Below are positions 1 to 56,615 of a stretch of 56,615 nucleotides of DNA, piece by piece; position 1 is the first letter of the stretch; the number at the start of each line of letters is the position of its first letter. A program made the position numbers and the translations under genes. The notes beneath the pieces were generated by a model. It was not told where the DNA came from. It worked only from the letters and a program-made list of their open reading frames with translations, and searched no databases. This DNA comes from Cyanobacteria bacterium REEB459 (lineage in GTDB: Bacteria > Cyanobacteriota > Cyanobacteriia > Phormidesmidales > Phormidesmidaceae): contig JAGWXD010000020.1 in NCBI GenBank assembly GCA_018970085.1, positions 1-56,615 on the forward strand, in the 5' to 3' direction.

Positions 1-323
1 AACCCCTACCGCAGTCTGAGAAAATTTTAGTGCAGGTAGGTACCACCGCCCGTCCCACCGGCTGGCAGCAAAAACCAGTGGAGTGGACCGACGAGCAGGG
101 TAATCGCCAGAAGGGCTATGAGGTTGTCAGCTACGGTGCCCCGCCCTGGCAGGTGGCTAACATCGACATGGCACTTGAATTTCACCATACCGCTATCCGC
201 CGGGCCCAGGCCCTGGATATGAATGGTCAGGCCCTGGGCGATCTGCCCTTGCAACGGCGAGACCAGGGGTTTAGCCTGCGTTTACCGCCTAACGCTATGT
301 ACGTAGTCCTGACCAGCGGCTAG
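1..323 (+). CDS. C-terminal end of an unidentified protein (5' truncated by window edge)
   Basis: The reading frame is open from base 3 with no stop before the window edge, so the GTG at 30 is probably internal and this is the 3' end of a longer gene. About 107 residues are visible, ending at a TAG at 321-323. The segment alternates hydrophobic and polar residues with many aromatic and proline residues (ending NAMYVVLTSG), which looks like a terminal beta-sandwich of an extracytoplasmic or glycoside-hydrolase-like protein. That is only an impression. I do not recognise the family and no catalytic motif is present in the visible part. Confidence 0.6.
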   Translation, partial: PLPQSEKILVQVGTTARPTGWQQKPVEWTDEQGNRQKGYEVVSYGAPPWQVANIDMALEFHHTAIRRAQALDMNGQALGDLPLQRRDQGFSLRLPPNAMYVVLTSG

Positions 324-721
324 CCCTGGCCGCAACTATCGCAGCGGTCTAGGCCCTGGTGCCTCCAGGGAGTGTGCTACTATAGCCATAACTTGCTTAA
401 ATATTCTTAATATTTAAGTGGTACAGCTAATTAGGGTTCCTTTACTGCTGTTGGCAGCTAGTTGATTGGTTGCGTAACCCGCCTAGATTGTCACGGTTAA
501 TAGTTGGTCAAGCCTATGTTTAAAATAGCTGGCTGACTTCTATGCTGACCGTGATGGTCGCTTTCATTGCTACAGTCGATTTCTTTTCTCAGGAATGTTT
601 GCTAACGGTTAAGGCTGCATAGCCATGAGGCCTGATCTTTGACTTAGGCTGACCTGTATAGAGCTTTCGGGGCTCTGGATCAGGGCATGCCTCCACTCAG
701 ACATTACATTTTTAAAACACT
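324..721. other. Intergenic region upstream of the desaturase
   Basis: About 400 bases without a convincing gene. It contains a perfect AT-rich inverted repeat with 10-bp arms and a 3-base spacer at 396-418 (CTTAAATATT / AATATTTAAG), about 300 bases upstream of the desaturase start. This could be an operator, or the weak end of the preceding gene's transcript. I see no tRNA and no clear sigma-70 promoter. Confidence 0.5.
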
Positions 722-1807
722 ATGGTGCAAAAATCGGATTTTGTTCTTGCTCCGTACATGAAGAGCAACGATTACCGGGCGACCTATCAACTTCTGAATA
801 CGGTTCTACCCTACCTTGGTCTGTGGGTGTTGGCGGTGAAAGCTGCTGGGGTTTCCCTCTGGTTGTTGCCGCCACTGGTGGTTTTAATGGTCTTATTTTT
901 ATTGCGTTGCTTTTCCCTAATGCACGACTGTGGCCATTATTCTTTGTTTAAGTCACGGCGGTTAAACCGACTGGCTGGCTTTGCCTTGGGCGCTATCAAT
1001 GCCATTCCCCAATATGGCTGGTCTAGAGACCACGCCTATCACCACAAAACTAATGGAGACTGGGAACGCTATCGGGGGATTGGTGATTTTCTCTCTACAG
1101 AAGAATTTTATCAACTGCAGCCCTTTGATCAAAAGCTTTATCTATTTTTGCGTCAGCCCATTATGACTCTGCCGGGGGGGTTCTTTTATCTGGTGATTAA
1201 GCCAAGGCTGACCCTGATTCTGGGTGTTTATGACTTTCTTCGGGATGGATTTATCAGGCTCAGGTCTACTGGTAGGCTCAGCTTGAGGCAGTTGATCGCT
1301 ACCCACCAATCGAAGCAATGGCCAACCGCAGAAGAGTTTTGGGATTTGCTTGGTAATAATCTGGTGGTGGTGTCCAGTTGGTTACTTTGTAGCTATTTAA
1401 TTGGTCCGGTTTTGTTTTTTAGCCTTTACGCCTCTGTCTTAACTCTGGCGGGAGCAATTTTTATTTGCGTCTTTTTTGTCCAGCATAATTTCGAGGCCGC
1501 CTATGCCCATAAAACCGCCGGTTGGGATTATGTTCAGGGGGCAGTTGAAGGTAGTAGTTATTTAGACTTGCCAGCTATTTTGCGCTGGTTTACGGCTGAT
1601 ATTAGCTACCATCCCATTCACCATCTTTCTGAAAGAATTCCTAATTACAATCTGGCGGCCTGCTACCGTGCCAATGCCCCTCTGCTGGCTCGGGTGAAAA
1701 CCGTAGGCCTGAGGGATATGCTTCACTGTGCTCAATTTATTTTGTGGGATGCTGATGGCAATCGGCTAGTATCGCCGAAAAGCCTGTGTGGCGGGCAATC
1801 TACCTGA
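722..1807 (+). CDS. Membrane fatty acid desaturase (PF00487 family)
   Basis: An integral membrane di-iron desaturase, 361 residues. The three histidine boxes are present: HDCGH at residues 68-72, HAYHH at about 104-108 and HPIHH at about 297-301. They are separated by hydrophobic segments (residues about 25-65 and 205-250) expected to form the two paired membrane spans. Enzymes of this family insert a double bond into lipid-linked acyl chains using ferredoxin electrons. The boxes differ from those I associate with the classical DesA and DesB groups, so regiospecificity cannot be assigned. The gene stands alone, convergent with hisH (15-base gap). The ATG at 722 is the first start after a stop-rich leader. 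Confidence 0.9.
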   Translation: MVQKSDFVLAPYMKSNDYRATYQLLNTVLPYLGLWVLAVKAAGVSLWLLPPLVVLMVLFLLRCFSLMHDCGHYSLFKSRRLNRLAGFALGAINAIPQYGWSRDHAYHHKTNGDWERYRGIGDFLSTEEFYQLQPFDQKLYLFLRQPIMTLPGGFFYLVIKPRLTLILGVYDFLRDGFIRLRSTGRLSLRQLIATHQSKQWPTAEEFWDLLGNNLVVVSSWLLCSYLIGPVLFFSLYASVLTLAGAIFICVFFVQHNFEAAYAHKTAGWDYVQGAVEGSSYLDLPAILRWFTADISYHPIHHLSERIPNYNLAACYRANAPLLARVKTVGLRDMLHCAQFILWDADGNRLVSPKSLCGGQST

Positions 1808-1822
1808 GAGGCTACGGTGGGT

Positions 1823-2452
1823 TTATCGACTTGGCCTAGCCAGATTGACAAAATTGGCCAGCATGGTTAATCCGGCGGGGGCTGACTTTTCTGGGTGGTA
1901 TTGCATGGCCATGAGATTGCCCTGGCAAATTGCCGCTGTAACCGTCTGACTACCATGGGTGGTGGTGGCGGCAATAATGGTGGGGTCGGTGGGCTCGGCG
2001 TAGTAGGAATGGACAAAATAAACCCAAGCCCCGGGCTTGATGCCTCGCCAGAGGGGATGATCGGGTTGGGTGAGGGTGAGTTGGTTCCAGCCCATGTGGG
2101 GAATGGTAAGGGTGGGTTCACTGCGAAATCGCCGGATCTGACCGGGTAAAATTCCCAGACCTGGTTCCCGACCTTCGGCACTGGCCTCAAACAACAGCTG
2201 TAGCCCCAAACAAATGCCTAGAAAAGGTTTGCCGCTGGCAATAGCCGCCTGAATCGGCTCTACTAAACCTAGAGATCGCAGATGCTGCATCGCCGGGTCA
2301 AAGGCTCCATCGCCAGGTAGTACCAGGGCCTCGGCTTGGTCTAGATCGCCGGGGCGATTGGTAATTAGGGGTTTGCCTCCGGCGATCGCCAGTCCTTTGC
2401 AGGCGGAGTGGAGGTTCCCCATATCGTAGTCAATTACGGCTATTTTCACCAT
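1823..2452 (-). CDS. hisH: Imidazole glycerol phosphate synthase glutaminase subunit HisH
   Basis: The glutamine amidotransferase subunit that supplies ammonia to HisF in histidine biosynthesis. At 209 residues it is the normal length. The class I amidotransferase triad is visible: the nucleophile Cys81 in GICLG, and His and Glu at about 186 and 188 in YHPEKS. The N-terminus (VKIAVIDYDMGNL) and the oxyanion-strand region before Cys81 are typical. HisF is not next door, so the pair is split in this genome, as is common in cyanobacteria. Overlapping ORFs here on either strand are shadows. Confidence 0.96.
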   Translation of the reverse strand: MVKIAVIDYDMGNLHSACKGLAIAGGKPLITNRPGDLDQAEALVLPGDGAFDPAMQHLRSLGLVEPIQAAIASGKPFLGICLGLQLLFEASAEGREPGLGILPGQIRRFRSEPTLTIPHMGWNQLTLTQPDHPLWRGIKPGAWVYFVHSYYAEPTDPTIIAATTTHGSQTVTAAICQGNLMAMQYHPEKSAPAGLTMLANFVNLARPSR

Positions 2453-2622
2453 GTTCTGCTCCGCCTGCTGTGCCTATCCTATCCTACGCAGTGGTGGCAG
2501 CACTGAGGCAACCCGGTTTCCCCGCAGCTGGCAGTCGGGCGGTGAGACCATTGAAGCGACCCATGGTGAAGCACTATAGTGACAATGCGGCCTGCATGAT
2601 TAACCCTTACCCTCTGTGACCC

Positions 2623-3636
2623 ATGATTGAAGTTGAGCACCTGAGCAAAACCTACGGCTCGACTACGGCTTTGCAGGATGTCAGTTTTGCCGCTGAGTCT
2701 GGGGAAATTTTAGGGTTTTTAGGACCCAACGGGGCAGGTAAAACCACCACTATGCGAATTCTGGCTGGCTACTTGCCCGCTTCCCAGGGTACGGCCCGGG
2801 TGGCGGGTTATGATGTGCATCGAGATGCCATGGCGGTGCGCCAGCGGATTGGCTACCTGCCGGAGTCTCCCCCCCTATATCCAGGTATGACGGTGGCTAA
2901 TTTTCTGACCTTTGTGGCCCAGATTAAGGGGGTGCCGGCGGGGGATCGGCAGCAACGGGTGAATAGCTCCATCGAGCGCTGCGGTCTGGGGGATAAACGC
3001 CAGGTCTTAATTCGCAAACTATCGAAGGGATACAAACAGCGGGTGGGCATTGCCCAGGCTATTATTCACGATCCCCCGGTCATTATTTTAGATGAACCGA
3101 CGGTGGGCCTTGATCCGCGTCAGATCAATGAGGTGCGGCAGTTGATTAAAGGCTTGGCCGGCAGCCATACGATTATTCTCTCCACCCACATTTTGCCCGA
3201 AGTGAGTATGACCTGCGATCGCATCGCCATTATTAATCGCGGGCAAATTGTTGCCACCGATACCCCCGTCAATTTAACTGCGCGTCTGGCCGGAGAGGGT
3301 ATCTACGAAGTTGACCTCCAGGGCAACGGGGAGCAGGCCCGGGCCCTCCTCAGCCCCCTGGCCCAGGTGCGCGAGGTGGCGCTGCTGGCACTCGAGGGCC
3401 TGCCCCCGGGGCATCATCGCCTGCGGGTGCGCGGTGATAATAGTGCTACCCTGGGCCCTGAGATCGCCGCCACTCTGGTGCAGGGCGGGCTGGCCTTGCA
3501 TCAACTACGGCGGCAGCAGGCCAGTCTGGAGGATGTGTTCCTTAACCTCACCACTGTAGATGCTGGAGAGGCCGCCCCCCCTGAGGTAGCAGAGGGTCTT
3601 TCCGTAGCCGCCGATGATTTGACCCATGACCCCTGA
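2623..3636 (+). CDS. ABC transporter ATP-binding protein (GldA-type)
   Basis: A 337-residue ATPase subunit of an ABC exporter. The Walker A motif GPNGAGKTTT is near residue 35, the signature LSKGYKQRVG near 133 and Walker B VIILDEPTVGLDP near 150, followed by an H-loop in STHILPE. The C-terminal 100 residues form the extra regulatory tail seen in GldA/NatA-like ATPases. The gene overlaps the start of the permease gene by about 11 bases, which implies translational coupling. The three-gene set ATPase-permease-GldG-like subunit resembles the Bacteroidetes GldAFG transporter. Cyanobacteria carry similar sets whose substrate is not established, so gliding cannot be inferred from this alone. Confidence 0.93.
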   Translation: MIEVEHLSKTYGSTTALQDVSFAAESGEILGFLGPNGAGKTTTMRILAGYLPASQGTARVAGYDVHRDAMAVRQRIGYLPESPPLYPGMTVANFLTFVAQIKGVPAGDRQQRVNSSIERCGLGDKRQVLIRKLSKGYKQRVGIAQAIIHDPPVIILDEPTVGLDPRQINEVRQLIKGLAGSHTIILSTHILPEVSMTCDRIAIINRGQIVATDTPVNLTARLAGEGIYEVDLQGNGEQARALLSPLAQVREVALLALEGLPPGHHRLRVRGDNSATLGPEIAATLVQGGLALHQLRRQQASLEDVFLNLTTVDAGEAAPPEVAEGLSVAADDLTHDP

Positions 3637-4450
3637 TCGCCCGATGACCTACAAAACGATCCTGGCTATTTTTCGCCGTGAACTTCAGAGTTACCTGACC
3701 TCGCCTTTGTCTTACCTGATTGCGGGTATTTTCTGGCTGTTGGGGGGCTTTTTTCTGGTGGCTATACTGCTGGGCCCCCAGGGGCTGATTGCCCAGGTCG
3801 CCCAGGCAGACCAGGCCGCCCAAATGGGTATGCCAGCCCCCCAGACCCTGGATGTCGCCTATGAATTCATTAAGGCCTATGTCGGTCTGCTGGGGTCCCT
3901 CTCTTTGTTTATCCTACCGGTGCTATCTATGGGTCTCTACGCTGAGGAACGTAAGCAGGGCACGCTGGAACTGCTAGCCACCTCTCCCCTGGCTAACTGG
4001 GCCGTAGCCCTGGGTAAACTGCTGGCGGTGGTGAGCTTTTACCTGGGCCTGGTGTTGCCCCTAATGCTAGGGGAGTCCCTGGCCCTGGGTACGGCTTCTC
4101 CCCCCATTCGCCCGGGGGTATTTGGGTTGGCTCATCTGGGACTGCTGCTGCTGGCCGCCAGTGTCCTGGCCCTGGGGATGTTTATTTCTTCCCTGACAGA
4201 GAGTACGGTGCTGGCGGCCATCATGACCTTTGCCTTGATTTTGCTGCTGTGGCTGATTGATACTATGGCCCAAGCACTACCGGGGCTACCAGGTCAGGCC
4301 GTGGGCCATCTTTCGCTGTTAAAGCATTTCACAGATTTTACCGAGGGGGTGTTTAACAGCGCCGGCCTGGTTTTGTTTCTATCGTTTATTGTGCTGGGGG
4401 TTTACCTCACCGCCCAATCTATCGAAACCCTGCGATTTCAACGATCCTAG
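3626..4450 (+). CDS. ABC transporter permease (GldF-type)
   Basis: The membrane subunit of the Gld-type exporter, 274 residues with about six hydrophobic spans and the family signature FRRELQSYLTSPLSYLIA near the N-terminus. Two in-frame ATGs exist. The one at 3626 overlaps the ATPase gene. The one at 3644 (MTYKTILAIF) gives the more family-typical N-terminus and could be the true start; neither has a strong ribosome-binding site. Residues about 85-130 (LSLFILPVLSMGLYAEERKQ) match the conserved cytoplasmic loop that contacts the ATPase. The GldG-like gene follows 21 bases downstream. Confidence 0.92.
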   Translation: MTPDRPMTYKTILAIFRRELQSYLTSPLSYLIAGIFWLLGGFFLVAILLGPQGLIAQVAQADQAAQMGMPAPQTLDVAYEFIKAYVGLLGSLSLFILPVLSMGLYAEERKQGTLELLATSPLANWAVALGKLLAVVSFYLGLVLPLMLGESLALGTASPPIRPGVFGLAHLGLLLLAASVLALGMFISSLTESTVLAAIMTFALILLLWLIDTMAQALPGLPGQAVGHLSLLKHFTDFTEGVFNSAGLVLFLSFIVLGVYLTAQSIETLRFQRS

Positions 4451-4471
4451 TTCGAAAACCTTGAGTTTGCC

Positions 4472-6040
4472 ATGAAGATCGCTATCCAAAAGTCCTTAAA
4501 ATACCTGGTCTGGCCTGGCCTGGCCTTGCTCACCGCCGCTCTGGTGGTGGGTTGGCTGCAGGGTTGGTCGCCCTTACCTCTGGGTTTACTGCTGGCGGGG
4601 GGGGCCATGGTAGGACTGGGTCTGGGCTTTAGGACTGCTGGCGATCGCCATTTCTGGCAGCAGCGAGCTACCCTGGTGGGTGCCAACGCCCTGGTATCGA
4701 CCCTGGCTGTGTTAGCCATTCTGGCTTTGCTGAATGTTTTGGCGGTGCGTCACTCCAGCCGTTTTGATCTAACAGAAAATCAGATTTTTACCCTGGCACC
4801 CCAATCCCAGCAGGTGATTAAGGCCCTAGCGATGCCTACTAAGGTAGTGATCTTTGACCCCAATCCCAACCCCCAGGACCGGCAACTCCTGGAAAGTTAC
4901 CGTCGGGCGGGGGAGCGCTTTACCTTTGAGTACGTTAACCCGGCGGAAAATCCCCGGCTGGCTCAGGAATTTGGGGTCACCCAAGCGGGGGCTGTATTTT
5001 TGCAGCAGGGGGAACAGCGGCGCTTACTGCAGACCCTCACTGCCAGCGATCGCCTATCGGAGCGCACCCTTACCAACGCTCTTGATCAAGTTGCTCACCA
5101 GGGAGGCTTGAGGGCTTACTTCACCCAGGGCCACCGGGAATTACCCATTGATGGCAGTAAGACGGGGTTTTCCCAGGCCGCTAGAGCCCTCAAAGACAAG
5201 GGATTCCAGGTAGAAACCCTAGATCTATCCACCACTACTGAGATTCCTGAAGATGGCACGGTGGTGATTGTGGCTGGACCCTCTGCCCAGTTTTTTGAGC
5301 GGGAGGTGGAAACCCTGATCAAGTACGGGGATAGGGGCGGTAGTCTATTATTGATGATTGATCCCCGCACCAGTCCGAACCTGGATCGCCTGCTGGATGG
5401 TTGGGGCATCAGCCTGGATCGTCGCATCGTGCTGGATACCTCTGGGGCTGGCCAACTGGTGGGTCTGGGCCCGGCGGCCCCCCTGGTCACCGATTACGGC
5501 GACCACCCCATTACCCACGATTTTGGTCAGGGGCGTTCCTTCTTTCCCCTGGTGCGACCGGTTAACCTGGAACCCGTTGCTGGGGTTACCGCCCAGCCGA
5601 TTCTGCGTAGTAAGGCCCAAAGCCGGGCCGAGGCACTCTCTTCCCAGGGCGAGTTAAAGCTTGACCAAAACGCTCCCCCCGCTGGTCCCTATACCCTAGG
5701 CGTAGCCCTGCAGCGATCAATCCAGCCTGGAGGGAGCAAAGACCAGCCTGGAGAGGGCAAAGAGGACCAACCCCAGGCTCGCCTGGTGGTGATTGGCAAC
5801 TCTAGCTTTGCTACAGATGGCCTATTTGAGCAACAACTGAATGGGGATGTTTTTCTTAATGCGGTTAGCTGGCTGGGTAAAAAAGATGACGCCACCCTTT
5901 CAATTCGCCCCCGGCAGGTGATTAACCGACGCTTGGTGATGACGGTGCAGCAGCAGATCGGCCTGGTGATCTTGGCCTTGCTAGGGTTGCCCCTGGTGGG
6001 GTTTGGCTTGGCTTTGGTAATCTGGCTGAAACGACGGTAG
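4472..6040 (+). CDS. GldG-like ABC-type transport auxiliary protein
   Basis: A 522-residue protein of the GldG family (ABC-type uncharacterised transport domain, PF09822). There are three hydrophobic spans in the first about 95 residues, then a large extracytoplasmic domain that begins with the family motif RFDLTENQIFTLAPQS, and a C-terminal membrane span (residues about 493-518). The large domain is thought to act with the GldA/GldF pair, but the transported substrate is unknown. A short in-frame tandem duplication of 21 bases (5722-5763) gives the repeated heptads QPGGSKD / QPGEGKE in a linker. It is the last gene of the three-gene operon and is convergent with dnaG. Confidence 0.88.
   Translation: MKIAIQKSLKYLVWPGLALLTAALVVGWLQGWSPLPLGLLLAGGAMVGLGLGFRTAGDRHFWQQRATLVGANALVSTLAVLAILALLNVLAVRHSSRFDLTENQIFTLAPQSQQVIKALAMPTKVVIFDPNPNPQDRQLLESYRRAGERFTFEYVNPAENPRLAQEFGVTQAGAVFLQQGEQRRLLQTLTASDRLSERTLTNALDQVAHQGGLRAYFTQGHRELPIDGSKTGFSQAARALKDKGFQVETLDLSTTTEIPEDGTVVIVAGPSAQFFEREVETLIKYGDRGGSLLLMIDPRTSPNLDRLLDGWGISLDRRIVLDTSGAGQLVGLGPAAPLVTDYGDHPITHDFGQGRSFFPLVRPVNLEPVAGVTAQPILRSKAQSRAEALSSQGELKLDQNAPPAGPYTLGVALQRSIQPGGSKDQPGEGKEDQPQARLVVIGNSSFATDGLFEQQLNGDVFLNAVSWLGKKDDATLSIRPRQVINRRLVMTVQQQIGLVILALLGLPLVGFGLALVIWLKRR
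5722..5763 (+). repeat. 21-bp imperfect tandem duplication inside the GldG-like gene
   Basis: Two adjacent 21-base units, 5722-5742 and 5743-5763, share the start CCAGCCTGGAG and differ at a few positions. Being a multiple of three, the duplication keeps the frame and adds one heptad to a charged, flexible linker of the encoded protein. Confidence 0.8.
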
Positions 6041-6082
6041 CTAGTCAGCTTGGTGAGGGAGTGGGCAGACGAGACTCCGATG

Positions 6083-6098
6083 TTGGCCCCGGGGCCAA
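6083..6098. other. Perfect 16-bp palindrome between convergent genes
   Basis: TTGGCCCCGGGGCCAA is a perfect palindrome in the 106-base gap between the GldG-like gene and dnaG, flanked by outer complementary AGTGGG / CCCACT. It may help end both convergent transcripts, but there is no T-run, so a classical intrinsic terminator is not shown. Confidence 0.45.
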
Positions 6099-6146
6099 TC
6101 CCTCCCCCACTGCTGGAATAAGACCCGGGCTAGGGTAATCGCTACC

Positions 6147-8105
6147 TCATTCCAGGGGGGGGGGCAGGCTCTCGTACTGCTCCCCTACCCAGGGCATGGC
6201 GATCAGGTCCTCAAAGCTAACCTGGCGATCTTTTTCCAGGGCTTCGATGCGGCGTTTTTCGGCATAAATCTGATTTTGAAAGTAGGTAATCTGCTCTGGA
6301 CTACTACTGCCATCGGTTTTTTCCCAGAGGGTTAAAAAGTGACGATAGCGCTTTTCACAGAGATTTTTCTCCATGCAGGCGGCGGCGGCTCGAATAATCA
6401 AAGGCCCTCGCAAAATATCCCGGCGGTTTTTTTCCCCCAGGTGCAGGAGAGATTGCACCGGCAGGCTGGTGAGACCAGCATCGGCCAGATGGTGACGTAA
6501 TTGGCTGACCAGATCAGGATTGTCTAGTACGGCAGACTGACTCGCCAGCCGTTGCATCTGTCGCCACAGGGCCCGGTGATGGGAGTAACTAAATTGTAAA
6601 TCCCGGTCCTCCAGCACCTGGCAGATCTCCTGGCGGTGACCAGGGGCGTGCAGAAAAAGTCGTAGCAGGGCGGCTTCGGCCTGCTCTAGTGAACTGGTAA
6701 CCTGGGCTGGGGCGGGAACCACAGGTGGTGAGGCCGGCCCAGAGGTGGTACGCCGCTGGCGGCGCACCTGGGTAATCAGGTTTTCTGCCAGCAACGGCAC
6801 CAGGCGACTATCGCCGTTGCTAAAGATTTCAGCGCAGTAGCGGACGTAATGGGTGCGGGTGTCGGCGTTGGTAATATCCCCCAGCAGCTTGACGATCGCC
6901 TGGGTGGTTTGCTGAAACTGATCGGCCTGACGCAGGTCTTTGTCCTCAATCAGCTGGTGAATCTGCCAGTCAATCCAGAGGGGGGCCGCCTGCACTAGGG
7001 CCTGGTAATCGCTGCTGCTATGGTGCCGCAGAAACTCATCTGGATCCTTACCAGCCGGCAGGTTTAATATGCGCAATTGCACATCGCCCCGGTAGGCCAT
7101 TGCCTCCACCTCGCCGATCGCCCGCTGGGCGGCCTTAACCCCGGCCCGATCGGCGTCAAAGTTAAGCACAATCTGCTTAGACTCGCTATAGCGTAGAAGT
7201 TGCTTTACCTGGGCGTTGCTGAGGGCCGTCCCCAGGGCCGCTACGGCGTTTTCGATGCCGGCTGCATGCAGGGCAATGACATCAAAGTAGCCTTCCACCA
7301 CGATCGCCTGGTCTGCCTTAGCGATGGCGGCCCGGGCCAGGTCGAGGCCGTAGAGGGTTTTACCCTTGTCGAAGAGATCGGTATCAGGGGAGTTCAGGTA
7401 CTTGGGTTTTTCCTCCCCCAGGGCCCGACCGCCGAAGCCAATGATGCGGCTCTGGCTATCGCGAATCGGAATCATCAACCGATTGCGGAAGCGATCGTAG
7501 TAGCCCTCCCCCCGTTGTCGGGGTACAATCAGTCCCGCCTGTTCCACCAGTTTAACGGGGTAATGTTTTTGTTCTACCAGATAACCGTAGAGGGTTTGCC
7601 ATCCCTCTGGCGCAAATCCCAGTTCAAACCGTTGCCCGATGGCCTCCGTCAGCCCCCGGCGCTGCACCAGGTAGGCCAGGGCCTCGGCCCCCTCAGGCTG
7701 GGCCAGGGCGTGCTGGTAGAAGCGAGCCGTAATCGCCAGCACTTCGTAGAGTTGCTCTCGGAGGCTGAGTTGCTGCTGTAGCTGCTGGCGTTGAGCCGGT
7801 TCTAGGGTTTTAACCGGCACCTGGTAACGCTGGGCTAGTTCCAGCACTACCTCACCGAAGGAACGCTGGTTCAAGGCCATTAAAAATTTAAAGGCATTCC
7901 CCCCCGCACCACAGGAAAAGCAGTAGTAAAACTGCTTGCTGGGGCTGACGCTAAAGCTGGGGGATTTGTCTTCGTGGAAGGGACATAAACCAGTGAAGTC
8001 TTTGCCCTGTTTTTTTAACACTACGTACTGGGAGACAATGTCTATAATGTCGGCGCGATCGCGGACTGCTTCAATGGTGTCAGGATGGAGTCGGGGGGTA
8101 TCCAT
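6147..8105 (-). CDS. dnaG: DNA primase DnaG
   Basis: The replicative primase that makes RNA primers for DnaB-loaded forks. The 652 residues contain the N-terminal CHC2 zinc finger (Cys41, His44, Cys62, Cys65), the catalytic core and a TOPRIM domain including VVEGYFDVIAL near residue 280, followed by acidic residues of NFDADRAG. The C-terminal domain that should bind DnaB helicase is present and ends in a short proline-rich tail. The start MDTPRLHPDTIEAVRDRADI fits the family. A 193-residue ORF on the opposite strand (7200-7781) is a shadow of this gene. Confidence 0.97.
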   Translation of the reverse strand: MDTPRLHPDTIEAVRDRADIIDIVSQYVVLKKQGKDFTGLCPFHEDKSPSFSVSPSKQFYYCFSCGAGGNAFKFLMALNQRSFGEVVLELAQRYQVPVKTLEPAQRQQLQQQLSLREQLYEVLAITARFYQHALAQPEGAEALAYLVQRRGLTEAIGQRFELGFAPEGWQTLYGYLVEQKHYPVKLVEQAGLIVPRQRGEGYYDRFRNRLMIPIRDSQSRIIGFGGRALGEEKPKYLNSPDTDLFDKGKTLYGLDLARAAIAKADQAIVVEGYFDVIALHAAGIENAVAALGTALSNAQVKQLLRYSESKQIVLNFDADRAGVKAAQRAIGEVEAMAYRGDVQLRILNLPAGKDPDEFLRHHSSSDYQALVQAAPLWIDWQIHQLIEDKDLRQADQFQQTTQAIVKLLGDITNADTRTHYVRYCAEIFSNGDSRLVPLLAENLITQVRRQRRTTSGPASPPVVPAPAQVTSSLEQAEAALLRLFLHAPGHRQEICQVLEDRDLQFSYSHHRALWRQMQRLASQSAVLDNPDLVSQLRHHLADAGLTSLPVQSLLHLGEKNRRDILRGPLIIRAAAACMEKNLCEKRYRHFLTLWEKTDGSSSPEQITYFQNQIYAEKRRIEALEKDRQVSFEDLIAMPWVGEQYESLPPPLE

Positions 8106-8381
8106 AGGGCGACAATGGCGGCAGGCGAGTCAGGAATCGACTACTAAAGCAAATTCATCAGGGCAATACATCGATTAAATACACTAGATACATCAGTGTA
8201 GCCCGAAAGCTAAAAGTCGCCCCTAGCGGCAGCCCTTAAGCACCTGGCTGAGCCCTAAAGTCAGCCTCGATTTTTGAACGGCACCCTTTAGAAAATGACA
8301 CTTTTTGAGTGGCACTGACGACCGAGTGTTTTTACAATAAGCTGAATAGATAACTACTCTAGCTAGTCTAAGGATGTTTTC

Positions 8382-8621
8382 ATGGAAACCCTGGCCCTAA
8401 CCCCAACTAATGTAGAGCAGGTTCTAGATGACCTGCGCCCTTACCTGCTGGCCGACGGCGGCAATGTGGAACTGGTGGAAATAGACGGCCCGGTGGTGAA
8501 ATTACGCCTGCAGGGAGCCTGTGGGTCCTGCCCAAGTTCTGCCATGACTCTACGCATGGGTATTGAGCGGCGCTTGCGGGAGTTTATTCCCGAAATTGCC
8601 GAGGTTGAACAGGTGTTTTAA
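8382..8621 (+). CDS. nfu: Nfu-type iron-sulfur scaffold (NifU C-terminal domain protein)
   Basis: A stand-alone NifU C-terminal domain of 79 residues. The Fe-S binding motif CGSC is at residues 47-50 within [18 protein letters not shown]. Small Nfu proteins of this type are the main [4Fe-4S] scaffold in cyanobacteria and are important for photosystem I assembly. The gene is alone on its strand, with a 276-base upstream gap separating it from the divergent dnaG. A cysteine desulfurase that could supply sulfur is encoded 25 kb away at 33443. Confidence 0.95.
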
Positions 8622-8763
8622 CCCCTACTATCCTACTAGTCAGGTTTAAGGGTAGGGACGGTCTGGCGGCGGTCCTCCCTACCGACATTTTTGAACCCGT
8701 CGGCTACACTGAGTACTAATCCATATTGATGCATTGCTAGATTCACTCAGGGAATAGGCAACC

Positions 8764-9165
8764 ATGGCTGGTTTCACAGATTTAGTCAAGAAAACCTTTT
8801 ATCTGGGAGTTGGGGCCGCCGCCTACGCCGGGGAAAAGGCGACCCACAGCCTCAAGGAGTTGCAAAAGCTTCGCCACAGCCTCAAGGACTTGCAGCAGCA
8901 AGCGCAAATCCTGGTTAACGATTTAATGGAACGGGGCGAAATTACCGCTGAGGAAGCTCAACGCCTGGTTACCCAACTGGTCAATCGCCCCAGCGAGACT
9001 TCGGATCCATCGGCTGGTGGTGAGCCCCGCACCATAGAGATTAAAGAGTCTAGCCAGCAGGATGCCCAACTGGTTGCCTCTGACCGAGCAGCCCTACTGC
9101 AGCGGCAGGTGGCTGCCCTGCGACGAGATCTAGAGGCCCTGAGGCAACGGTCTAAACACCGCTAG
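8764..9165 (+). CDS. Phasin-like coiled-coil protein
   Basis: A 133-residue protein with the N-terminus MAGFTDLVKKTFYLGVGAAAYAGEKA, which matches the short phasin-superfamily proteins common in cyanobacteria. These have a hydrophobic N-terminal helix and then heptad-rich charged helices. A tandem duplication of about 30 bases (8844-8903) repeats a ten-residue block (HSLKELQKLR / HSLKDLQQQA). The motif EITAEEAQRLVTQLVNR follows, then a low-complexity linker and a C-terminal coiled coil. A role in polyhydroxyalkanoate granules is suggested by the superfamily only. No PHA synthesis gene is in this window, and many such proteins have other, unknown roles. Confidence 0.75.
   Translation: MAGFTDLVKKTFYLGVGAAAYAGEKATHSLKELQKLRHSLKDLQQQAQILVNDLMERGEITAEEAQRLVTQLVNRPSETSDPSAGGEPRTIEIKESSQQDAQLVASDRAALLQRQVAALRRDLEALRQRSKHR
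8844..8903 (+). repeat. 30-bp imperfect tandem duplication in the phasin-like gene
   Basis: The segment starting CACAGCCTCAAGGA at 8844 recurs at 8874 with a few changes, giving a period of 30 bases and an in-frame ten-residue repeat that extends the coiled coil. Confidence 0.75.
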
Positions 9166-9279
9166 GCCGTCAGCCAAGGGTAGTTGCAGAACTGTATAGC
9201 CAGGCTCTCTTACTTTAAAGTGTGGTTTTATCGCCTAATCAAGGCAAAATAAGAGATTGTCTTCTAGCGACGGATTTCT

Positions 9280-10053
9280 ATGTCCTTTGACCGATCTGCT
9301 GTGAACCCCAGCCTGGCGACCCTAATTGCCGTCGCCCTCAAGGTAGCTGGTTTGATTGCTATTCTGTCTGCCCTGGTAGATTACATTATCCTGCTGATTC
9401 CCCTCGATTTTGGCAATCCCCAGTGGCAACTGGCCACCGCCACCCAAATTACCGATCGTGGCATTTTGCCCCTGGTGGGGATGGCCCTGGTGCTCACCAG
9501 TTTTTGGATTGACGGCCCCCGCCACAGCTCGGCCCAGCGAGGCTTTTGGGGAACCATTGATGTGCGCTTCTGGCTGTGTCTTCTGGCCAGCCTGCTCAGC
9601 CTGCTGTACCTGGTTCTACCGGTTTTCCATCTAAGTGCAGTGCGGCTTTCCAGTCAGGCTGCCCTACAGCAGGTTGGTACAGAGGCTAGTCAGGCCTCTA
9701 ACCAGATGGAGCAGCGGTTGTCAGCGGAGTTGGGGCAGCAGCAACAGCAACTGGCAGCCCTGATGCAGAATCAGGAATTATTTAACCAGGCGCTGAAAAG
9801 CGGTCAACTTCCCAAAGATATGGAAAAATATCGCAATGACCCAGAAGGCTTGAAGCAGTTTTTACAAAAACAAGCTAACCAGGCTCGGGAGCGAGTTCAA
9901 AATCAAATTGGCAGTCGGCGGGCCGAGGCGGAGCGACGGGTGCAGTTGGAATCCTGGAAGGCGGGTATTCGCACCTTAATCACCAGTCTGCTACTGGCGG
10001 TAGGCTATGCCGTGATTGGCTGGCAGGGGTTACGGCAGAAAATCAGCGGTTAA
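9280..10053 (+). CDS. HpsJ-family membrane protein (paralogue 1)
   Basis: A 257-residue protein with two N-terminal membrane spans, the motif ITDRGILPLVGMALVLTSFWID, a third span, a long Gln-rich coiled coil (residues about 125-220) and a C-terminal span. The architecture and the D-R-G/S-I motif are shared with the protein at 28724-29362 beside the cyanoexosortase, so I place both in the HpsJ family. That family was named from a hormogonium polysaccharide locus in Nostoc and its molecular role is unclear. Here the gene is not next to a sorting enzyme. It is convergent with the SWIM-domain gene, which overlaps its stop by a few bases. Confidence 0.72.
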   Translation: MSFDRSAVNPSLATLIAVALKVAGLIAILSALVDYIILLIPLDFGNPQWQLATATQITDRGILPLVGMALVLTSFWIDGPRHSSAQRGFWGTIDVRFWLCLLASLLSLLYLVLPVFHLSAVRLSSQAALQQVGTEASQASNQMEQRLSAELGQQQQQLAALMQNQELFNQALKSGQLPKDMEKYRNDPEGLKQFLQKQANQARERVQNQIGSRRAEAERRVQLESWKAGIRTLITSLLLAVGYAVIGWQGLRQKISG

Positions 10054-10865
10054 CCCAGGGCCTGCTGCAGGGCTTGATTGGCTACAGTTTGGTAAATATC
10101 TTGTAAATAGGCCAGAACCACCGGGCCATCTTCTGCAGGTAAGGGCATTTTGCCCAGGGCCTCCAGGGCCGAGGTGGGGGATGGCGTAATTACCACCAGA
10201 TCGCTATCCAGGGGGCGATCGTAACGCCAGAACTGCGCCAGATCAAGGGGCTGTCTGCCTGGGGTGAGCCGCCCTACCCCACCACCATCCCCTGGCTGCA
10301 AGTCAGGGGATGAAGCTTGGCGTTTCTGGCGCAAGGCCTCTAAAATGCTATCTCGGCTACGACCCCGCAACTGAAATAGCACAAAGGGGTCTTCTCGAAA
10401 AAAGTCTCCTAACTGGTAATAAACTGCAGCAATGTGCTTGCAGGGGTTTTTAGGATCGGGGCAACTGCACCGGGAATGAACCTCCGCCAGGTTAAAGGGA
10501 AAGAGGCTGAGGCCGTTAGCGGTGAACACCGCCTCAATTTCTGCGGGCATTTCCCCTGCCAGCAGTTGGGCGGGGTAGATGGCCTGCTGGGAAAGGGACT
10601 CTACTACGTAATTCCAGTCTTCGTCGCTAAAGGCATCTAGCCAGATAGACAGCTTGTAGGGTTCTGGGGCTGTGCCCTGGACCAGGGCAGTGACCTTAGA
10701 CCCTTTATACTCCAGATTCAGGATGTGGCCCTGACGGGCGTAGATCCGCCCCCGTTCTAGCCGTTTTTTGAACCGGTAGGAGTTAAGTAGATCAACCCAG
10801 CGCTGCACCCACCAGGCTTCTTCTTCTAGGGCGTAGGGAGGGTTGACCGTAGGCGGGTAGGGCAT
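10050..10865 (-). CDS. SWIM zinc finger domain protein
   Basis: A 271-residue protein with a SWIM-type zinc finger, CSCPDPKNPCKHIAAVYYQLG, around residues 143-163 (pattern CxC..CxH). SWIM domains bind DNA or protein; in bacteria these proteins often accompany SNF2-type helicases, but none is present here. The N-terminal region (EEAWWVQRWVDLLNSYRFKKRLERGRIYARQG, given here only as a conserved start region around residues 16-47) is typical of the cyanobacterial family. The 3' end overlaps that of the HpsJ-family gene by 4 bases. Confidence 0.85.
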   Translation of the reverse strand: MPYPPTVNPPYALEEEAWWVQRWVDLLNSYRFKKRLERGRIYARQGHILNLEYKGSKVTALVQGTAPEPYKLSIWLDAFSDEDWNYVVESLSQQAIYPAQLLAGEMPAEIEAVFTANGLSLFPFNLAEVHSRCSCPDPKNPCKHIAAVYYQLGDFFREDPFVLFQLRGRSRDSILEALRQKRQASSPDLQPGDGGGVGRLTPGRQPLDLAQFWRYDRPLDSDLVVITPSPTSALEALGKMPLPAEDGPVVLAYLQDIYQTVANQALQQALG

Positions 10866-11018
10866 AACTAGATATCAGGCAAAGAGCCAGTATTTTTGAT
10901 CATAACAGCGGGGGGTATGGTTGCGCCCCAGGGGTTGAACTGATTCACTGAAAAAAACACCGCCCTGGTGGGAGGTAGGATTGAGAGATGGGAGTAAAAC
11001 CCCTCAAGGGGGTATAGC

Positions 11019-11753
11019 TCAGTCCTGGCCCAGCAATTGCTGAATAATTTGGCTCTGGCTAGAGAACAGGCCAACTAGTCGCCGCGGCGGTTGGGGAAGC
11101 ACCTGAATCAGGGTGGGAGTGGCTGAGATATGCTCGGCCTCTGCCATTTCTGGGTGTTTGAGCACATCTACCAGTTCCAGGCTGTAGGGGCTCGATAGGG
11201 CAGCCTCTAAACTGCGGTGTAACAGTCTTAGCATTTGCTCTGTTGCCAGGGTGTCACTACCGTTAACGAAGAGTTTGAATTGGTAGAGTTGGGGTGAAAA
11301 TTCCAGGTTTTCTGGCCGATTGGGCTGGGTCGGCTCAGGGTCAGCACTGGGCTGAATTGGCATAATTAAATCATGGCATTGCCACAATTGGGGAAAGTCT
11401 GCTCGATAGGACTCGATTACTTGGCTACAGCATTCCTCCTGGTTGCCGTAGTTGGGCTGCCACTGTAGATCCCCCAGTTCAAATAGGGTATTCAGTAGGG
11501 TTTCAAACGGTAATACCCGGGGGTAGGCTTCGGCAACGGTCACCAAAGACTGGCTATGGGCATCAAACCAGCGATCAACGGTGGCGGTAAAACAGGGCAG
11601 CAAAAAATAGGGAGGGGCGTTGAGACCAAGCTGCTGCTGTAGGGCGGCGCAGAGGTCGAGGTGCCAGTGGGCAGCCTTGCGGAGATCGCGGCAATAAACG
11701 CAGTCACCAGCGGGGGTAAACAGGGCTAAACCCTTAAAGCTAGGGCCAGACAT
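11019..11753 (-). CDS. KaiB-like (thioredoxin-fold) domain protein linked to pilT
   Basis: A 244-residue protein. Residues about 157-244 (from YQFKLFVNGSD to the end, with ISATPTLIQVLPQPPRRLVG) resemble the KaiB / SasA N-terminal sensor fold, including the conserved TPTLI and P..R.LVG positions. The first 150 residues are a conserved cyanobacterial region I do not recognise, with several cysteines (CVYC near residues 18-21). I chose the ATG at 11753, 7 bases past the pilT stop, over an upstream Met inside pilT. The tight spacing implies co-transcription and probably translational coupling with pilT, so a link to type IV pilus control is inferred. It is not a canonical 100-residue KaiB. Confidence 0.72.
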   Translation of the reverse strand: MSGPSFKGLALFTPAGDCVYCRDLRKAAHWHLDLCAALQQQLGLNAPPYFLLPCFTATVDRWFDAHSQSLVTVAEAYPRVLPFETLLNTLFELGDLQWQPNYGNQEECCSQVIESYRADFPQLWQCHDLIMPIQPSADPEPTQPNRPENLEFSPQLYQFKLFVNGSDTLATEQMLRLLHRSLEAALSSPYSLELVDVLKHPEMAEAEHISATPTLIQVLPQPPRRLVGLFSSQSQIIQQLLGQD

Positions 11754-11760
11754 GGCTAAA

Positions 11761-12990
11761 CTACAACCGTCCCCGCAGCATTTGAGCCATTTCATTCTGC
11801 TTGGGCGACATTTCCAGAGCGGTTTCCTCCGTAATTCGGCCTGACTCGTAAAGGGCGTAGAGGCTCTGGTTCATGGTACCCATGCCATCAAAGGTACCTT
11901 CGGACATCAAGGCTTCCACGTCGTCTAGTTGACCCCGCATAATATAGTCCTTAATCGCATCGGTATTAATTAAAATCTCGTGGAATGCGGCCCGTTTGCC
12001 ATCGGTGGTGCGGCATAGCCCCTGGGCGATAATCGCCACTAGAGATTCCGCCAGGGCGACCCGGATGGGCCCCTCCTGATCGGGGTTGTAGAGGCTGAGG
12101 ATGCGCTCTACCGTTTTGACGGCGCTATTGGTGTGGAGGGTGCCCAGCACCAGGTGACCGGTTTGAGATGCCTTAAGGGCCGTACTGACGGTTTCTTGAT
12201 CCCGCATTTCCCCCACCAGAATGATGTCAGGGTCTTCCCGGAGGGAGGCTTTGAGGGCGTGGCTAAATTCCCTGGTGTTTAACCCGACTTCCCGTTGTTT
12301 GACTAGGGATCGCTTGCTTTGATGGACGAATTCAATGGGGTCTTCAATGGTAACAATGTTTTTGGCCATTTCTGTATTGATGTAATCAATCATGGCCGCC
12401 AGTGTGGTGGATTTACCTGACCCGGTGGGGCCGGTAATTAAAACCAGGCCTTTTTGCTCGTGGCAGATATTCTTAAAGACCGGGGAAAAACCCAGCTGGT
12501 CCAGACTGAGTACCTTCACCGGAATCAGCCGCAGCACCATGCCTGGCCCCCGTAGCGAATCAAAAATATTAAATCGCACCCGGGTGAACTCATACTGGGC
12601 GGCACCGTCAAAATCTAGGGTGTCGCGAAACTGTTGAATCTGTTCGGGGCGAAGAATTTCGCTTAGCCAACGGTAGAAGGTGTCAGAGTCGGTGATGGGA
12701 TAGTCGGTTGGACAGATTTCGCCGCGATCTCGAAACCGGGGCGCCTCTCCCACCCCTAAATGCACATCAGAGAAGCCCCGATCAAAGGCTTCTCGAATAA
12801 TTTTTTTTAGACTTAGGCCCTGATCCACAGCTAGGGCCTCTGAGTTCTTTGCCAGGGGCGGCGGAGCCGGAGGCCGATGGCGCAATTGAGGAGCAGGGCC
12901 TTCGCTAGCCTGGGAAAACCGTGGGGGTGGCGGCGGCACCGGAGGGCGAGGAGGAAGATTAGAGGATTCAGCCATGGGGGAATTTTCCAC
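11761..12990 (-). CDS. pilT: Type IV pilus retraction ATPase PilT (PilT2-like)
   Basis: A hexameric secretion-type ATPase of 409 residues that should depolymerise pilin to retract type IV pili. Walker A GPTGSGKSTT is near residues 187-196, Walker B DPDIILVGEMRD near 254-265 and the His box GTLHTNSAVKTVERIL after it. A proline-rich N-terminal extension of about 50 residues (runs of PPRPPVPPPPP) precedes the conserved domain, which begins SDVHLGVGEAPRFRDRGEI. The overall sequence is closer to what I remember of PilT2 than PilT1; that is from memory. A second ATG at 12975 (MAESSNLPPRPP) may be the true start. Confidence 0.92.
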   Translation of the reverse strand: MENSPMAESSNLPPRPPVPPPPPRFSQASEGPAPQLRHRPPAPPPLAKNSEALAVDQGLSLKKIIREAFDRGFSDVHLGVGEAPRFRDRGEICPTDYPITDSDTFYRWLSEILRPEQIQQFRDTLDFDGAAQYEFTRVRFNIFDSLRGPGMVLRLIPVKVLSLDQLGFSPVFKNICHEQKGLVLITGPTGSGKSTTLAAMIDYINTEMAKNIVTIEDPIEFVHQSKRSLVKQREVGLNTREFSHALKASLREDPDIILVGEMRDQETVSTALKASQTGHLVLGTLHTNSAVKTVERILSLYNPDQEGPIRVALAESLVAIIAQGLCRTTDGKRAAFHEILINTDAIKDYIMRGQLDDVEALMSEGTFDGMGTMNQSLYALYESGRITEETALEMSPKQNEMAQMLRGRL

Positions 12991-13168
12991 AATCGACGTA
13001 GACTACCGGATCAGGCTAAAGTATAACCCCGACTAGCTCCCTCAGGACAGCCGTAGTAGCTAGATCATCGCCAGGCTGGCCAGCGAGTCTGACTGGCAAA
13101 GCTGTGGGCAGCCAACCGGGAGGGCCATTTAACCGCTAGCCTCAAGAGATCGAGGCTGAAGCCTGCCC

Positions 13169-14083
13169 CTAGCGATTAATTTTAAAGGAATCAAAGGAGG
13201 GGGGAATCGGGGTGGTTTTAGGGCGGGGCCTGGGCTTTTGCCCCCCAAACCTGAGCAGACTAAGGTTAAATTGGGCCCCCACCGGTATCAGCCAGAGTAA
13301 GAGCAGTAACCTGAATACCTGTAGATTAACCATCAGCAAGAGTTCATTGGCCAGGTTTTGACGGTCTAGCCAGGCCAGACCCCACTGCACTGCCCCCCAG
13401 ATCGATAGTCCGCCCAGGGTGGTTAGACCTACCCCAGGCCATAGGGGGCAGCCGGGGAGCCAGCCCTTGGGGCTGAGGCGATGGAGCAGAGCCAGGGTGA
13501 GACTAATCAGCAGGGCGCTGACTAGCCAGCCGGCTATCCGGGCTAGGGGCTGCCATAGTCGGGAACTGGGGTAGCTAAATAACCCATGCTTGAGCAAACT
13601 ACTTACCGTCACCACCATGGCCAGCAGGGCCAGGGCCAGGGTCAGCATCAATAGCCTGGCCCGCCAGCCCCGGCGCTGGCGGTAGTTACCCTGGTAAATG
13701 GCGGCTACGGTGGTACTTAATTTCTGCGTACCCCTCAACCAGCTCAGGCCTGCCCCCCATGCCAAACCCACTAACCACGGCCAGGCTAAGACCCCAGGGG
13801 AGGAAGCGCCAGAGGTAATAGCCAGACTTGCTTGAATGTCTACCGCCAGACTAAAAATCCCAGCAGGTAGGGGTAGGGAACCGCGATCGCTAATGTGCAA
13901 CACCAAAAAAGCCAGCCCTAGAAAACTTAGGATCCACAGTAGGGCAACTGTTGCCGCCAGAGTTAACCAGGGCTGCCGGCGACTCTGACACCAGAGTTCT
14001 CGCCATGTTTGCCAGTTACCATAGACAGCGATGCTATGAAAAAAGAAATTAGAGATTAGCCGCAGAGGTGACTGCCTGACCAT
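13169..14083 (-). CDS. Unknown integral membrane protein
   Basis: A 304-residue protein with about six or seven strongly hydrophobic segments, rich in Leu, Trp and Ala, and a basic proline-rich C-terminal tail (KPRPRPKTTPIPPS). I recognise no family motif and no charged residue pattern that would mark a transporter class. It starts with MVRQSPLRLISNFFF. The neighbours are pilT upstream on the same strand (separated by 180 bases of gap in the downstream direction) and a small coiled-coil gene 80 bases upstream of its start. Function is unknown. Confidence 0.65.
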   Translation of the reverse strand: MVRQSPLRLISNFFFHSIAVYGNWQTWRELWCQSRRQPWLTLAATVALLWILSFLGLAFLVLHISDRGSLPLPAGIFSLAVDIQASLAITSGASSPGVLAWPWLVGLAWGAGLSWLRGTQKLSTTVAAIYQGNYRQRRGWRARLLMLTLALALLAMVVTVSSLLKHGLFSYPSSRLWQPLARIAGWLVSALLISLTLALLHRLSPKGWLPGCPLWPGVGLTTLGGLSIWGAVQWGLAWLDRQNLANELLLMVNLQVFRLLLLLWLIPVGAQFNLSLLRFGGQKPRPRPKTTPIPPSFDSFKINR

Positions 14084-14165
14084 AGACTCTCAGGTATTGA
14101 TCAAAAGTCTGTATTATAGACGCTGGCTAAATCGGTCGAGTCAAGGAACGAAGCAATTGGGGTAG

Positions 14166-14537
14166 TTAATGTCCTCTGGTTGCCAGTAGTTGCTCTTCAA
14201 GAGCGGCAATGCGTTGGTAGGCTGCTGTTAATTGAGCGGTTAGCCGCTGAATTTGGATATCTTGAGATAAATGGATATCGGTATTTTGCCGATCAAAGGC
14301 AATGTAGTTGCTATCCATCAAAACATCCTTATGTTCGCAAACACTATCTAGCAGGGTTGGACCATGGCGGGGATTGTTGCCATAGAGAATAGTTCCTAAA
14401 CCAAGTTCTTCTTCAGGGTTACTTTCTTGAGTTGTGGCCAGGATGACTGATATTTGACCATTAATTTGATCAATCATCTGGTGTAAGGCATCAACTTTAT
14501 CTGTCAACACAATGACCTGTTGCTGAATCGAATCCAT
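14166..14537 (-). CDS. Unknown small coiled-coil protein
   Basis: A 123-residue protein with two predicted coiled-coil segments: residues about 1-33 (MDSIQQQVIVLTDKVDALH then a second helix) and about 90-120 (QIQRLTAQLTAAYQRIAALE). An acidic, non-helical middle (NPEEELGLGTILYGN) lies between them. No family is recognised. Codon usage is more AT-rich than in the flanking genes, so it could be a recent arrival, but the sample is small. The gene might be co-transcribed with the membrane protein gene downstream (82-base gap). Confidence 0.6.
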   Translation of the reverse strand: MDSIQQQVIVLTDKVDALHQMIDQINGQISVILATTQESNPEEELGLGTILYGNNPRHGPTLLDSVCEHKDVLMDSNYIAFDRQNTDIHLSQDIQIQRLTAQLTAAYQRIAALEEQLLATRGH

Positions 14538-15113
14538 AGGTCGTTACATCCAAACTTTCAACTATCATCCTAGGTCTCGCCCCATAGATTGGAGCTACTT
14601 TCCCAAATCATTTAACTTTTGTTGGCAGAATTTGCTAAAACTTTTCAGGGATAAAAGTAATTTCCTGGCGCCGCTTAAAAATACTTAAAGAAAATTGAGA
14701 GAAAAGACTATGAAGTAATCAGTGATACGAATTCCAGGGTATCGCTACCCATAGGATAGAATCGCAATGCCGATCTTCAGGATAGATCGCCTAGCCAAAA
14801 GGCGAACAGGCGGATGGATTGGTTAGGGATTGGTCTGGCTAAATAGGCTGGTTTGTTCTATCTATGGTTCTAGACCAGGCTCCGGTGACCACGCCAATCC
14901 AGGACTGACCCTAGCTCCTGGGGCGGCATCCTGGAGTAGATGCCTACAGCAGTCTATGGTTGCTATAGCCCCAAAGCGGCTTTAAGTCGCCCACCCCACC
15001 CCCCTGACTAGGTCCATCTGGGACTCTAGTTTGATTTGCCAGGGCCTTAATTTTGCCTATAGTATTGGTCAAACCCTTGCCAGTGCTCCCCCTTACCCCC
15101 CCCGCCTGTCCCC
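14538..15113. other. Intergenic region between the coiled-coil gene and pxcA
   Basis: About 575 bases with no gene that I can support. A short perfect hairpin (TCGCCT / AGGCGA, 7-base loop) lies at 14787-14805. Closely related strings TCTATGGTT occur at about 14860 and 14952. The stretch 14985-15010 is very C-rich. The region should hold the divergent promoters for pxcA and the coiled-coil gene, but I could not fix one. Confidence 0.45.
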
Positions 15114-16478
15114 ATGCAGACTCCAGGTCTTTTCCGTAACGCTCAGCAGTGGTTCTTTCGCACCCCAGACCGGGCTCTCAGCCAGGCCTATGAGGCGGCC
15201 CAAATGATCGAGGCGATAGAACGGGAATATTTTGGCGGTAACCCCATATCTTCCCGTTATGGCAGCTATGGCGACAGTGCCATGGTCTATTTTCAGAGCG
15301 AGTTAAAGAAGTATCTAAACCTGATGCGGGTGCGACTGGCTGAGTTTCGAGCCAGTCGCACTATCATTCGGGCCTCCGATCCGCGCTTTATGGAGGTGCA
15401 ATTGCCTGCTGATCGGGCAGATGAGTTGGCCATCAATGTGGTTGATCGCCAAGCCATTTTTTTCCGCCAACTGCGCTTAATTGATCAGGTGTTAGAGCGC
15501 TATCAGAGCCTGGAGAGCCCTGGAGATCGCCTGATTGACATGGGGGAAGCATCCCCTCAAACCCTCGACACCTCACTGGCACCCATGACTTCCCAACCCC
15601 CCAATCCCAGGTTCAAACCGTCAGCCCTCTCCAGGGGACAGCAAAGAAGTGAACAAGCCTCCTCTAACTCCGTTGAATCTGTAGCTGATCGGGTTAATGT
15701 TTTACCCCGCTCAATCCTGCGCACCGTGGATCGAATCCGTCGGGATCTAGACCCAGAAGCCGAGCAGGAAGTGGTGCAAGACTTTCGTCGATCAAAGGGC
15801 AAAACAACCGGGGCAATTCGATTTTTGCTGCTGCTTATCATTGTGCCTTTGCTAACGCAGCAGTTTAGTAAGGCTCTGGTGGTGGGCCCCATCGTAGATC
15901 GCGTCAGGGCGGAAAGCCCTGAAATATTTTTGAACGTCGAAATGGAAGAGGAAGCCCTAGAAGAATTACGGCACTTCGAAGAGCACCTGAACTTCCAGTC
16001 GTTTTTGGGTCAGGGGCCCCAGCTATCCGCTGAAGTAAAAGAGGAAAAGTTGCGACTGAAGGCCGATGAGATTCAAGAAGACTACCGTTCTCGAAGTAAG
16101 GACGCGATTAAAAATGTCTTTGCCGATATGCTGGCAGCCCTGGCCCTGGCCCTGTTGCTAATTTATCGCAAACAAGATATTGCTAATCTTAAGTCCTTTA
16201 TTGATGAAATCGTTTATGGCTTGAGTGATAGTGCCAAAGCCTTTTTAATTATTCTGTTTACCGATACCTTTGTAGGGTTCCACTCACCCCACGGGTGGGA
16301 GGTGCTGCTGGAGGGGCTGTCTCGCCATCTGGGACTACCTGCCAGCCGAGATTTTATTTTTCTGTTCATTGCGACCTTTCCGGTGGTCCTGGACACGGTA
16401 TTCAAATATTGGATCTTTAGATATTTGAACCGCATCTCTCCCTCTGCCGTAGCCACCTACAAAGAGATGAACGAATAG
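15114..16478 (+). CDS. pxcA: Proton extrusion protein PxcA (CotA)
   Basis: An inner-membrane protein of 454 residues needed in cyanobacteria for light-induced proton extrusion and inorganic-carbon uptake; it is related to chloroplast CemA. The N-terminal half is soluble and starts MQTPGLFRNAQQWFF with a conserved EAAQMIEAIEREYFGG. The C-terminal half has about four membrane spans, including IRFLLLLIIVPLLTQQ near residue 240 and KAFLIILFTDTFVGFHS near 378, and ends with VFKYWIFRYLNRISPSAVAT. It is a single gene, convergent with tRNA-Leu downstream. Confidence 0.95.
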   Translation: MQTPGLFRNAQQWFFRTPDRALSQAYEAAQMIEAIEREYFGGNPISSRYGSYGDSAMVYFQSELKKYLNLMRVRLAEFRASRTIIRASDPRFMEVQLPADRADELAINVVDRQAIFFRQLRLIDQVLERYQSLESPGDRLIDMGEASPQTLDTSLAPMTSQPPNPRFKPSALSRGQQRSEQASSNSVESVADRVNVLPRSILRTVDRIRRDLDPEAEQEVVQDFRRSKGKTTGAIRFLLLLIIVPLLTQQFSKALVVGPIVDRVRAESPEIFLNVEMEEEALEELRHFEEHLNFQSFLGQGPQLSAEVKEEKLRLKADEIQEDYRSRSKDAIKNVFADMLAALALALLLIYRKQDIANLKSFIDEIVYGLSDSAKAFLIILFTDTFVGFHSPHGWEVLLEGLSRHLGLPASRDFIFLFIATFPVVLDTVFKYWIFRYLNRISPSAVATYKEMNE

Positions 16479-16513
16479 GCCCAGTGGGGCCTGAGTTTGG
16501 CCAGATCGGGTAA

Positions 16514-16596
16514 TGCGGATGAAAGGACTTGAACCTTCACGTCCGAAGACACTAGAACCTAAATCTAGCGCGTCTACCAATTCCGCCACATCCGCA
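16514..16596 (-). tRNA. tRNA-Leu (anticodon UAG)
   Basis: On the minus strand the sequence folds as a class II tRNA. It has a 7-bp acceptor stem (TGCGGAT / ATCCGCA), a D-arm with TGGCGGAATTGGTAGACG, an anticodon stem CTAGA / TCTAG around loop TTTAGGT giving anticodon TAG, a long variable arm around CTTCGG, and a T-arm with GGTTCAAGTCC. The length is 83 bases with no encoded CCA. Confidence 0.97.
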
Positions 16597-16665
16597 TGTC
16601 AACTATGGTTAGTGTACAGGCATAGGCCCTGCTTTTGATCGGGTGGGTTTGATTTTTCTCTGTCC

Positions 16666-16695
16666 TTGACAGGCGAAGACCGAGTTCTCTATGAT
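16666..16695 (+). promoter_or_regulatory. Sigma-70 type promoter for rplU-rpmA
   Basis: TTGACA at 16666-16671 and TATGAT at 16690-16695 are separated by 18 bases, a near-consensus promoter. Transcription would begin near 16702 and give a leader of about 94 bases before rplU. Confidence 0.75.
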
Positions 16696-16732
16696 GAGAA
16701 ATTGTTTATTCAACGCTCGGATCAGGTACTAA

Positions 16733-16783
16733 GGTCGCCTATCGCTCTTCGGAGGATGTGAGGCTGGCACCTGTACGGCGACC
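16733..16783 (+). promoter_or_regulatory. Structured leader upstream of rplU (candidate autoregulatory element)
   Basis: Perfect 7-bp arms GGTCGCC (16733-16739) and GGCGACC (16777-16783) would close a stem in the rplU leader, ending 12 bases before the start codon and just before the GAGGA ribosome-binding site. Ribosomal protein operons often carry such protein-binding leaders. Whether this one binds L21 is inference. Confidence 0.5.
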
Positions 16784-16795
16784 ATGAGGATAGTT

Positions 16796-17227
16796 ATGAC
16801 GTACGCAATTGTAGCCACTAGCGGTAAGCAGCTGCGGGTGGAGCCAGGTCGATTCTATGATATTGACCGGTTAGCGGTAGAGCCTGAGGGTCAGGTCGTG
16901 CTCGATCAGGTGCTGTTTGTCAACAACGACGGCGAGGTCCTGGTTGGGCAGCCCTTGGTTCAGGGAGCCAGGGTTACCGGCACGGTGGTCAGTCATCTGC
17001 GGGGTCGCAAGGTGATTGTGTACAAAATGAAGCCGAAAAAGAAGACTCGTAAAAAGATTGGGCATCGTCAGGAGCTTACCCGTCTGATGATTGACGCCAT
17101 TGAACTCAATGGTAAGCAGATCGCCGGTACCGTCAGTCAGCAGTCCCCAGATCTCACCCCGGTTGCAACCCCAACTAAGTCTGTCCCAGCTCCCAGTCAG
17201 GATGCCGACAGTAACGATGAGGACTAA
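16796..17227 (+). CDS. rplU: 50S ribosomal protein L21
   Basis: A large-subunit protein contacting 23S rRNA. The conserved core starts [18 protein letters not shown] and includes [22 protein letters not shown] chose the ATG at 16796, which has GAGGA at 16786-16790 five bases upstream, over the ATG at 16784. The protein (143 residues from this start) carries a C-terminal extension of about 40 residues beyond the bacterial core, ending in an acidic [10 protein letters not shown]. Extended L21 is seen in other cyanobacteria and chloroplasts. rpmA follows 55 bases downstream, the usual L21-L27 operon. Confidence 0.97.
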
Positions 17228-17282
17228 ACAGTCGGGCTAAGATAACACCAAAGCAGATTAAACCACTAAGGAAAATACCACC

Positions 17283-17537
17283 ATGGCTCACAAGAAAGGT
17301 ACAGGCAGCACCCGCAACGGTCGCGATTCTAATTCTAAGCGTCTCGGGGTTAAGCGCTATGGCGGTCAGGTGGTGCGAGCAGGCAATATCCTGATTCGTC
17401 AGCGGGGTACCCATATCCATCCGGGTGAAAACGTAGGCCGGGGGGGAGATGACACCCTATTTGCCCTGGTAGATGGAGTGGTTACTTTTGAACGTCGGGG
17501 TAAGGCTGGCAAAAAGGTCAGTGTTTATCCGGCTTGA
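17283..17537 (+). CDS. rpmA: 50S ribosomal protein L27
   Basis: An 84-residue large-subunit protein whose N-terminal tail reaches towards the peptidyl transferase centre. It begins [18 protein letters not shown] and continues [11 protein letters not shown] with the typical [14 protein letters not shown]. There is no N-terminal extension of the type cleaved in Firmicutes. It is the second gene of the rplU-rpmA operon; a hairpin about 50 bases past its stop probably ends the transcript. Confidence 0.98.
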
Positions 17538-17586
17538 GCTACCTGAGTCCTGTTTATCTGACGTTTAGGGCTTTGAGGTTAATCGG

Positions 17587-17611
17587 TGACTCCAGGGTGG
17601 GGAGTCATCAT
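17587..17611 (+). terminator. Hairpin downstream of rpmA
   Basis: TGACTCC (17587-17593) and GGAGTCA (17601-17607) form a perfect 7-bp stem with a 7-base loop, followed by TCATTT. The T-tract is weak. It lies between convergent rpmA and the permease gene and could serve either. Confidence 0.6.
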
Positions 17612-17645
17612 TTAAACCTTGGGCCAACTATTTAGCCCCCTTAAG

Positions 17646-18671
17646 TCAATAGCGAATGCGGGGATCGATGTAGGCATTGCAAATATCAATGGCAATGCTA
17701 ATCAGCGCCACAATCAGTCCAAAGAACACCATTAACCCCTGTACCACCGGATAATCCCGTTGGGAGATAGCTTCATAAAGACGATTGGCTAGCCCCGGCC
17801 AGGAAAAGGTTACCTCGGTCAACACGGCCCCTCCCAGCATCGACGCAAAGGTCATGCCGAGAATGGTGATTACCGGAATCAGAGCATTTCTCAGGGCGTG
17901 GACCAACACAATGCGCCTTTCAGCAATGCCCCGGCATCGAGCCGCCTCGACATAATCTGACGCCAGGGTTTGCTTCAAATTGACCCGCACCATGCGCTCG
18001 AATACTCCACTGATTAAAAGACCCAGGGTCAGACTGGGGAGGGCCAGGTAGTAGAGGGCCGTAGTAAAACTACCGAGATCGAAGGCCAGTAGACTATCCA
18101 GCAAATAGAGACCGGTTGGTCCTTGGGGCGGGGTGGCCTGGAGGGGATAGCGGGTAGCGATGGGAAACCAACCCAACTGCACCGCAAACACCATCTGTAA
18201 AATCATGCCAAACCAGTACATGGGAATGGCGTAGGTAATAATGCCAAATAGTCTTCCCCCCGCATCCAGGGCGCTGTTAGGGCGTGAAGCGGCCAGGGCT
18301 CCCACGGTTACCCCCACGGCCACCGCCACCACCATGCCACAGAAGGCTAATTCGAGGGTGGCAGGAAAGTGAGCCTGAATAATCTGCCAAACAGTCTGGC
18401 CCTGGGTGGCCAGGGAGGTACCCAAATCTAGTTTTAGCAAGTTACCCAGGTAGTGCAGGTACTGCAACCCCAGGGGTTGATCTAACCCCAGCTGACTGCG
18501 CAGTTGGTCTTTAGCAGCGGCGGGAGCCCGGGCTCCTAGCAGGGCATCTACTGGATCCCCCGGGGTGGCCCGCAGCAGTAAAAAGACCACCGTGGTAATG
18601 GTCCAGACCATTAGGGGAGCCAGCATTAGTCGGGTGAGAATGTAATAGCGCAGAGCCGCTGATCGGGCCAT
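17646..18671 (-). CDS. Orphan DppB/OppB-type ABC transporter permease
   Basis: A 341-residue integral membrane permease of the peptide/nickel ABC importer family. The N-terminal family signature RLMLAPLMVWTITTVVFLLL is followed by RATPGDPVDALLG, six membrane spans and the EAA loop EAARCRGIAERRIVLVHALR near residue 245 that docks the ATPase. The usual partners (DppC-type permease, ATPases, binding protein) are absent here. The gene starts only 12 bases past the gyrA stop on the same strand, so it may be read from the gyrA transcript. The substrate is unknown. Confidence 0.9.
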   Translation of the reverse strand: MARSAALRYYILTRLMLAPLMVWTITTVVFLLLRATPGDPVDALLGARAPAAAKDQLRSQLGLDQPLGLQYLHYLGNLLKLDLGTSLATQGQTVWQIIQAHFPATLELAFCGMVVAVAVGVTVGALAASRPNSALDAGGRLFGIITYAIPMYWFGMILQMVFAVQLGWFPIATRYPLQATPPQGPTGLYLLDSLLAFDLGSFTTALYYLALPSLTLGLLISGVFERMVRVNLKQTLASDYVEAARCRGIAERRIVLVHALRNALIPVITILGMTFASMLGGAVLTEVTFSWPGLANRLYEAISQRDYPVVQGLMVFFGLIVALISIAIDICNAYIDPRIRY

Positions 18672-18683
18672 AGTGGGGATGCC

Positions 18684-21272
18684 CTATTCCTCTTCGTGAC
18701 GATGGAGACTGGCCTCTGTGTCGGTAGGCAGAATGGCCTCCGGTGCCTCCCGTAAAGCGGGGGGAATGACTGCCACTGCGGCGATCGCATCATCTTCGTC
18801 CAGACGTTGCAAGCGTACCCCGGTGGCGGGCCGCGACTGAATGGAAATGTCATTAATGCGCTGGCGAATAATAATACCCCGGTGGGTGACCAGCATCAGT
18901 TCATCCCCCTCATTGACCACCCGTAACGCCACCAGGGTATCGTCTTGCTTACGAAACTTGGTGGCCATGATGCCCAAACCAGCTCGATTTTGCAGGCGAA
19001 ACTTGACGACGGGCACCCGTTTACCCAGTCCTGAGGCCGTAATCACCAGCACCCAGGGACCGGTTTCACTACCAGGACTGAGGCTGTCGTCGTCCTCCTC
19101 GGTGGCGGCTGCCTGAACCAGGGCTTCTACCACCTGACTGGGAAGGATATCCATACTGATCAGCTCGTCGCCGTGACGCAGGGTCATGGCTTTGACCCCC
19201 CGGGTTGGCCGCCCCAGGGGTCGCAGTTGGTCGTCATCTACCTTGAAGTGGATAGTCATACCCCGTCGGGACCCGATTAAAAGACTATCGCTGGTCCGGG
19301 CTAGGCGCACCCAACGCAACTGGTCACCCTCCTCCAGGGAAATAGCAATGAGACCGTTGGTGCGAATATTGCTAAAGGCAGAGAGGGTGGTTTTCTTGAC
19401 GTAGCCGCCCCGGGTCAGCATGACCAGGTAGTCTTCATCGCTAAACTCCCGTACCGCCAGCACCGAGGTGATCGACTCTTCGACGGGGATGGGTAGCATC
19501 TGCACCATGGGTACCCCCCGGGCCGCCCGGGAGCCCTCTGGAACCTGGTAGGCCCGCAGGCAGTAGGTAACGCCGCGATCGCTAAAAAACAGTACATGGT
19601 CGTGGGTGTAGCAGGTAATAAAGTGCTGTACCCCGTCATCCTCTTTCATTTTGGTACCGGCTTTACCCCGGGTAGCCCGATTTTGGGCTTCAAAGGTGGT
19701 GACTGGCATGCGCTTGATATAGCCCTGGTCGGTGACCAGAATGACGACTGGTTCGTTGGCAATTAGGGAAATATCGCTTAATTCGGCATCGTCAGCTTCA
19801 ATCACGGTGCGACGGGGGGTGCTATGGTCGGCCTTGAGTTTCCCTAACTCATGGATGATAATGTCTAGAATCCGCTCCCGTCGGGCCAGAATATCCTGAA
19901 GATCGGTGATTTTGGCCACCAGTTCAGCATGCTCTGCTTCAATTTTATTGGCCTCCAGCGCGGTCAGGCGACGCAACTGCATTTGCAGAATGGCATCGGC
20001 CTGTAGTTCTGAGAGGCCGTAGCTTTCAATCAATTCCTGTTTGGCGGCGGGGGTGTCGGCGGCTCCCCGAATCAGAGCGATGATGGCATCCAGGTTAGCC
20101 AGGGCGATCAGATAGCCCTGCAGAATATGGTCTCGCTCCTCGGCCTTACGCAGCTCGTACTGGGTACGGCGGGTAATGGTTTCAATGCGGAAGTCAAGGA
20201 ATACCTCCAGCATCCGCTTCAGACCCAGTAATTGAGGTTCCCCATTCACTAGGGCCAGCATGTTGACGCCAAAGTTATTCTGCAGGGGCGTTTGTTTATA
20301 CAGATTATTAAGCACTACCCGGGGGTAGGCATCGCGCTTCAGCTCGATTACGATGCGCATACCGTCGCGATCGCTTTCGTCGCGAATGTCAGAAATGCCC
20401 TCAAGTTTGCGCTCGTTGACCATCTCAGCGATGCGCTCAATCATGCCTGCCTTATTGGTTTGGTAGGGCAGTTCGGTAATCACAATGGCATCGCGATCGG
20501 GCCGGCCCCGGTGTTCAATCGTTTCGATGGCAGCCACTCCCCGCATGGTCACCGAACCCCGCCCGGTTCTATAGGCATCGCCAATACCACTGCGACCTAA
20601 GATTTGCCCCCCTGTAGGAAAGTCAGGACCAGGGATAATTTCCATTAAGGCAGCGGTGGAAATATCGGGATTGTCAATCAGGGCAATGACGCCGTCAATT
20701 AACTCCCCCGGATTGTGGGGCGGAATATTGGTGGCCATCCCCACCGCAATGCCAGCAGACCCATTCAACAATAGCTGGGGCAGGCGGGAGGGCAGGACTA
20801 CCGGTTCCTGCTGAGACCCATCAAAGTTATCAACAAAATCAACGGTCTCTGATTCAATATCTTGCAGCAGGGAGTCGCTGGCCAGGGATTGCAACCGACA
20901 CTCGGTGTAGCGCATGGCCGCCGGTGGGTCGTTGTCGATGGAGCCAAAGTTACCATGGCCATTGATCAGCGGAGATCGCATCGAAAAGTCCTGAGCCATC
21001 CGCACCAGGGCATCGTAGACCGCGGTGTCACCATGGGGATGGTACTTACCCAGCACTTCCCCCACCACCCGAGCGCACTTACGAAAGGGGCGATCAGCGC
21101 TTAGCCCCAGTTCGTGCATGGCATAGAGAATGCGGCGGTGAACTGGCTTGAGCCCGTCCCTGGCATCTGGGAGAGCCCGACCCACAATGACGCTCATGGC
21201 GTACTCCAGGTAGGACCGGGACATTTCGTTACGCAGATCCGTGGGGACGATCCGCTCGTCGGGGGTTGCCAT
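18684..21272 (-). CDS. gyrA: DNA gyrase subunit A
   Basis: The breakage-reunion subunit of a type IIA topoisomerase, 862 residues from the ATG at 21272 ([20 protein letters not shown]). The catalytic tyrosine is Tyr122 in AAMRYTECR. The quinolone-determining region reads [17 protein letters not shown], with Thr83 where Escherichia coli has Ser83, and Asp87 conserved. The C-terminal beta-pinwheel domain begins near residue 500; its GyrA-box position reads like RATRGKAG, a variant of QRRGGKG. GyrA rather than ParC is preferred on this box and on length. The gene is preceded by a structured leader and followed closely by a permease gene. Confidence 0.94.
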
Positions 21273-21303
21273 AGCCAGGAAAAGCTCCAAATTTTAGAAT
21301 AAT

Positions 21304-21350
21304 AAAGCGCTAGTCAGACCCTCGCACCGAGGGGTGCTGAATAGCGCTTT
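21304..21350 (-). promoter_or_regulatory. Stem-loop in the gyrA leader
   Basis: The outer perfect 9-bp arms AAAGCGCTA (21304-21312) and TAGCGCTTT (21342-21350) enclose CAG / CTG and CCCTC / GAGGG (21319-21323 and 21329-21333). The result is a three-segment hairpin ending 32 bases upstream of the gyrA ATG. It lies downstream of a consensus -10 box on the minus strand, so it would be in the 5' untranslated RNA. Confidence 0.65.
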
Positions 21351-21380
21351 AGGAGTTGATTTTGTAGGAACTCATGCTTA

Positions 21381-21386
21381 ATTATA
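21381..21386 (-). promoter_or_regulatory. -10 box for gyrA
   Basis: ATTATA on the plus strand reads TATAAT on the minus strand, a perfect -10 hexamer about 109 bases upstream of the gyrA start. No good -35 hexamer is at the right spacing, which is not unusual for supercoiling-responsive gyr promoters. Confidence 0.55.
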
Positions 21387-21534
21387 TTAGCACAAATCTA
21401 CTGCTAAGCCCGGTGATTAGCGGCTCTAGCCTGGATCTCAGGACCGCCTTCTAAGCTGCTGCCAATCACAGCCTCAGCCCCCTTGCCTAGTTGCCTCTTC
21501 AGCTTTCTTATGGCCCTGCCTAAGCCCTAACCCC

Positions 21535-22476
21535 ATGGCCAATTTTAGGTTTCGAGCCCAACTGCCAGTGATCTATTCGCCGCTTTTTTTGGACCACGAC
21601 ACCGGTGCCTGGCATCCAGAAAATCCTGGCCGGTTGCAGGCGATTGTGGCGGCCCTGCAAGCGGTTAGCTGGGCAGACCGCCTGGTCTGGCATTTACCTA
21701 CCGCTGTCGATGATGGCGTTGATCAAGCCATTGCCCGCTGCCATAGCCCCGCCTATCGGCACCAGTTAGAGCAACTGGCGGCTGGGGGAGGGGGCCAACT
21801 GGATGGAGATACCCTGGTCTCACCCGCCAGCTATCAGGTGGCCCGGCTGGCGGTGAGAGCCTGGCTGGATGGGGTGGACTGGGTCAGGCGTACTGGGGAA
21901 CCTGCTTTTGTGCTGGCTCGTCCCCCCGGGCATCACGCCTTGAGCGACCGGGGTATGGGCTTTTGCTTGCTGGGTAACGCGGCGATCGCCGCCGCCTACG
22001 CCTTGAGCCAGCCGGAGATCAATCGGGTGGCGATTCTGGATTGGGATGTCCACCACGGTAATGGTACCCAGGCCTTGGTGGAAGCCAATCCAGCCATTGC
22101 CTACTGTTCGCTGCATCAGTTCCCAGCCTATCCCGGTAGCGGTAGACAGCAGGACACCGGACCATACCAGAACGTCCTCAACCTGCCCCTACCCCCTGGT
22201 AGCGATGCTCGAGTTTACAATCAGGCCTTTGAACAGGCAGTATTGCCCTTTCTCAGCCATTTTGCCCCCGATCTACTGATCGTCAGTGCGGGCTACGATG
22301 CCAATGGGGCCGATCCCCTGGCGGATATGGCCCTAGAGCCGCAAGATTTTGGCAACTTTACGAGGTATTGCCTGGGGCTAACTCGCCGACTAGTCTTTGG
22401 CCTGGAGGGGGGCTACGACTACAGCGCCCTCAGTCAATCGGTACTGGCGACCCTGGCCGCCTGTCTGGGGGTGTAG
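21535..22476 (+). CDS. Histone deacetylase-family amidohydrolase
   Basis: A zinc-dependent deacetylase of the arginase/deacetylase fold, 313 residues. Conserved elements are RPPGHHA (residues about 123-129), the metal-binding ILDWDVHHGNGTQ near 167 and SAGYDANGADPL near 252, then GLEGGYD near 290. Bacterial members deacetylate acetylated polyamines or other small molecules, or lysines; the substrate here cannot be told. The gene is divergent from gyrA and its last 47 bases overlap the 3' end of ygfZ on the other strand. Confidence 0.93.
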   Translation: MANFRFRAQLPVIYSPLFLDHDTGAWHPENPGRLQAIVAALQAVSWADRLVWHLPTAVDDGVDQAIARCHSPAYRHQLEQLAAGGGGQLDGDTLVSPASYQVARLAVRAWLDGVDWVRRTGEPAFVLARPPGHHALSDRGMGFCLLGNAAIAAAYALSQPEINRVAILDWDVHHGNGTQALVEANPAIAYCSLHQFPAYPGSGRQQDTGPYQNVLNLPLPPGSDARVYNQAFEQAVLPFLSHFAPDLLIVSAGYDANGADPLADMALEPQDFGNFTRYCLGLTRRLVFGLEGGYDYSALSQSVLATLAACLGV

Positions 22477-23539
22477 TCGGGGCAGCCTTGCTCTCCAGGT
22501 AACCGCGGGCTAAAAAGGGGCAGTCCACTACCCGAGCGCTAGCTGTTCCCAGGCTGACCACCAAACCGGCTCCCCCGGCTTTAGTGCGCACATACCCCAG
22601 CCCCCGATAGCCCTGGGGAGTTGCCACCAGGCTGGTTAAAACCCCCAGGGTTTCTCCTGCCAGGGTAATCGCTGTGCCCGTTGGTACGGGCTGGCTGAGT
22701 TCCAGACCCCACAGTTGCTGCCTAACTCCCCGGTAGGTATTGAGCCGGGCAATGGTTTCCTGGCCAATATAACACCCCTTATCAAAGCAAATAGTCTGCC
22801 ACAGCCCTGCTTCCAGGGGGTTGTAGTTCTCCCCCAGTTCCGCCCCCGGCGACGGTCGACCCTGTTCTATGCGCAGTTGTTCCCACACCTGTTCTCCGGC
22901 CGGAATCGCCCCCGCCTGCTGCAGTTGGGCCCAAACCAGGGCGGCGATCGCCGCCGGTATTAGCAGGGTATATCCCTCCAGGCCCAGCCCCGTACCCACC
23001 GCCAGACGCCCAGCCTCTCCGCCGATGGTGACCAGATGGTGATCCCCAAATCGGGATGGGTCTAAGGCCTGCACTCCCAGGTTCAATAGTACGGCTTCAC
23101 TACCAGGGCCGACCAGGGTAAAGGCCAGCAGGCTTGAAGTCAGGTTGGTTAGGCTAACCCGGTCAGCAGGAAAGATATAGCGGTCCATCCAGGCCATCAA
23201 GGGTTGGTCCTGCTCTGGTGAGGTCAGCCCCAGTAGGGTTGTTTCAGTGACATAGACCGTAACCAGATCAAGGGTTCTAGCGGTAGCGGTCAAAAACACC
23301 GTGTCGCATCCCTGGCCGGGTTGGCGCTGATTAAATGTATTGGTGGTCTGGTTATGTAAAAATCGCAGTCGGTCGGCTCCACCGATCTGCACCAGGCCCC
23401 AATGACTCCGATCAAACAGGGCGCACCCCTGCCGGACTGCGGCCAGGGCCTGATCGTCGTTAGCAAAACTCAGGGGAACTGGCCGACCGGCAAAAACGCC
23501 CCCCCGCTGCTGTTGAAGCTCTCTTAGTGTTTCGATCAT
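22430..23539 (-). CDS. ygfZ: Folate-binding protein YgfZ (tRNA-modifying / Fe-S maintenance protein)
   Basis: A 369-residue GcvT-fold protein. The diagnostic YgfZ motif KGCYIGQE with its conserved cysteine is near residues 258-265 in CFDKGCYIGQETIARL. YgfZ/IBA57 proteins use tetrahydrofolate and help assemble or repair certain [4Fe-4S] enzymes. The N-terminus MIETLRELQQQRGGVFAG and the folate-domain region around LFDRSHWGLVQIGGADRLRF agree with the family. The last about 15 codons overlap the deacetylase gene in antisense; the terminal SKAAPTTPPDRRPGSPVPID is likely a variable tail. Confidence 0.9.
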   Translation of the reverse strand: MIETLRELQQQRGGVFAGRPVPLSFANDDQALAAVRQGCALFDRSHWGLVQIGGADRLRFLHNQTTNTFNQRQPGQGCDTVFLTATARTLDLVTVYVTETTLLGLTSPEQDQPLMAWMDRYIFPADRVSLTNLTSSLLAFTLVGPGSEAVLLNLGVQALDPSRFGDHHLVTIGGEAGRLAVGTGLGLEGYTLLIPAAIAALVWAQLQQAGAIPAGEQVWEQLRIEQGRPSPGAELGENYNPLEAGLWQTICFDKGCYIGQETIARLNTYRGVRQQLWGLELSQPVPTGTAITLAGETLGVLTSLVATPQGYRGLGYVRTKAGGAGLVVSLGTASARVVDCPFLARGYLESKAAPTTPPDRRPGSPVPID

Positions 23540-24924
<1,385 letters not shown>

Positions 24925-24977
24925 GACCTTCCCTCCCAGCCGGCTTAGACCCACAGAACTGCCTACACTCTGAGGAT

Positions 24978-25556
24978 TTAAGCCTGGTTGGGGAGATCGG
25001 GGGTGAGGTCGAGTTTTTCTTTGTCTAGTCGCCGTTTGCGAGCATATAACTGAATCGTGGCTGCCATCGCCACGACCAAGCCTACTATCAACCAGGTGGC
25101 AGCCCCGGTTGGAAAATTGTTCTTAAATACCACCAGCATGACAATTAACACCAGCAACAGGGTGGGAGCCTCGTTTAAGGCCCGTAGCTGCTGGCTGGAC
25201 CACTGGCATTCTCCCCGTTGTAGCTGGCCCATTAAACGCCAGCAATAAAAGTGGTAGGCCAGTAGAACTCCAACCAGGGATAGTTTCATGTGCATCCAGC
25301 CAGACTTCAGGTAGTCGGGTGCGGTCACCACTAGGGCGATCGCCATGGCTACCGTCACAATTAACCCCGGAGTCGTAATAATGCCAAACAGCCGCCGCTC
25401 CATGATCTCGTACTGGCGCTTCAGAATAGTTTGGTCGGGTTCCGGTGCGGCGGCCGCCTCGACATGGTAAATAAACAGGCGCACCAGATAAAATAATCCG
25501 GCGAACCAGACAACCACCCCAACAATATGAAATGTCTTAAACCAGTAATATGCCAT
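24978..25556 (-). CDS. hemJ: Protoporphyrinogen oxidase HemJ
   Basis: An integral membrane enzyme converting protoporphyrinogen IX to protoporphyrin IX, the last common step of heme and chlorophyll synthesis in most cyanobacteria. I start it at 25556 (MAYYWFKTFHIVGVVVWFAG), which has AGGAG seven bases upstream; two earlier Met codons at 25562 and 25631 fit less well. The protein is 192 residues with four or five membrane spans, the conserved His in KTFHIVG, the FYLVRLFIYHVEA segment and RRLFGIITTPG. The charged C-terminus (KRRLDKEKLDL) is cytoplasmic. An ExbB-type gene lies upstream on the same strand. Confidence 0.92.
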   Translation of the reverse strand: MAYYWFKTFHIVGVVVWFAGLFYLVRLFIYHVEAAAAPEPDQTILKRQYEIMERRLFGIITTPGLIVTVAMAIALVVTAPDYLKSGWMHMKLSLVGVLLAYHFYCWRLMGQLQRGECQWSSQQLRALNEAPTLLLVLIVMLVVFKNNFPTGAATWLIVGLVVAMAATIQLYARKRRLDKEKLDLTPDLPNQA

Positions 25557-25687
25557 TGCCATGCTCCTGACCCAGATTAGGGTAACCCAGATTAGAACTA
25601 AACCCGGGAGATCGTACCCATTCCCTGTCAATTTACCCCATCTTTTTTGCCAATAGAGGAGCCAGGCAGGGAATGGTTAGGGCAATT

Positions 25688-26362
25688 CTAGGCTCTTAGG
25701 ACAGTTCTTTCCCGTTCAGGAATGATGGTGCCAGGCTCGTACCAGTATTGACGGTAGATAAGCTCCAGTTCGTTGCCTACCTCGGAGAAGTAATCCATCT
25801 GCTTGGCTTGAAGGGTGACCATGACCCGAAACACCAGAAGGGCCATAATCGCCACAATCATGCCCGTAGCCGTACAAATCAGGGCTTCACCAATCCCTGC
25901 TGCTGCTGCTGTGGCCTGCTCACCGCCGCCGCCGGAGCCAATGTTCAAGTTGCCAAAGGTGGAAATCAAACCGGTTACCGTACCCAATAATCCCAGCAGG
26001 GGAGCAACCGCCACAATGGTCTCAAGCATCTTGTCGCCCTTGCGCATCTTCATAAACTCTTTATCGGCAGCAGCTTCTAGGGCCAGGCTAAAGGTCTCTG
26101 GTGAGGGATTTTTGAGCCGTAGGGGGGCCAGCAAAAAACGACCAATCGCCAGGTCTTGAAACCGGGAAGCTAGGCTAGCCGCCTCGGTTAGATCTCGCCG
26201 GGATGCCTCTAAAACATCGTGAACAACTTGGCCTTCTTGCCGCAGTAACCGGGACCAAAATAGGGCTCGCTCTAGGCCAGTGGCAATGGTTATCACCGAA
26301 CAGCCAAGAATGGGAACCATAATTGGCCCCCCTTCTCTTACCAGGTCAAAAACGGTACTCAT
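25688..26362 (-). CDS. MotA/TolQ/ExbB proton channel family protein
   Basis: A 224-residue inner-membrane protein with three membrane spans and the family core: ETIVAVAPLLGLLGTVTGLI near residues 111-130 and GIGEALICTATGMIVAIMAL near 152-171. These subunits pair with an ExbD/TolR protein to convert proton flow into work on outer-membrane transport or envelope integrity. No ExbD gene adjoins it; the neighbours are hemJ (downstream) and an FAD oxidoreductase (upstream). It is either an orphan or works with an ExbD encoded elsewhere. Confidence 0.92.
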   Translation of the reverse strand: MSTVFDLVREGGPIMVPILGCSVITIATGLERALFWSRLLRQEGQVVHDVLEASRRDLTEAASLASRFQDLAIGRFLLAPLRLKNPSPETFSLALEAAADKEFMKMRKGDKMLETIVAVAPLLGLLGTVTGLISTFGNLNIGSGGGGEQATAAAAGIGEALICTATGMIVAIMALLVFRVMVTLQAKQMDYFSEVGNELELIYRQYWYEPGTIIPERERTVLRA

Positions 26363-26584
26363 AACCTATGTTCAAACTCCTGTTAAGGGATAACACCGGC
26401 AAGGGCAAATCTTTTATGCCTGCCAACCCGTCTTGAAGGAAGGGCAGTCGATCAAGGCAACTCTCTTCCCTTTCAACCTTAGCCTAGAAACAAAGAGAAA
26501 AAGATTAAGGGGAGAGGGGCTTCAGGTTAAGAAGTGGTTATGGCAGCAATGGGGTCAATTTGCCCTGCTAGATCGCGTTGCTGC

Positions 26585-28579
26585 TTACCAGGTAAATCGC
26601 AGTCCTTGCCTGGTCAGGAAAGCTTGAAGGGAAGGCATTTGACCAGTTGCAACAATTTGGGCTGGGGTGAGGTGGGGGACTTTGCTGTGGTGCAATAACC
26701 AGCCAGCGGTGGCCCCGGCGGCCCCCCCAATACTCCATTCGCCGTAGTGTATCCGGGTTACCCCGTTGACAATATGGCTCACGGCAATGCTTTTACCCCC
26801 GATTAACACATTATCGACCCCCTGGGGAATGATCGCCTCCAGGGGAATTTGCAGGGGACGCACCACAAACTCCTTAATACTGGCAGCGGCTGCTTCGTAG
26901 GAGGGCCGATCATCCCGGTAGCGACAACCATGAATATCAATATCGTAATGGGCCAGAGCGATGGCAGTGGGGCTAAAGTCGCGTCCGCCGGTCATGTCTT
27001 CCCGCAGGTCGGCTTCTACGGCCATAAAACTAGTCTGACCGTAGGCCGGACGGCCCAAAATCCGTCGTCCCTCGCGCAGATAGGGCACCATGCTAAGGCC
27101 CGACTGGGTGCCCAGGGGGCTGTCTGCCCCCTTCAGGAAGGCAAGGGGGAACTGAGGGGTTGATTGGCTCTCCAGCAGCCATTCTGCGAACATTAAGGCG
27201 TGGGTTTCCCCTTGTTTAAGGGATTCTTGAGAGATGCCCCCTAACCAGTTTTGCCGTTGCCCGGACAGTTGAATAGTCTCTGTATTCAAGATTAAAGGTG
27301 GATTCATGAAGTGCCAATCATTGCCCTTATTCCAGTTAATTAAGCTCATTTCCCCTGGGTGGGTACGATTCACATGGGACTCTCCTGGCACCTGGCTGAC
27401 TATTCGACGGTAGTTGAATACACTGCCGGTGTTGAAGAATTTAAAACCCTCGAGATTAAACTCTCCCCGATGTTCGGCCTTAGTGAATACCGGTTTGATG
27501 GCTTTCAGCTGGTTAAGGCTATCCCCCCGGTCGTTTAAAGTGGCCAGCACAAAGGGATAGGTGTAGGACTGGGTACAGTCGGGGTTATCCTGCTCGGGGG
27601 CGTTGACCTCGCCGGTAAAGGTCTGGGAGTCTGACCCCAGCCGATGGGGCAAATTAGCCCAACCCACCAGTTCACCGGTATCGGTGGCATCAATGACAAT
27701 CATTGGCCGATTTGGCAGGGGTTGCAGCCGAATCGGCACCTTATTGTAGCGATCGCTATCGGCCCAGCCATACCAATCCTCCAGTTCTTCTGATAGGTGT
27801 CCGGTGGGGATATAGCCGGCATCCCGGGGAATTCGCTTGACCCCATAGACTGCCGTAATCGTGCGTCCTGTCAGATCAAAAGCCGCTCCTTTGAAGGCCG
27901 TAGAGGTGGCCCATCGACTCTGGGGGGCTGATCGAGACGCCTGGCGCAACCACAGATCAGCGGCGGTGGCCCCGGCCTTGGGGGAAAAGCACAGGGTTCC
28001 TACCCAGCAGCTATTGACTTGACTCACCGATCGCCGCTTGGGTAGACCGGTCCAGCTGGGCAGAGTGACGGGCTGGCGGCGAATTAAAGCTTTAAAGTTT
28101 TGCCAATGGCTAGAAAAATTTCGCCGCCAGCGCATCGCTCGCGATTCGTCGATCGCCCCTACCCCCTGGGCACTAATCTGTCCCCCCAGCCAGGGAGACA
28201 GCTCAATCAGGCAAGTCGTCGCCCCAGCCTGCATAGCCTGAGAAGCCGCAGCTACCCCCCCCAGGCTACCCCCAATCACCACTACCTCGCAGCTCCAGAC
28301 CTCTTCGGCCATGGGCAGGGGAGTCAGGTTGGGGCGACCATTAGCCGCCTGGATCTGGCTAATTCCTGTAGCTACCTCGGTGCGGTTAACCATCTCACTA
28401 ATGGGGCGTTGAACCATAGCTACGGGGTCACGCCAGTGCCCGCTCACACTGTGGAAGGCGACCAGCAATAAGCTGGTGAGGCTAAATAAGAGCACTATCA
28501 GCAGTGAGACTCGCCTCAATCGTAGCCGTCTGCGTTTGCGCTTTAAAGGGAGAGAACGGTAGCGACGATGCTCTACCAT
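26585..28579 (-). CDS. Membrane-anchored FAD-dependent oxidoreductase
   Basis: A 664-residue protein. A very basic N-terminus (KRKRRRLRLRR) precedes one hydrophobic helix (residues about 24-44), giving a type II membrane anchor with the enzyme outside the cytosol or in the lumen. The FAD dinucleotide motif is VVVIGGSLGGVAAASQAMQAG at about residues 98-118, followed by LSPWLGGQISAQG; a C-terminal segment QGVDNVLIGGKSIAVSH closes the FAD site. This is the FAD-dependent oxidoreductase family (PF12831) with no assigned substrate. It lies 145 bases downstream of the HpsJ-family gene in the cyanoexosortase cluster, same strand, so it may belong to that transcript. Confidence 0.85.
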   Translation of the reverse strand: MVEHRRYRSLPLKRKRRRLRLRRVSLLIVLLFSLTSLLLVAFHSVSGHWRDPVAMVQRPISEMVNRTEVATGISQIQAANGRPNLTPLPMAEEVWSCEVVVIGGSLGGVAAASQAMQAGATTCLIELSPWLGGQISAQGVGAIDESRAMRWRRNFSSHWQNFKALIRRQPVTLPSWTGLPKRRSVSQVNSCWVGTLCFSPKAGATAADLWLRQASRSAPQSRWATSTAFKGAAFDLTGRTITAVYGVKRIPRDAGYIPTGHLSEELEDWYGWADSDRYNKVPIRLQPLPNRPMIVIDATDTGELVGWANLPHRLGSDSQTFTGEVNAPEQDNPDCTQSYTYPFVLATLNDRGDSLNQLKAIKPVFTKAEHRGEFNLEGFKFFNTGSVFNYRRIVSQVPGESHVNRTHPGEMSLINWNKGNDWHFMNPPLILNTETIQLSGQRQNWLGGISQESLKQGETHALMFAEWLLESQSTPQFPLAFLKGADSPLGTQSGLSMVPYLREGRRILGRPAYGQTSFMAVEADLREDMTGGRDFSPTAIALAHYDIDIHGCRYRDDRPSYEAAAASIKEFVVRPLQIPLEAIIPQGVDNVLIGGKSIAVSHIVNGVTRIHYGEWSIGGAAGATAGWLLHHSKVPHLTPAQIVATGQMPSLQAFLTRQGLRFTW

Positions 28580-28723
28580 GGGCAGGGCTTTAGGAAACTT
28601 CAGGTACCGATTGTGAGTGTAGCAACCAACGGCTGGGGTGACGCACTAAAATTGCTAACCCAAGGGCGAGGGTTGGCCCTAACCTCAGCGATCGCCCCTA
28701 ACCAGATCCTGTCCCTGCTGGCC

Positions 28724-29362
28724 TCAGCCCCTGGGAGTTGAAGCTTTAAAGCGACTCCCGCCGGATCTGGCAACGCTGCGGCTAAGGCCAAGTCGGCCCA
28801 GGCTGAGAAAGCCAATCCCCATGATTAAAAAGTTACTGGCAATGGTAATGCTTCTCTTAACGGTGCCATTTTTAGCGTTTTCTGTCATGGTAAAGGCCTG
28901 GGCTTCAATGGATTTTAGGGCGTTGTCAAAATCCTTAGGGGTGGCCTTGGCTTGGATTTGAGGATTACTGCGACTCTGCTCAACCTGGGTTTGCATCTGT
29001 TCAGCCCGCTGTTTAATTTGGTCAACGGTTTGGGTCTGCACCTTAAGTCCGTCAGAAATCACCAGTACACAGGTGAGCAAATAGGCTACCCCCAACCCTA
29101 AACCCAGGTAGGAAAGAGGTTTACGCCGCATGGGGGTATCCCAGCAGCCATAGGTCAGCAGGGCAATGCCAAAGAGTAAGACAATACTGCGATCACCGGT
29201 CTGCTGTAGAACCCCGAACCGCCACAGGGCCCCAGACCCCATGGGTAAAACCAGGCCCAGTAGATCGGCTAGAAAACCAGCTATGCAAATTAGGCCGACA
29301 ATGCGGGCGATGGCCAGACCAACTCCCGCTCCCGTAGAGGTTTGATTAACCGTATTAGCCAT
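28724..29362 (-). CDS. HpsJ-family membrane protein (paralogue 2, cyanoexosortase-linked)
   Basis: A 212-residue protein with two N-terminal spans, the motif QQTGDRSIVLLFGIALLTYG, a third span, a coiled-coil middle (TQTVDQIKQRAEQMQTQVEQ, residues about 113-132) and a C-terminal span. The order of elements and the D-R-S/G-I motif are shared with the protein at 9280-10053. It starts 70 bases downstream of the cyanoexosortase stop on the same strand. HpsJ-type proteins are repeatedly found beside cyanobacterial exosortases, so it is probably an accessory of the sorting or polysaccharide pathway; its biochemical role is unknown. Confidence 0.75.
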   Translation of the reverse strand: MANTVNQTSTGAGVGLAIARIVGLICIAGFLADLLGLVLPMGSGALWRFGVLQQTGDRSIVLLFGIALLTYGCWDTPMRRKPLSYLGLGLGVAYLLTCVLVISDGLKVQTQTVDQIKQRAEQMQTQVEQSRSNPQIQAKATPKDFDNALKSIEAQAFTMTENAKNGTVKRSITIASNFLIMGIGFLSLGRLGLSRSVARSGGSRFKASTPRG

Positions 29363-29432
29363 AGGAAATCACCTTATAAATTGATTTAGTAAAAACTTAG
29401 CAATCGCCCTCCCCGTTGGTCACCCCCAGGGG

Positions 29433-30404
29433 TTAATCAGGATGTTTGACCGCTGCAGATAAAGCCACAGGGTTGGCCGTTGCCCTAGCCAGGGGTCGTT
29501 TTTTTATCAGTGCCATCACCCCATAGTAATAAACGGTAAATAGAACTGCCGAAAAAATCTGTGCCCCCCAGGTATTATGCCAGAAATCGAAGACGGCCTT
29601 ACCCCAATAAACCGAGGCATAGGCCAGCAGCATAATGCGGGGCACATTAAACAAAAACGCCAGCCCAATACCCATCGCCATCATCAGCACTATGCGGTGC
29701 CATTTTTGTTGATAGAGAATGCCCATGATTAGGCCGGTAGCGGCAATGGTTAGGGCCATACTGAAGCCGTTACAGGGCTCCCCGACCGCCACACTACCCC
29801 GGGGGGGCAAAATCACAAAATGGGCCTGGGCTACCGCCGGTTGGCCCATTAGTCTGAGGCCAAAGGCACCAGCCTGAGCCATGGCTCGCTCTAGCCAACC
29901 ACTGGGGGTCAGCACTGCCCACACCGTTCTACCGAAAACTGCCGGCTGGGGGTAGGCGGTCAGCAGGGCCATCATTACCGGTAGCCGGTAATGAACAAAA
30001 AACCTCGGGCCCCAGGAACTAATCGCAATACCCGCCAGAATCACCACCCAGAGCATGGCCTGGGGCCAGATGGCAAAGCGACAAAAGGGAAACAGCACGA
30101 CTGCCCCCCCAATCATCAGGTAGCCCATGGCCCGATCAGCTTCCGATGCCTTTAACTGGGCAATCCGCTGACGATGCTTCCAGAGTTGGTGAAAACCAAT
30201 GGCCAGACAGCCCACCACCAGGGGAAAGCCAGCCGAACCCTGGGCGGCCCGGGTAACCACCCGGGGGGCCCAGGCTACTAGATATATCAGTCCGGCGGTG
30301 AGCCCCAACAAAATCATATAGCCATGCCAGGTAGCCAGGGCTGCTTGCAGACAGGCTAAGCTCCAGCGTCTAAATTTAATAAGATGCCCTTTAATGTTAT
30401 TCAT
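29433..30404 (-). CDS. Cyanoexosortase (archaeo/exosortase superfamily, probably type A)
   Basis: A polytopic membrane transpeptidase, 323 residues, expected to cleave and re-attach proteins carrying a C-terminal sorting tail. The exosortase catalytic set is visible: Cys211 in GEPCNGFSMALT, Arg256 in NVPRIMLLAY and His276 in FDFWHNTWG, each at the edge of a membrane span. There are about eight spans in total. The likely substrate, a PTPA-CTERM protein, is encoded immediately upstream on the same strand, and an HpsJ-family gene follows. Assignment to type A rather than another cyanoexosortase class is from context and memory. Confidence 0.88.
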   Translation of the reverse strand: MNNIKGHLIKFRRWSLACLQAALATWHGYMILLGLTAGLIYLVAWAPRVVTRAAQGSAGFPLVVGCLAIGFHQLWKHRQRIAQLKASEADRAMGYLMIGGAVVLFPFCRFAIWPQAMLWVVILAGIAISSWGPRFFVHYRLPVMMALLTAYPQPAVFGRTVWAVLTPSGWLERAMAQAGAFGLRLMGQPAVAQAHFVILPPRGSVAVGEPCNGFSMALTIAATGLIMGILYQQKWHRIVLMMAMGIGLAFLFNVPRIMLLAYASVYWGKAVFDFWHNTWGAQIFSAVLFTVYYYGVMALIKKRPLARATANPVALSAAVKHPD

Positions 30405-30604
30405 TAGCCTATAGTTGCTATTCTAAAAAAACTAACTACCGCAATCGGAAAACACCCCTCTATTGTAGACAGATTGCTCTCTCCAGGTTGAATCCATCCG
30501 CCGACTTCACCAAAACTCTAAAAAGGCGTTTTGCCTTTGCGATTTATTCTTCCAGGGGTTGGTCTCATGGTCGACAAGGCTTCAGGAAGCCCAGCTTTAA
30601 AAGC

Positions 30605-30650
30605 CTCCAGGGTCAATATTCTGCCCATAGGCAGAATATTGACCCTGGAG
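30605..30650 (-). terminator. Perfect 21-bp hairpin between PTPA-CTERM gene and cyanoexosortase
   Basis: Two perfectly complementary 21-base arms (30605-30625 and 30630-30650) flank a 4-base loop CATA. On the minus strand the hairpin follows the PTPA-CTERM stop by 39 bases and is followed by a CTTTT run, so it probably ends or attenuates that transcript before the cyanoexosortase gene. Confidence 0.8.
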
Positions 30651-30688
30651 ATACATAAACGGACTATCAACCCCATCAAGCTAGGGGT

Positions 30689-31363
30689 CTAGGCATCCAT
30701 CTCTTGGCCGTCTTGCTGTTTTTTACGCAGCGCCGCTATGCCCATGCCAATCAGGCCAGGCAATAGGGCTGGGGTCGGAACCACTCCAGGATTGGCAGAC
30801 ACCCCAAAGTTAGAAATGGTGGCATAGCCAGCGCCGCCGGCATTGTCATAGGTGAAAATGCTAAAGCCAAGGGTAGTACCGGCGGGGAGGAAGGACGAGA
30901 CATAACGGCCGGTCTGGCCATCGGTATTAGCCAGGGTAAAGGCACTGCTACCAATACTCACCACGAAGGGGTCAAACCCTCGACTATCGAAAGTGCCGTA
31001 GCTCCAATCAAAGAAAACGTAGCCAGCGCTGGCCAGGGTAGTCTCAAAAAAGGTACCACCGCTAACCCCAGGGAAGCCATCGCCATTACCGTCTGGATAA
31101 GGTGAAGGAGTGCTAGCAAAATAGTTGCCACCAGCAAGGACAACGGAATTGGGGGCGCCACCAAAGTCTACCCCTCCATTGGTGTAGCCCGCCGGAGAAG
31201 AGACGCCGGTAGCTTGATTAACATCCTCGTTATAAACACTCCAGTAAACTGGAGCGTAAGCTCCAGAGAACCCGGCTGCGCTGGCGGGCTGTAGATTCAC
31301 CGTTAGGGCGCTGACCGCAACACCAGCGGACACCACTGTCGCCTTAATCAAAAGGTTTTTCAT
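30689..31363 (-). CDS. PTPA-CTERM exported protein, predicted cyanoexosortase substrate
   Basis: A 224-residue secreted protein. I start it at 31363 (MKNLLIKATVVSAGVAVSAL), with AGGTG upstream; an upstream in-frame Met adds an odd N-terminus. A signal peptide ends near residue 29 (QPASA-A). The body is Gly-, Ser-, Tyr- and Phe-rich, like a beta-sandwich PEP-CTERM-type protein. The C-terminus is a tripartite sorting tail: the motif PTPALLPG at about residues 196-203, a hydrophobic helix GLIGMGIAAL and the basic RKKQQ. A cyanoexosortase gene lies directly downstream. The biological role of the mature protein is unknown. Confidence 0.88.
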   Translation of the reverse strand: MKNLLIKATVVSAGVAVSALTVNLQPASAAGFSGAYAPVYWSVYNEDVNQATGVSSPAGYTNGGVDFGGAPNSVVLAGGNYFASTPSPYPDGNGDGFPGVSGGTFFETTLASAGYVFFDWSYGTFDSRGFDPFVVSIGSSAFTLANTDGQTGRYVSSFLPAGTTLGFSIFTYDNAGGAGYATISNFGVSANPGVVPTPALLPGLIGMGIAALRKKQQDGQEMDA

Positions 31364-31931
31364 AGTACACCTAGAAAAATTTGAACGAAAACCACAAACC
31401 AACAGAAAAAACGAAAGGGCAATCATTAATCACTGATTTAGTAACGATTAACCCTACCTGCGTGGAACCACGCATTCCCCTGTGACTATGAAAACCTCTC
31501 TACCTGGATTTATCAAGGTGAATAGACTATCTTTATCAAAACCTCAAGACTCTATGAAGCCCGAATATGCTTCAGGGCAGCAGGGATGTTCCTAGGCTAC
31601 CGAGTTATTTTTGTCACTATGGTGATAGGCCTTTAGCCGCCAGGGCCGGGTCACTGGTTGGGACCCTGCTTGGGGTTTTGGTCATGGCCTCCTAGCGGCG
31701 GTGGTTTTAGCATCTTAATCGAGACCAGGGCCGTTGGTTGGCAGCCTTTGCCAGGGTGGGGAGGGGAAGACCGAGACGCGATAGTTGTCTAAGTCTGAAT
31801 TAGGCTAACGTTTCCCTAAGAGAGGCTAAGTTTTTCTAAGGTCGCCCTGTCTGGCGGAGGTTTGGCGATAGGGTGGGAGATAGGTTTCTCGATCGGGAGC
31901 GGGCCATCGGGGTACGGCTCCTAAGGAACGG
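31364..31931. other. Intergenic region upstream of the PTPA-CTERM gene
   Basis: About 570 bases. A near-palindrome TGCGTGG-AA-CCACGCA is at 31459-31474, about 95 bases upstream of the PTPA-CTERM start, a possible operator. A hairpin GGGTC / GACCC with a 9-base loop is near 31646-31664. Repeated AGGCTAA strings occur near 31803 and 31824. No gene or tRNA was found. Confidence 0.45.
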
Positions 31932-32237
31932 GTGGTGATGGCAGATATGGCTGGTTGGCTGGGGCGGGGGTTAAGCGATCTAATGCATCCGTTGCTGGCA
32001 CCTCTGGGGTGTGTGGTTGCCTGGAGTCTGGTGCTATTGACCCTGGGGCAGCTGCTAGCTCTGACCCGAGATGGGCTGCAACGGGCCCGAATCATGCACC
32101 AAATTCCCTGTGCCCAGTGTCGTTACTTTACCCATAGTCCTTTATTGAAATGCCCCGTTCATCCCCGAACGGCTCTGTCAGAGGCGGCCATTGGCTGTGT
32201 TGATTACGAAACCGGAACCGGGGGCAGGGGGCACTGA
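31932..32237 (+). CDS. Conserved cyanobacterial small membrane protein with four cysteines
   Basis: A 101-residue protein with one strong hydrophobic span (residues about 23-47) and a soluble C-terminal part with the pattern CAQCRYFTHSPLLKC...GC. This leaves a CxxC plus two further cysteines that could hold zinc or an iron-sulfur cluster. I recall similar short proteins in other cyanobacteria but no function. The start could instead be the ATG at 31938 (MADMAGWLGRG). It is transcribed towards the gene at 32396. Confidence 0.65.
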   Translation: MVMADMAGWLGRGLSDLMHPLLAPLGCVVAWSLVLLTLGQLLALTRDGLQRARIMHQIPCAQCRYFTHSPLLKCPVHPRTALSEAAIGCVDYETGTGGRGH

Positions 32238-32395
32238 GGGGATGAACGGGGGGGATGGCCTGGGTCTTAGGATGCACCCCTGGGTTCTAGGCCGCAGCGA
32301 TCGCTGGCCTGCTCACCGCTGCTGATAATCAAGGCGGCCTCTAAACTGCCGCTGTACCATGTCATAATAAAGCCCCCAGCCAGTGGTACCCAGTC

Positions 32396-33430
32396 GTGTC
32401 CTATTCTTCTGAAACCATCGCAGCGGCCATGCAGGCGGGAGAACTGTCGTTTCACCTGCCTGATCCCAACGATGACCAACTGTCCGATTATGATTTTCAG
32501 CGCCAGGTGGAGGCGGCCTGGCAGGTCTGCGATCGCTTCGATCTGCAAACCGATATCTGGCGGGGGCGGATTTTAAAAGCTGTGCGCGATCGCGAAAAGC
32601 GCGGCGGCGATGGCCGGGGCACCGGTTTTCTCAACTGGTTAAAGGACCGGGAAATTACTAAAAGCCATGCCTATAACTTGATCGAACTGGCCGACAGTGC
32701 TGACCAACTCCTCCAAGCGGGGCTGCTGGCCCCGGCAGATGTCAACCAATTCAGTAAGCGAGCCTTTGTAGAAACCGCTAAGGCGGCACCAGAGGTGCAG
32801 CAGTTGGTGACTGACTCCGCCCGTAGGGGTGACCACATCACCCGCCGGGAAGTGCGCCAGGTGGCCGATGAATGGGCCGCTATGACCTCGGAGTTGATTC
32901 CTGAAACCCTCAGGGAAAAAGCCGCTAACCAGATCATTCCTACCCGCTACCTGGCCCCCTTGGTGAGGGAAATGGAAAAGCTGCCGGCGACGCACCAGGC
33001 CACCCTGAAAACCGAGGTGGAGCTCAACCCCGATGTTGATACCCTGAAGCAGGTCACCGCCGAGGCCCGTTACCTGTCTAAGTACCTGGCGTCTGCCAAC
33101 CAGGTGCAATTACTGGAGGCCCTTGACCTGGATCTAGAACTGGCCCTGGAGGAAGCCCTACGGGTGGGTTGCCTCAACTCTGCTGCCGATATGGTGGCCC
33201 AGGCTGCTCAGATTGAGCAGACCGCTGCCCGCCTCTATACCACCTGGAAGCGCCTGAACCAGCTGGCGGAGCGGGTCTACCTGGATAGCGGTGAGAGTAC
33301 CCCCCATTTGCGATCGCTGCTGGCGGCCCTGGCCCCGATTACCCACGAAACCATTCAGGTGCGCCTGGGGGAAGCCAACAGTGTGAGCGCCCAGACCATT
33401 TGCTGGCAGTTGCTAGATCAAACCCCCTAG
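32396..33430 (+). CDS. Conserved hypothetical protein, possible DNA-binding
   Basis: A 344-residue, mostly alpha-helical, highly charged protein starting at a GTG (MSYSSETIAAAMQAGELSFH). Residues about 60-100 (LKAVRDREKRGGDGRGTGFLNWLKDREI then SHAYNLIELADSADQLLQAGLL) resemble the helix-turn-helix and ParB-like regions seen in KorB-type or plasmid-partition proteins. I could not assign a family with certainty. It ends 12 bases before the cysteine desulfurase gene on the same strand, so the two are probably co-transcribed. Whether it regulates that gene is unknown. Confidence 0.62.
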   Translation: MSYSSETIAAAMQAGELSFHLPDPNDDQLSDYDFQRQVEAAWQVCDRFDLQTDIWRGRILKAVRDREKRGGDGRGTGFLNWLKDREITKSHAYNLIELADSADQLLQAGLLAPADVNQFSKRAFVETAKAAPEVQQLVTDSARRGDHITRREVRQVADEWAAMTSELIPETLREKAANQIIPTRYLAPLVREMEKLPATHQATLKTEVELNPDVDTLKQVTAEARYLSKYLASANQVQLLEALDLDLELALEEALRVGCLNSAADMVAQAAQIEQTAARLYTTWKRLNQLAERVYLDSGESTPHLRSLLAALAPITHETIQVRLGEANSVSAQTICWQLLDQTP

Positions 33431-33442
33431 GACCCTGCCACC

Positions 33443-34615
33443 ATGGTCAAGCTTCCTATTTATTTAGACTGTCAGGCCACGACTCCGGTGGATCCTCGGG
33501 TACTGGAGGCCATGCTGCCCTGGCTGACTGACCATTTTGGTAACCCCGCCAGTGCCACCCATGTCTATGGCTGGACTGCCGCTGCCGGCATTAAAAAGGC
33601 CCGGGCCAGTCTGGCTGCTGCCCTCAACGCCAGCCCCGAAGAAATCATGTTTACCAGTGGCGCCACCGAGGCTAATAATCTAGCCATTAAGGGGGTGGCT
33701 GAGGCCTATTTGAGCCGGGGACGGCACCTGATTACGGTGCAGACAGAGCACAACGCCGTACTGGATCCTTGCCGCTATCTGGAAAAGCTAGGGTTCACGG
33801 TCACCTACCTGGGGGTGGGCAGGGATGGGCTGGTGGACCTGGCAGACCTGGAGGCGGCCTTTCGCCAGGATACTCTGCTGGTATCGGTCATGGCCGCCAA
33901 TAACGAAATTGGCGTCCTCCAACCCCTGGCAGAGATTGGGGCCCGCTGCCGCGATCGCGGCGTGCTGTTCCACAGTGATGGGGCCCAGGCGATCGGTAAA
34001 ATTCCTCTAGATGTACAACGCCTGGGGATTGATCTACTGTCTCTCACCGCCCATAAAATTTACGGCCCCAAGGGCATTGGTGCCCTCTATGTGCGGCGGC
34101 GACACCCCCGGGTCACCCTGGCCCCCCAGATCCACGGCGGTGGCCATGAGCGGGGACTGCGATCGGGCACCCTGGCGCCCCATCAGATTATGGGTCTAGC
34201 CACCGCTGTGGAGTTGGGCCTGGCGGAGATGGTTGGAGAGGGGGCCCGTTTGGGGCGGTTGCGCGATCGCCTCTGGGCCCGGCTAGAGGCCCACCTACCC
34301 GTGCAGCGCAACGGCCACGCCCAGCAATGCCTGCCGGGCAACCTGAATATCAGTATCCCTGGGGTGGACGGAGCCGCTCTAGGACTGGGGTTAAGGCCCC
34401 TGGTGGCGCTTTCCGCCGGAGCCGCCTGCAGTAGTGGTCGGACTACCCCCTCCCACGTTCTCAAGGCCCTGGGCCACAGTGATGCCCTAGCCCAGGCTTC
34501 CCTACGTTTTGGCCTGGGTCGCTTCACCACCGCTGAGCAGGTTGAGCAGGCGGGGACGGCGGTCATCGCTACGGTGCAAACCCTCCTGGGGTTGCCTACC
34601 AGCCTTGGTTCCTGA
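33443..34615 (+). CDS. iscS: Cysteine desulfurase (IscS/NifS family)
   Basis: A PLP-dependent enzyme of 390 residues that removes sulfur from cysteine for Fe-S cluster and thio-cofactor synthesis. It starts LPIYLDCQATTPVDPRVLEA. The PLP lysine is in LTAHKIYGPKGIG (about residue 204) and the catalytic cysteine in SAGAACSSGRTTPS (about 329), on the loop typical of group I IscS/NifS enzymes. No iscU or nifU is adjacent; the Nfu scaffold at 8382 is a plausible acceptor. It follows the unknown gene at 32396 by 12 bases and is convergent with ilvE. Confidence 0.95.
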   Translation: MVKLPIYLDCQATTPVDPRVLEAMLPWLTDHFGNPASATHVYGWTAAAGIKKARASLAAALNASPEEIMFTSGATEANNLAIKGVAEAYLSRGRHLITVQTEHNAVLDPCRYLEKLGFTVTYLGVGRDGLVDLADLEAAFRQDTLLVSVMAANNEIGVLQPLAEIGARCRDRGVLFHSDGAQAIGKIPLDVQRLGIDLLSLTAHKIYGPKGIGALYVRRRHPRVTLAPQIHGGGHERGLRSGTLAPHQIMGLATAVELGLAEMVGEGARLGRLRDRLWARLEAHLPVQRNGHAQQCLPGNLNISIPGVDGAALGLGLRPLVALSAGAACSSGRTTPSHVLKALGHSDALAQASLRFGLGRFTTAEQVEQAGTAVIATVQTLLGLPTSLGS

Positions 34616-34649
34616 CCACCAAAACCATCCCTGGGCTTAGGTTCTGGGC

Positions 34650-35561
34650 TTAGATATCGATGCGAAATACCCAATCTTGATAGGTCGGGTCCCGACCTTC
34701 GGTAATGGCAGTCAGGTGCTGACGCAGGTGATCGGTCAGGGGGCGCTGGGTCGGTAGGCGGTAGGATTCAACCTGGCGTACCGGGGTAATTTTAGCCGCC
34801 GTACCACTGAGAAAAACCTCCTCCGCAATGAATAGCTCTGACTTATCTACTGGCCGTTCTACCACCTCAATTCCCAGGTCTCTGGCCAGAGTAAGAATGC
34901 TATCGCGGGTAATGCCTTCCAAAATATCCTGGTCATAGCCAGGGGTAATCAACTGGCCATGGCGCACAATAAAGACATTCATGCCAGAGGCTTCACTCAC
35001 CTTGCCTTGGGAATTCATCAAAATTGCCTCATCAAAGCCTGACTCCACCGCTTCAGTTTTAGCCAGCGAAGAGGTGATGTAGGCACCGCTAATTTTCCCG
35101 CGCAGGGGTAGGCTGCGGTCCTCTTGACGATACCAGGAGCTAATTCGACAGGTGACTCCCTCCGGTGAGAGGTAATCCCCTAACTCCAGGCCATAGATAA
35201 AGAAGTTTTTTTCAACGTTGTGCAACCGGGGAGAAATACCCAAATCGGAGGTATACACCAGGGGACGAATATAAAAGGAGGTGATGGGTCGGTTCTTTTT
35301 TACAAAGTCGGTAATGATCGTCTGAATGGTTTCAGCCGGCAGGTCGTAGTTTAGCAGGCGAGCACTGGCGCTGAGCCGCTGGCAGTGGCGGTCCAGGCGA
35401 AATAATAAAATCTGTCCGTTGTTGTCGGGGTCGGGAATCCCTCGCAACCCGCCGAAAGCCCCTGTGCCATAGTGCAGTGCGTGGGTAGCAATGGAAATTT
35501 TGGCGTCGTTAAAATCCCGAAACTGACCTTCAAAATAGGCAACGGGCAGAAAGTTATGCAT
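34650..35561 (-). CDS. ilvE: Branched-chain amino acid aminotransferase
   Basis: A PLP enzyme of 303 residues catalysing the last step of leucine, isoleucine and valine synthesis. Family features: the N-terminal YFEGQFRDFNDAKISIATHALHYG, the PLP lysine in LRGKISGAYITSS (about residue 156) and the cofactor-loop segment GKVSEASGMNVFIV. It resembles the fold-type IV IlvE of bacteria. It is on the minus strand with a 176-base gap from the creatininase-family gene upstream. Confidence 0.95.
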   Translation of the reverse strand: MHNFLPVAYFEGQFRDFNDAKISIATHALHYGTGAFGGLRGIPDPDNNGQILLFRLDRHCQRLSASARLLNYDLPAETIQTIITDFVKKNRPITSFYIRPLVYTSDLGISPRLHNVEKNFFIYGLELGDYLSPEGVTCRISSWYRQEDRSLPLRGKISGAYITSSLAKTEAVESGFDEAILMNSQGKVSEASGMNVFIVRHGQLITPGYDQDILEGITRDSILTLARDLGIEVVERPVDKSELFIAEEVFLSGTAAKITPVRQVESYRLPTQRPLTDHLRQHLTAITEGRDPTYQDWVFRIDI

Positions 35562-35689
35562 GGCAGGGTCTGACCTGGAAAAAAGGCTGAATAAAAGCTG
35601 TTTACCAGAATAGTGCTAATTACGGAAATCGCTACCCCTAACTTCAGCCTTCTTATCCCATCGGGGGGGCTAACTCAGGTCAGCCTCTT

Positions 35690-35704
35690 GCCCCCCAGGG
35701 GGGC
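35690..35704 (-). terminator. GC palindrome downstream of the creatininase-family gene
   Basis: GCCCCCC-A-GGGGGGC at 35690-35704, 34 bases past the stop of the creatininase-family gene on the minus strand. As RNA it would form about six GC pairs. There is no T-run, so its role as a terminator before ilvE is weak. Confidence 0.4.
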
Positions 35705-35737
35705 TCGGTCCCGGGGTTCTAGGTCCCTTAGCTGTGA

Positions 35738-36487
35738 TCAGGGGGCAGCCAGAAACTTCAGGTAATCCTGGGTAAGGTCCTTAACCGCTGCCTGGTAGAA
35801 TTGCTGGCCATGGTCTGGAGTGGCTAGGGCCGGGTTAGATCCCATGCGCCCATCGGGATAATGGCGACGAAAATCCTCTGGACCGTAAATTGGGAAACCC
35901 GAGACAGCCACCGGGGGGGTTAAGTCCGCTTGTTTGATCTGCTCAGGATAGACATACTGGGTCAGGGCCACTTCACTGGGAGTGGCGTGGGACCCCTCTT
36001 GATCACCATAGAGTTGCTTGGCCAGGCTGTGGACTGAGGCCGCCATAAACCAATTAGCCAGGCCACAGCGTACTTCTGCCGCCCGGGGTAAGGAGGCGTT
36101 GGCCAGAGTCCCATAGGTTTCGGCGAAGGCTGCCTTCAGGGGGGCAATATTGCCGCCATGGCCGTTAATGAAGAAAAATCGGGTGAAGCCGTGGCTGACC
36201 AGGGGCTTCAGGTAGTCTTGTAGGAGGGCGATCAGGGTACTGGGGCGCAAACTCATGGTGCCCGGAAAGGCGGTGTGGTGCAGGGCCATGCCTACATTAA
36301 TGGTCGGTCCCACCAGAGCCTGGGCTGCCTCTCCTACGCCTCGGGCCACCACCTCGGCACAAATGGCATCGGTGCCAATCAGGCCCGTAGGGCCATGCTG
36401 TTCCGTTGATCCGATCGGGAAAATAATGCCTTGAGACCGATTCAGATAGGTTTCAACTTCGGGCCAGGTACAGAGGTGAAGCAGCAT
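35738..36487 (-). CDS. Creatininase-family amidohydrolase
   Basis: A 249-residue metal-dependent hydrolase of the creatininase family. The metal-binding set is visible in the first 130 residues: Glu and His in GSTEQHGPTG, Asp in GTDAICAE, and His in FINGHGGNIAP. The family includes creatininase, the archaeal FAPy deformylase ArfB and MftE, so the substrate cannot be read from sequence. In cyanobacteria it is generally annotated only by family. It is alone on the minus strand. Confidence 0.9.
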   Translation of the reverse strand: MLLHLCTWPEVETYLNRSQGIIFPIGSTEQHGPTGLIGTDAICAEVVARGVGEAAQALVGPTINVGMALHHTAFPGTMSLRPSTLIALLQDYLKPLVSHGFTRFFFINGHGGNIAPLKAAFAETYGTLANASLPRAAEVRCGLANWFMAASVHSLAKQLYGDQEGSHATPSEVALTQYVYPEQIKQADLTPPVAVSGFPIYGPEDFRRHYPDGRMGSNPALATPDHGQQFYQAAVKDLTQDYLKFLAAP

Positions 36488-37048
36488 AGCAAAGGGCGAT
36501 CGCGAGGTCTTTTGCTACTATAACCCGGGGCCTAACTCCTGGGCCGATGGTATTGCTCAATACATTGGCTCCCTATCAGGGCTGATATTTAAAAGCATAC
36601 TAAGCATTTACTGGTCACCCCCGCTGGTGGGCCCATCCCCACTGTAGCTAAAGGACTCTTGAGTAGCTTAGCCTTGGCTCCAGCTGCCGCTGGTGGCCAT
36701 ACCTTGATGACGGCCAGATCACCCATGGGAACCATGGCTAAGCGGACCGATGCCAATCAGAAATTACTCGGAAGTTACTCTGAATAAGATGATCTCCAAA
36801 CCCTGTCGTTTTGCCTTAGCTGACCTAGAATCATCTTTTTCCCCTCAATGCTGGCCAGAGTTAGTTAAAATTACTCCATATTGCTCAGGGCCTAGGACAT
36901 GGCTCAACCGCCCTGACCTGGAGTCCTCGGTCCAGCGCTGATCAACATACATGCCCATTCCGCCCACCTATCCCCAGATCACCCCCAGGGGTTTGCCCCT
37001 TGATTGCCATCCTTCCAGGACTTATCTTAGCGGCCAGGAGACGTGCCT
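36488..37048. other. Intergenic region with a possible structured element
   Basis: About 560 bases between divergent genes. Perfect 8-bp arms GCTTAGCC (36666-36673) and GGCTAAGC (36736-36743) enclose small hairpins (CAGC / GCTG near 36682, GGCC / GGCC near 36696-36716). This suggests a structured RNA or a decayed element. A 63-codon ORF at 36750-36941 shows no protein character. The ribosome-binding site for the next gene (AGGAG) is at 37036-37040. Confidence 0.4.
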
Positions 37049-37330
37049 ATGCTACATCGCAAGATCTATCAACTCTGTTGTGATGGTCGAGAGGTCTGGA
37101 TCTTCCTGAGGGATCAACAGCGTTGGATAGAGCGAGCTCGAATTCTCGATATTGAAGGGGATTTAATTACTCTGCGCTACGAAACCGAAGAGGATGACGA
37201 AATTTGTTCTTGGGAAGAAATGGTGCGCATAGAAAGCATTGGGGCCATTACCCAGCGGCTAGCGGCGGTACCCCGTGGCGATGTGGAGTTAGTGGTCGCG
37301 GAGGACTGTCCTGAAACCGAAATTCTTTAG
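37049..37330 (+). CDS. Conserved cyanobacterial protein (DUF6679 family)
   Basis: A 93-residue acidic protein starting at the ATG at 37049 (MLHRKIYQLCCDGREVWIFL), eight bases after AGGAG; the GTG at 37043 is too close to that site. It has the conserved WIERARILDIEGDLITLRYE then EEDDEICSWEEMVRIESIGA, which matches a small cyanobacterial family I recall as DUF6679, probably a compact beta-barrel. No function is known. It precedes the rpmJ operon in the same direction but a separate promoter lies between them. Confidence 0.75.
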   Translation: MLHRKIYQLCCDGREVWIFLRDQQRWIERARILDIEGDLITLRYETEEDDEICSWEEMVRIESIGAITQRLAAVPRGDVELVVAEDCPETEIL

Positions 37331-37349
37331 AGCTAACTAGAACTTAAAT

Positions 37350-37379
37350 TTGACTACGTGGCTGCTGATTTGCTAGTAT
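37350..37379 (+). promoter_or_regulatory. Promoter for the rpmJ-rpsM ribosomal operon
   Basis: TTGACT at 37350-37355 and TAGTAT at 37374-37379 with an 18-base spacer, 31 bases upstream of rpmJ. It gives this part of the cluster its own transcript, independent of the usual upstream spc genes, which are absent here. Confidence 0.65.
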
Positions 37380-37409
37380 AGCAATTCTGTAGTGAGGTGC
37401 GAGTTGGCC

Positions 37410-37523
37410 ATGAAGGTCCGAGCGTCTGTTCGCAAAATGTGTGATAAATGTCGGGTGATTCGCCGCCGCGGCCGGGTTATGGTGATTTGCTCTAATCCCA
37501 AGCATAAGCAGCGGCAGGGCTGA
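37410..37523 (+). CDS. rpmJ: 50S ribosomal protein L36
   Basis: A 37-residue protein starting [20 protein letters not shown] and ending NPKHKQRQG. The zinc-ribbon positions are Cys11, Cys14, Cys27 and His32, so it is the zinc-binding form. It is too short for many ORF filters and easily missed. It opens the ribosomal cluster here; in most cyanobacteria infA and adk come just before it, but the 79 bases upstream hold only a promoter. Confidence 0.97.
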
Positions 37524-37671
37524 GGCTCAGGTGTCACTGCGGGTATGGGGTTGCGGGTCTAGTTAAACACTGTTCAGGGTCTGGTTTGGCGGTAGCCGAT
37601 GGTAAGGGCACAGCTCAAGGGTAACCAACGGCGCTGCACTGGATCAATCGAAGTTGGGGGAGATACTTTAG

Positions 37672-38055
37672 GTGGCACGGATAGCAGGCGTGGACTTACC
37701 ACGCGATAAACGAATTGAAATTGGCTTGACCTATATTTATGGTATTGGTTTAACCCGTTCCCACGAGATTCTTGCCAAAACCGGGGTCGATGCCGATATT
37801 CGAGTTAAGGATTTAACCGATGCCGATGTAGCTAAGCTACGGGATGCGGTGGAAAGCGACTATCAGGTTGAGGGGGATCTGCGTCGCTTAGAAAGTATGA
37901 ACATCAAGCGATTGATGGACATTGGCACCTACCGGGGACGGCGTCATCGGGCCGGTTTGCCGGTGCGGGGTCAGCGTACCCGCACCAATTCTCGTACCCG
38001 TCGGGGTGGCACCCGGCGCACTGTGGCTGGTAAGAAGAAGGCACCCAAGAAGTAG
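37672..38055 (+). CDS. rpsM: 30S ribosomal protein S13
   Basis: A 127-residue head protein of the small subunit contacting P-site tRNA and S19. It starts at a GTG ([20 protein letters not shown]) and has the conserved RYxG region [22 protein letters not shown] and a Lys-rich tail. GGGGGAG lies about 10 bases upstream of the GTG and supports this start. It lies 148 bases after rpmJ; a hairpin with a T-run follows its stop. Confidence 0.98.
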
Positions 38056-38106
38056 TGCAGGATTCTAGCTTTAGGGTCTACTCCTGAAGTGTCTGCCATA
38101 ATGAGG

Positions 38107-38131
38107 CTCGCTGCTGGCATGGCGAGTTTTT
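38107..38131 (+). terminator. Terminator-like hairpin between rpsM and rpsK
   Basis: CTCGC (38107-38111) and GCGAG (38122-38126) pair around a 10-base loop and are followed by TTTTT at 38127-38131. It could partially stop transcription inside the ribosomal cluster. Confidence 0.55.
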
Positions 38132-38180
38132 CGATTGTTTAGCGATCGCCTACCTTTACTTAGATCTTAGTTAAGACACC

Positions 38181-38573
38181 ATGGCCAAACCAACCCGCAA
38201 AACCGGTCCTCGCAAGAGCAAGAAAAATATTCCCAGTGGAGTAGCTCATATCTGTTCCACCTTTAATAACACCATTGTCACCATTACCGATCAGTCTGGT
38301 GAAGCGGTCTCCTGGGCTTCAGCTGGCTCCAGTGGCTTTAAAGGAGCTAAAAAGGGGACTCCCTTTGCTGCCCAAACCGCGGCAGATAGTGCTGCCCGTC
38401 GTGCCATCGATCAGGGTATGCGTCAGATCGAGGTGATGGTGAGTGGGCCAGGCGCTGGTCGGGAAACCGCTATCCGGGCCCTACAGGGAGCCGGACTGGA
38501 AATTACTTTGATTCGAGATGTTACCCCTATTCCCCATAACGGTTGTCGGCCTCCTAAGCGGCGGCGTGTCTAA
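38181..38573 (+). CDS. rpsK: 30S ribosomal protein S11
   Basis: A 130-residue platform protein of the small subunit. It has the basic N-terminus [18 protein letters not shown], the conserved [15 protein letters not shown] and the C-terminal [17 protein letters not shown]. The start MAKPTRK is at an ATG. It is followed by rpoA after a 48-base gap to the preferred rpoA start. Confidence 0.98.
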
Positions 38574-38621
38574 GACTGCAGATAGGCTTGTTCGGGCATT
38601 AGGTTGAAGGGAGAGCGTACC

Positions 38622-39569
38622 ATGGCACAGTTTCATATAGATTGCGTTGAATCGACGATTGAGGCTGATCAGGGTCAGCACGGCAAATTTGTAATCGAAC
38701 CCCTGGAGCGGAGTCAGGGCACTACCGTTGGTAATGCTCTACGCCGCGTATTGCTGTCTAATCTGGAGGGGGTAGCGATTACGGCGGTGAGAATCGCCGG
38801 AGCCAACCACGAGTTTTCCACCATCACCGGTGTCCGGGAAGATGTGCTGGATATTCTGCTCAATATGAAGGAAATTGTTTTGCGAAGCTATTCCAACCAT
38901 CCCCAAATTGGTCGGCTAATGGTGCAGGGACCGGCTCGGGTGACCGCCAGTCATTTTGATCTGCCAGCGGAGGTAGAGGTAGTCAATCCTGACCAGTATG
39001 TCGCCACTGTTGTAGATGGCCATAGCCTGGAAATGGAATTCAGGATTGAGCGCGGACACGGCTACCGGGCTGTAGATCGCAGTAAGGATGACGCTACGGC
39101 GCTCGACTTTATTCAGATTGATGCGGTATTTATGCCCGTTCGTAAGGTGAACTATGCTGTAGATGAGGTGGTGATGTCTGGTTCTATGCAGAAGGACCAG
39201 CTCACCATGGATATCTGGACCAATGGTAGTCTTACCCCCCAGCAGGCCATTAGTCAGGCTGCCGATATTTTGGTGAATCTGTTTGTTCCCCTCAAAGATG
39301 TCACTCTGGAACCCAAAATCGATGAGGAAGTCAGGGAAGAGGATCCTAACAATCAAATTCCCATTGAGGAGTTACGGCTGTCGGTGCGGGCTTATAACTG
39401 TCTGAAGCGAGCCCAAATTAATTCCGTAGCCGACCTGCTGGACTTCAGCCAGGAAGACCTGCTAGAGATTAAAAACTTTGGGCAAAAGTCTGCAGAGGAA
39501 GTAATTGAAGCGCTGCAGGAACGGCTGGGAATTACCCTACCCCTTGAAAAGGCCTCAAAACCCGCCTAG
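38622..39569 (+). CDS. rpoA: RNA polymerase alpha subunit
   Basis: The 315-residue alpha subunit, which dimerises to nucleate RNA polymerase assembly and binds UP elements. I start it at the ATG at 38622 (MAQFHIDCVEST), with AAGGGAG about nine bases upstream, over a TTG at 38604. The N-terminal domain contains RSQGTTVGNALRRVLLSNLEG. A linker precedes the C-terminal domain (residues about 240-300), which has ELRLSVRAYNCLKRAQINSV and the helix-hairpin-helix LLEIKNFGQKSAEEV. A strong terminator hairpin overlaps its stop codon. Confidence 0.98.
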   Translation: MAQFHIDCVESTIEADQGQHGKFVIEPLERSQGTTVGNALRRVLLSNLEGVAITAVRIAGANHEFSTITGVREDVLDILLNMKEIVLRSYSNHPQIGRLMVQGPARVTASHFDLPAEVEVVNPDQYVATVVDGHSLEMEFRIERGHGYRAVDRSKDDATALDFIQIDAVFMPVRKVNYAVDEVVMSGSMQKDQLTMDIWTNGSLTPQQAISQAADILVNLFVPLKDVTLEPKIDEEVREEDPNNQIPIEELRLSVRAYNCLKRAQINSVADLLDFSQEDLLEIKNFGQKSAEEVIEALQERLGITLPLEKASKPA

Positions 39570-39586
39570 GTTTTGAGGTTTTCTTT
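39553..39586 (+). terminator. Intrinsic terminator overlapping the rpoA stop codon
   Basis: CCTCAAAACC (39553-39562) and GGTTTTGAGG (39569-39578) form a perfect 10-bp stem with a 6-base loop, followed by TTTTCTTT. The stem includes the last codons and the stop of rpoA, and lies 37 bases before rplQ, so it should reduce or stop read-through into rplQ. Confidence 0.85.
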
Positions 39587-39622
39587 GATTGTTATTGATG
39601 TTATTCACTTGAGTTAACTCTT

Positions 39623-39973
39623 ATGCGTCACCGTTGCCGCGTTCATCAATTAGGTAAGCCCGCCGATCAGCGCAAGGCTCTACTGCGAGCCCTAACCACT
39701 GAGCTGATCCGCCATGGTCGCATTACTACCACTAAGGCTAAGGCCAGGGCAGTGCGCCAGGAAGCCGATCGCATGATTACCCTGGCTAAGGATGGCTCCC
39801 TACCGGCCCGTCGTCAGGCCCTTGGCTATATCTACGATAAGCAACTGGTTCATGCTCTGTTCAGCCAGGCGAGCGATCGCTACGGCGATCGGGCTGGGGG
39901 CTACACCCGTATTGTCAAAACTGTGCGTCGTCGCGGTGACAATTCGGAAATGGCCGTTATTGAGCTGGTTTGA
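39623..39973 (+). CDS. rplQ: 50S ribosomal protein L17
   Basis: A 116-residue protein near the peptide exit tunnel. It starts [20 protein letters not shown] and has the family's [20 protein letters not shown]. The gene follows rpoA in the usual order but is separated from it by a terminator hairpin. truA begins within a few tens of bases downstream, so those two are probably co-transcribed. Confidence 0.98.
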
Positions 39974-40010
39974 GGTTTAGTTGGCTAGGATTGTTCAGAA
40001 TTTTTCAGCC

Positions 40011-40883
40011 ATGGGAAAGGTCTCTGTCATACAGCGTAGCCTGAACAATAGCTCCTCTGAATCGGGCCAATCGATTCAACGGGTCGCTATGGTTGTGCAG
40101 TACGTAGGCACCCACCTTCACGGCTGGCAATGGCAACCCAATGCCCGCACCGTTCAGGGAGAGTTGGAGGCAGCTATTGCCCAGGTTTTAGGTTATCCGG
40201 TGCGCCTTAGCGGTGCCGGGCGTACCGATACTGGCGTTCATGCTGCCGCACAGGTCGCCCATTTCGATGCCCCTGCCTTGATTCCAGCCCATCGCTGGGC
40301 TGATATTTTGAATGCTCGCCTACCTCAGGATATTCTAGTGCGGACGACAACGGTGGTGCCCCAGGACTGGCACGCTCAATTTTCTGCCCAGTGGCGTCGT
40401 TACCGGTATACCTTTTACACCGGTAATTGTCCCAACCTATTTGTCCGGCCTTTTGTCTGGCACTACTACCACCACTACCTGGACCAAGCCAAAATCGATG
40501 CTGCCCTGCAGCCGATGGTAGGGGTGAACGATCTGGAGGCTTTCCACCGGGCCCGATCTGGTCGCAGTCATTCCTGGGTTGACCTGCAGGCAGTCGAATC
40601 CCGACGTCAGGGCGACTTTTTGACTGTAGAGCTCCAAGCCAGGGGGTTCTTATACGGCATGGTGCGGCTGATCATGGGATTGATGGTGAAGGTGGGCAAC
40701 GGAGAGTTATCACCTCAGGATTTTCAGCAACTCTGGCGTCATCGTCAACGCCATCGAGTTAAATATTCAGCCCCAGCTCAGGGGCTTTGCCTGCTGAGGG
40801 TTGGTTACGATCCCCTGCCCTTTCCCCCAGATCTGTGGTTTGATAGCCAACCCCAGTTTTACCTGGGAGCGGCGGTAGCCTAA
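40011..40883 (+). CDS. truA: tRNA pseudouridine synthase A
   Basis: Forms pseudouridine at positions 38-40 of the tRNA anticodon arm. The catalytic aspartate is in GAGRTDTGVHAAAQV (Asp at about residue 62 from this start) and the conserved ARGFLYGMVRLIMG follows near 205. I chose the ATG at 40011; a TTG at 39981 is an alternative. About 20 residues of poorly conserved serine-rich sequence precede the core VAMVVQYVGTHLHGWQWQ. It sits between rplQ and rplM, the standard cyanobacterial order. Confidence 0.94.
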   Translation: MGKVSVIQRSLNNSSSESGQSIQRVAMVVQYVGTHLHGWQWQPNARTVQGELEAAIAQVLGYPVRLSGAGRTDTGVHAAAQVAHFDAPALIPAHRWADILNARLPQDILVRTTTVVPQDWHAQFSAQWRRYRYTFYTGNCPNLFVRPFVWHYYHHYLDQAKIDAALQPMVGVNDLEAFHRARSGRSHSWVDLQAVESRRQGDFLTVELQARGFLYGMVRLIMGLMVKVGNGELSPQDFQQLWRHRQRHRVKYSAPAQGLCLLRVGYDPLPFPPDLWFDSQPQFYLGAAVA

Positions 40884-40941
40884 GGTTAAGACTGTTTAGA
40901 CTGAGATTACCCAGAGAGACGCCAAGCAACGGAGGTATATG

Positions 40942-41397
40942 ATGACTAAGACTTACTTACCGGCCCACAATTCTATTGATCGCCAGTGGTATCTAATTGA
41001 TGCCGAGGGCCAACGCCTGGGTCGTCTGGCTACGGAAATTGCTACGGTTTTGCGGGGTAAAAATAAGCCCACCTTTACGCCTAATATGGATACCGGCGAC
41101 TTTGTGATTGTCGTTAATGCTGAGAAGGTTGTGGTCACCGGTCGTAAGGCCAGCACCAAACTGTATCGCCGCCATTCTGGGCGTCCTGGCGGCATGAAAA
41201 CTGAAACCTTTGATAAGCTGCAAGCCCGCATCCCCGCCCGAATTATTGAGCAAGCCGTTAAGGGCATGTTGCCCAAAACTACCCTGGGGCGGCAGCAGTT
41301 CACTAAGCTCAAGGTTTACGCCGGACCTGACCATCCCCACCAGGCCCAAACCCCCCACCCCCTTGTTGTTAATACTATTCCTGGAGAGACCAACTAA
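40942..41397 (+). CDS. rplM: 50S ribosomal protein L13
   Basis: A 151-residue early-assembly protein of the large subunit. It has the start [40 protein letters not shown] and the core [19 protein letters not shown]. Two adjacent ATGs (40939 and 40942) exist; GGAGG at 40931-40935 is better spaced for the second. Its stop overlaps the rpsI start (TAATG), indicating translational coupling. Confidence 0.97.
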
Positions 41398-41810
41398 TGC
41401 AGGCGATCGATAAGACCGAACGAGTTACCTACTGGGGCACGGGCCGCCGCAAATCGGCTGTGGCTCGAGTCCGCCTGGTGCCTGGCACTGGCCAGTTGAT
41501 TATCAATAAGCGCCCAGGGGATGATTACCTGCAATTTAATCCCGCCTACCTGATGACTACCCGCTCTCCCCTAGAGGTTTTGGGTCTGGAAAATGATTAC
41601 GATATTTTGGTTAACGTCAAGGGGGGAGGGCTCACCGGGCAGGCCGATGCGATTCGTTTGGGAGTAGCGCGAGCCTTGTGTGAACTGGCTCCAGAAAATC
41701 GTAAGCCCTTAAAAATCGAGGGATACCTGACCCGCGATCCCCGTGCCAAGGAGCGCCGTAAGTATGGTCTTAAGAAGGCCCGTAAGGCGCCTCAGTTCTC
41801 CAAGCGCTAG
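41397..41810 (+). CDS. rpsI: 30S ribosomal protein S9
   Basis: A 137-residue small-subunit protein whose C-terminal tail reaches the P site. It has the conserved [39 protein letters not shown] and the tail [11 protein letters not shown]. It starts at an ATG sharing one base with the rplM stop. rpmE follows 42 bases downstream. Confidence 0.98.
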
Positions 41811-41852
41811 ACTGTTTTTAACCACCCTACTTTCCCCAGAGTTGATTGTGCT

Positions 41853-42077
41853 ATGGCTAAGTCTGAGATTCATCCCACCTGGTATCCAGAGGCTAAGGTC
41901 TACTGCGATGGCCAGGAAATTATGACCGTCGGTTCCACCAAGCCGGAGCTCCATGTGGATGTCTGGTCTGGTAACCATCCTTTCTATACCGGCACCCAGA
42001 AGATTATCGATACCGAAGGTCGGGTAGAGCGCTTCCTGCGTAAGTACGGTATGTCATCAGAGCAACAGGATAAGTAG
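41853..42077 (+). CDS. rpmE: 50S ribosomal protein L31 (zinc-ligand-free form)
   Basis: A 74-residue type A L31 starting MAKSEIHPTWYPEAKVYCDG. The core STKPELHVDVWSGNHPFYTGTQ keeps the fold, but cysteine positions of the zinc-binding form are replaced (Trp and Asn in VWSGNHPF), with a single Cys left in YCDG. It should therefore not bind zinc in the usual way. It lies between rpsI and prfA, as in other cyanobacteria. Confidence 0.96.
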   Translation: MAKSEIHPTWYPEAKVYCDGQEIMTVGSTKPELHVDVWSGNHPFYTGTQKIIDTEGRVERFLRKYGMSSEQQDK

Positions 42078-42121
42078 GAATAGCCAGGGTAGATCCTGGT
42101 TAACCTGCTGTCAGCGTTTAG

Positions 42122-43249
<1,128 letters not shown>

Positions 43250-43284
43250 TTAATATAAGGCTGGGCAGGTAAAGGACACACTCC

Positions 43285-44562
43285 ATGGCCAGATTCTGTC
43301 ACATCGCCGATATTCATCTGGGCTTTGATCGCTACGATAGCCCGGAACGCACCAAGGACTTTTTTCGCGCCCTACAAACTAGCCTTGACCGGTATGCGAT
43401 TCAGGCGCAGGTGGATTTTGTGTTGATTGCTGGTGATCTGTTTGAGCACCGCAATATTAAGCCCGCTACCCTGAACCAGGCCCAGATCTGTCTACAGGCT
43501 CTACAGCAGGCTAATATTCCAGTTTTGGCGATTGAGGGCAATCATGATAACCGGCCCTACGGTACCCCCACCAGCTGGCTCAGGTATCTTTCGGAATGGG
43601 GCTTGCTGATGCTGTTAGAACCCCATAATGGGTCAGGGGATGAACCCTTACTAACCGCCTGGAATCCCCAGACCCGAACCGGCAGCTACCTTGATCTCCC
43701 CTGTGGAGTCCGGGTGATTGGTTCTAACTGGTATGGAGCTACCGCGCCCCGGGCGATTGAACGACTGGCAGCGGCGATCGCTGCCCTACCCCCGGGGCCA
43801 GCCCAGAGTATCTTAATGTTTCACCACGGACTGGAAGGGGAAATAGCCCGCTATGCAGGAGCCCTGCGCTACAGCGACCTGTTGCCCCTAAGGCAAGCAG
43901 GCATCACCTACCTGGCCCTGGGGCATATCCACAAGCACTACTGTGTTGAGGACTGGATCTTTAACCCCGGTTCCCTGGAAGCCAATAACGTAGAGGAAGC
44001 CGGCTATCAACGGGGAGCCTACCTGGTAGAGATCACCCCAGCCGGCATCGATGCCCGCCTGCAAAGGGATTACTTTCAGCGGCCAATCCTGCGATTGGAG
44101 CTGGCAGCCAAGGGACAGGAAACTCCAGAGCAGCTTAGAGAGGCGGCGATCGCCCGGGTGCAGGAGGCTCGATTGGCCTTAGTCGATACCACCCTAGCCC
44201 CCATCATTGAACTAAAAATTACCGGGCAGGTGGGCTTTGATCGCCTCGAACTTGATACCCGCAGCTTGCAAGCCGACTTACACCAGCTGACTGGAGCCCT
44301 ATTGGTGTTACTCAAGTACGAGGTGGAAAATGTAGCCTATCAGACGCCGTTACAGGAGGGCCAGAGTCGTCTGGACATCGAGCAGGCGATTTTTACCGAT
44401 TTGCTCAGCGCCCATCGGGACTACAAAAGGCAGGCTAGCTCCCTGGCCCAGGGATTAACAGACCTCAAAATTCGTCAACTCAGTGGGGATGACGAGGTCA
44501 GTCTCTATGGGTTTGTGGCTACCCTACTGGAACAGGAGGGCCTGGATATAGCCCAGCCTTGA
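43285..44562 (+). CDS. SbcD/Mre11-like DNA repair exonuclease
   Basis: A calcineurin-like metallophosphoesterase of 425 residues. All phosphoesterase motifs are in place: DIHLGF (residues about 9-14), IAGDLFEH near 50, IEGNHDN near 88, MFHHGLEGE near 175 and LALGHIHKHY near 212. This matches the exonuclease subunit of SbcCD/Mre11-Rad50. The C-terminal 200 residues are the helical capping and partner-binding part. No sbcC-type ATPase gene is adjacent. It is 35 bases downstream of prfA. Confidence 0.9.
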   Translation: MARFCHIADIHLGFDRYDSPERTKDFFRALQTSLDRYAIQAQVDFVLIAGDLFEHRNIKPATLNQAQICLQALQQANIPVLAIEGNHDNRPYGTPTSWLRYLSEWGLLMLLEPHNGSGDEPLLTAWNPQTRTGSYLDLPCGVRVIGSNWYGATAPRAIERLAAAIAALPPGPAQSILMFHHGLEGEIARYAGALRYSDLLPLRQAGITYLALGHIHKHYCVEDWIFNPGSLEANNVEEAGYQRGAYLVEITPAGIDARLQRDYFQRPILRLELAAKGQETPEQLREAAIARVQEARLALVDTTLAPIIELKITGQVGFDRLELDTRSLQADLHQLTGALLVLLKYEVENVAYQTPLQEGQSRLDIEQAIFTDLLSAHRDYKRQASSLAQGLTDLKIRQLSGDDEVSLYGFVATLLEQEGLDIAQP

Positions 44563-44662
44563 TTGCCTAGCTTCAGGTTGAAGGCCAGGCGGAGGGTCTA
44601 CCCAGGTCTGGCGGTTGCTTCTATCCTATCCCCCTATTCTTGCCAAGGTTACCTTTGCAGCG

Positions 44663-46843
44663 ATGTCTTCCTCCCCGTCTCCAACCTCAGGTCAGCCTCC
44701 AACCCTGGAAACAGCCACCGCCCAACTCTACAGCCAGGCCCTGCGGGCTTTGCAACAGCACCGCTATAACCAGGCTGTGGAGTATTTCCAGCAGGTGTAC
44801 CAGCAAACATCCGTACCCGCTATCTATCGGCTTAAAGTTACCATGGGCTTGATCCGTGCCCATCAGGGCCTGGGCCAATGGCACTTGGTGCAGCGGTTAT
44901 GTCAGCCCCTGCTGGCCCACCGCTCACTCCAGGTGCGTCAGTGGGCCACCCAGGTGGTACAGGCCTGTCCCGCTGTCCCGGGCGATCACCCCCAGAGCCC
45001 CAGCAAAGCTGTACCGCCGCCAGTCCCTGGCCAATCCCTATTTCATTACCAGCAGCTGAATCGTCAGGTGGGTGGGGCGGTAGACCGGGTTCAGCCTGAG
45101 TTGGTAGCCGGCAGCAGCTTTACCCCCCTGGCCCTGCCCCAGAGATTACTGCTCTATGGTCTTCAGGCGATCACGGCGATCGCTGGGGCCTGGCTGATTA
45201 TTTTCCTTGTCCATAGTAGTTTGCGCAGTGGTAATCGTCTCATCCGAGCCATCCCCTGGCCCGTCCCCCTCTCCGGTCTGCCTGCCTTAGATCGCCCCCA
45301 GACCGCTTTAATCTTAAGTGTGCTATTGGCTCTGGCTCTAGCCAGCCCCTGGTTGATGGACTGGATGCTGGGGAGGGCCTATGGTCAACATTCCCTGCCC
45401 CTATCCCAACTCCAAAGGGACCATCCCCAAGCCCTGAGGCTATTGCGTCGGGTATGCCAGGGGCAGGGCTGGGCCCTGCCGCCGCTGCGGCTGCTGCCAG
45501 TCACCACGCCCCTCTGTTTTAGCTACGGTTGGTGGGGCCGCCATAGCCGTCTGGTGGTCAGCCAGGGCCTTTTGACAGCGATAGGCCCACAGACCCTAGC
45601 TACCCTGGTTAGCTATGAGCTGGCCCACAGGGCGAATGGTGACCTGCCGGTGATGTCAACTCTGGGCCTATTGCTGCTGGGCTGCCATGGGGGCTATTGC
45701 CGCCTGGCGGCCTGGGGCGATCGCCAGGTGGGGCTGGGGCGCTGGCTGTTGGTCCTGGCGGCGGCTGGCTGCTATGGCGGATTTTGGCTGCTGCGGCAAT
45801 TGGCCCTGGGACTCTCACGCTTGCGTAGTCGCCTTTGCGATCGCCAGGTACTGGCCCTGAGTCAGGACCCTACCGCCCTCTCCCAAAGTTTGATCGATCT
45901 AACCCTGGCTCTGGTTAGGGATGTCCAGCAGCAGGGTGCGCTCCATCCCCTGGGATTAGCCCTGGAGGTACTCATGCCCCTGAGTGTGCGATCGGCCTTA
46001 AGTCCTGGCAGTTTTTTGAGCCCCCAGAATTGGCCCGCCCTCACCCCGGATGCCCTGTTCCAGGATGACAGAACTAACCCCTATCGTTACTGGTTGCAGG
46101 CTAACTCATCCCATCCTCCCCTGGGGGAGAGGGTGCAGGGTTGCCAGGGGTATATCCAGCATAGGCAGGATCAGCCGCCTGGATCGAGTCCTTTCTCCGT
46201 AGCCCGTTTATTAGGCCAGAAAAGCCCCCTGGTAGGCCTTTGCAGCGGCGGCGTTTTAGTCCTAGCCCTGGGTTTACTGGCCAGGATCCTCAATACCCTG
46301 GGCTGGTATGGCCTTAACTGGGTGTATCAAGACCCCAATGTGCTCAAGGGCGGGCTGCTATTGGGCCTGGGATTGGGTATGCTGCTACGGATTAACCCTT
46401 TGTATCCTGCCATTTCCTCCCGCCGCACCCCCCGATCGGATCTGGAAACCATTCTGGTTAACCGCCCCACCAGACTACCGGTGGAGGGTCAGCCGGTTTG
46501 CCTGGAGGCGACCCTGATCGGTGCCGCCGGCCTGGCCAATGGGTTAGCCCAGCAATACTACCTGAACTGGGGCAAGGGGCTAATCAAGCTAGCCTTCACC
46601 CCTCCCCAGATGGTCTGGCTAGGCCTAGGGAATTCTCCCTACCACCCCCAAGCCTGGCTAGGACGTAAGGTCCAGGTGATGGGCTGGGGACGACGGGCAG
46701 GGGGGCACTTTTGGATTGACGTTGCCCACCTGCAAGCCTCTGGCCAGTCCCTGGGCTTGCAGGATCACGGTCCTCTATGGAGTAGCCTGGTGAGCCTGGG
46801 GCTAAGCCTGGCGGGACTTTTGATCATTTTCACAGGCAAATAG
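44663..46843 (+). CDS. M48-type membrane protein with degenerate active site
   Basis: A 726-residue protein from the ATG at 44663 (a TTG at 44615 is an alternative). Residues about 10-110 look like TPR-type helices (SQALRALQQHRYNQAVEYFQ). A membrane domain resembling M48/HtpX peptidases follows. The zinc motif HExxH is replaced by YELAH at about residues 318-322, and the third ligand region reads SRLCDRQVLALSQDP, so peptidase activity is doubtful. A C-terminal domain (LPVEGQPVCLEATLIGAAG, then WLGRKVQVMGWGRR) looks like an OB-type fold before a last membrane span. It may be a scaffold or pseudo-protease; the substitution may be general in the cyanobacterial subfamily. Confidence 0.75.
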   Translation: MSSSPSPTSGQPPTLETATAQLYSQALRALQQHRYNQAVEYFQQVYQQTSVPAIYRLKVTMGLIRAHQGLGQWHLVQRLCQPLLAHRSLQVRQWATQVVQACPAVPGDHPQSPSKAVPPPVPGQSLFHYQQLNRQVGGAVDRVQPELVAGSSFTPLALPQRLLLYGLQAITAIAGAWLIIFLVHSSLRSGNRLIRAIPWPVPLSGLPALDRPQTALILSVLLALALASPWLMDWMLGRAYGQHSLPLSQLQRDHPQALRLLRRVCQGQGWALPPLRLLPVTTPLCFSYGWWGRHSRLVVSQGLLTAIGPQTLATLVSYELAHRANGDLPVMSTLGLLLLGCHGGYCRLAAWGDRQVGLGRWLLVLAAAGCYGGFWLLRQLALGLSRLRSRLCDRQVLALSQDPTALSQSLIDLTLALVRDVQQQGALHPLGLALEVLMPLSVRSALSPGSFLSPQNWPALTPDALFQDDRTNPYRYWLQANSSHPPLGERVQGCQGYIQHRQDQPPGSSPFSVARLLGQKSPLVGLCSGGVLVLALGLLARILNTLGWYGLNWVYQDPNVLKGGLLLGLGLGMLLRINPLYPAISSRRTPRSDLETILVNRPTRLPVEGQPVCLEATLIGAAGLANGLAQQYYLNWGKGLIKLAFTPPQMVWLGLGNSPYHPQAWLGRKVQVMGWGRRAGGHFWIDVAHLQASGQSLGLQDHGPLWSSLVSLGLSLAGLLIIFTGK

Positions 46844-46894
46844 GGCAGGGCCTTGGCCAGCCCCACTATAGTCTTGCCAAAAAAAACCTGGAAT

Positions 46895-46910
46895 GTTACA
46901 TTTATTTACA
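46895..46910 (+). promoter_or_regulatory. HLR1 element (RpaB binding site) upstream of a small RNA
   Basis: GTTACATTTATTTACA matches the HLR1 consensus of two (G/T)TTACA(T/A)(T/A) repeats with a 2-base spacer: GTTACATT-TA-TTTACAGA. It lies 37-52 bases upstream of the predicted start of the small RNA, with -10-like TATTTT at 46935-46940. Confidence 0.7.
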
Positions 46911-46946
46911 GATTTGGTACCTACCATTCAGCCCTATTTTTTGTTC

Positions 46947-47028
46947 GGGTTGACACTGGTTTAATCGGTATCAGGTTCTCCTACTCTCAACACAGCAAGT
47001 GAACCAGTCCCTGCGGCTGGTTTTTATT
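46947..47028 (+). ncRNA. psrR1: Candidate PsrR1-type photosynthesis regulatory small RNA
   Basis: The unit has an HLR1 element, a -10-like box and about 80 transcribed bases: a 5' stem-loop (TGACAC / GTATCA with one mismatch), an unpaired pyrimidine-rich stretch TTCTCCTACTCTCAACAC (46976-46993) able to pair with ribosome-binding sites, and a 3' intrinsic terminator. No ORF lies here, and both flanking genes point towards it. This layout matches PsrR1 of Synechocystis 6803, a high-light-induced repressor of photosystem I mRNAs controlled by RpaB. Identity with PsrR1 is from remembered features, not an alignment; the start site is estimated. Confidence 0.55.
47002..47028 (+). terminator. Intrinsic terminator of the candidate small RNA
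   Basis: AACCAG (47002-47007) and CTGGTT (47017-47022) pair around a 9-base loop, followed by TTTATTTG. The T-tract lies only on the plus-strand side, so it terminates plus-strand RNA and does not serve trxA. Confidence 0.85.
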
Positions 47029-47099
47029 TGAGACCATCTATGCTCTCAGCCACTGGGCTACTATTGAACTCTGGGTTTGGGCCTAAAGGCCCAGGTTAA

Positions 47100-47423
47100 C
47101 TACAGGTGCTGATCAACCGCCTCGGTGAAGGCTTCGTAGGGCTTGACTCCTACCAGGGTAGTCAATACCTCTCCTTGCTTAAACAGCATTACGGCTGGAA
47201 TGCTACGAATTCCCAGACGCTTGGCCAGAGCTGAATGGGCATCTAAATCTACTTTAAATACCTGAAGGCGATCGCCGTAGGCCGCTGCCAATTGATCCAT
47301 CAGTGGGCCCACCATTTTGCAAGGGCCACACCAGGTAGCCGTAAAATCTACGACCACCAGAGACGGACTGGCAATTAAACTATCAAACTCGTCGTCGGTT
47401 TCAATATAGGCGGCAGTGGTCAT
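47100..47423 (-). CDS. trxA: Thioredoxin
   Basis: A 107-residue thioredoxin with the redox site WCGPCK at residues 31-36 and the cis-Pro in IRSIPAVMLFKQG near 76. It keeps VVDFTATWCGPC and the C-terminal VGVKPYEAFTEAVDQHL. It is a single-gene unit on the minus strand, facing the small RNA terminator. Which thioredoxin class (m, x, y or others) it belongs to is not settled here. Confidence 0.95.
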   Translation of the reverse strand: MTTAAYIETDDEFDSLIASPSLVVVDFTATWCGPCKMVGPLMDQLAAAYGDRLQVFKVDLDAHSALAKRLGIRSIPAVMLFKQGEVLTTLVGVKPYEAFTEAVDQHL

Positions 47424-47720
47424 AACTCTACTTTAGGTAACAACAATAGACAATTGAAGGCCGCTGCCGCCAGAACCAGGGGCAGCCAGGCTCAACCTGA
47501 ATCCTTTCTATCCTCTGGAACTGCAGCCCGGGCAACTAAAAAATACCCAGACTGAGATTAGCACCCTGGTCCTCTCTATGATGTGGAATCAGGTACCAGC
47601 ACCGTAACCTTGATAATAGAATACCATAGGTGATTAAAATTCCTAAGCTTCAATACTTTCAGCGAAAACCCTGTTACATCCCCTTGGGGAATCGGTGGTA
47701 ATTCAGGTAGCAGAGTCAGC

Positions 47721-48539
47721 TCAAGTTTCTGAGGCAGAGGAAGAACGGTTAAAGGAAGGAGTTAGGTAAGCCACCAGGGCCCCCATCAGAAAACCAACAA
47801 TATTGCGAATAATGGGTAACCACTCACTGGTGCGGGTAACCACCGGGCCAATACCAAAGGCCAGAAATAAAATGCCCCACAGGGGTGAAAAAATCAGCAC
47901 CCACTGCCAGGCCAGGCCCTGACCCGGTTTACGAGCATGGGCGGCAAAGCCACACACCAGACCCCCCACAATCGAGGTGACGAGAGTTAAAATCCATTGC
48001 TCCTGGGGCAGGCCAGGTACTACACTGCAGCCTCCCTGGCGCAAACACACTTGAATCGAGTCTAAAGCACTTAAAATCGAGCGGTCTTCGCCATTTTCCC
48101 GGACAAAAAATTGATTTCCGTAACGAGTTTGTAACTCAATCCAGAAGGTCCGTGGCAGCAGGTCGTAGACCGCATCGCCAACGCTAAAATTAAGTAGATT
48201 ACCACCGCGAGGATCGGCGACCAGCATAACGCTGCGATCGTCTAATCCCCAAAAATCCTTAACGGCTCGACCAGGGGTACGGTCGTACTGGGTTAGCACT
48301 CGCAATTTCCAACCGGTTTCGGTCTCAAATTGACTAAGTTCAGTATTAAGGTTTTCTTCCTGACGGGGAGTGAGGGACTTGGCTAGATCGATAATCACAG
48401 TGTCATTGTCGGGCAATAACTCTGGGTTGTCGTAGGCTAGAGCAGGATTGGCGGGTAGGCCAAGGCCCCATAGAACCAGACCGACGAACAATAGTTTAAT
48501 AATTGATGCCACACCGATTGGCCAGGAAGAACGTGTCAT
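47721..48539 (-). CDS. psb32: Photosystem II repair protein Psb32 (TPM domain)
   Basis: A thylakoid-associated protein that protects photosystem II from photodamage and speeds its repair. It has 272 residues: a signal peptide cleaved near residue 35 (NPALA-YD) and a TPM domain from about 40 to 170 starting NPELLPDNDTVIIDLAKSLT and including SVMLVADPRGGNLLNFSVGD. Two or three C-terminal membrane spans follow. A likely RpaB-binding HLR1 motif lies about 90 bases upstream, consistent with high-light control. It stands alone on the minus strand. Confidence 0.93.
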   Translation of the reverse strand: MTRSSWPIGVASIIKLLFVGLVLWGLGLPANPALAYDNPELLPDNDTVIIDLAKSLTPRQEENLNTELSQFETETGWKLRVLTQYDRTPGRAVKDFWGLDDRSVMLVADPRGGNLLNFSVGDAVYDLLPRTFWIELQTRYGNQFFVRENGEDRSILSALDSIQVCLRQGGCSVVPGLPQEQWILTLVTSIVGGLVCGFAAHARKPGQGLAWQWVLIFSPLWGILFLAFGIGPVVTRTSEWLPIIRNIVGFLMGALVAYLTPSFNRSSSASET

Positions 48540-48625
48540 AGACAGCAGACTAATGTAAGAACTAAGAATCTAACCACTGAACTAAACAAGAAAATTTAGT
48601 AACCTTAATTTAGACTATATCTTTG

Positions 48626-48641
48626 TTTACACTTATTTACA
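48626..48641 (-). promoter_or_regulatory. HLR1-like element upstream of psb32
   Basis: Two TTTACA repeats at 48626-48631 and 48636-48641 are exactly 10 bases apart (TTTACACT-TA-TTTACATC on the plus strand, 14 of 16 consensus positions). The motif is 87-102 bases upstream of psb32, read in the opposite direction to the gene. Confidence 0.6.
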
Positions 48642-48761
48642 TCTACTTAATCAAAAAACCATGGTTCTGCCAGCGTCGGGGGCTTGGTTGGGGAGCCCGT
48701 GGCTAACCCCTCTGGCCCTCGATAGACCCTTGGTAGTTGGTGCAACTGCCCTAGGGTCTGG

Positions 48762-49295
48762 CTAGGGCAGCCAGGGATCAACAATGGCAGAGGATTCCCC
48801 TTGGGGCTCCTGGGGTGGCGGGGTAGGAGTCGGAGGGGGACCCGATGTGATTTGGTGCGAGGGCGCTAAGGCCGATCGCTGATGGCCTAATTTCTTGGGT
48901 CGGGGGGCGGGGCGGCGAGACCGGTTTTCGGGTTGATTGAGCCAGGTTTGCCAAGCTGCCCTGAGCCCTACCCAGGCGCTTCTAGTGCCAGTGTGGAGGG
49001 TTTGAGCCTGCTGCCGGGCTACCGTGATACTCTCTTCTACCTGTTTAACTACCTGACTGGCGCTGCGTACCCCTGCGGTCATGTCATCGGTCAGTTCACC
49101 AATTTCCAGTCCCGTCAGTCGAATCGCCTCCAGGGTGGGCGGCAGATGGCGATCAAGGGTATCAAAAAGTTTTTCAGCGCTGCGAGCAGCCCGGCCGAGT
49201 TCCCGCAGGGTTGGCACCGCCACTAACAAGACCGTGGTTAAGCTAACGGCTAACAACAGTAGGGATAAGGCCAGCCAGAATAGCGGATCGCTCAA
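48762..49295 (-). CDS. Conserved protein with one membrane span (DUF948-like)
   Basis: A 177-residue protein starting at a TTG with GGGGA upstream. One membrane span (residues about 6-26) is followed by an amphipathic coiled coil (LGRAARSAEKLFDTLDRHLP, then EIGELTDDMTAGVRSASQVV) and a proline-rich tail. Such DUF948-like proteins are often found beside YtxH-type genes, as here: the YtxH gene ends 12 bases upstream of this start. The function is unknown; a cell-envelope or stress role is inference. Confidence 0.65.
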   Translation of the reverse strand: MSDPLFWLALSLLLLAVSLTTVLLVAVPTLRELGRAARSAEKLFDTLDRHLPPTLEAIRLTGLEIGELTDDMTAGVRSASQVVKQVEESITVARQQAQTLHTGTRSAWVGLRAAWQTWLNQPENRSRRPAPRPKKLGHQRSALAPSHQITSGPPPTPTPPPQEPQGESSAIVDPWLP

Positions 49296-49307
49296 GGTGG
49301 GTCCCCT

Positions 49308-49652
49308 TCAAGCCTGGTTCTGTTGAGAGGGACGGGGCAACTGGGGTGGGCTGGTTGTGGTCAAATGGATGTACTCCTGTCGGCTAGCGGCCTGTCCTGC
49401 GGCGATCGCGGCCCGTAATCTTTCCAGGGTGCGATCCCAGTTTACCAGCGCCGTTTCTGACAGCAGATCGGCGTGGAGTTGTACCGTTGTCGCTAAATCC
49501 TCTGCCATTTCAGGCAGGGCATCGGCTGATTTCCTTAAAATTCCTCGGGTCTCTCGACCTGAGCGAGGAGCCAGTAGCAGCCCCGCCACTGCCCCCAAAG
49601 CCGCACCTACCACGATGCCCCCCAGGAATCCACTCGATTGTTTTTCCCCCAT
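49308..49652 (-). CDS. YtxH domain protein
   Basis: A 114-residue protein with the YtxH signature at the N-terminus, GFLGGIVVGAALGAVAGLLL followed by APRSGRETRG, a glycine-rich membrane helix. A helical region and a proline/glutamine-rich tail follow. It forms an operon with the DUF948-like gene downstream. YtxH proteins are general-stress related in Bacillus; the cyanobacterial role is unknown. Confidence 0.82.
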   Translation of the reverse strand: MGEKQSSGFLGGIVVGAALGAVAGLLLAPRSGRETRGILRKSADALPEMAEDLATTVQLHADLLSETALVNWDRTLERLRAAIAAGQAASRQEYIHLTTTSPPQLPRPSQQNQA

Positions 49653-49799
49653 AGGTTAACTCTGCCCCTCCCATTACGCTGCCGTCACCAATCTCTATGC
49701 AATCCTAGCGCCTTTCCCTCCTGAATTGACTCGATTGCTCTCCAGCCCAAGCTCCGGTGTGGTATCAGGCTTTTCGGGCGATGGCCAGAGTTCAGAGAC

Positions 49800-50150
49800 C
49801 TAGGGCCTAGTCGACCCTTTAGCCCGCCTTTGGGGCACTATTTTGCGGTTCGAGCCTCTCACCAGAGTTGGACCTTTAAGCATCATGGTGAGCAGAAAAA
49901 CCATCTGTCTCCACCGGTTTACCCCAGCCTGTAGTTGACCATACCCCTGCCTCAGATAGACAATCCGGGTTTGGCCCTGGCGAAGGCGGCTGGCGATTTC
50001 TAGAAAACCTGAATCTTCAGCGACATCCGGCGGCCAATCCTGGAGTTGCTGGTTGAAATCCTCTAGGGCTCGGCCCCAGCGCCTTAAACAGTGAGCTAGC
50101 CAGAGGGCCAACAGGGCCATCACCAGATTAAAAATGGTTAAAGCTGTCAT
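49800..50150 (-). CDS. Unknown small membrane protein
   Basis: A 116-residue protein with one N-terminal hydrophobic span (LTIFNLVMALLALWLAHCLR), a helical region (ALEDFNQQLQDWPPDVAEDS), a second weaker hydrophobic part near residue 85 and a very basic tail (RGSNRKIVPQRRAKGSTR). It is probably a conserved cyanobacterial hypothetical protein; I recognise no domain. It sits 42 bases downstream of the flavin reductase gene on the same strand. Confidence 0.6.
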   Translation of the reverse strand: MTALTIFNLVMALLALWLAHCLRRWGRALEDFNQQLQDWPPDVAEDSGFLEIASRLRQGQTRIVYLRQGYGQLQAGVNRWRQMVFLLTMMLKGPTLVRGSNRKIVPQRRAKGSTRP

Positions 50151-50192
50151 GCAGATACCCCCAAACCCTAGTCAGTACTGGTCTGAAGAGAC

Positions 50193-50675
50193 CTAACCGC
50201 CGTAGTTCCAGCCGGTGCTTTCCAGCAGCAGGGGATCGCCCTGACGGTGGAGGCAGGCTCCAATCACCTCGGCTACAAATACTGTGTGGTCTCCCTGCTC
50301 GACCGCCCCGGTAACCCGGCATTCCAGGTAGCCCAGGGTATCTTGAATGACTGGGCAACCGGTTTCTGGGGCCGGATAAAAGTCAATATCTTCAAATTTG
50401 TTGCCAACTCGCCGGAGTGGCTTGAAGAAACGTTGAGCTAAATCCTTTTGCCCCGATTCTAAAAAGCTCAGGGCAAAAACACCACTGGCTTTAATCATGG
50501 CATGGGACGTAGAATCGTTTTTAACACAGTTAACTACCAGGGGTGGGGTAAAGGAAGCCTGCATCACCCAGCTGGCGGTAAATCCATTCAAATCCTCTGC
50601 CTGCCTGACGCCACAGATATAAAGACCGTGGGGAATTTTACGCAAAAGGGTTTTCTTAGCCTGTTCGTCTAACAC
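50193..50675 (-). CDS. Flavin reductase-like FMN-binding protein
   Basis: A 160-residue split-barrel flavoprotein starting at a GTG. The family pattern is HGLYICGVRQAEDLNGFTAS near residue 16 and WVMQASFTPPLVVNCVKNDS near 36, followed by FALSFLESGQKDLAQRF and a C-terminal GDPLLLESTGWNYGG. Such proteins reduce free flavin with NAD(P)H or carry FMN themselves. It is divergent from a Rieske oxygenase gene with a 132-base shared upstream region, which could make the two a functional pair, though Rieske oxygenases usually take electrons from Fe-S reductases. Confidence 0.88.
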   Translation of the reverse strand: MLDEQAKKTLLRKIPHGLYICGVRQAEDLNGFTASWVMQASFTPPLVVNCVKNDSTSHAMIKASGVFALSFLESGQKDLAQRFFKPLRRVGNKFEDIDFYPAPETGCPVIQDTLGYLECRVTGAVEQGDHTVFVAEVIGACLHRQGDPLLLESTGWNYGG

Positions 50676-50739
50676 CGATTACCTGCAGAACGCTTCATCA
50701 ATTGGAACGGTTTTCTATTCTTATTAGTTAATCATAGGA

Positions 50740-50759
50740 GGAGGTCGCCGGAGGTCGCC
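50740..50759. repeat. 10-bp direct repeat in the shared promoter region
   Basis: GGAGGTCGCC occurs twice in direct succession (50740-50749 and 50750-50759), 50-70 bases upstream of the Rieske oxygenase GTG. The spacing of one helical turn would suit a dimeric regulator, but chance duplication is possible. Confidence 0.6.
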
Positions 50760-50807
50760 CTCTGGTAGAGTATTGATTGCTAAGTCTATTCCACCTGGCT
50801 AAATTCT

Positions 50808-51863
50808 GTGGTCGCTGTCAACGACATCTATTTTCTCCGCAATATCTGGTATCACGCCATGCCCAGTCACGAGCTGAAGCCGGGTAAAATGATGGCTAAG
50901 ACTCTCCTCAATGAGCCCATTCTATGGGGGCGGACTAACCAGGGTCAAGCCTTTGCTGTGCGTGACATCTGTCCCCACCGAGCCGTTCCCCTCAGCTGTG
51001 GCTGGTATGACGGTGAAGCAGTCCAGTGCTGCTACCACGGTTGGCGCTTTGACGCAGAGGGTACATGTATTGAGATTCCCTCCCTGCTGCCGGAACAGGC
51101 TATGGACTTAAGCCGGTTCAATCTACAGCGTTACGACATTAAGGAGGTACAGGGCAACCTCTGGATTTATATGGCCGATCCAGAGAGTCGTCAGGTTCAG
51201 CCTCCCCGTTTTGATGTTCCCAGGGTGCCTGGTTTTGACGACCAGGTGCGGCCCCAGCTCACCTATAGGATGCGGTTTCCCTGCTATATTGACCATGCTG
51301 TTGTGGGCTTGATGGATCCTGCCCATTCTCCCTTTGTCCATCGGTCGTGGTGGTGGCGGGGTAGCACCCTCAACCCGGAGGTCAAGTGGTTTGATCCGTC
51401 TCCCTACGGTTTCACTATGCGGCGCCACCACATGGCCAATATGGGACGTGGCTACTGGCTGATGGGGGGGGTGCCAGATAATGAAATTATTTTCTATTTA
51501 CCAGGGGTGAGGACTGAAGAAACTACGACGGCTAAGCATCGAGTAGCCAATCTGACCACCGTTACCCCCCTAACAGACACTGAAACCGACGTTACCTTTG
51601 AACTGTACTGGGATTTGCCCTGGGGCAATGTACTCAAGCCGGTTTTACCCTGGTTAATTCGATCTTTTTTAGGGCAGGACCGGGATGTGGTGGTCAAGCA
51701 GCAGCAGGGATTGAAGTATGAATCGGTGCTGCGGCTAATTAAGGACTCTGATACCCTGGCTCGCTGGTATTACCAGTTGAAAAAAGAATATCAACGCTGT
51801 CAGGCCGAAAATCGTGATTTTAATACACCGGTGAAAACTCAGCAGCTAAGATGGCGGGCTTAA
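50808..51863 (+). CDS. Rieske non-heme iron oxygenase (catalytic subunit)
   Basis: A 351-residue aromatic-ring-hydroxylating or demethylating oxygenase starting at a GTG. The Rieske [2Fe-2S] ligands are Cys55 and His57 in CPHRAVPLSCGW, and Cys74 and His77 in CCYHGW. The mononuclear iron ligands lie in the catalytic domain near DPAHSPFVHRSW (about residues 168-178). It looks like the vanillate/caffeine demethylase-type group rather than a pheophorbide a oxygenase, but the substrate is unknown. No ferredoxin-reductase partner is adjacent; a flavin reductase gene is divergent. Confidence 0.88.
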   Translation: MVAVNDIYFLRNIWYHAMPSHELKPGKMMAKTLLNEPILWGRTNQGQAFAVRDICPHRAVPLSCGWYDGEAVQCCYHGWRFDAEGTCIEIPSLLPEQAMDLSRFNLQRYDIKEVQGNLWIYMADPESRQVQPPRFDVPRVPGFDDQVRPQLTYRMRFPCYIDHAVVGLMDPAHSPFVHRSWWWRGSTLNPEVKWFDPSPYGFTMRRHHMANMGRGYWLMGGVPDNEIIFYLPGVRTEETTTAKHRVANLTTVTPLTDTETDVTFELYWDLPWGNVLKPVLPWLIRSFLGQDRDVVVKQQQGLKYESVLRLIKDSDTLARWYYQLKKEYQRCQAENRDFNTPVKTQQLRWRA

Positions 51864-51896
51864 GGCGCTATCTTGGCGATCGCCCGGTTGCTGGTT

Positions 51897-52628
51897 TCAG
51901 ACTCCCTGGGGGGTTTCTTGCCAGAGTTGGGTGGTCTGGCGCAGGCTGCGGTAGTCACCGTTGCCAATAATTAAATGGTCCAACACCGGAATCCCCAAAA
52001 TCTGGGCACCCTGAAGCAGTTGGCGGGTGAGGGAGAGGTCCTCGGAGCTGGGGTCCAGGTTACCGCTGGGATGGTTATGGGCCACGATACAGCGCACCCC
52101 ACCGTGGCGAATCACCTCTTTGAAAATCTCCCGGGGGTGGGCCAGGGTTTCGGTGGCGGTGCCAATGGTGATCACCTTAGTGCTCAGTAGGCGGTGCCGA
52201 ATATCTAGCAGGACGATGGCAAAGCGTTCCTGGCTCTGCCACATCAGGTCATGGCTGAGGGCCGCCGCCGCAATAGCGGGGTCGTCTACAATGGTTTTTT
52301 CCGGTGGAATCGCCTGTAACACCCGCTTACCCAGTTCGATCGCCGCCAGAATACTGGTGGCTTTAGCCGGGCCTACCCCAGAAATCTGGATTAAGTCATG
52401 GGCGGACACATTCCGCAGAGCACTGAGGGGATCCCGCTGATGCTCCCCCATGGTCTGCAGGATTAGCTGGCCCAGGCCCACCGCCGATAGCTTCCCGGGG
52501 CCCTGGCCAGTGCCCAGCAGGATAGCCAGTAGCTCGGCGGTGGAGAGGCTCTTGGCACCCTGGCTCAGTAGCCGTTCCCGGGGGCGATCGCCGCAGGGTA
52601 TATCGGTTATCCGCAGGTGATAGGTCAT
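51897..52628 (-). CDS. radC: RadC/MPN domain protein
   Basis: A 243-residue JAMM-fold protein from the ATG at 52628 ([20 protein letters not shown]); an upstream in-frame Met adds a non-conserved stretch. The N-terminal helix-hairpin-helix part contains [20 protein letters not shown]. The JAMM metal motif is intact, with [20 protein letters not shown] near residues 185-204. RadC was named as a DNA repair protein but that role is contested. It is convergent with the Rieske gene. Confidence 0.93.
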
Positions 52629-52818
52629 GGGGATCGAGCTCGTCAGGTCAGCCTTACCTAGTGAACCCAAGGTCGGATGACATGACTCTCCCCGCAAGCA
52701 CTAGGTCAGGGAAATCCGCCAATTCATGGAACCTATGCCCACAGTCGGGATGGGCTCAAGCGGTGCTATGCTCTGATCCAGAGCGCCTGGCGCCCTGCCC
52801 ATCTCTCTCCAGGTGACT

Positions 52819-53232
52819 ATGACATTTCTCCCTGGCCCTCAGGACCTGGTGGCTCTGCGCCAACGACTCAATCAATTTAGCGCCCTGACCACCCCACCCC
52901 CTTTAAGCTCTGAATCGGTCCAACAGCTACGGGCGGACCTGGGGTTGCTCAATCGTCTATCGGACTACCAGACCCTGGGCATCTGCGCTGACGACCTGGA
53001 GCAAGCCCGGCGTGCCATAGCGCAGTACCTGGGACTCCTAGGGGTGAACGCCACCTTGACCCTACCGGAGCAGGCCGGGGCTGTCTATCTAAAATTTAAT
53101 ACCCTGAAGGGAACCTGGTACCTGGATGGTTATAGCGGTCAGTCCCGCGGTGTGATCATTACCTTCCATGGCTCTGACCCCGAGGCCATGGCGGTGATCG
53201 GTACCTATGGTCCCTTTCCTTTCCAGTTATAG
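52819..53232 (+). CDS. Cyanobacterial DUF1824 family protein
   Basis: A 137-residue protein; I use the ATG at 52819 (MTFLPGPQDLVALRQRLNQF) over a GTG at 52813. It ends in the family signature YLKFNTLKGTWYLDGYSGQS followed by RGVIITFHGSDPEAM and GTYGPFPFQL, which I recognise as DUF1824, found in nearly all cyanobacteria. No function is known. It is divergent from radC. Confidence 0.82.
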   Translation: MTFLPGPQDLVALRQRLNQFSALTTPPPLSSESVQQLRADLGLLNRLSDYQTLGICADDLEQARRAIAQYLGLLGVNATLTLPEQAGAVYLKFNTLKGTWYLDGYSGQSRGVIITFHGSDPEAMAVIGTYGPFPFQL

Positions 53233-53394
53233 ACCCCGCCAGGAAGCAAACCAAAAGGGTCCTGCACCCCATAGTTACAGCTGTATCCCTCTTCTGTCAC
53301 TGTTGGAGTTTTAAACCCAGTTGCATTGTTTCAACTCAGACAACCAGGCAGGGGTTACCTCAGTTAGATAAAAGAGGGATATACTCGCACCGTC

Positions 53395-54786
53395 CTAGCG
53401 GCCAATTCCCAAGTATTGGAAGCCTGCCCGCATCAATAGCTCTCGATCAAGGCAGTTACGACCATCAATCAAAATTGGGCTATGCATGCGTTGGGCCATG
53501 GCGGCATAGTCCAGGTCTCGGAATTGCTGCCACTCCGTTACCAGCACCAGGGCATCGCAGCCATCCGCCAGATGGCTGGCATCGGTTTCCACGATCACAC
53601 CGGTCAAGCCATGGCGTAGCCCACTCTGGGAAACGATGGGATCGTAGGCCTTAACCTTAGCCCCCAGGCGGTTCAGTTGCTCAATCAAAATCAAGGCGGG
53701 GGCATCCCGCAGATCGTCGGTGTCGGGCTTGAAGGTTAACCCCAGCAGCCCAACGGTTTTGCCCTTGAGAATTTTCAACACCTGCTGGAGCTTCTCTAGG
53801 ATAATTTGTCGTTGGTGATCGTTGACCTCCACTGCGGCCTTCAGCAGCTGGGCGTCGTAGCCGTAATCATCGGCGGTATGGATCAGGGCGGCCACATCCT
53901 TGGGAAAACAGGACCCCCCCCAGCCAATTCCGGCCTGGAGAAACTTTTTGCCAATCCGAGAGTCTAAGCCAATGCCTGCCGCTACCTGGGTGACGTCGGC
54001 GCCGACGCGATCGCAAATATTAGCAATTTCGTTGATAAAGCTAATCTTGGTGGCCAGAAAGGAATTAGCGGCGTACTTAACCATTTCCGCTGAACTCAGG
54101 TCGGTGACCAGCACCGGCACGGGCTCGCCCCCGGGTTGATCGCGATAGCGCCCCTCGATAATGGGGCTGTAGAGCTGCTGCATAAGGGCGATGGCCCGGG
54201 AGCTGTTGCTACCTAAAACGATGCGATCGGGATTAAAGGTATCGTAGATTGCCGATCCTTCCCGAAGAAACTCTGGGTTACTAACCACGTCAAAGTCTGC
54301 CACCACCTCCGGATGGATCGAGGTGGGTAAACTACCGGCGGCTACCGGTGCTTTTTGGCGTTCGCTTACCCCATCCATAACAATCATGCGCACCCAGTCT
54401 CCAGAACCGATGGGAACGGTGGATTTGTTGACAATCACCTTATAGCCGCCGTTCAGGTGGCTGCCAATACCTTTGGCAACAGCTTCTACATAGCGGGTAT
54501 CACTTTCTCCATTGGGTAGGGCGGGGGTCCCCACGGCAATAAAGAGAACCTCACCGTGGTCAACTCCCTGTTGCAGATTAGTAGAAAATTGCAGATGCCC
54601 CGAGGCCATAGCAGACTGCATCAGTTCAGAGAGGCCCGGCTCGAAAATCGGGGATTGCCCCGACTGCATTAACTTCACCTTTTCTTCGTTCACATCAATG
54701 CAGATCACCTCGTGGCCAATATGGGCCAGACAGACTCCGGTTACCAAACCGACGTAACCCGTACCAATGACACATACTCGCAACAT
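53395..54786 (-). CDS. ugd: UDP-glucose 6-dehydrogenase
   Basis: Oxidises UDP-glucose to UDP-glucuronate with NAD+. The 463 residues contain the NAD motif VIGTGYVGLVTGVCLAHIGH near the start and the catalytic cysteine in GWGGSCFPKDVAAL near residue 293. The C-terminal UDP-binding domain includes GLTFKPDTDDLRDAPAL. It lies 127 bases downstream of the UDP-glucuronate decarboxylase gene on the same strand, giving UDP-glucose to UDP-glucuronate to UDP-xylose for envelope polysaccharides. Confidence 0.96.
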   Translation of the reverse strand: MLRVCVIGTGYVGLVTGVCLAHIGHEVICIDVNEEKVKLMQSGQSPIFEPGLSELMQSAMASGHLQFSTNLQQGVDHGEVLFIAVGTPALPNGESDTRYVEAVAKGIGSHLNGGYKVIVNKSTVPIGSGDWVRMIVMDGVSERQKAPVAAGSLPTSIHPEVVADFDVVSNPEFLREGSAIYDTFNPDRIVLGSNSSRAIALMQQLYSPIIEGRYRDQPGGEPVPVLVTDLSSAEMVKYAANSFLATKISFINEIANICDRVGADVTQVAAGIGLDSRIGKKFLQAGIGWGGSCFPKDVAALIHTADDYGYDAQLLKAAVEVNDHQRQIILEKLQQVLKILKGKTVGLLGLTFKPDTDDLRDAPALILIEQLNRLGAKVKAYDPIVSQSGLRHGLTGVIVETDASHLADGCDALVLVTEWQQFRDLDYAAMAQRMHSPILIDGRNCLDRELLMRAGFQYLGIGR

Positions 54787-54913
54787 ATAGCTATCCTGAT
54801 TTTTTTAGAAATAACTGAATGGGTGGGTATAACCCAAGGAATTGAGGACAGACCTTGAAACCCCTGAGAAAACTCCAAAGACCAGGGCTGGACCGCTATG
54901 TAGCCCGGATTGT

Positions 54914-55900
54914 CTAACTCCGCGATGGTGTTGCCCTTTCCACCAAGGCTTCCGGACTCTGTTTCTGACTAGTCGGCTCTAACCGCTGACGAAAGTCGTC
55001 GATGGTGAGGGCCAATCCCTCCTGGAGGGGAATGGTAGGACTCCACTGTAAAAAGGTTTTGGCGCGAGTAATGTCAGGTTTACGACGCTGGGGGTCGTCC
55101 TGGGGTAGGGGTTTGTAGATCAGATCCACCCCGGGGTTAACCATGGTCTGTACGGTTTGGGCCAGTTGAAGAATAGTGTATTCATCCGGGTTACCCAGGT
55201 TGACCGGACCGATATAGTCACCATTCATCAGGCGTATCAGCCCTTCCACCAGGTCTGATACGTAGCAGAAGCTGCGGGTTTGGCTGCCATCACCGTAGAT
55301 AGTCAGAGGAATTCCCTGTAGGGACTGGACCACAAAGTTACTGACAACCCGACCATCATTTTCTAGCATGCGGGGACCATAGGTGTTGAAAATCCGGGCT
55401 ACCCGAATATCCACGTTATTTTGCCGATGGTAGTCAAAGGCTAGGGTTTCAGCCACCCGCTTACCTTCGTCGTAACAGCTGCGAATGCCAATGGTATTGA
55501 CGTTTCCCCAGTAGTCTTCGGATTGGGGATGGACCTGGGGATCACCGTACACCTCTGAGGTAGAGGCGAGCAAAAATCTAGCCTTGACTCGCTTGGCTAA
55601 GCCCAGCATGTTGAGGGTGCCCAGGACATTGGTTTTAATGGTTTTTACCGGATTGTACTGGTAATGGACCGGTGAGGCCGGGCAGGCCAGATGATAGATC
55701 TGGTCAACTTCTAGGCGAATCGGCTCGGTAATATCGTGACGGATTAATTCAAAGTCAGGATGGTGCAACCATTTCAGAACATTTTGTTTGCGACCGGTGT
55801 AGAAATTATCCACACAGATGACCTCATGACCAGCGGTCATCAGTCGATCAACCAGGTGTGAACCGATAAAGCCGGCTCCGCCAGTGACCAAAATTCGCAT
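54914..55900 (-). CDS. UDP-glucuronate decarboxylase (UDP-xylose synthase)
   Basis: A 328-residue extended short-chain dehydrogenase. The NAD motif [13 protein letters not shown] is at residues 7-19, with [20 protein letters not shown] near 68. The catalytic Ser/Tyr/Lys set is in [11 protein letters not shown] and [11 protein letters not shown] (near 141), and [20 protein letters not shown] follows. These are the hallmarks of UXS as opposed to UDP-glucose 4-epimerase. It makes UDP-xylose from the product of the ugd gene next to it. The last 15 residues are a non-conserved tail. Confidence 0.94.
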
Positions 55901-56297
55901 GTATAGGTTTCCTATAACAATATGAGTCTTAAAAATTAGGCCTCGAGAATAGCACCAAACTGCCTATGCTTGAGTCAAAACTTACCTTAATCTTTAACGC
56001 CTTGATCTGACACTACCCTCCATACAAAAATAGCTTGTGCCGGTTCTGGATACAAGCACATTGACAGGTTTTTTATACTTTTAAGCTAGGTGTGAAGGTG
56101 AACTGTAGTGGCGACCAGTGCGGTTAGAACTAAACTGTGACGCCATTAGCTATACTCTGGACTCGGCCTCTTGCTTGGCGTTCTGGGCTAAATGGCTGTG
56201 GTTACAGCCCTCGACAAGACTATGGGGTGAAAGCCAGCTAGAACGCCTACCGAGTCTTCGTGCCGAGCGATCCATCCGTTCTTCTGCCAAGGCCATA
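55901..56297. other. Intergenic region between folC and the UXS gene
   Basis: About 400 bases. TTGACA is at 56061-56066, but only a poor -10 follows. The right half (56107-56256) is dominated by the nested stems described separately. A 99-codon plus-strand ORF (56118-56417) runs through the stems and into antisense of folC, and I do not believe it codes. Confidence 0.5.
56107..56256. other. Structured element of nested inverted repeats, possible non-coding RNA
   Basis: Two domains. The first is TGGCG / CGCCA (56109-56113, 56141-56145) enclosing CAGT / ACTG. The second is GACTCGG / CCGAGTC (56160-56166, 56250-56256) enclosing GGCGTTCT / AGAACGCC (56177-56184, 56240-56247), then GGCT / AGCC, and a hairpin GGCTGT-GGTT-ACAGCC (56194-56209). 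All arms are perfect and properly nested. The strand is undetermined. I do not recognise it as tmRNA, RNase P, SRP, 6S or a known riboswitch. Confidence 0.55.
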
Positions 56298-56615
56298 TTA
56301 CCGGAGTTTAAGGGCTGGCAGAGGGATCACTTGGTAACTAGTGAGGAAGTCTCCGATCAAGTAGAGGGAACCGCAAAGTATCCTCAGGGTCTCGGGTCCC
56401 TCACTCATTGCTGCTAACCCGGCAGCCAGGTCTTTATAGCCCTGGCAATGGCGGAGTTGGGGGCAACCATTTAGGGCGATCGCCGCCAGGGTAACTGGAT
56501 CAGCGCTTTGGTGACCTGGTACCGGCACCAGGTAGAGGTAATCTCCGGGCCGCAGCAGGGCCCTAAAAATATCGGCGTGGTCCTTGGTGGCCAGCATGCC
56601 CATTAACCAGTGGGT
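56298..56615 (-). CDS. folC: Folylpolyglutamate/dihydrofolate synthase, C-terminal end (truncated by window edge)
   Basis: The visible 105 residues are the C-terminal domain of the Mur-ligase-like enzyme that adds glutamate to folates. Diagnostic segments are MGMLATKDHADIFRALLRPG, DYLYLVPVPGHQSADP and the terminal ILCGSLYLIGDFL. The frame is open to the window edge (preceding residues THWL), so the gene starts outside the window. It is on the minus strand, upstream of the structured element and the UXS gene. Confidence 0.92.
   Translation of the reverse strand, partial: THWLMGMLATKDHADIFRALLRPGDYLYLVPVPGHQSADPVTLAAIALNGCPQLRHCQGYKDLAAGLAAMSEGPETLRILCGSLYLIGDFLTSYQVIPLPALKLR

Follow-up and report, generated by a model that had tools for sequence, protein, structure and literature searches.

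PsrR1 (SyR1; Rfam RF02701) of Synechocystis 6803 is the best-known small RNA (sRNA) tuning photosystem I to light. Its gene is controlled by RpaB, and the RNA represses psaL (PMC10989914, PMC13421787, in the sections available). According to those sections of PMC10989914, a 22-nt pairing covers both the ribosome-binding site and the start codon of psaL and recruits RNase E. For RpaB, a repression zone of -38 to +23 and an activation zone of -45 to -66 have been given (PMC13421787). As far as the sources quoted describe them, the RpaB-repressed high-light genes hli and rpoD3 carry HLR1, the RpaB site, over the core promoter, in the same way as the locus considered here. RpaB was also located at 22 non-coding RNA promoters of Synechocystis (PMC12850537, in the part consulted), so that RpaB-controlled RNAs besides PsrR1 are already known as such.

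The window (the whole stretch of DNA that was analysed, 56,615 bp) comes from a genome of Nodosilinea, a genus of which some members are filed as Leptolyngbya or Shackletoniella. The locus of interest occupies the 256-bp gap between an M48-like gene, ending at 46843, and trxA, which lies on the minus strand and ends at 47100. We consider it likely that it encodes a trans-acting sRNA belonging to a family like PsrR1 in design, and perhaps in descent, yet separate from it, and that this RNA is an RpaB-gated repressor of psaL. The features of the locus are as follows.

44615-46843, plus strand: M48-like protein gene, the upstream neighbour (Pfam PF01435), syntenic elsewhere
46874-46902, plus strand: sigma70-type promoter, with -35 TTGCCA (46874-46879), a 17-bp spacer and -10 TACATT (46897-46902)
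46895-46910, plus strand: HLR1 element (RpaB site) GTTACATTTATTTACA, spanning about -14 to +2 from the predicted start and sharing bases with the -10
46909-47028, plus strand: predicted small RNA of about 120 nt, its 5' end placed from the promoter and its 3' end from the terminator
46911-46977, plus strand: 5' stem-loop domain, in which 46911-46921 pairs with 46967-46977; its sequence differs between genomes
46974-46998, plus strand: invariant core GGTTCTCCTACTCTCAACACAGCAA, mostly unpaired, the predicted psaL-leader pairing region
47001-47028, plus strand: intrinsic terminator, stem AACCAGTC/GGCTGGTT (47001-47023) plus T-run
47100-47423, minus strand: trxA (thioredoxin; TIGR01068), convergent, occupying the place of the relatives' rbp3

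The promoter matches 9 of 12 consensus bases, and its -10 sits within the first HLR1 half-site, where it is conserved. HLR1 itself agrees with KTTACAWWNNWTTACA at every position; two sites with at most one mismatch are present in the window against 0.07 expected, a number reached in 0 of 100 shuffles. The near-perfect HLR1 described in the first-pass annotation is therefore real as a sequence element, and it is kept with at most two mismatches in 25 of the 26 loci of the genus (the exception, L007, has four), all 25 of which have TTG at a spacing of 17 or 18. The -10-like TATTTT that the same annotation had placed near 46936 did not hold up, being not conserved among homologues. Because the conserved -10 lies inside HLR1, the start is more likely near 46909 than near 46940. 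The second HLR1-like site of the window (48626-48641, one mismatch) is found 87 bp upstream of a TPM-domain, weakly Psb32-like gene (47721-48539, minus strand).

The same promoter layout was recovered from loci chosen by a pattern in the 3' part only (CAACACAGCA...ACCAGYC...GGCTGG), with the promoter ignored. Scanning of genome contigs gave at least 116 such loci, many of them from Nostoc and its relatives; two of the 116 listed are non-cyanobacterial (Pseudomonas, Rhizobium) and represent chance matches. Among these 116 listed matches, 100 have HLR1 no more than 150 bp upstream (at most 2 mismatches over 14 positions), 61 of them perfect, against 3 of 2059 random 150-nt windows taken from the same loci. 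A good HLR1 is absent from 16, the two chance matches included. In all 100 HLR1-bearing listed loci TTG stands 17 (95 loci) or 18 (5 loci) from the -10, which is expected at random in about 7%, and the promoter-to-terminator distance in these loci predicts RNAs of 107-150 nt, with a median of 127. Since HLR1 at about -14 to +2 falls inside the RpaB repression zone, the gene is predicted to be silent in low light and active in high light. Less than 60 bp upstream of HLR1, 77 of the 100 HLR1-bearing listed loci (L122-L237) also carry a sequence resembling HLR1 in inverted orientation (no more than 4 of 14 positions mismatched), compared with 71 of 2320 random 60-nt windows; RpaB may have a second site in these loci, opposed to the first.

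The segment 46909-47028 folds with -34.2 kcal/mol (z -2.9), and 0 of 200 shuffles were equally stable. The computed fold contains the 5' stem that had been proposed for this RNA, and the strand-specific intrinsic terminator, also proposed earlier, was found on the plus strand. Two terminator-like sites occur in 46500-47400 against 0.9 expected, so the terminator pattern alone is weak evidence; covariation in its stem, with one pair changed on both sides, is uninformative, as 55 of 500 shuffles reached it. The stem ACCAGCC/GGCTGGT is nearly invariant across families, beyond the need of termination. An unpaired CU-rich stretch had been claimed as well: TTCTCCTACTCTCAACAC is present at 46976-46993 and the computed probabilities leave the core mostly open, but its first four bases are mostly paired. 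There is no ATG inside 46909-47028, and homologues differ by indels that are not multiples of three; the predicted sRNA encodes no protein, whereas hli and rpoD3 are protein-coding. We conclude from the sequence that 46874-47028 is a small-RNA gene on the plus strand, with transcription inferred.

Conservation of the locus lifts the finding above chance. A 161-bp query found matches in each of the genus's other 25 genomes and, its own included, in 35 of the 57 genomes searched, mostly within the core and terminator, and the 25-nt core is identical in all 26 loci of the genus, that of the window among them. After re-orientation, the alignment showed that the core is kept, as is an HLR1 in a constant position, and that the 5' part of the RNA varies. 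The CU-rich core and the terminator, whose absence from related genomes the first-pass annotation had named as evidence against such an RNA, are both conserved. For more distant genomes we used a covariance model, R3, built from 41 sequences over 66 positions of the 3' part, with the terminator stem set by hand; it replaced the model R1, which had a poor consensus structure, probably through misaligned outgroup terminators, and was used for sequence content. R3 matched 122 of 290 Cyanobacteriia genomes at E<=1e-6 (the next match had 1.3e-5), at least 19 of the 122 having supplied sequences to it, in a survey whose stricter filters can miss weak matches. The positives comprise 39 of the 40 genomes of the window's family (f1) and 17 of 17 of the genus. 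No match was obtained to E=0.05 in the Synechocystis/Microcystis family f27 (at least seven genomes searched). Judged by these matches, the sRNA family is common to many cyanobacteria.

The relation to PsrR1 deserves closer consideration. Both RNAs have HLR1 at the core promoter, a CU-rich core beginning with GTTCTCCTA and an intrinsic terminator, and the psaL start region is the known target of one and the predicted target of the other; PsrR1 measures 131 nt and the window sRNA is predicted at about 120 nt. Their 3' halves differ (CTCAACACAGCAA plus the CCAGCC terminator in the window sRNA), and so do their loci, M48-like with rbp3 or trxA in one case and the fabF-hoxH spacer in the other, although synteny is a weak criterion. 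The latter difference agrees with the first-pass annotation, in which the context was said to depart from that in Synechocystis 6803, and the gap does lie downstream of both neighbours, trxA being convergent. The identification as a PsrR1-type RNA made there stands as regards an sRNA gene, an HLR1 at the position of RpaB repression and predicted pairing with the psaL ribosome-binding site; as regards PsrR1 itself it does not. The Rfam 15 model, RF02701, with a gathering cut-off of 42 bits, gave 68.6 bits on a Synechocystis-type locus (L062) and 69.1 bits on L102 of genome G112 as positive controls. Neither the window RNA nor family members from other lineages (L053, L047) gave a match to E=1, and there was none in the 40 genomes of family f1, the window's own included. 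By the RF02701 test, then, the window sRNA is not PsrR1.

It may nevertheless be argued that the sRNA is a PsrR1 orthologue too diverged for the Rfam model, and that coexisting copies are paralogues. The common HLR1 logic, core start and predicted target speak for this, as does the lack of RF02701 matches in the window's family, owing to which the sRNA could stand in for PsrR1 there. One locus, in G127/G103, was matched both by RF02701 (31.4 bits, below the cut-off) and by R3 (43.3 bits), and combines, behind a similar promoter, PsrR1's TTGACATTGAGTTTCTCCT with the CAGCA...ACCAGCC end of the window family; this mixture of features makes common descent with PsrR1 plausible. On the other hand, a sequence-only model, R2, made from 23 Chroococcales PsrR1 sequences likewise found nothing to E=10 in 26 loci of the window's family (R2 matches weaker than about E=1e-4 were many and chance-like, and were left out of counts), and the neighbour genes differ. 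RF02701 exceeded its cut-off in 18 of the 290 genomes, in f27 (7) and f28 (11, taken as Nostocales), and eight of these 18 also carry the R3 family, at different loci (G073, G078, G083, G091, G112, G118, G122 and G144). Several of the RF02701 matches in these eight genomes are situated behind psb34, but in G112 and G144 one RF02701 locus has an HLR1 of its own (one mismatch) and is not a psb34 3' UTR. We therefore hold a diverged orthologue to be possible and, given the separate loci, rather unlikely, and prefer a distinct family which very probably does the same job as PsrR1. PsrR1 of S. elongatus was not found; at the PCC 7942 coordinates R1 gave only E=1.57, and the coordinates of that genome may differ.

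PsrR1-like elements were also encountered directly behind psb34 (position about 1500), over the RF02701 cut-off in L258 and L260-L264 and below it in L266; L080 and L086 are placed likewise, having been found with PsrR1 DNA and not scored by RF02701. Psb34 identity (NF033486) was confirmed for L260 and L266, and the other loci were named by likeness. It looks as if psb34 3' UTRs released PsrR1-like RNAs. PsrR1-like elements are multi-copy in G091 and G144, each with five RF02701 matches at E<=0.01, some of them below the cut-off.

The sole named target tested was psaL (PF02605). In ten Nodosilinea genomes TTGGAGA stands just upstream of the psaL start in all, and TTGCTGTG at -35 to -38 in nine. 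In the window's own pair, the predicted duplex involves 21 of the 25 core nucleotides: GGUUCUCC with the ribosome-binding site, and CUCAA and CACAGCAA with TTGAG and TTGCTGTG just upstream of it. The main pairing in Nodosilinea would thus be upstream of the start codon, which the 22-nt contact of PsrR1, in the account cited above, includes. Cognate duplex energies, which leave out folding of both partners, range from -28.5 to -35.7 kcal/mol in nine of the ten genomes, values attained by 0-3 of 500 dinucleotide shuffles. The proposal that the CU-rich stretch is complementary to ribosome-binding sites is in this way supported for psaL. In the tenth genome (G006) the upstream block is absent, and the duplex of -23.4 kcal/mol was equalled by 25 of 500 dinucleotide shuffles. 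Two psaL paralogues of the genus without the site reached -17.6 and -17.9. For the window pair, at -31.4 kcal/mol, one of 227 non-psaL start regions scored as low, and TTGCTGTG occurs in two of these 227 controls. Taken without the ribosome-binding block, the upstream block (-55 to -17) has only a modest advantage over mononucleotide shuffles, of which 3 to 47 in 500 were as low in the nine genomes and 348 in 500 in G006. It may lie outside the mRNA.

Complementarity was also seen where the sequences have changed. In another genus of the family (G485), the 25 core nucleotides fall into two perfect complement blocks of 11 and 14, with a duplex of -45.6 kcal/mol (z -8.2, mononucleotide shuffles). 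The G485 target site was reached through an R2 match, L111, which is the antisense of a psaL leader. In Roseofilum, where TTGCTGTG is absent before psaL, CATGTGTTCTT of the sRNA matches AAGAACACATG of psaL, start codon included (-28.2, with 2 of 1000 shuffles as low); in this contact CATGTGTTCTTCC pairs with GGAGAAGAACACATG over 11 nt through the start codon, and the window sRNA gives only -16.7 on this leader. The psaL pair would be hard to explain unless functional, since complementarity is kept in three genera with different sequence.

Alternatively, the core could serve a protein or several other mRNAs, the match to psaL arising incidentally from a widespread ribosome-binding sequence. In agreement with such a role, CAACACAGCA is kept where the psaL upstream block is absent (G006, Roseofilum), and the sequence of the terminator stem hardly varies. 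Exchanging sRNAs between genera did not separate cognate from foreign pairs cleanly, as some foreign pairs scored well: on the G485 leader the sRNA of Roseofilum reached -34.9, a lower energy than with its cognate leader, and that of the window -45.6; on the window leader the sRNA of Roseofilum reached -24.5. Against it stand the scarcity of other start regions pairing as well with the window sRNA (the single one of 227), the 25-nt match in G485 and the matched change in Roseofilum, and we regard this explanation as improbable. Searches for long complementarity revealed no clear second target: 17-mers with at most 3 mismatches numbered 8 in the own genome against 5 in the reversed control, and 72 against 42 in six genomes, counts that include each genome's own sRNA. 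A wobble-rich 13-mer search was swamped by G-rich repeats and was rejected, and the positions of two exact 13-mer matches in G009 were not convincing. The 400 bp upstream of psaL contain no HLR1, even with 3 mismatches allowed, so that at this gene there is no sign of the RpaB arm of a feed-forward loop.

The neighbourhood of the sRNA raises the question of a cis function. In 103 of 117 loci (the 116 listed and the window) the M48-like gene precedes the sRNA in the same orientation. Its product has YELAH in place of the protease HExxH, a motif found in 0 of 91 long M48-like homologues beside the sRNA among the matches listed; with HExxH absent, it is probably not an active metalloprotease. Downstream, an RRM gene with PDPRWA, which marks type II Rbps, Rbp3 among them (PMC9333190, in the part available), follows in 24 of 25 relatives of the genus, the exception, L011, being a short contig. 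An RRM protein occupies this place in 94 of the 117 loci (116 listed plus the window), and all 94 have PDPRWA. As rbp3 runs in the same direction as the sRNA, the RNA could be a leader or attenuator of rbp3, with a transcript that starts at the HLR1 promoter, mostly stops at the terminator and sometimes reads into the gene. In the window genome, however, the PDPRWA gene is on another contig (G000:C23:125024-125461) and is not preceded by an sRNA core. The promoter, core and terminator of the sRNA are nevertheless intact, and this persistence without rbp3 argues against a cis-acting leader. The gap of about 440 bp between core and rbp3 in the Nostocales loci shown and the match of the core to psaL are also at odds with it, and we find the leader explanation quite unlikely. 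At 3.24 Mb the window genome is the smallest of the genus among those listed, and its rbp3 is away from the M48-sRNA locus. trxA, in the place of rbp3 here, is not part of the sRNA system.

Yfr1, which adjoins trxA in other cyanobacteria and likewise has an unpaired CU-rich stretch flanked by two hairpins, is almost certainly not what the window encodes: its ultraconserved ACTCCTCACAC is absent from the whole window, ACUCCUCACAC occurs there 0 times, Yfr1 is 54-69 nt long and the window sRNA about 120 nt, twice that, as inferred from the promoter-to-terminator distance, the promoter here carries HLR1, and trxA is convergent, rbp3 and not trxA following the sRNA in 24 of 25 relatives.

For the preferred reading, a psaL-repressing sRNA of a family separate from PsrR1, we propose a mechanism that builds on the observed conservation, promoter layout, HLR1 position and complementarity, the last seen also in genera with changed sequence. 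In low light, RpaB on HLR1 would cover the -10 and the start site and block RNA polymerase; in high light RpaB would depart and the RNA of about 120 nt would be made. The 5' stem and the 3' terminator would leave the invariant core mostly single-stranded, and the core would pair with the psaL leader and shut off PsaL translation, perhaps exposing psaL mRNA to RNase E. The outcome would be less photosystem I. That the RNA is transcribed, that RpaB binds HLR1 and high light induces the gene, that psaL is repressed and that RNase E takes part are what we infer from the sequence in this scheme.

Novelty was judged against Rfam 15 and the open literature. No second HLR1-controlled sRNA of this kind was named in the portions of the literature searched, the founding paper on PsrR1 lying outside that search. 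On balance we are inclined to see here a second, undescribed and class-wide family of RpaB-gated high-light sRNAs, usually located between M48-like and rbp3 genes, which would control psaL in the many lineages that lack PsrR1, act beside PsrR1 in Nostocales and co-evolve with the psaL leader. The contact predicted with psaL in the window genome is stronger than with 226 of 227 other start regions, and in the 290 Cyanobacteriia genomes the reach of this family, 122, compares with 18 over the cut-off for RF02701. If the proposal is true, the sRNA-target pair would be open to tests by few point mutations, and control of photosystem I by RpaB through an sRNA would be widespread among cyanobacteria, and not a speciality of few lineages.
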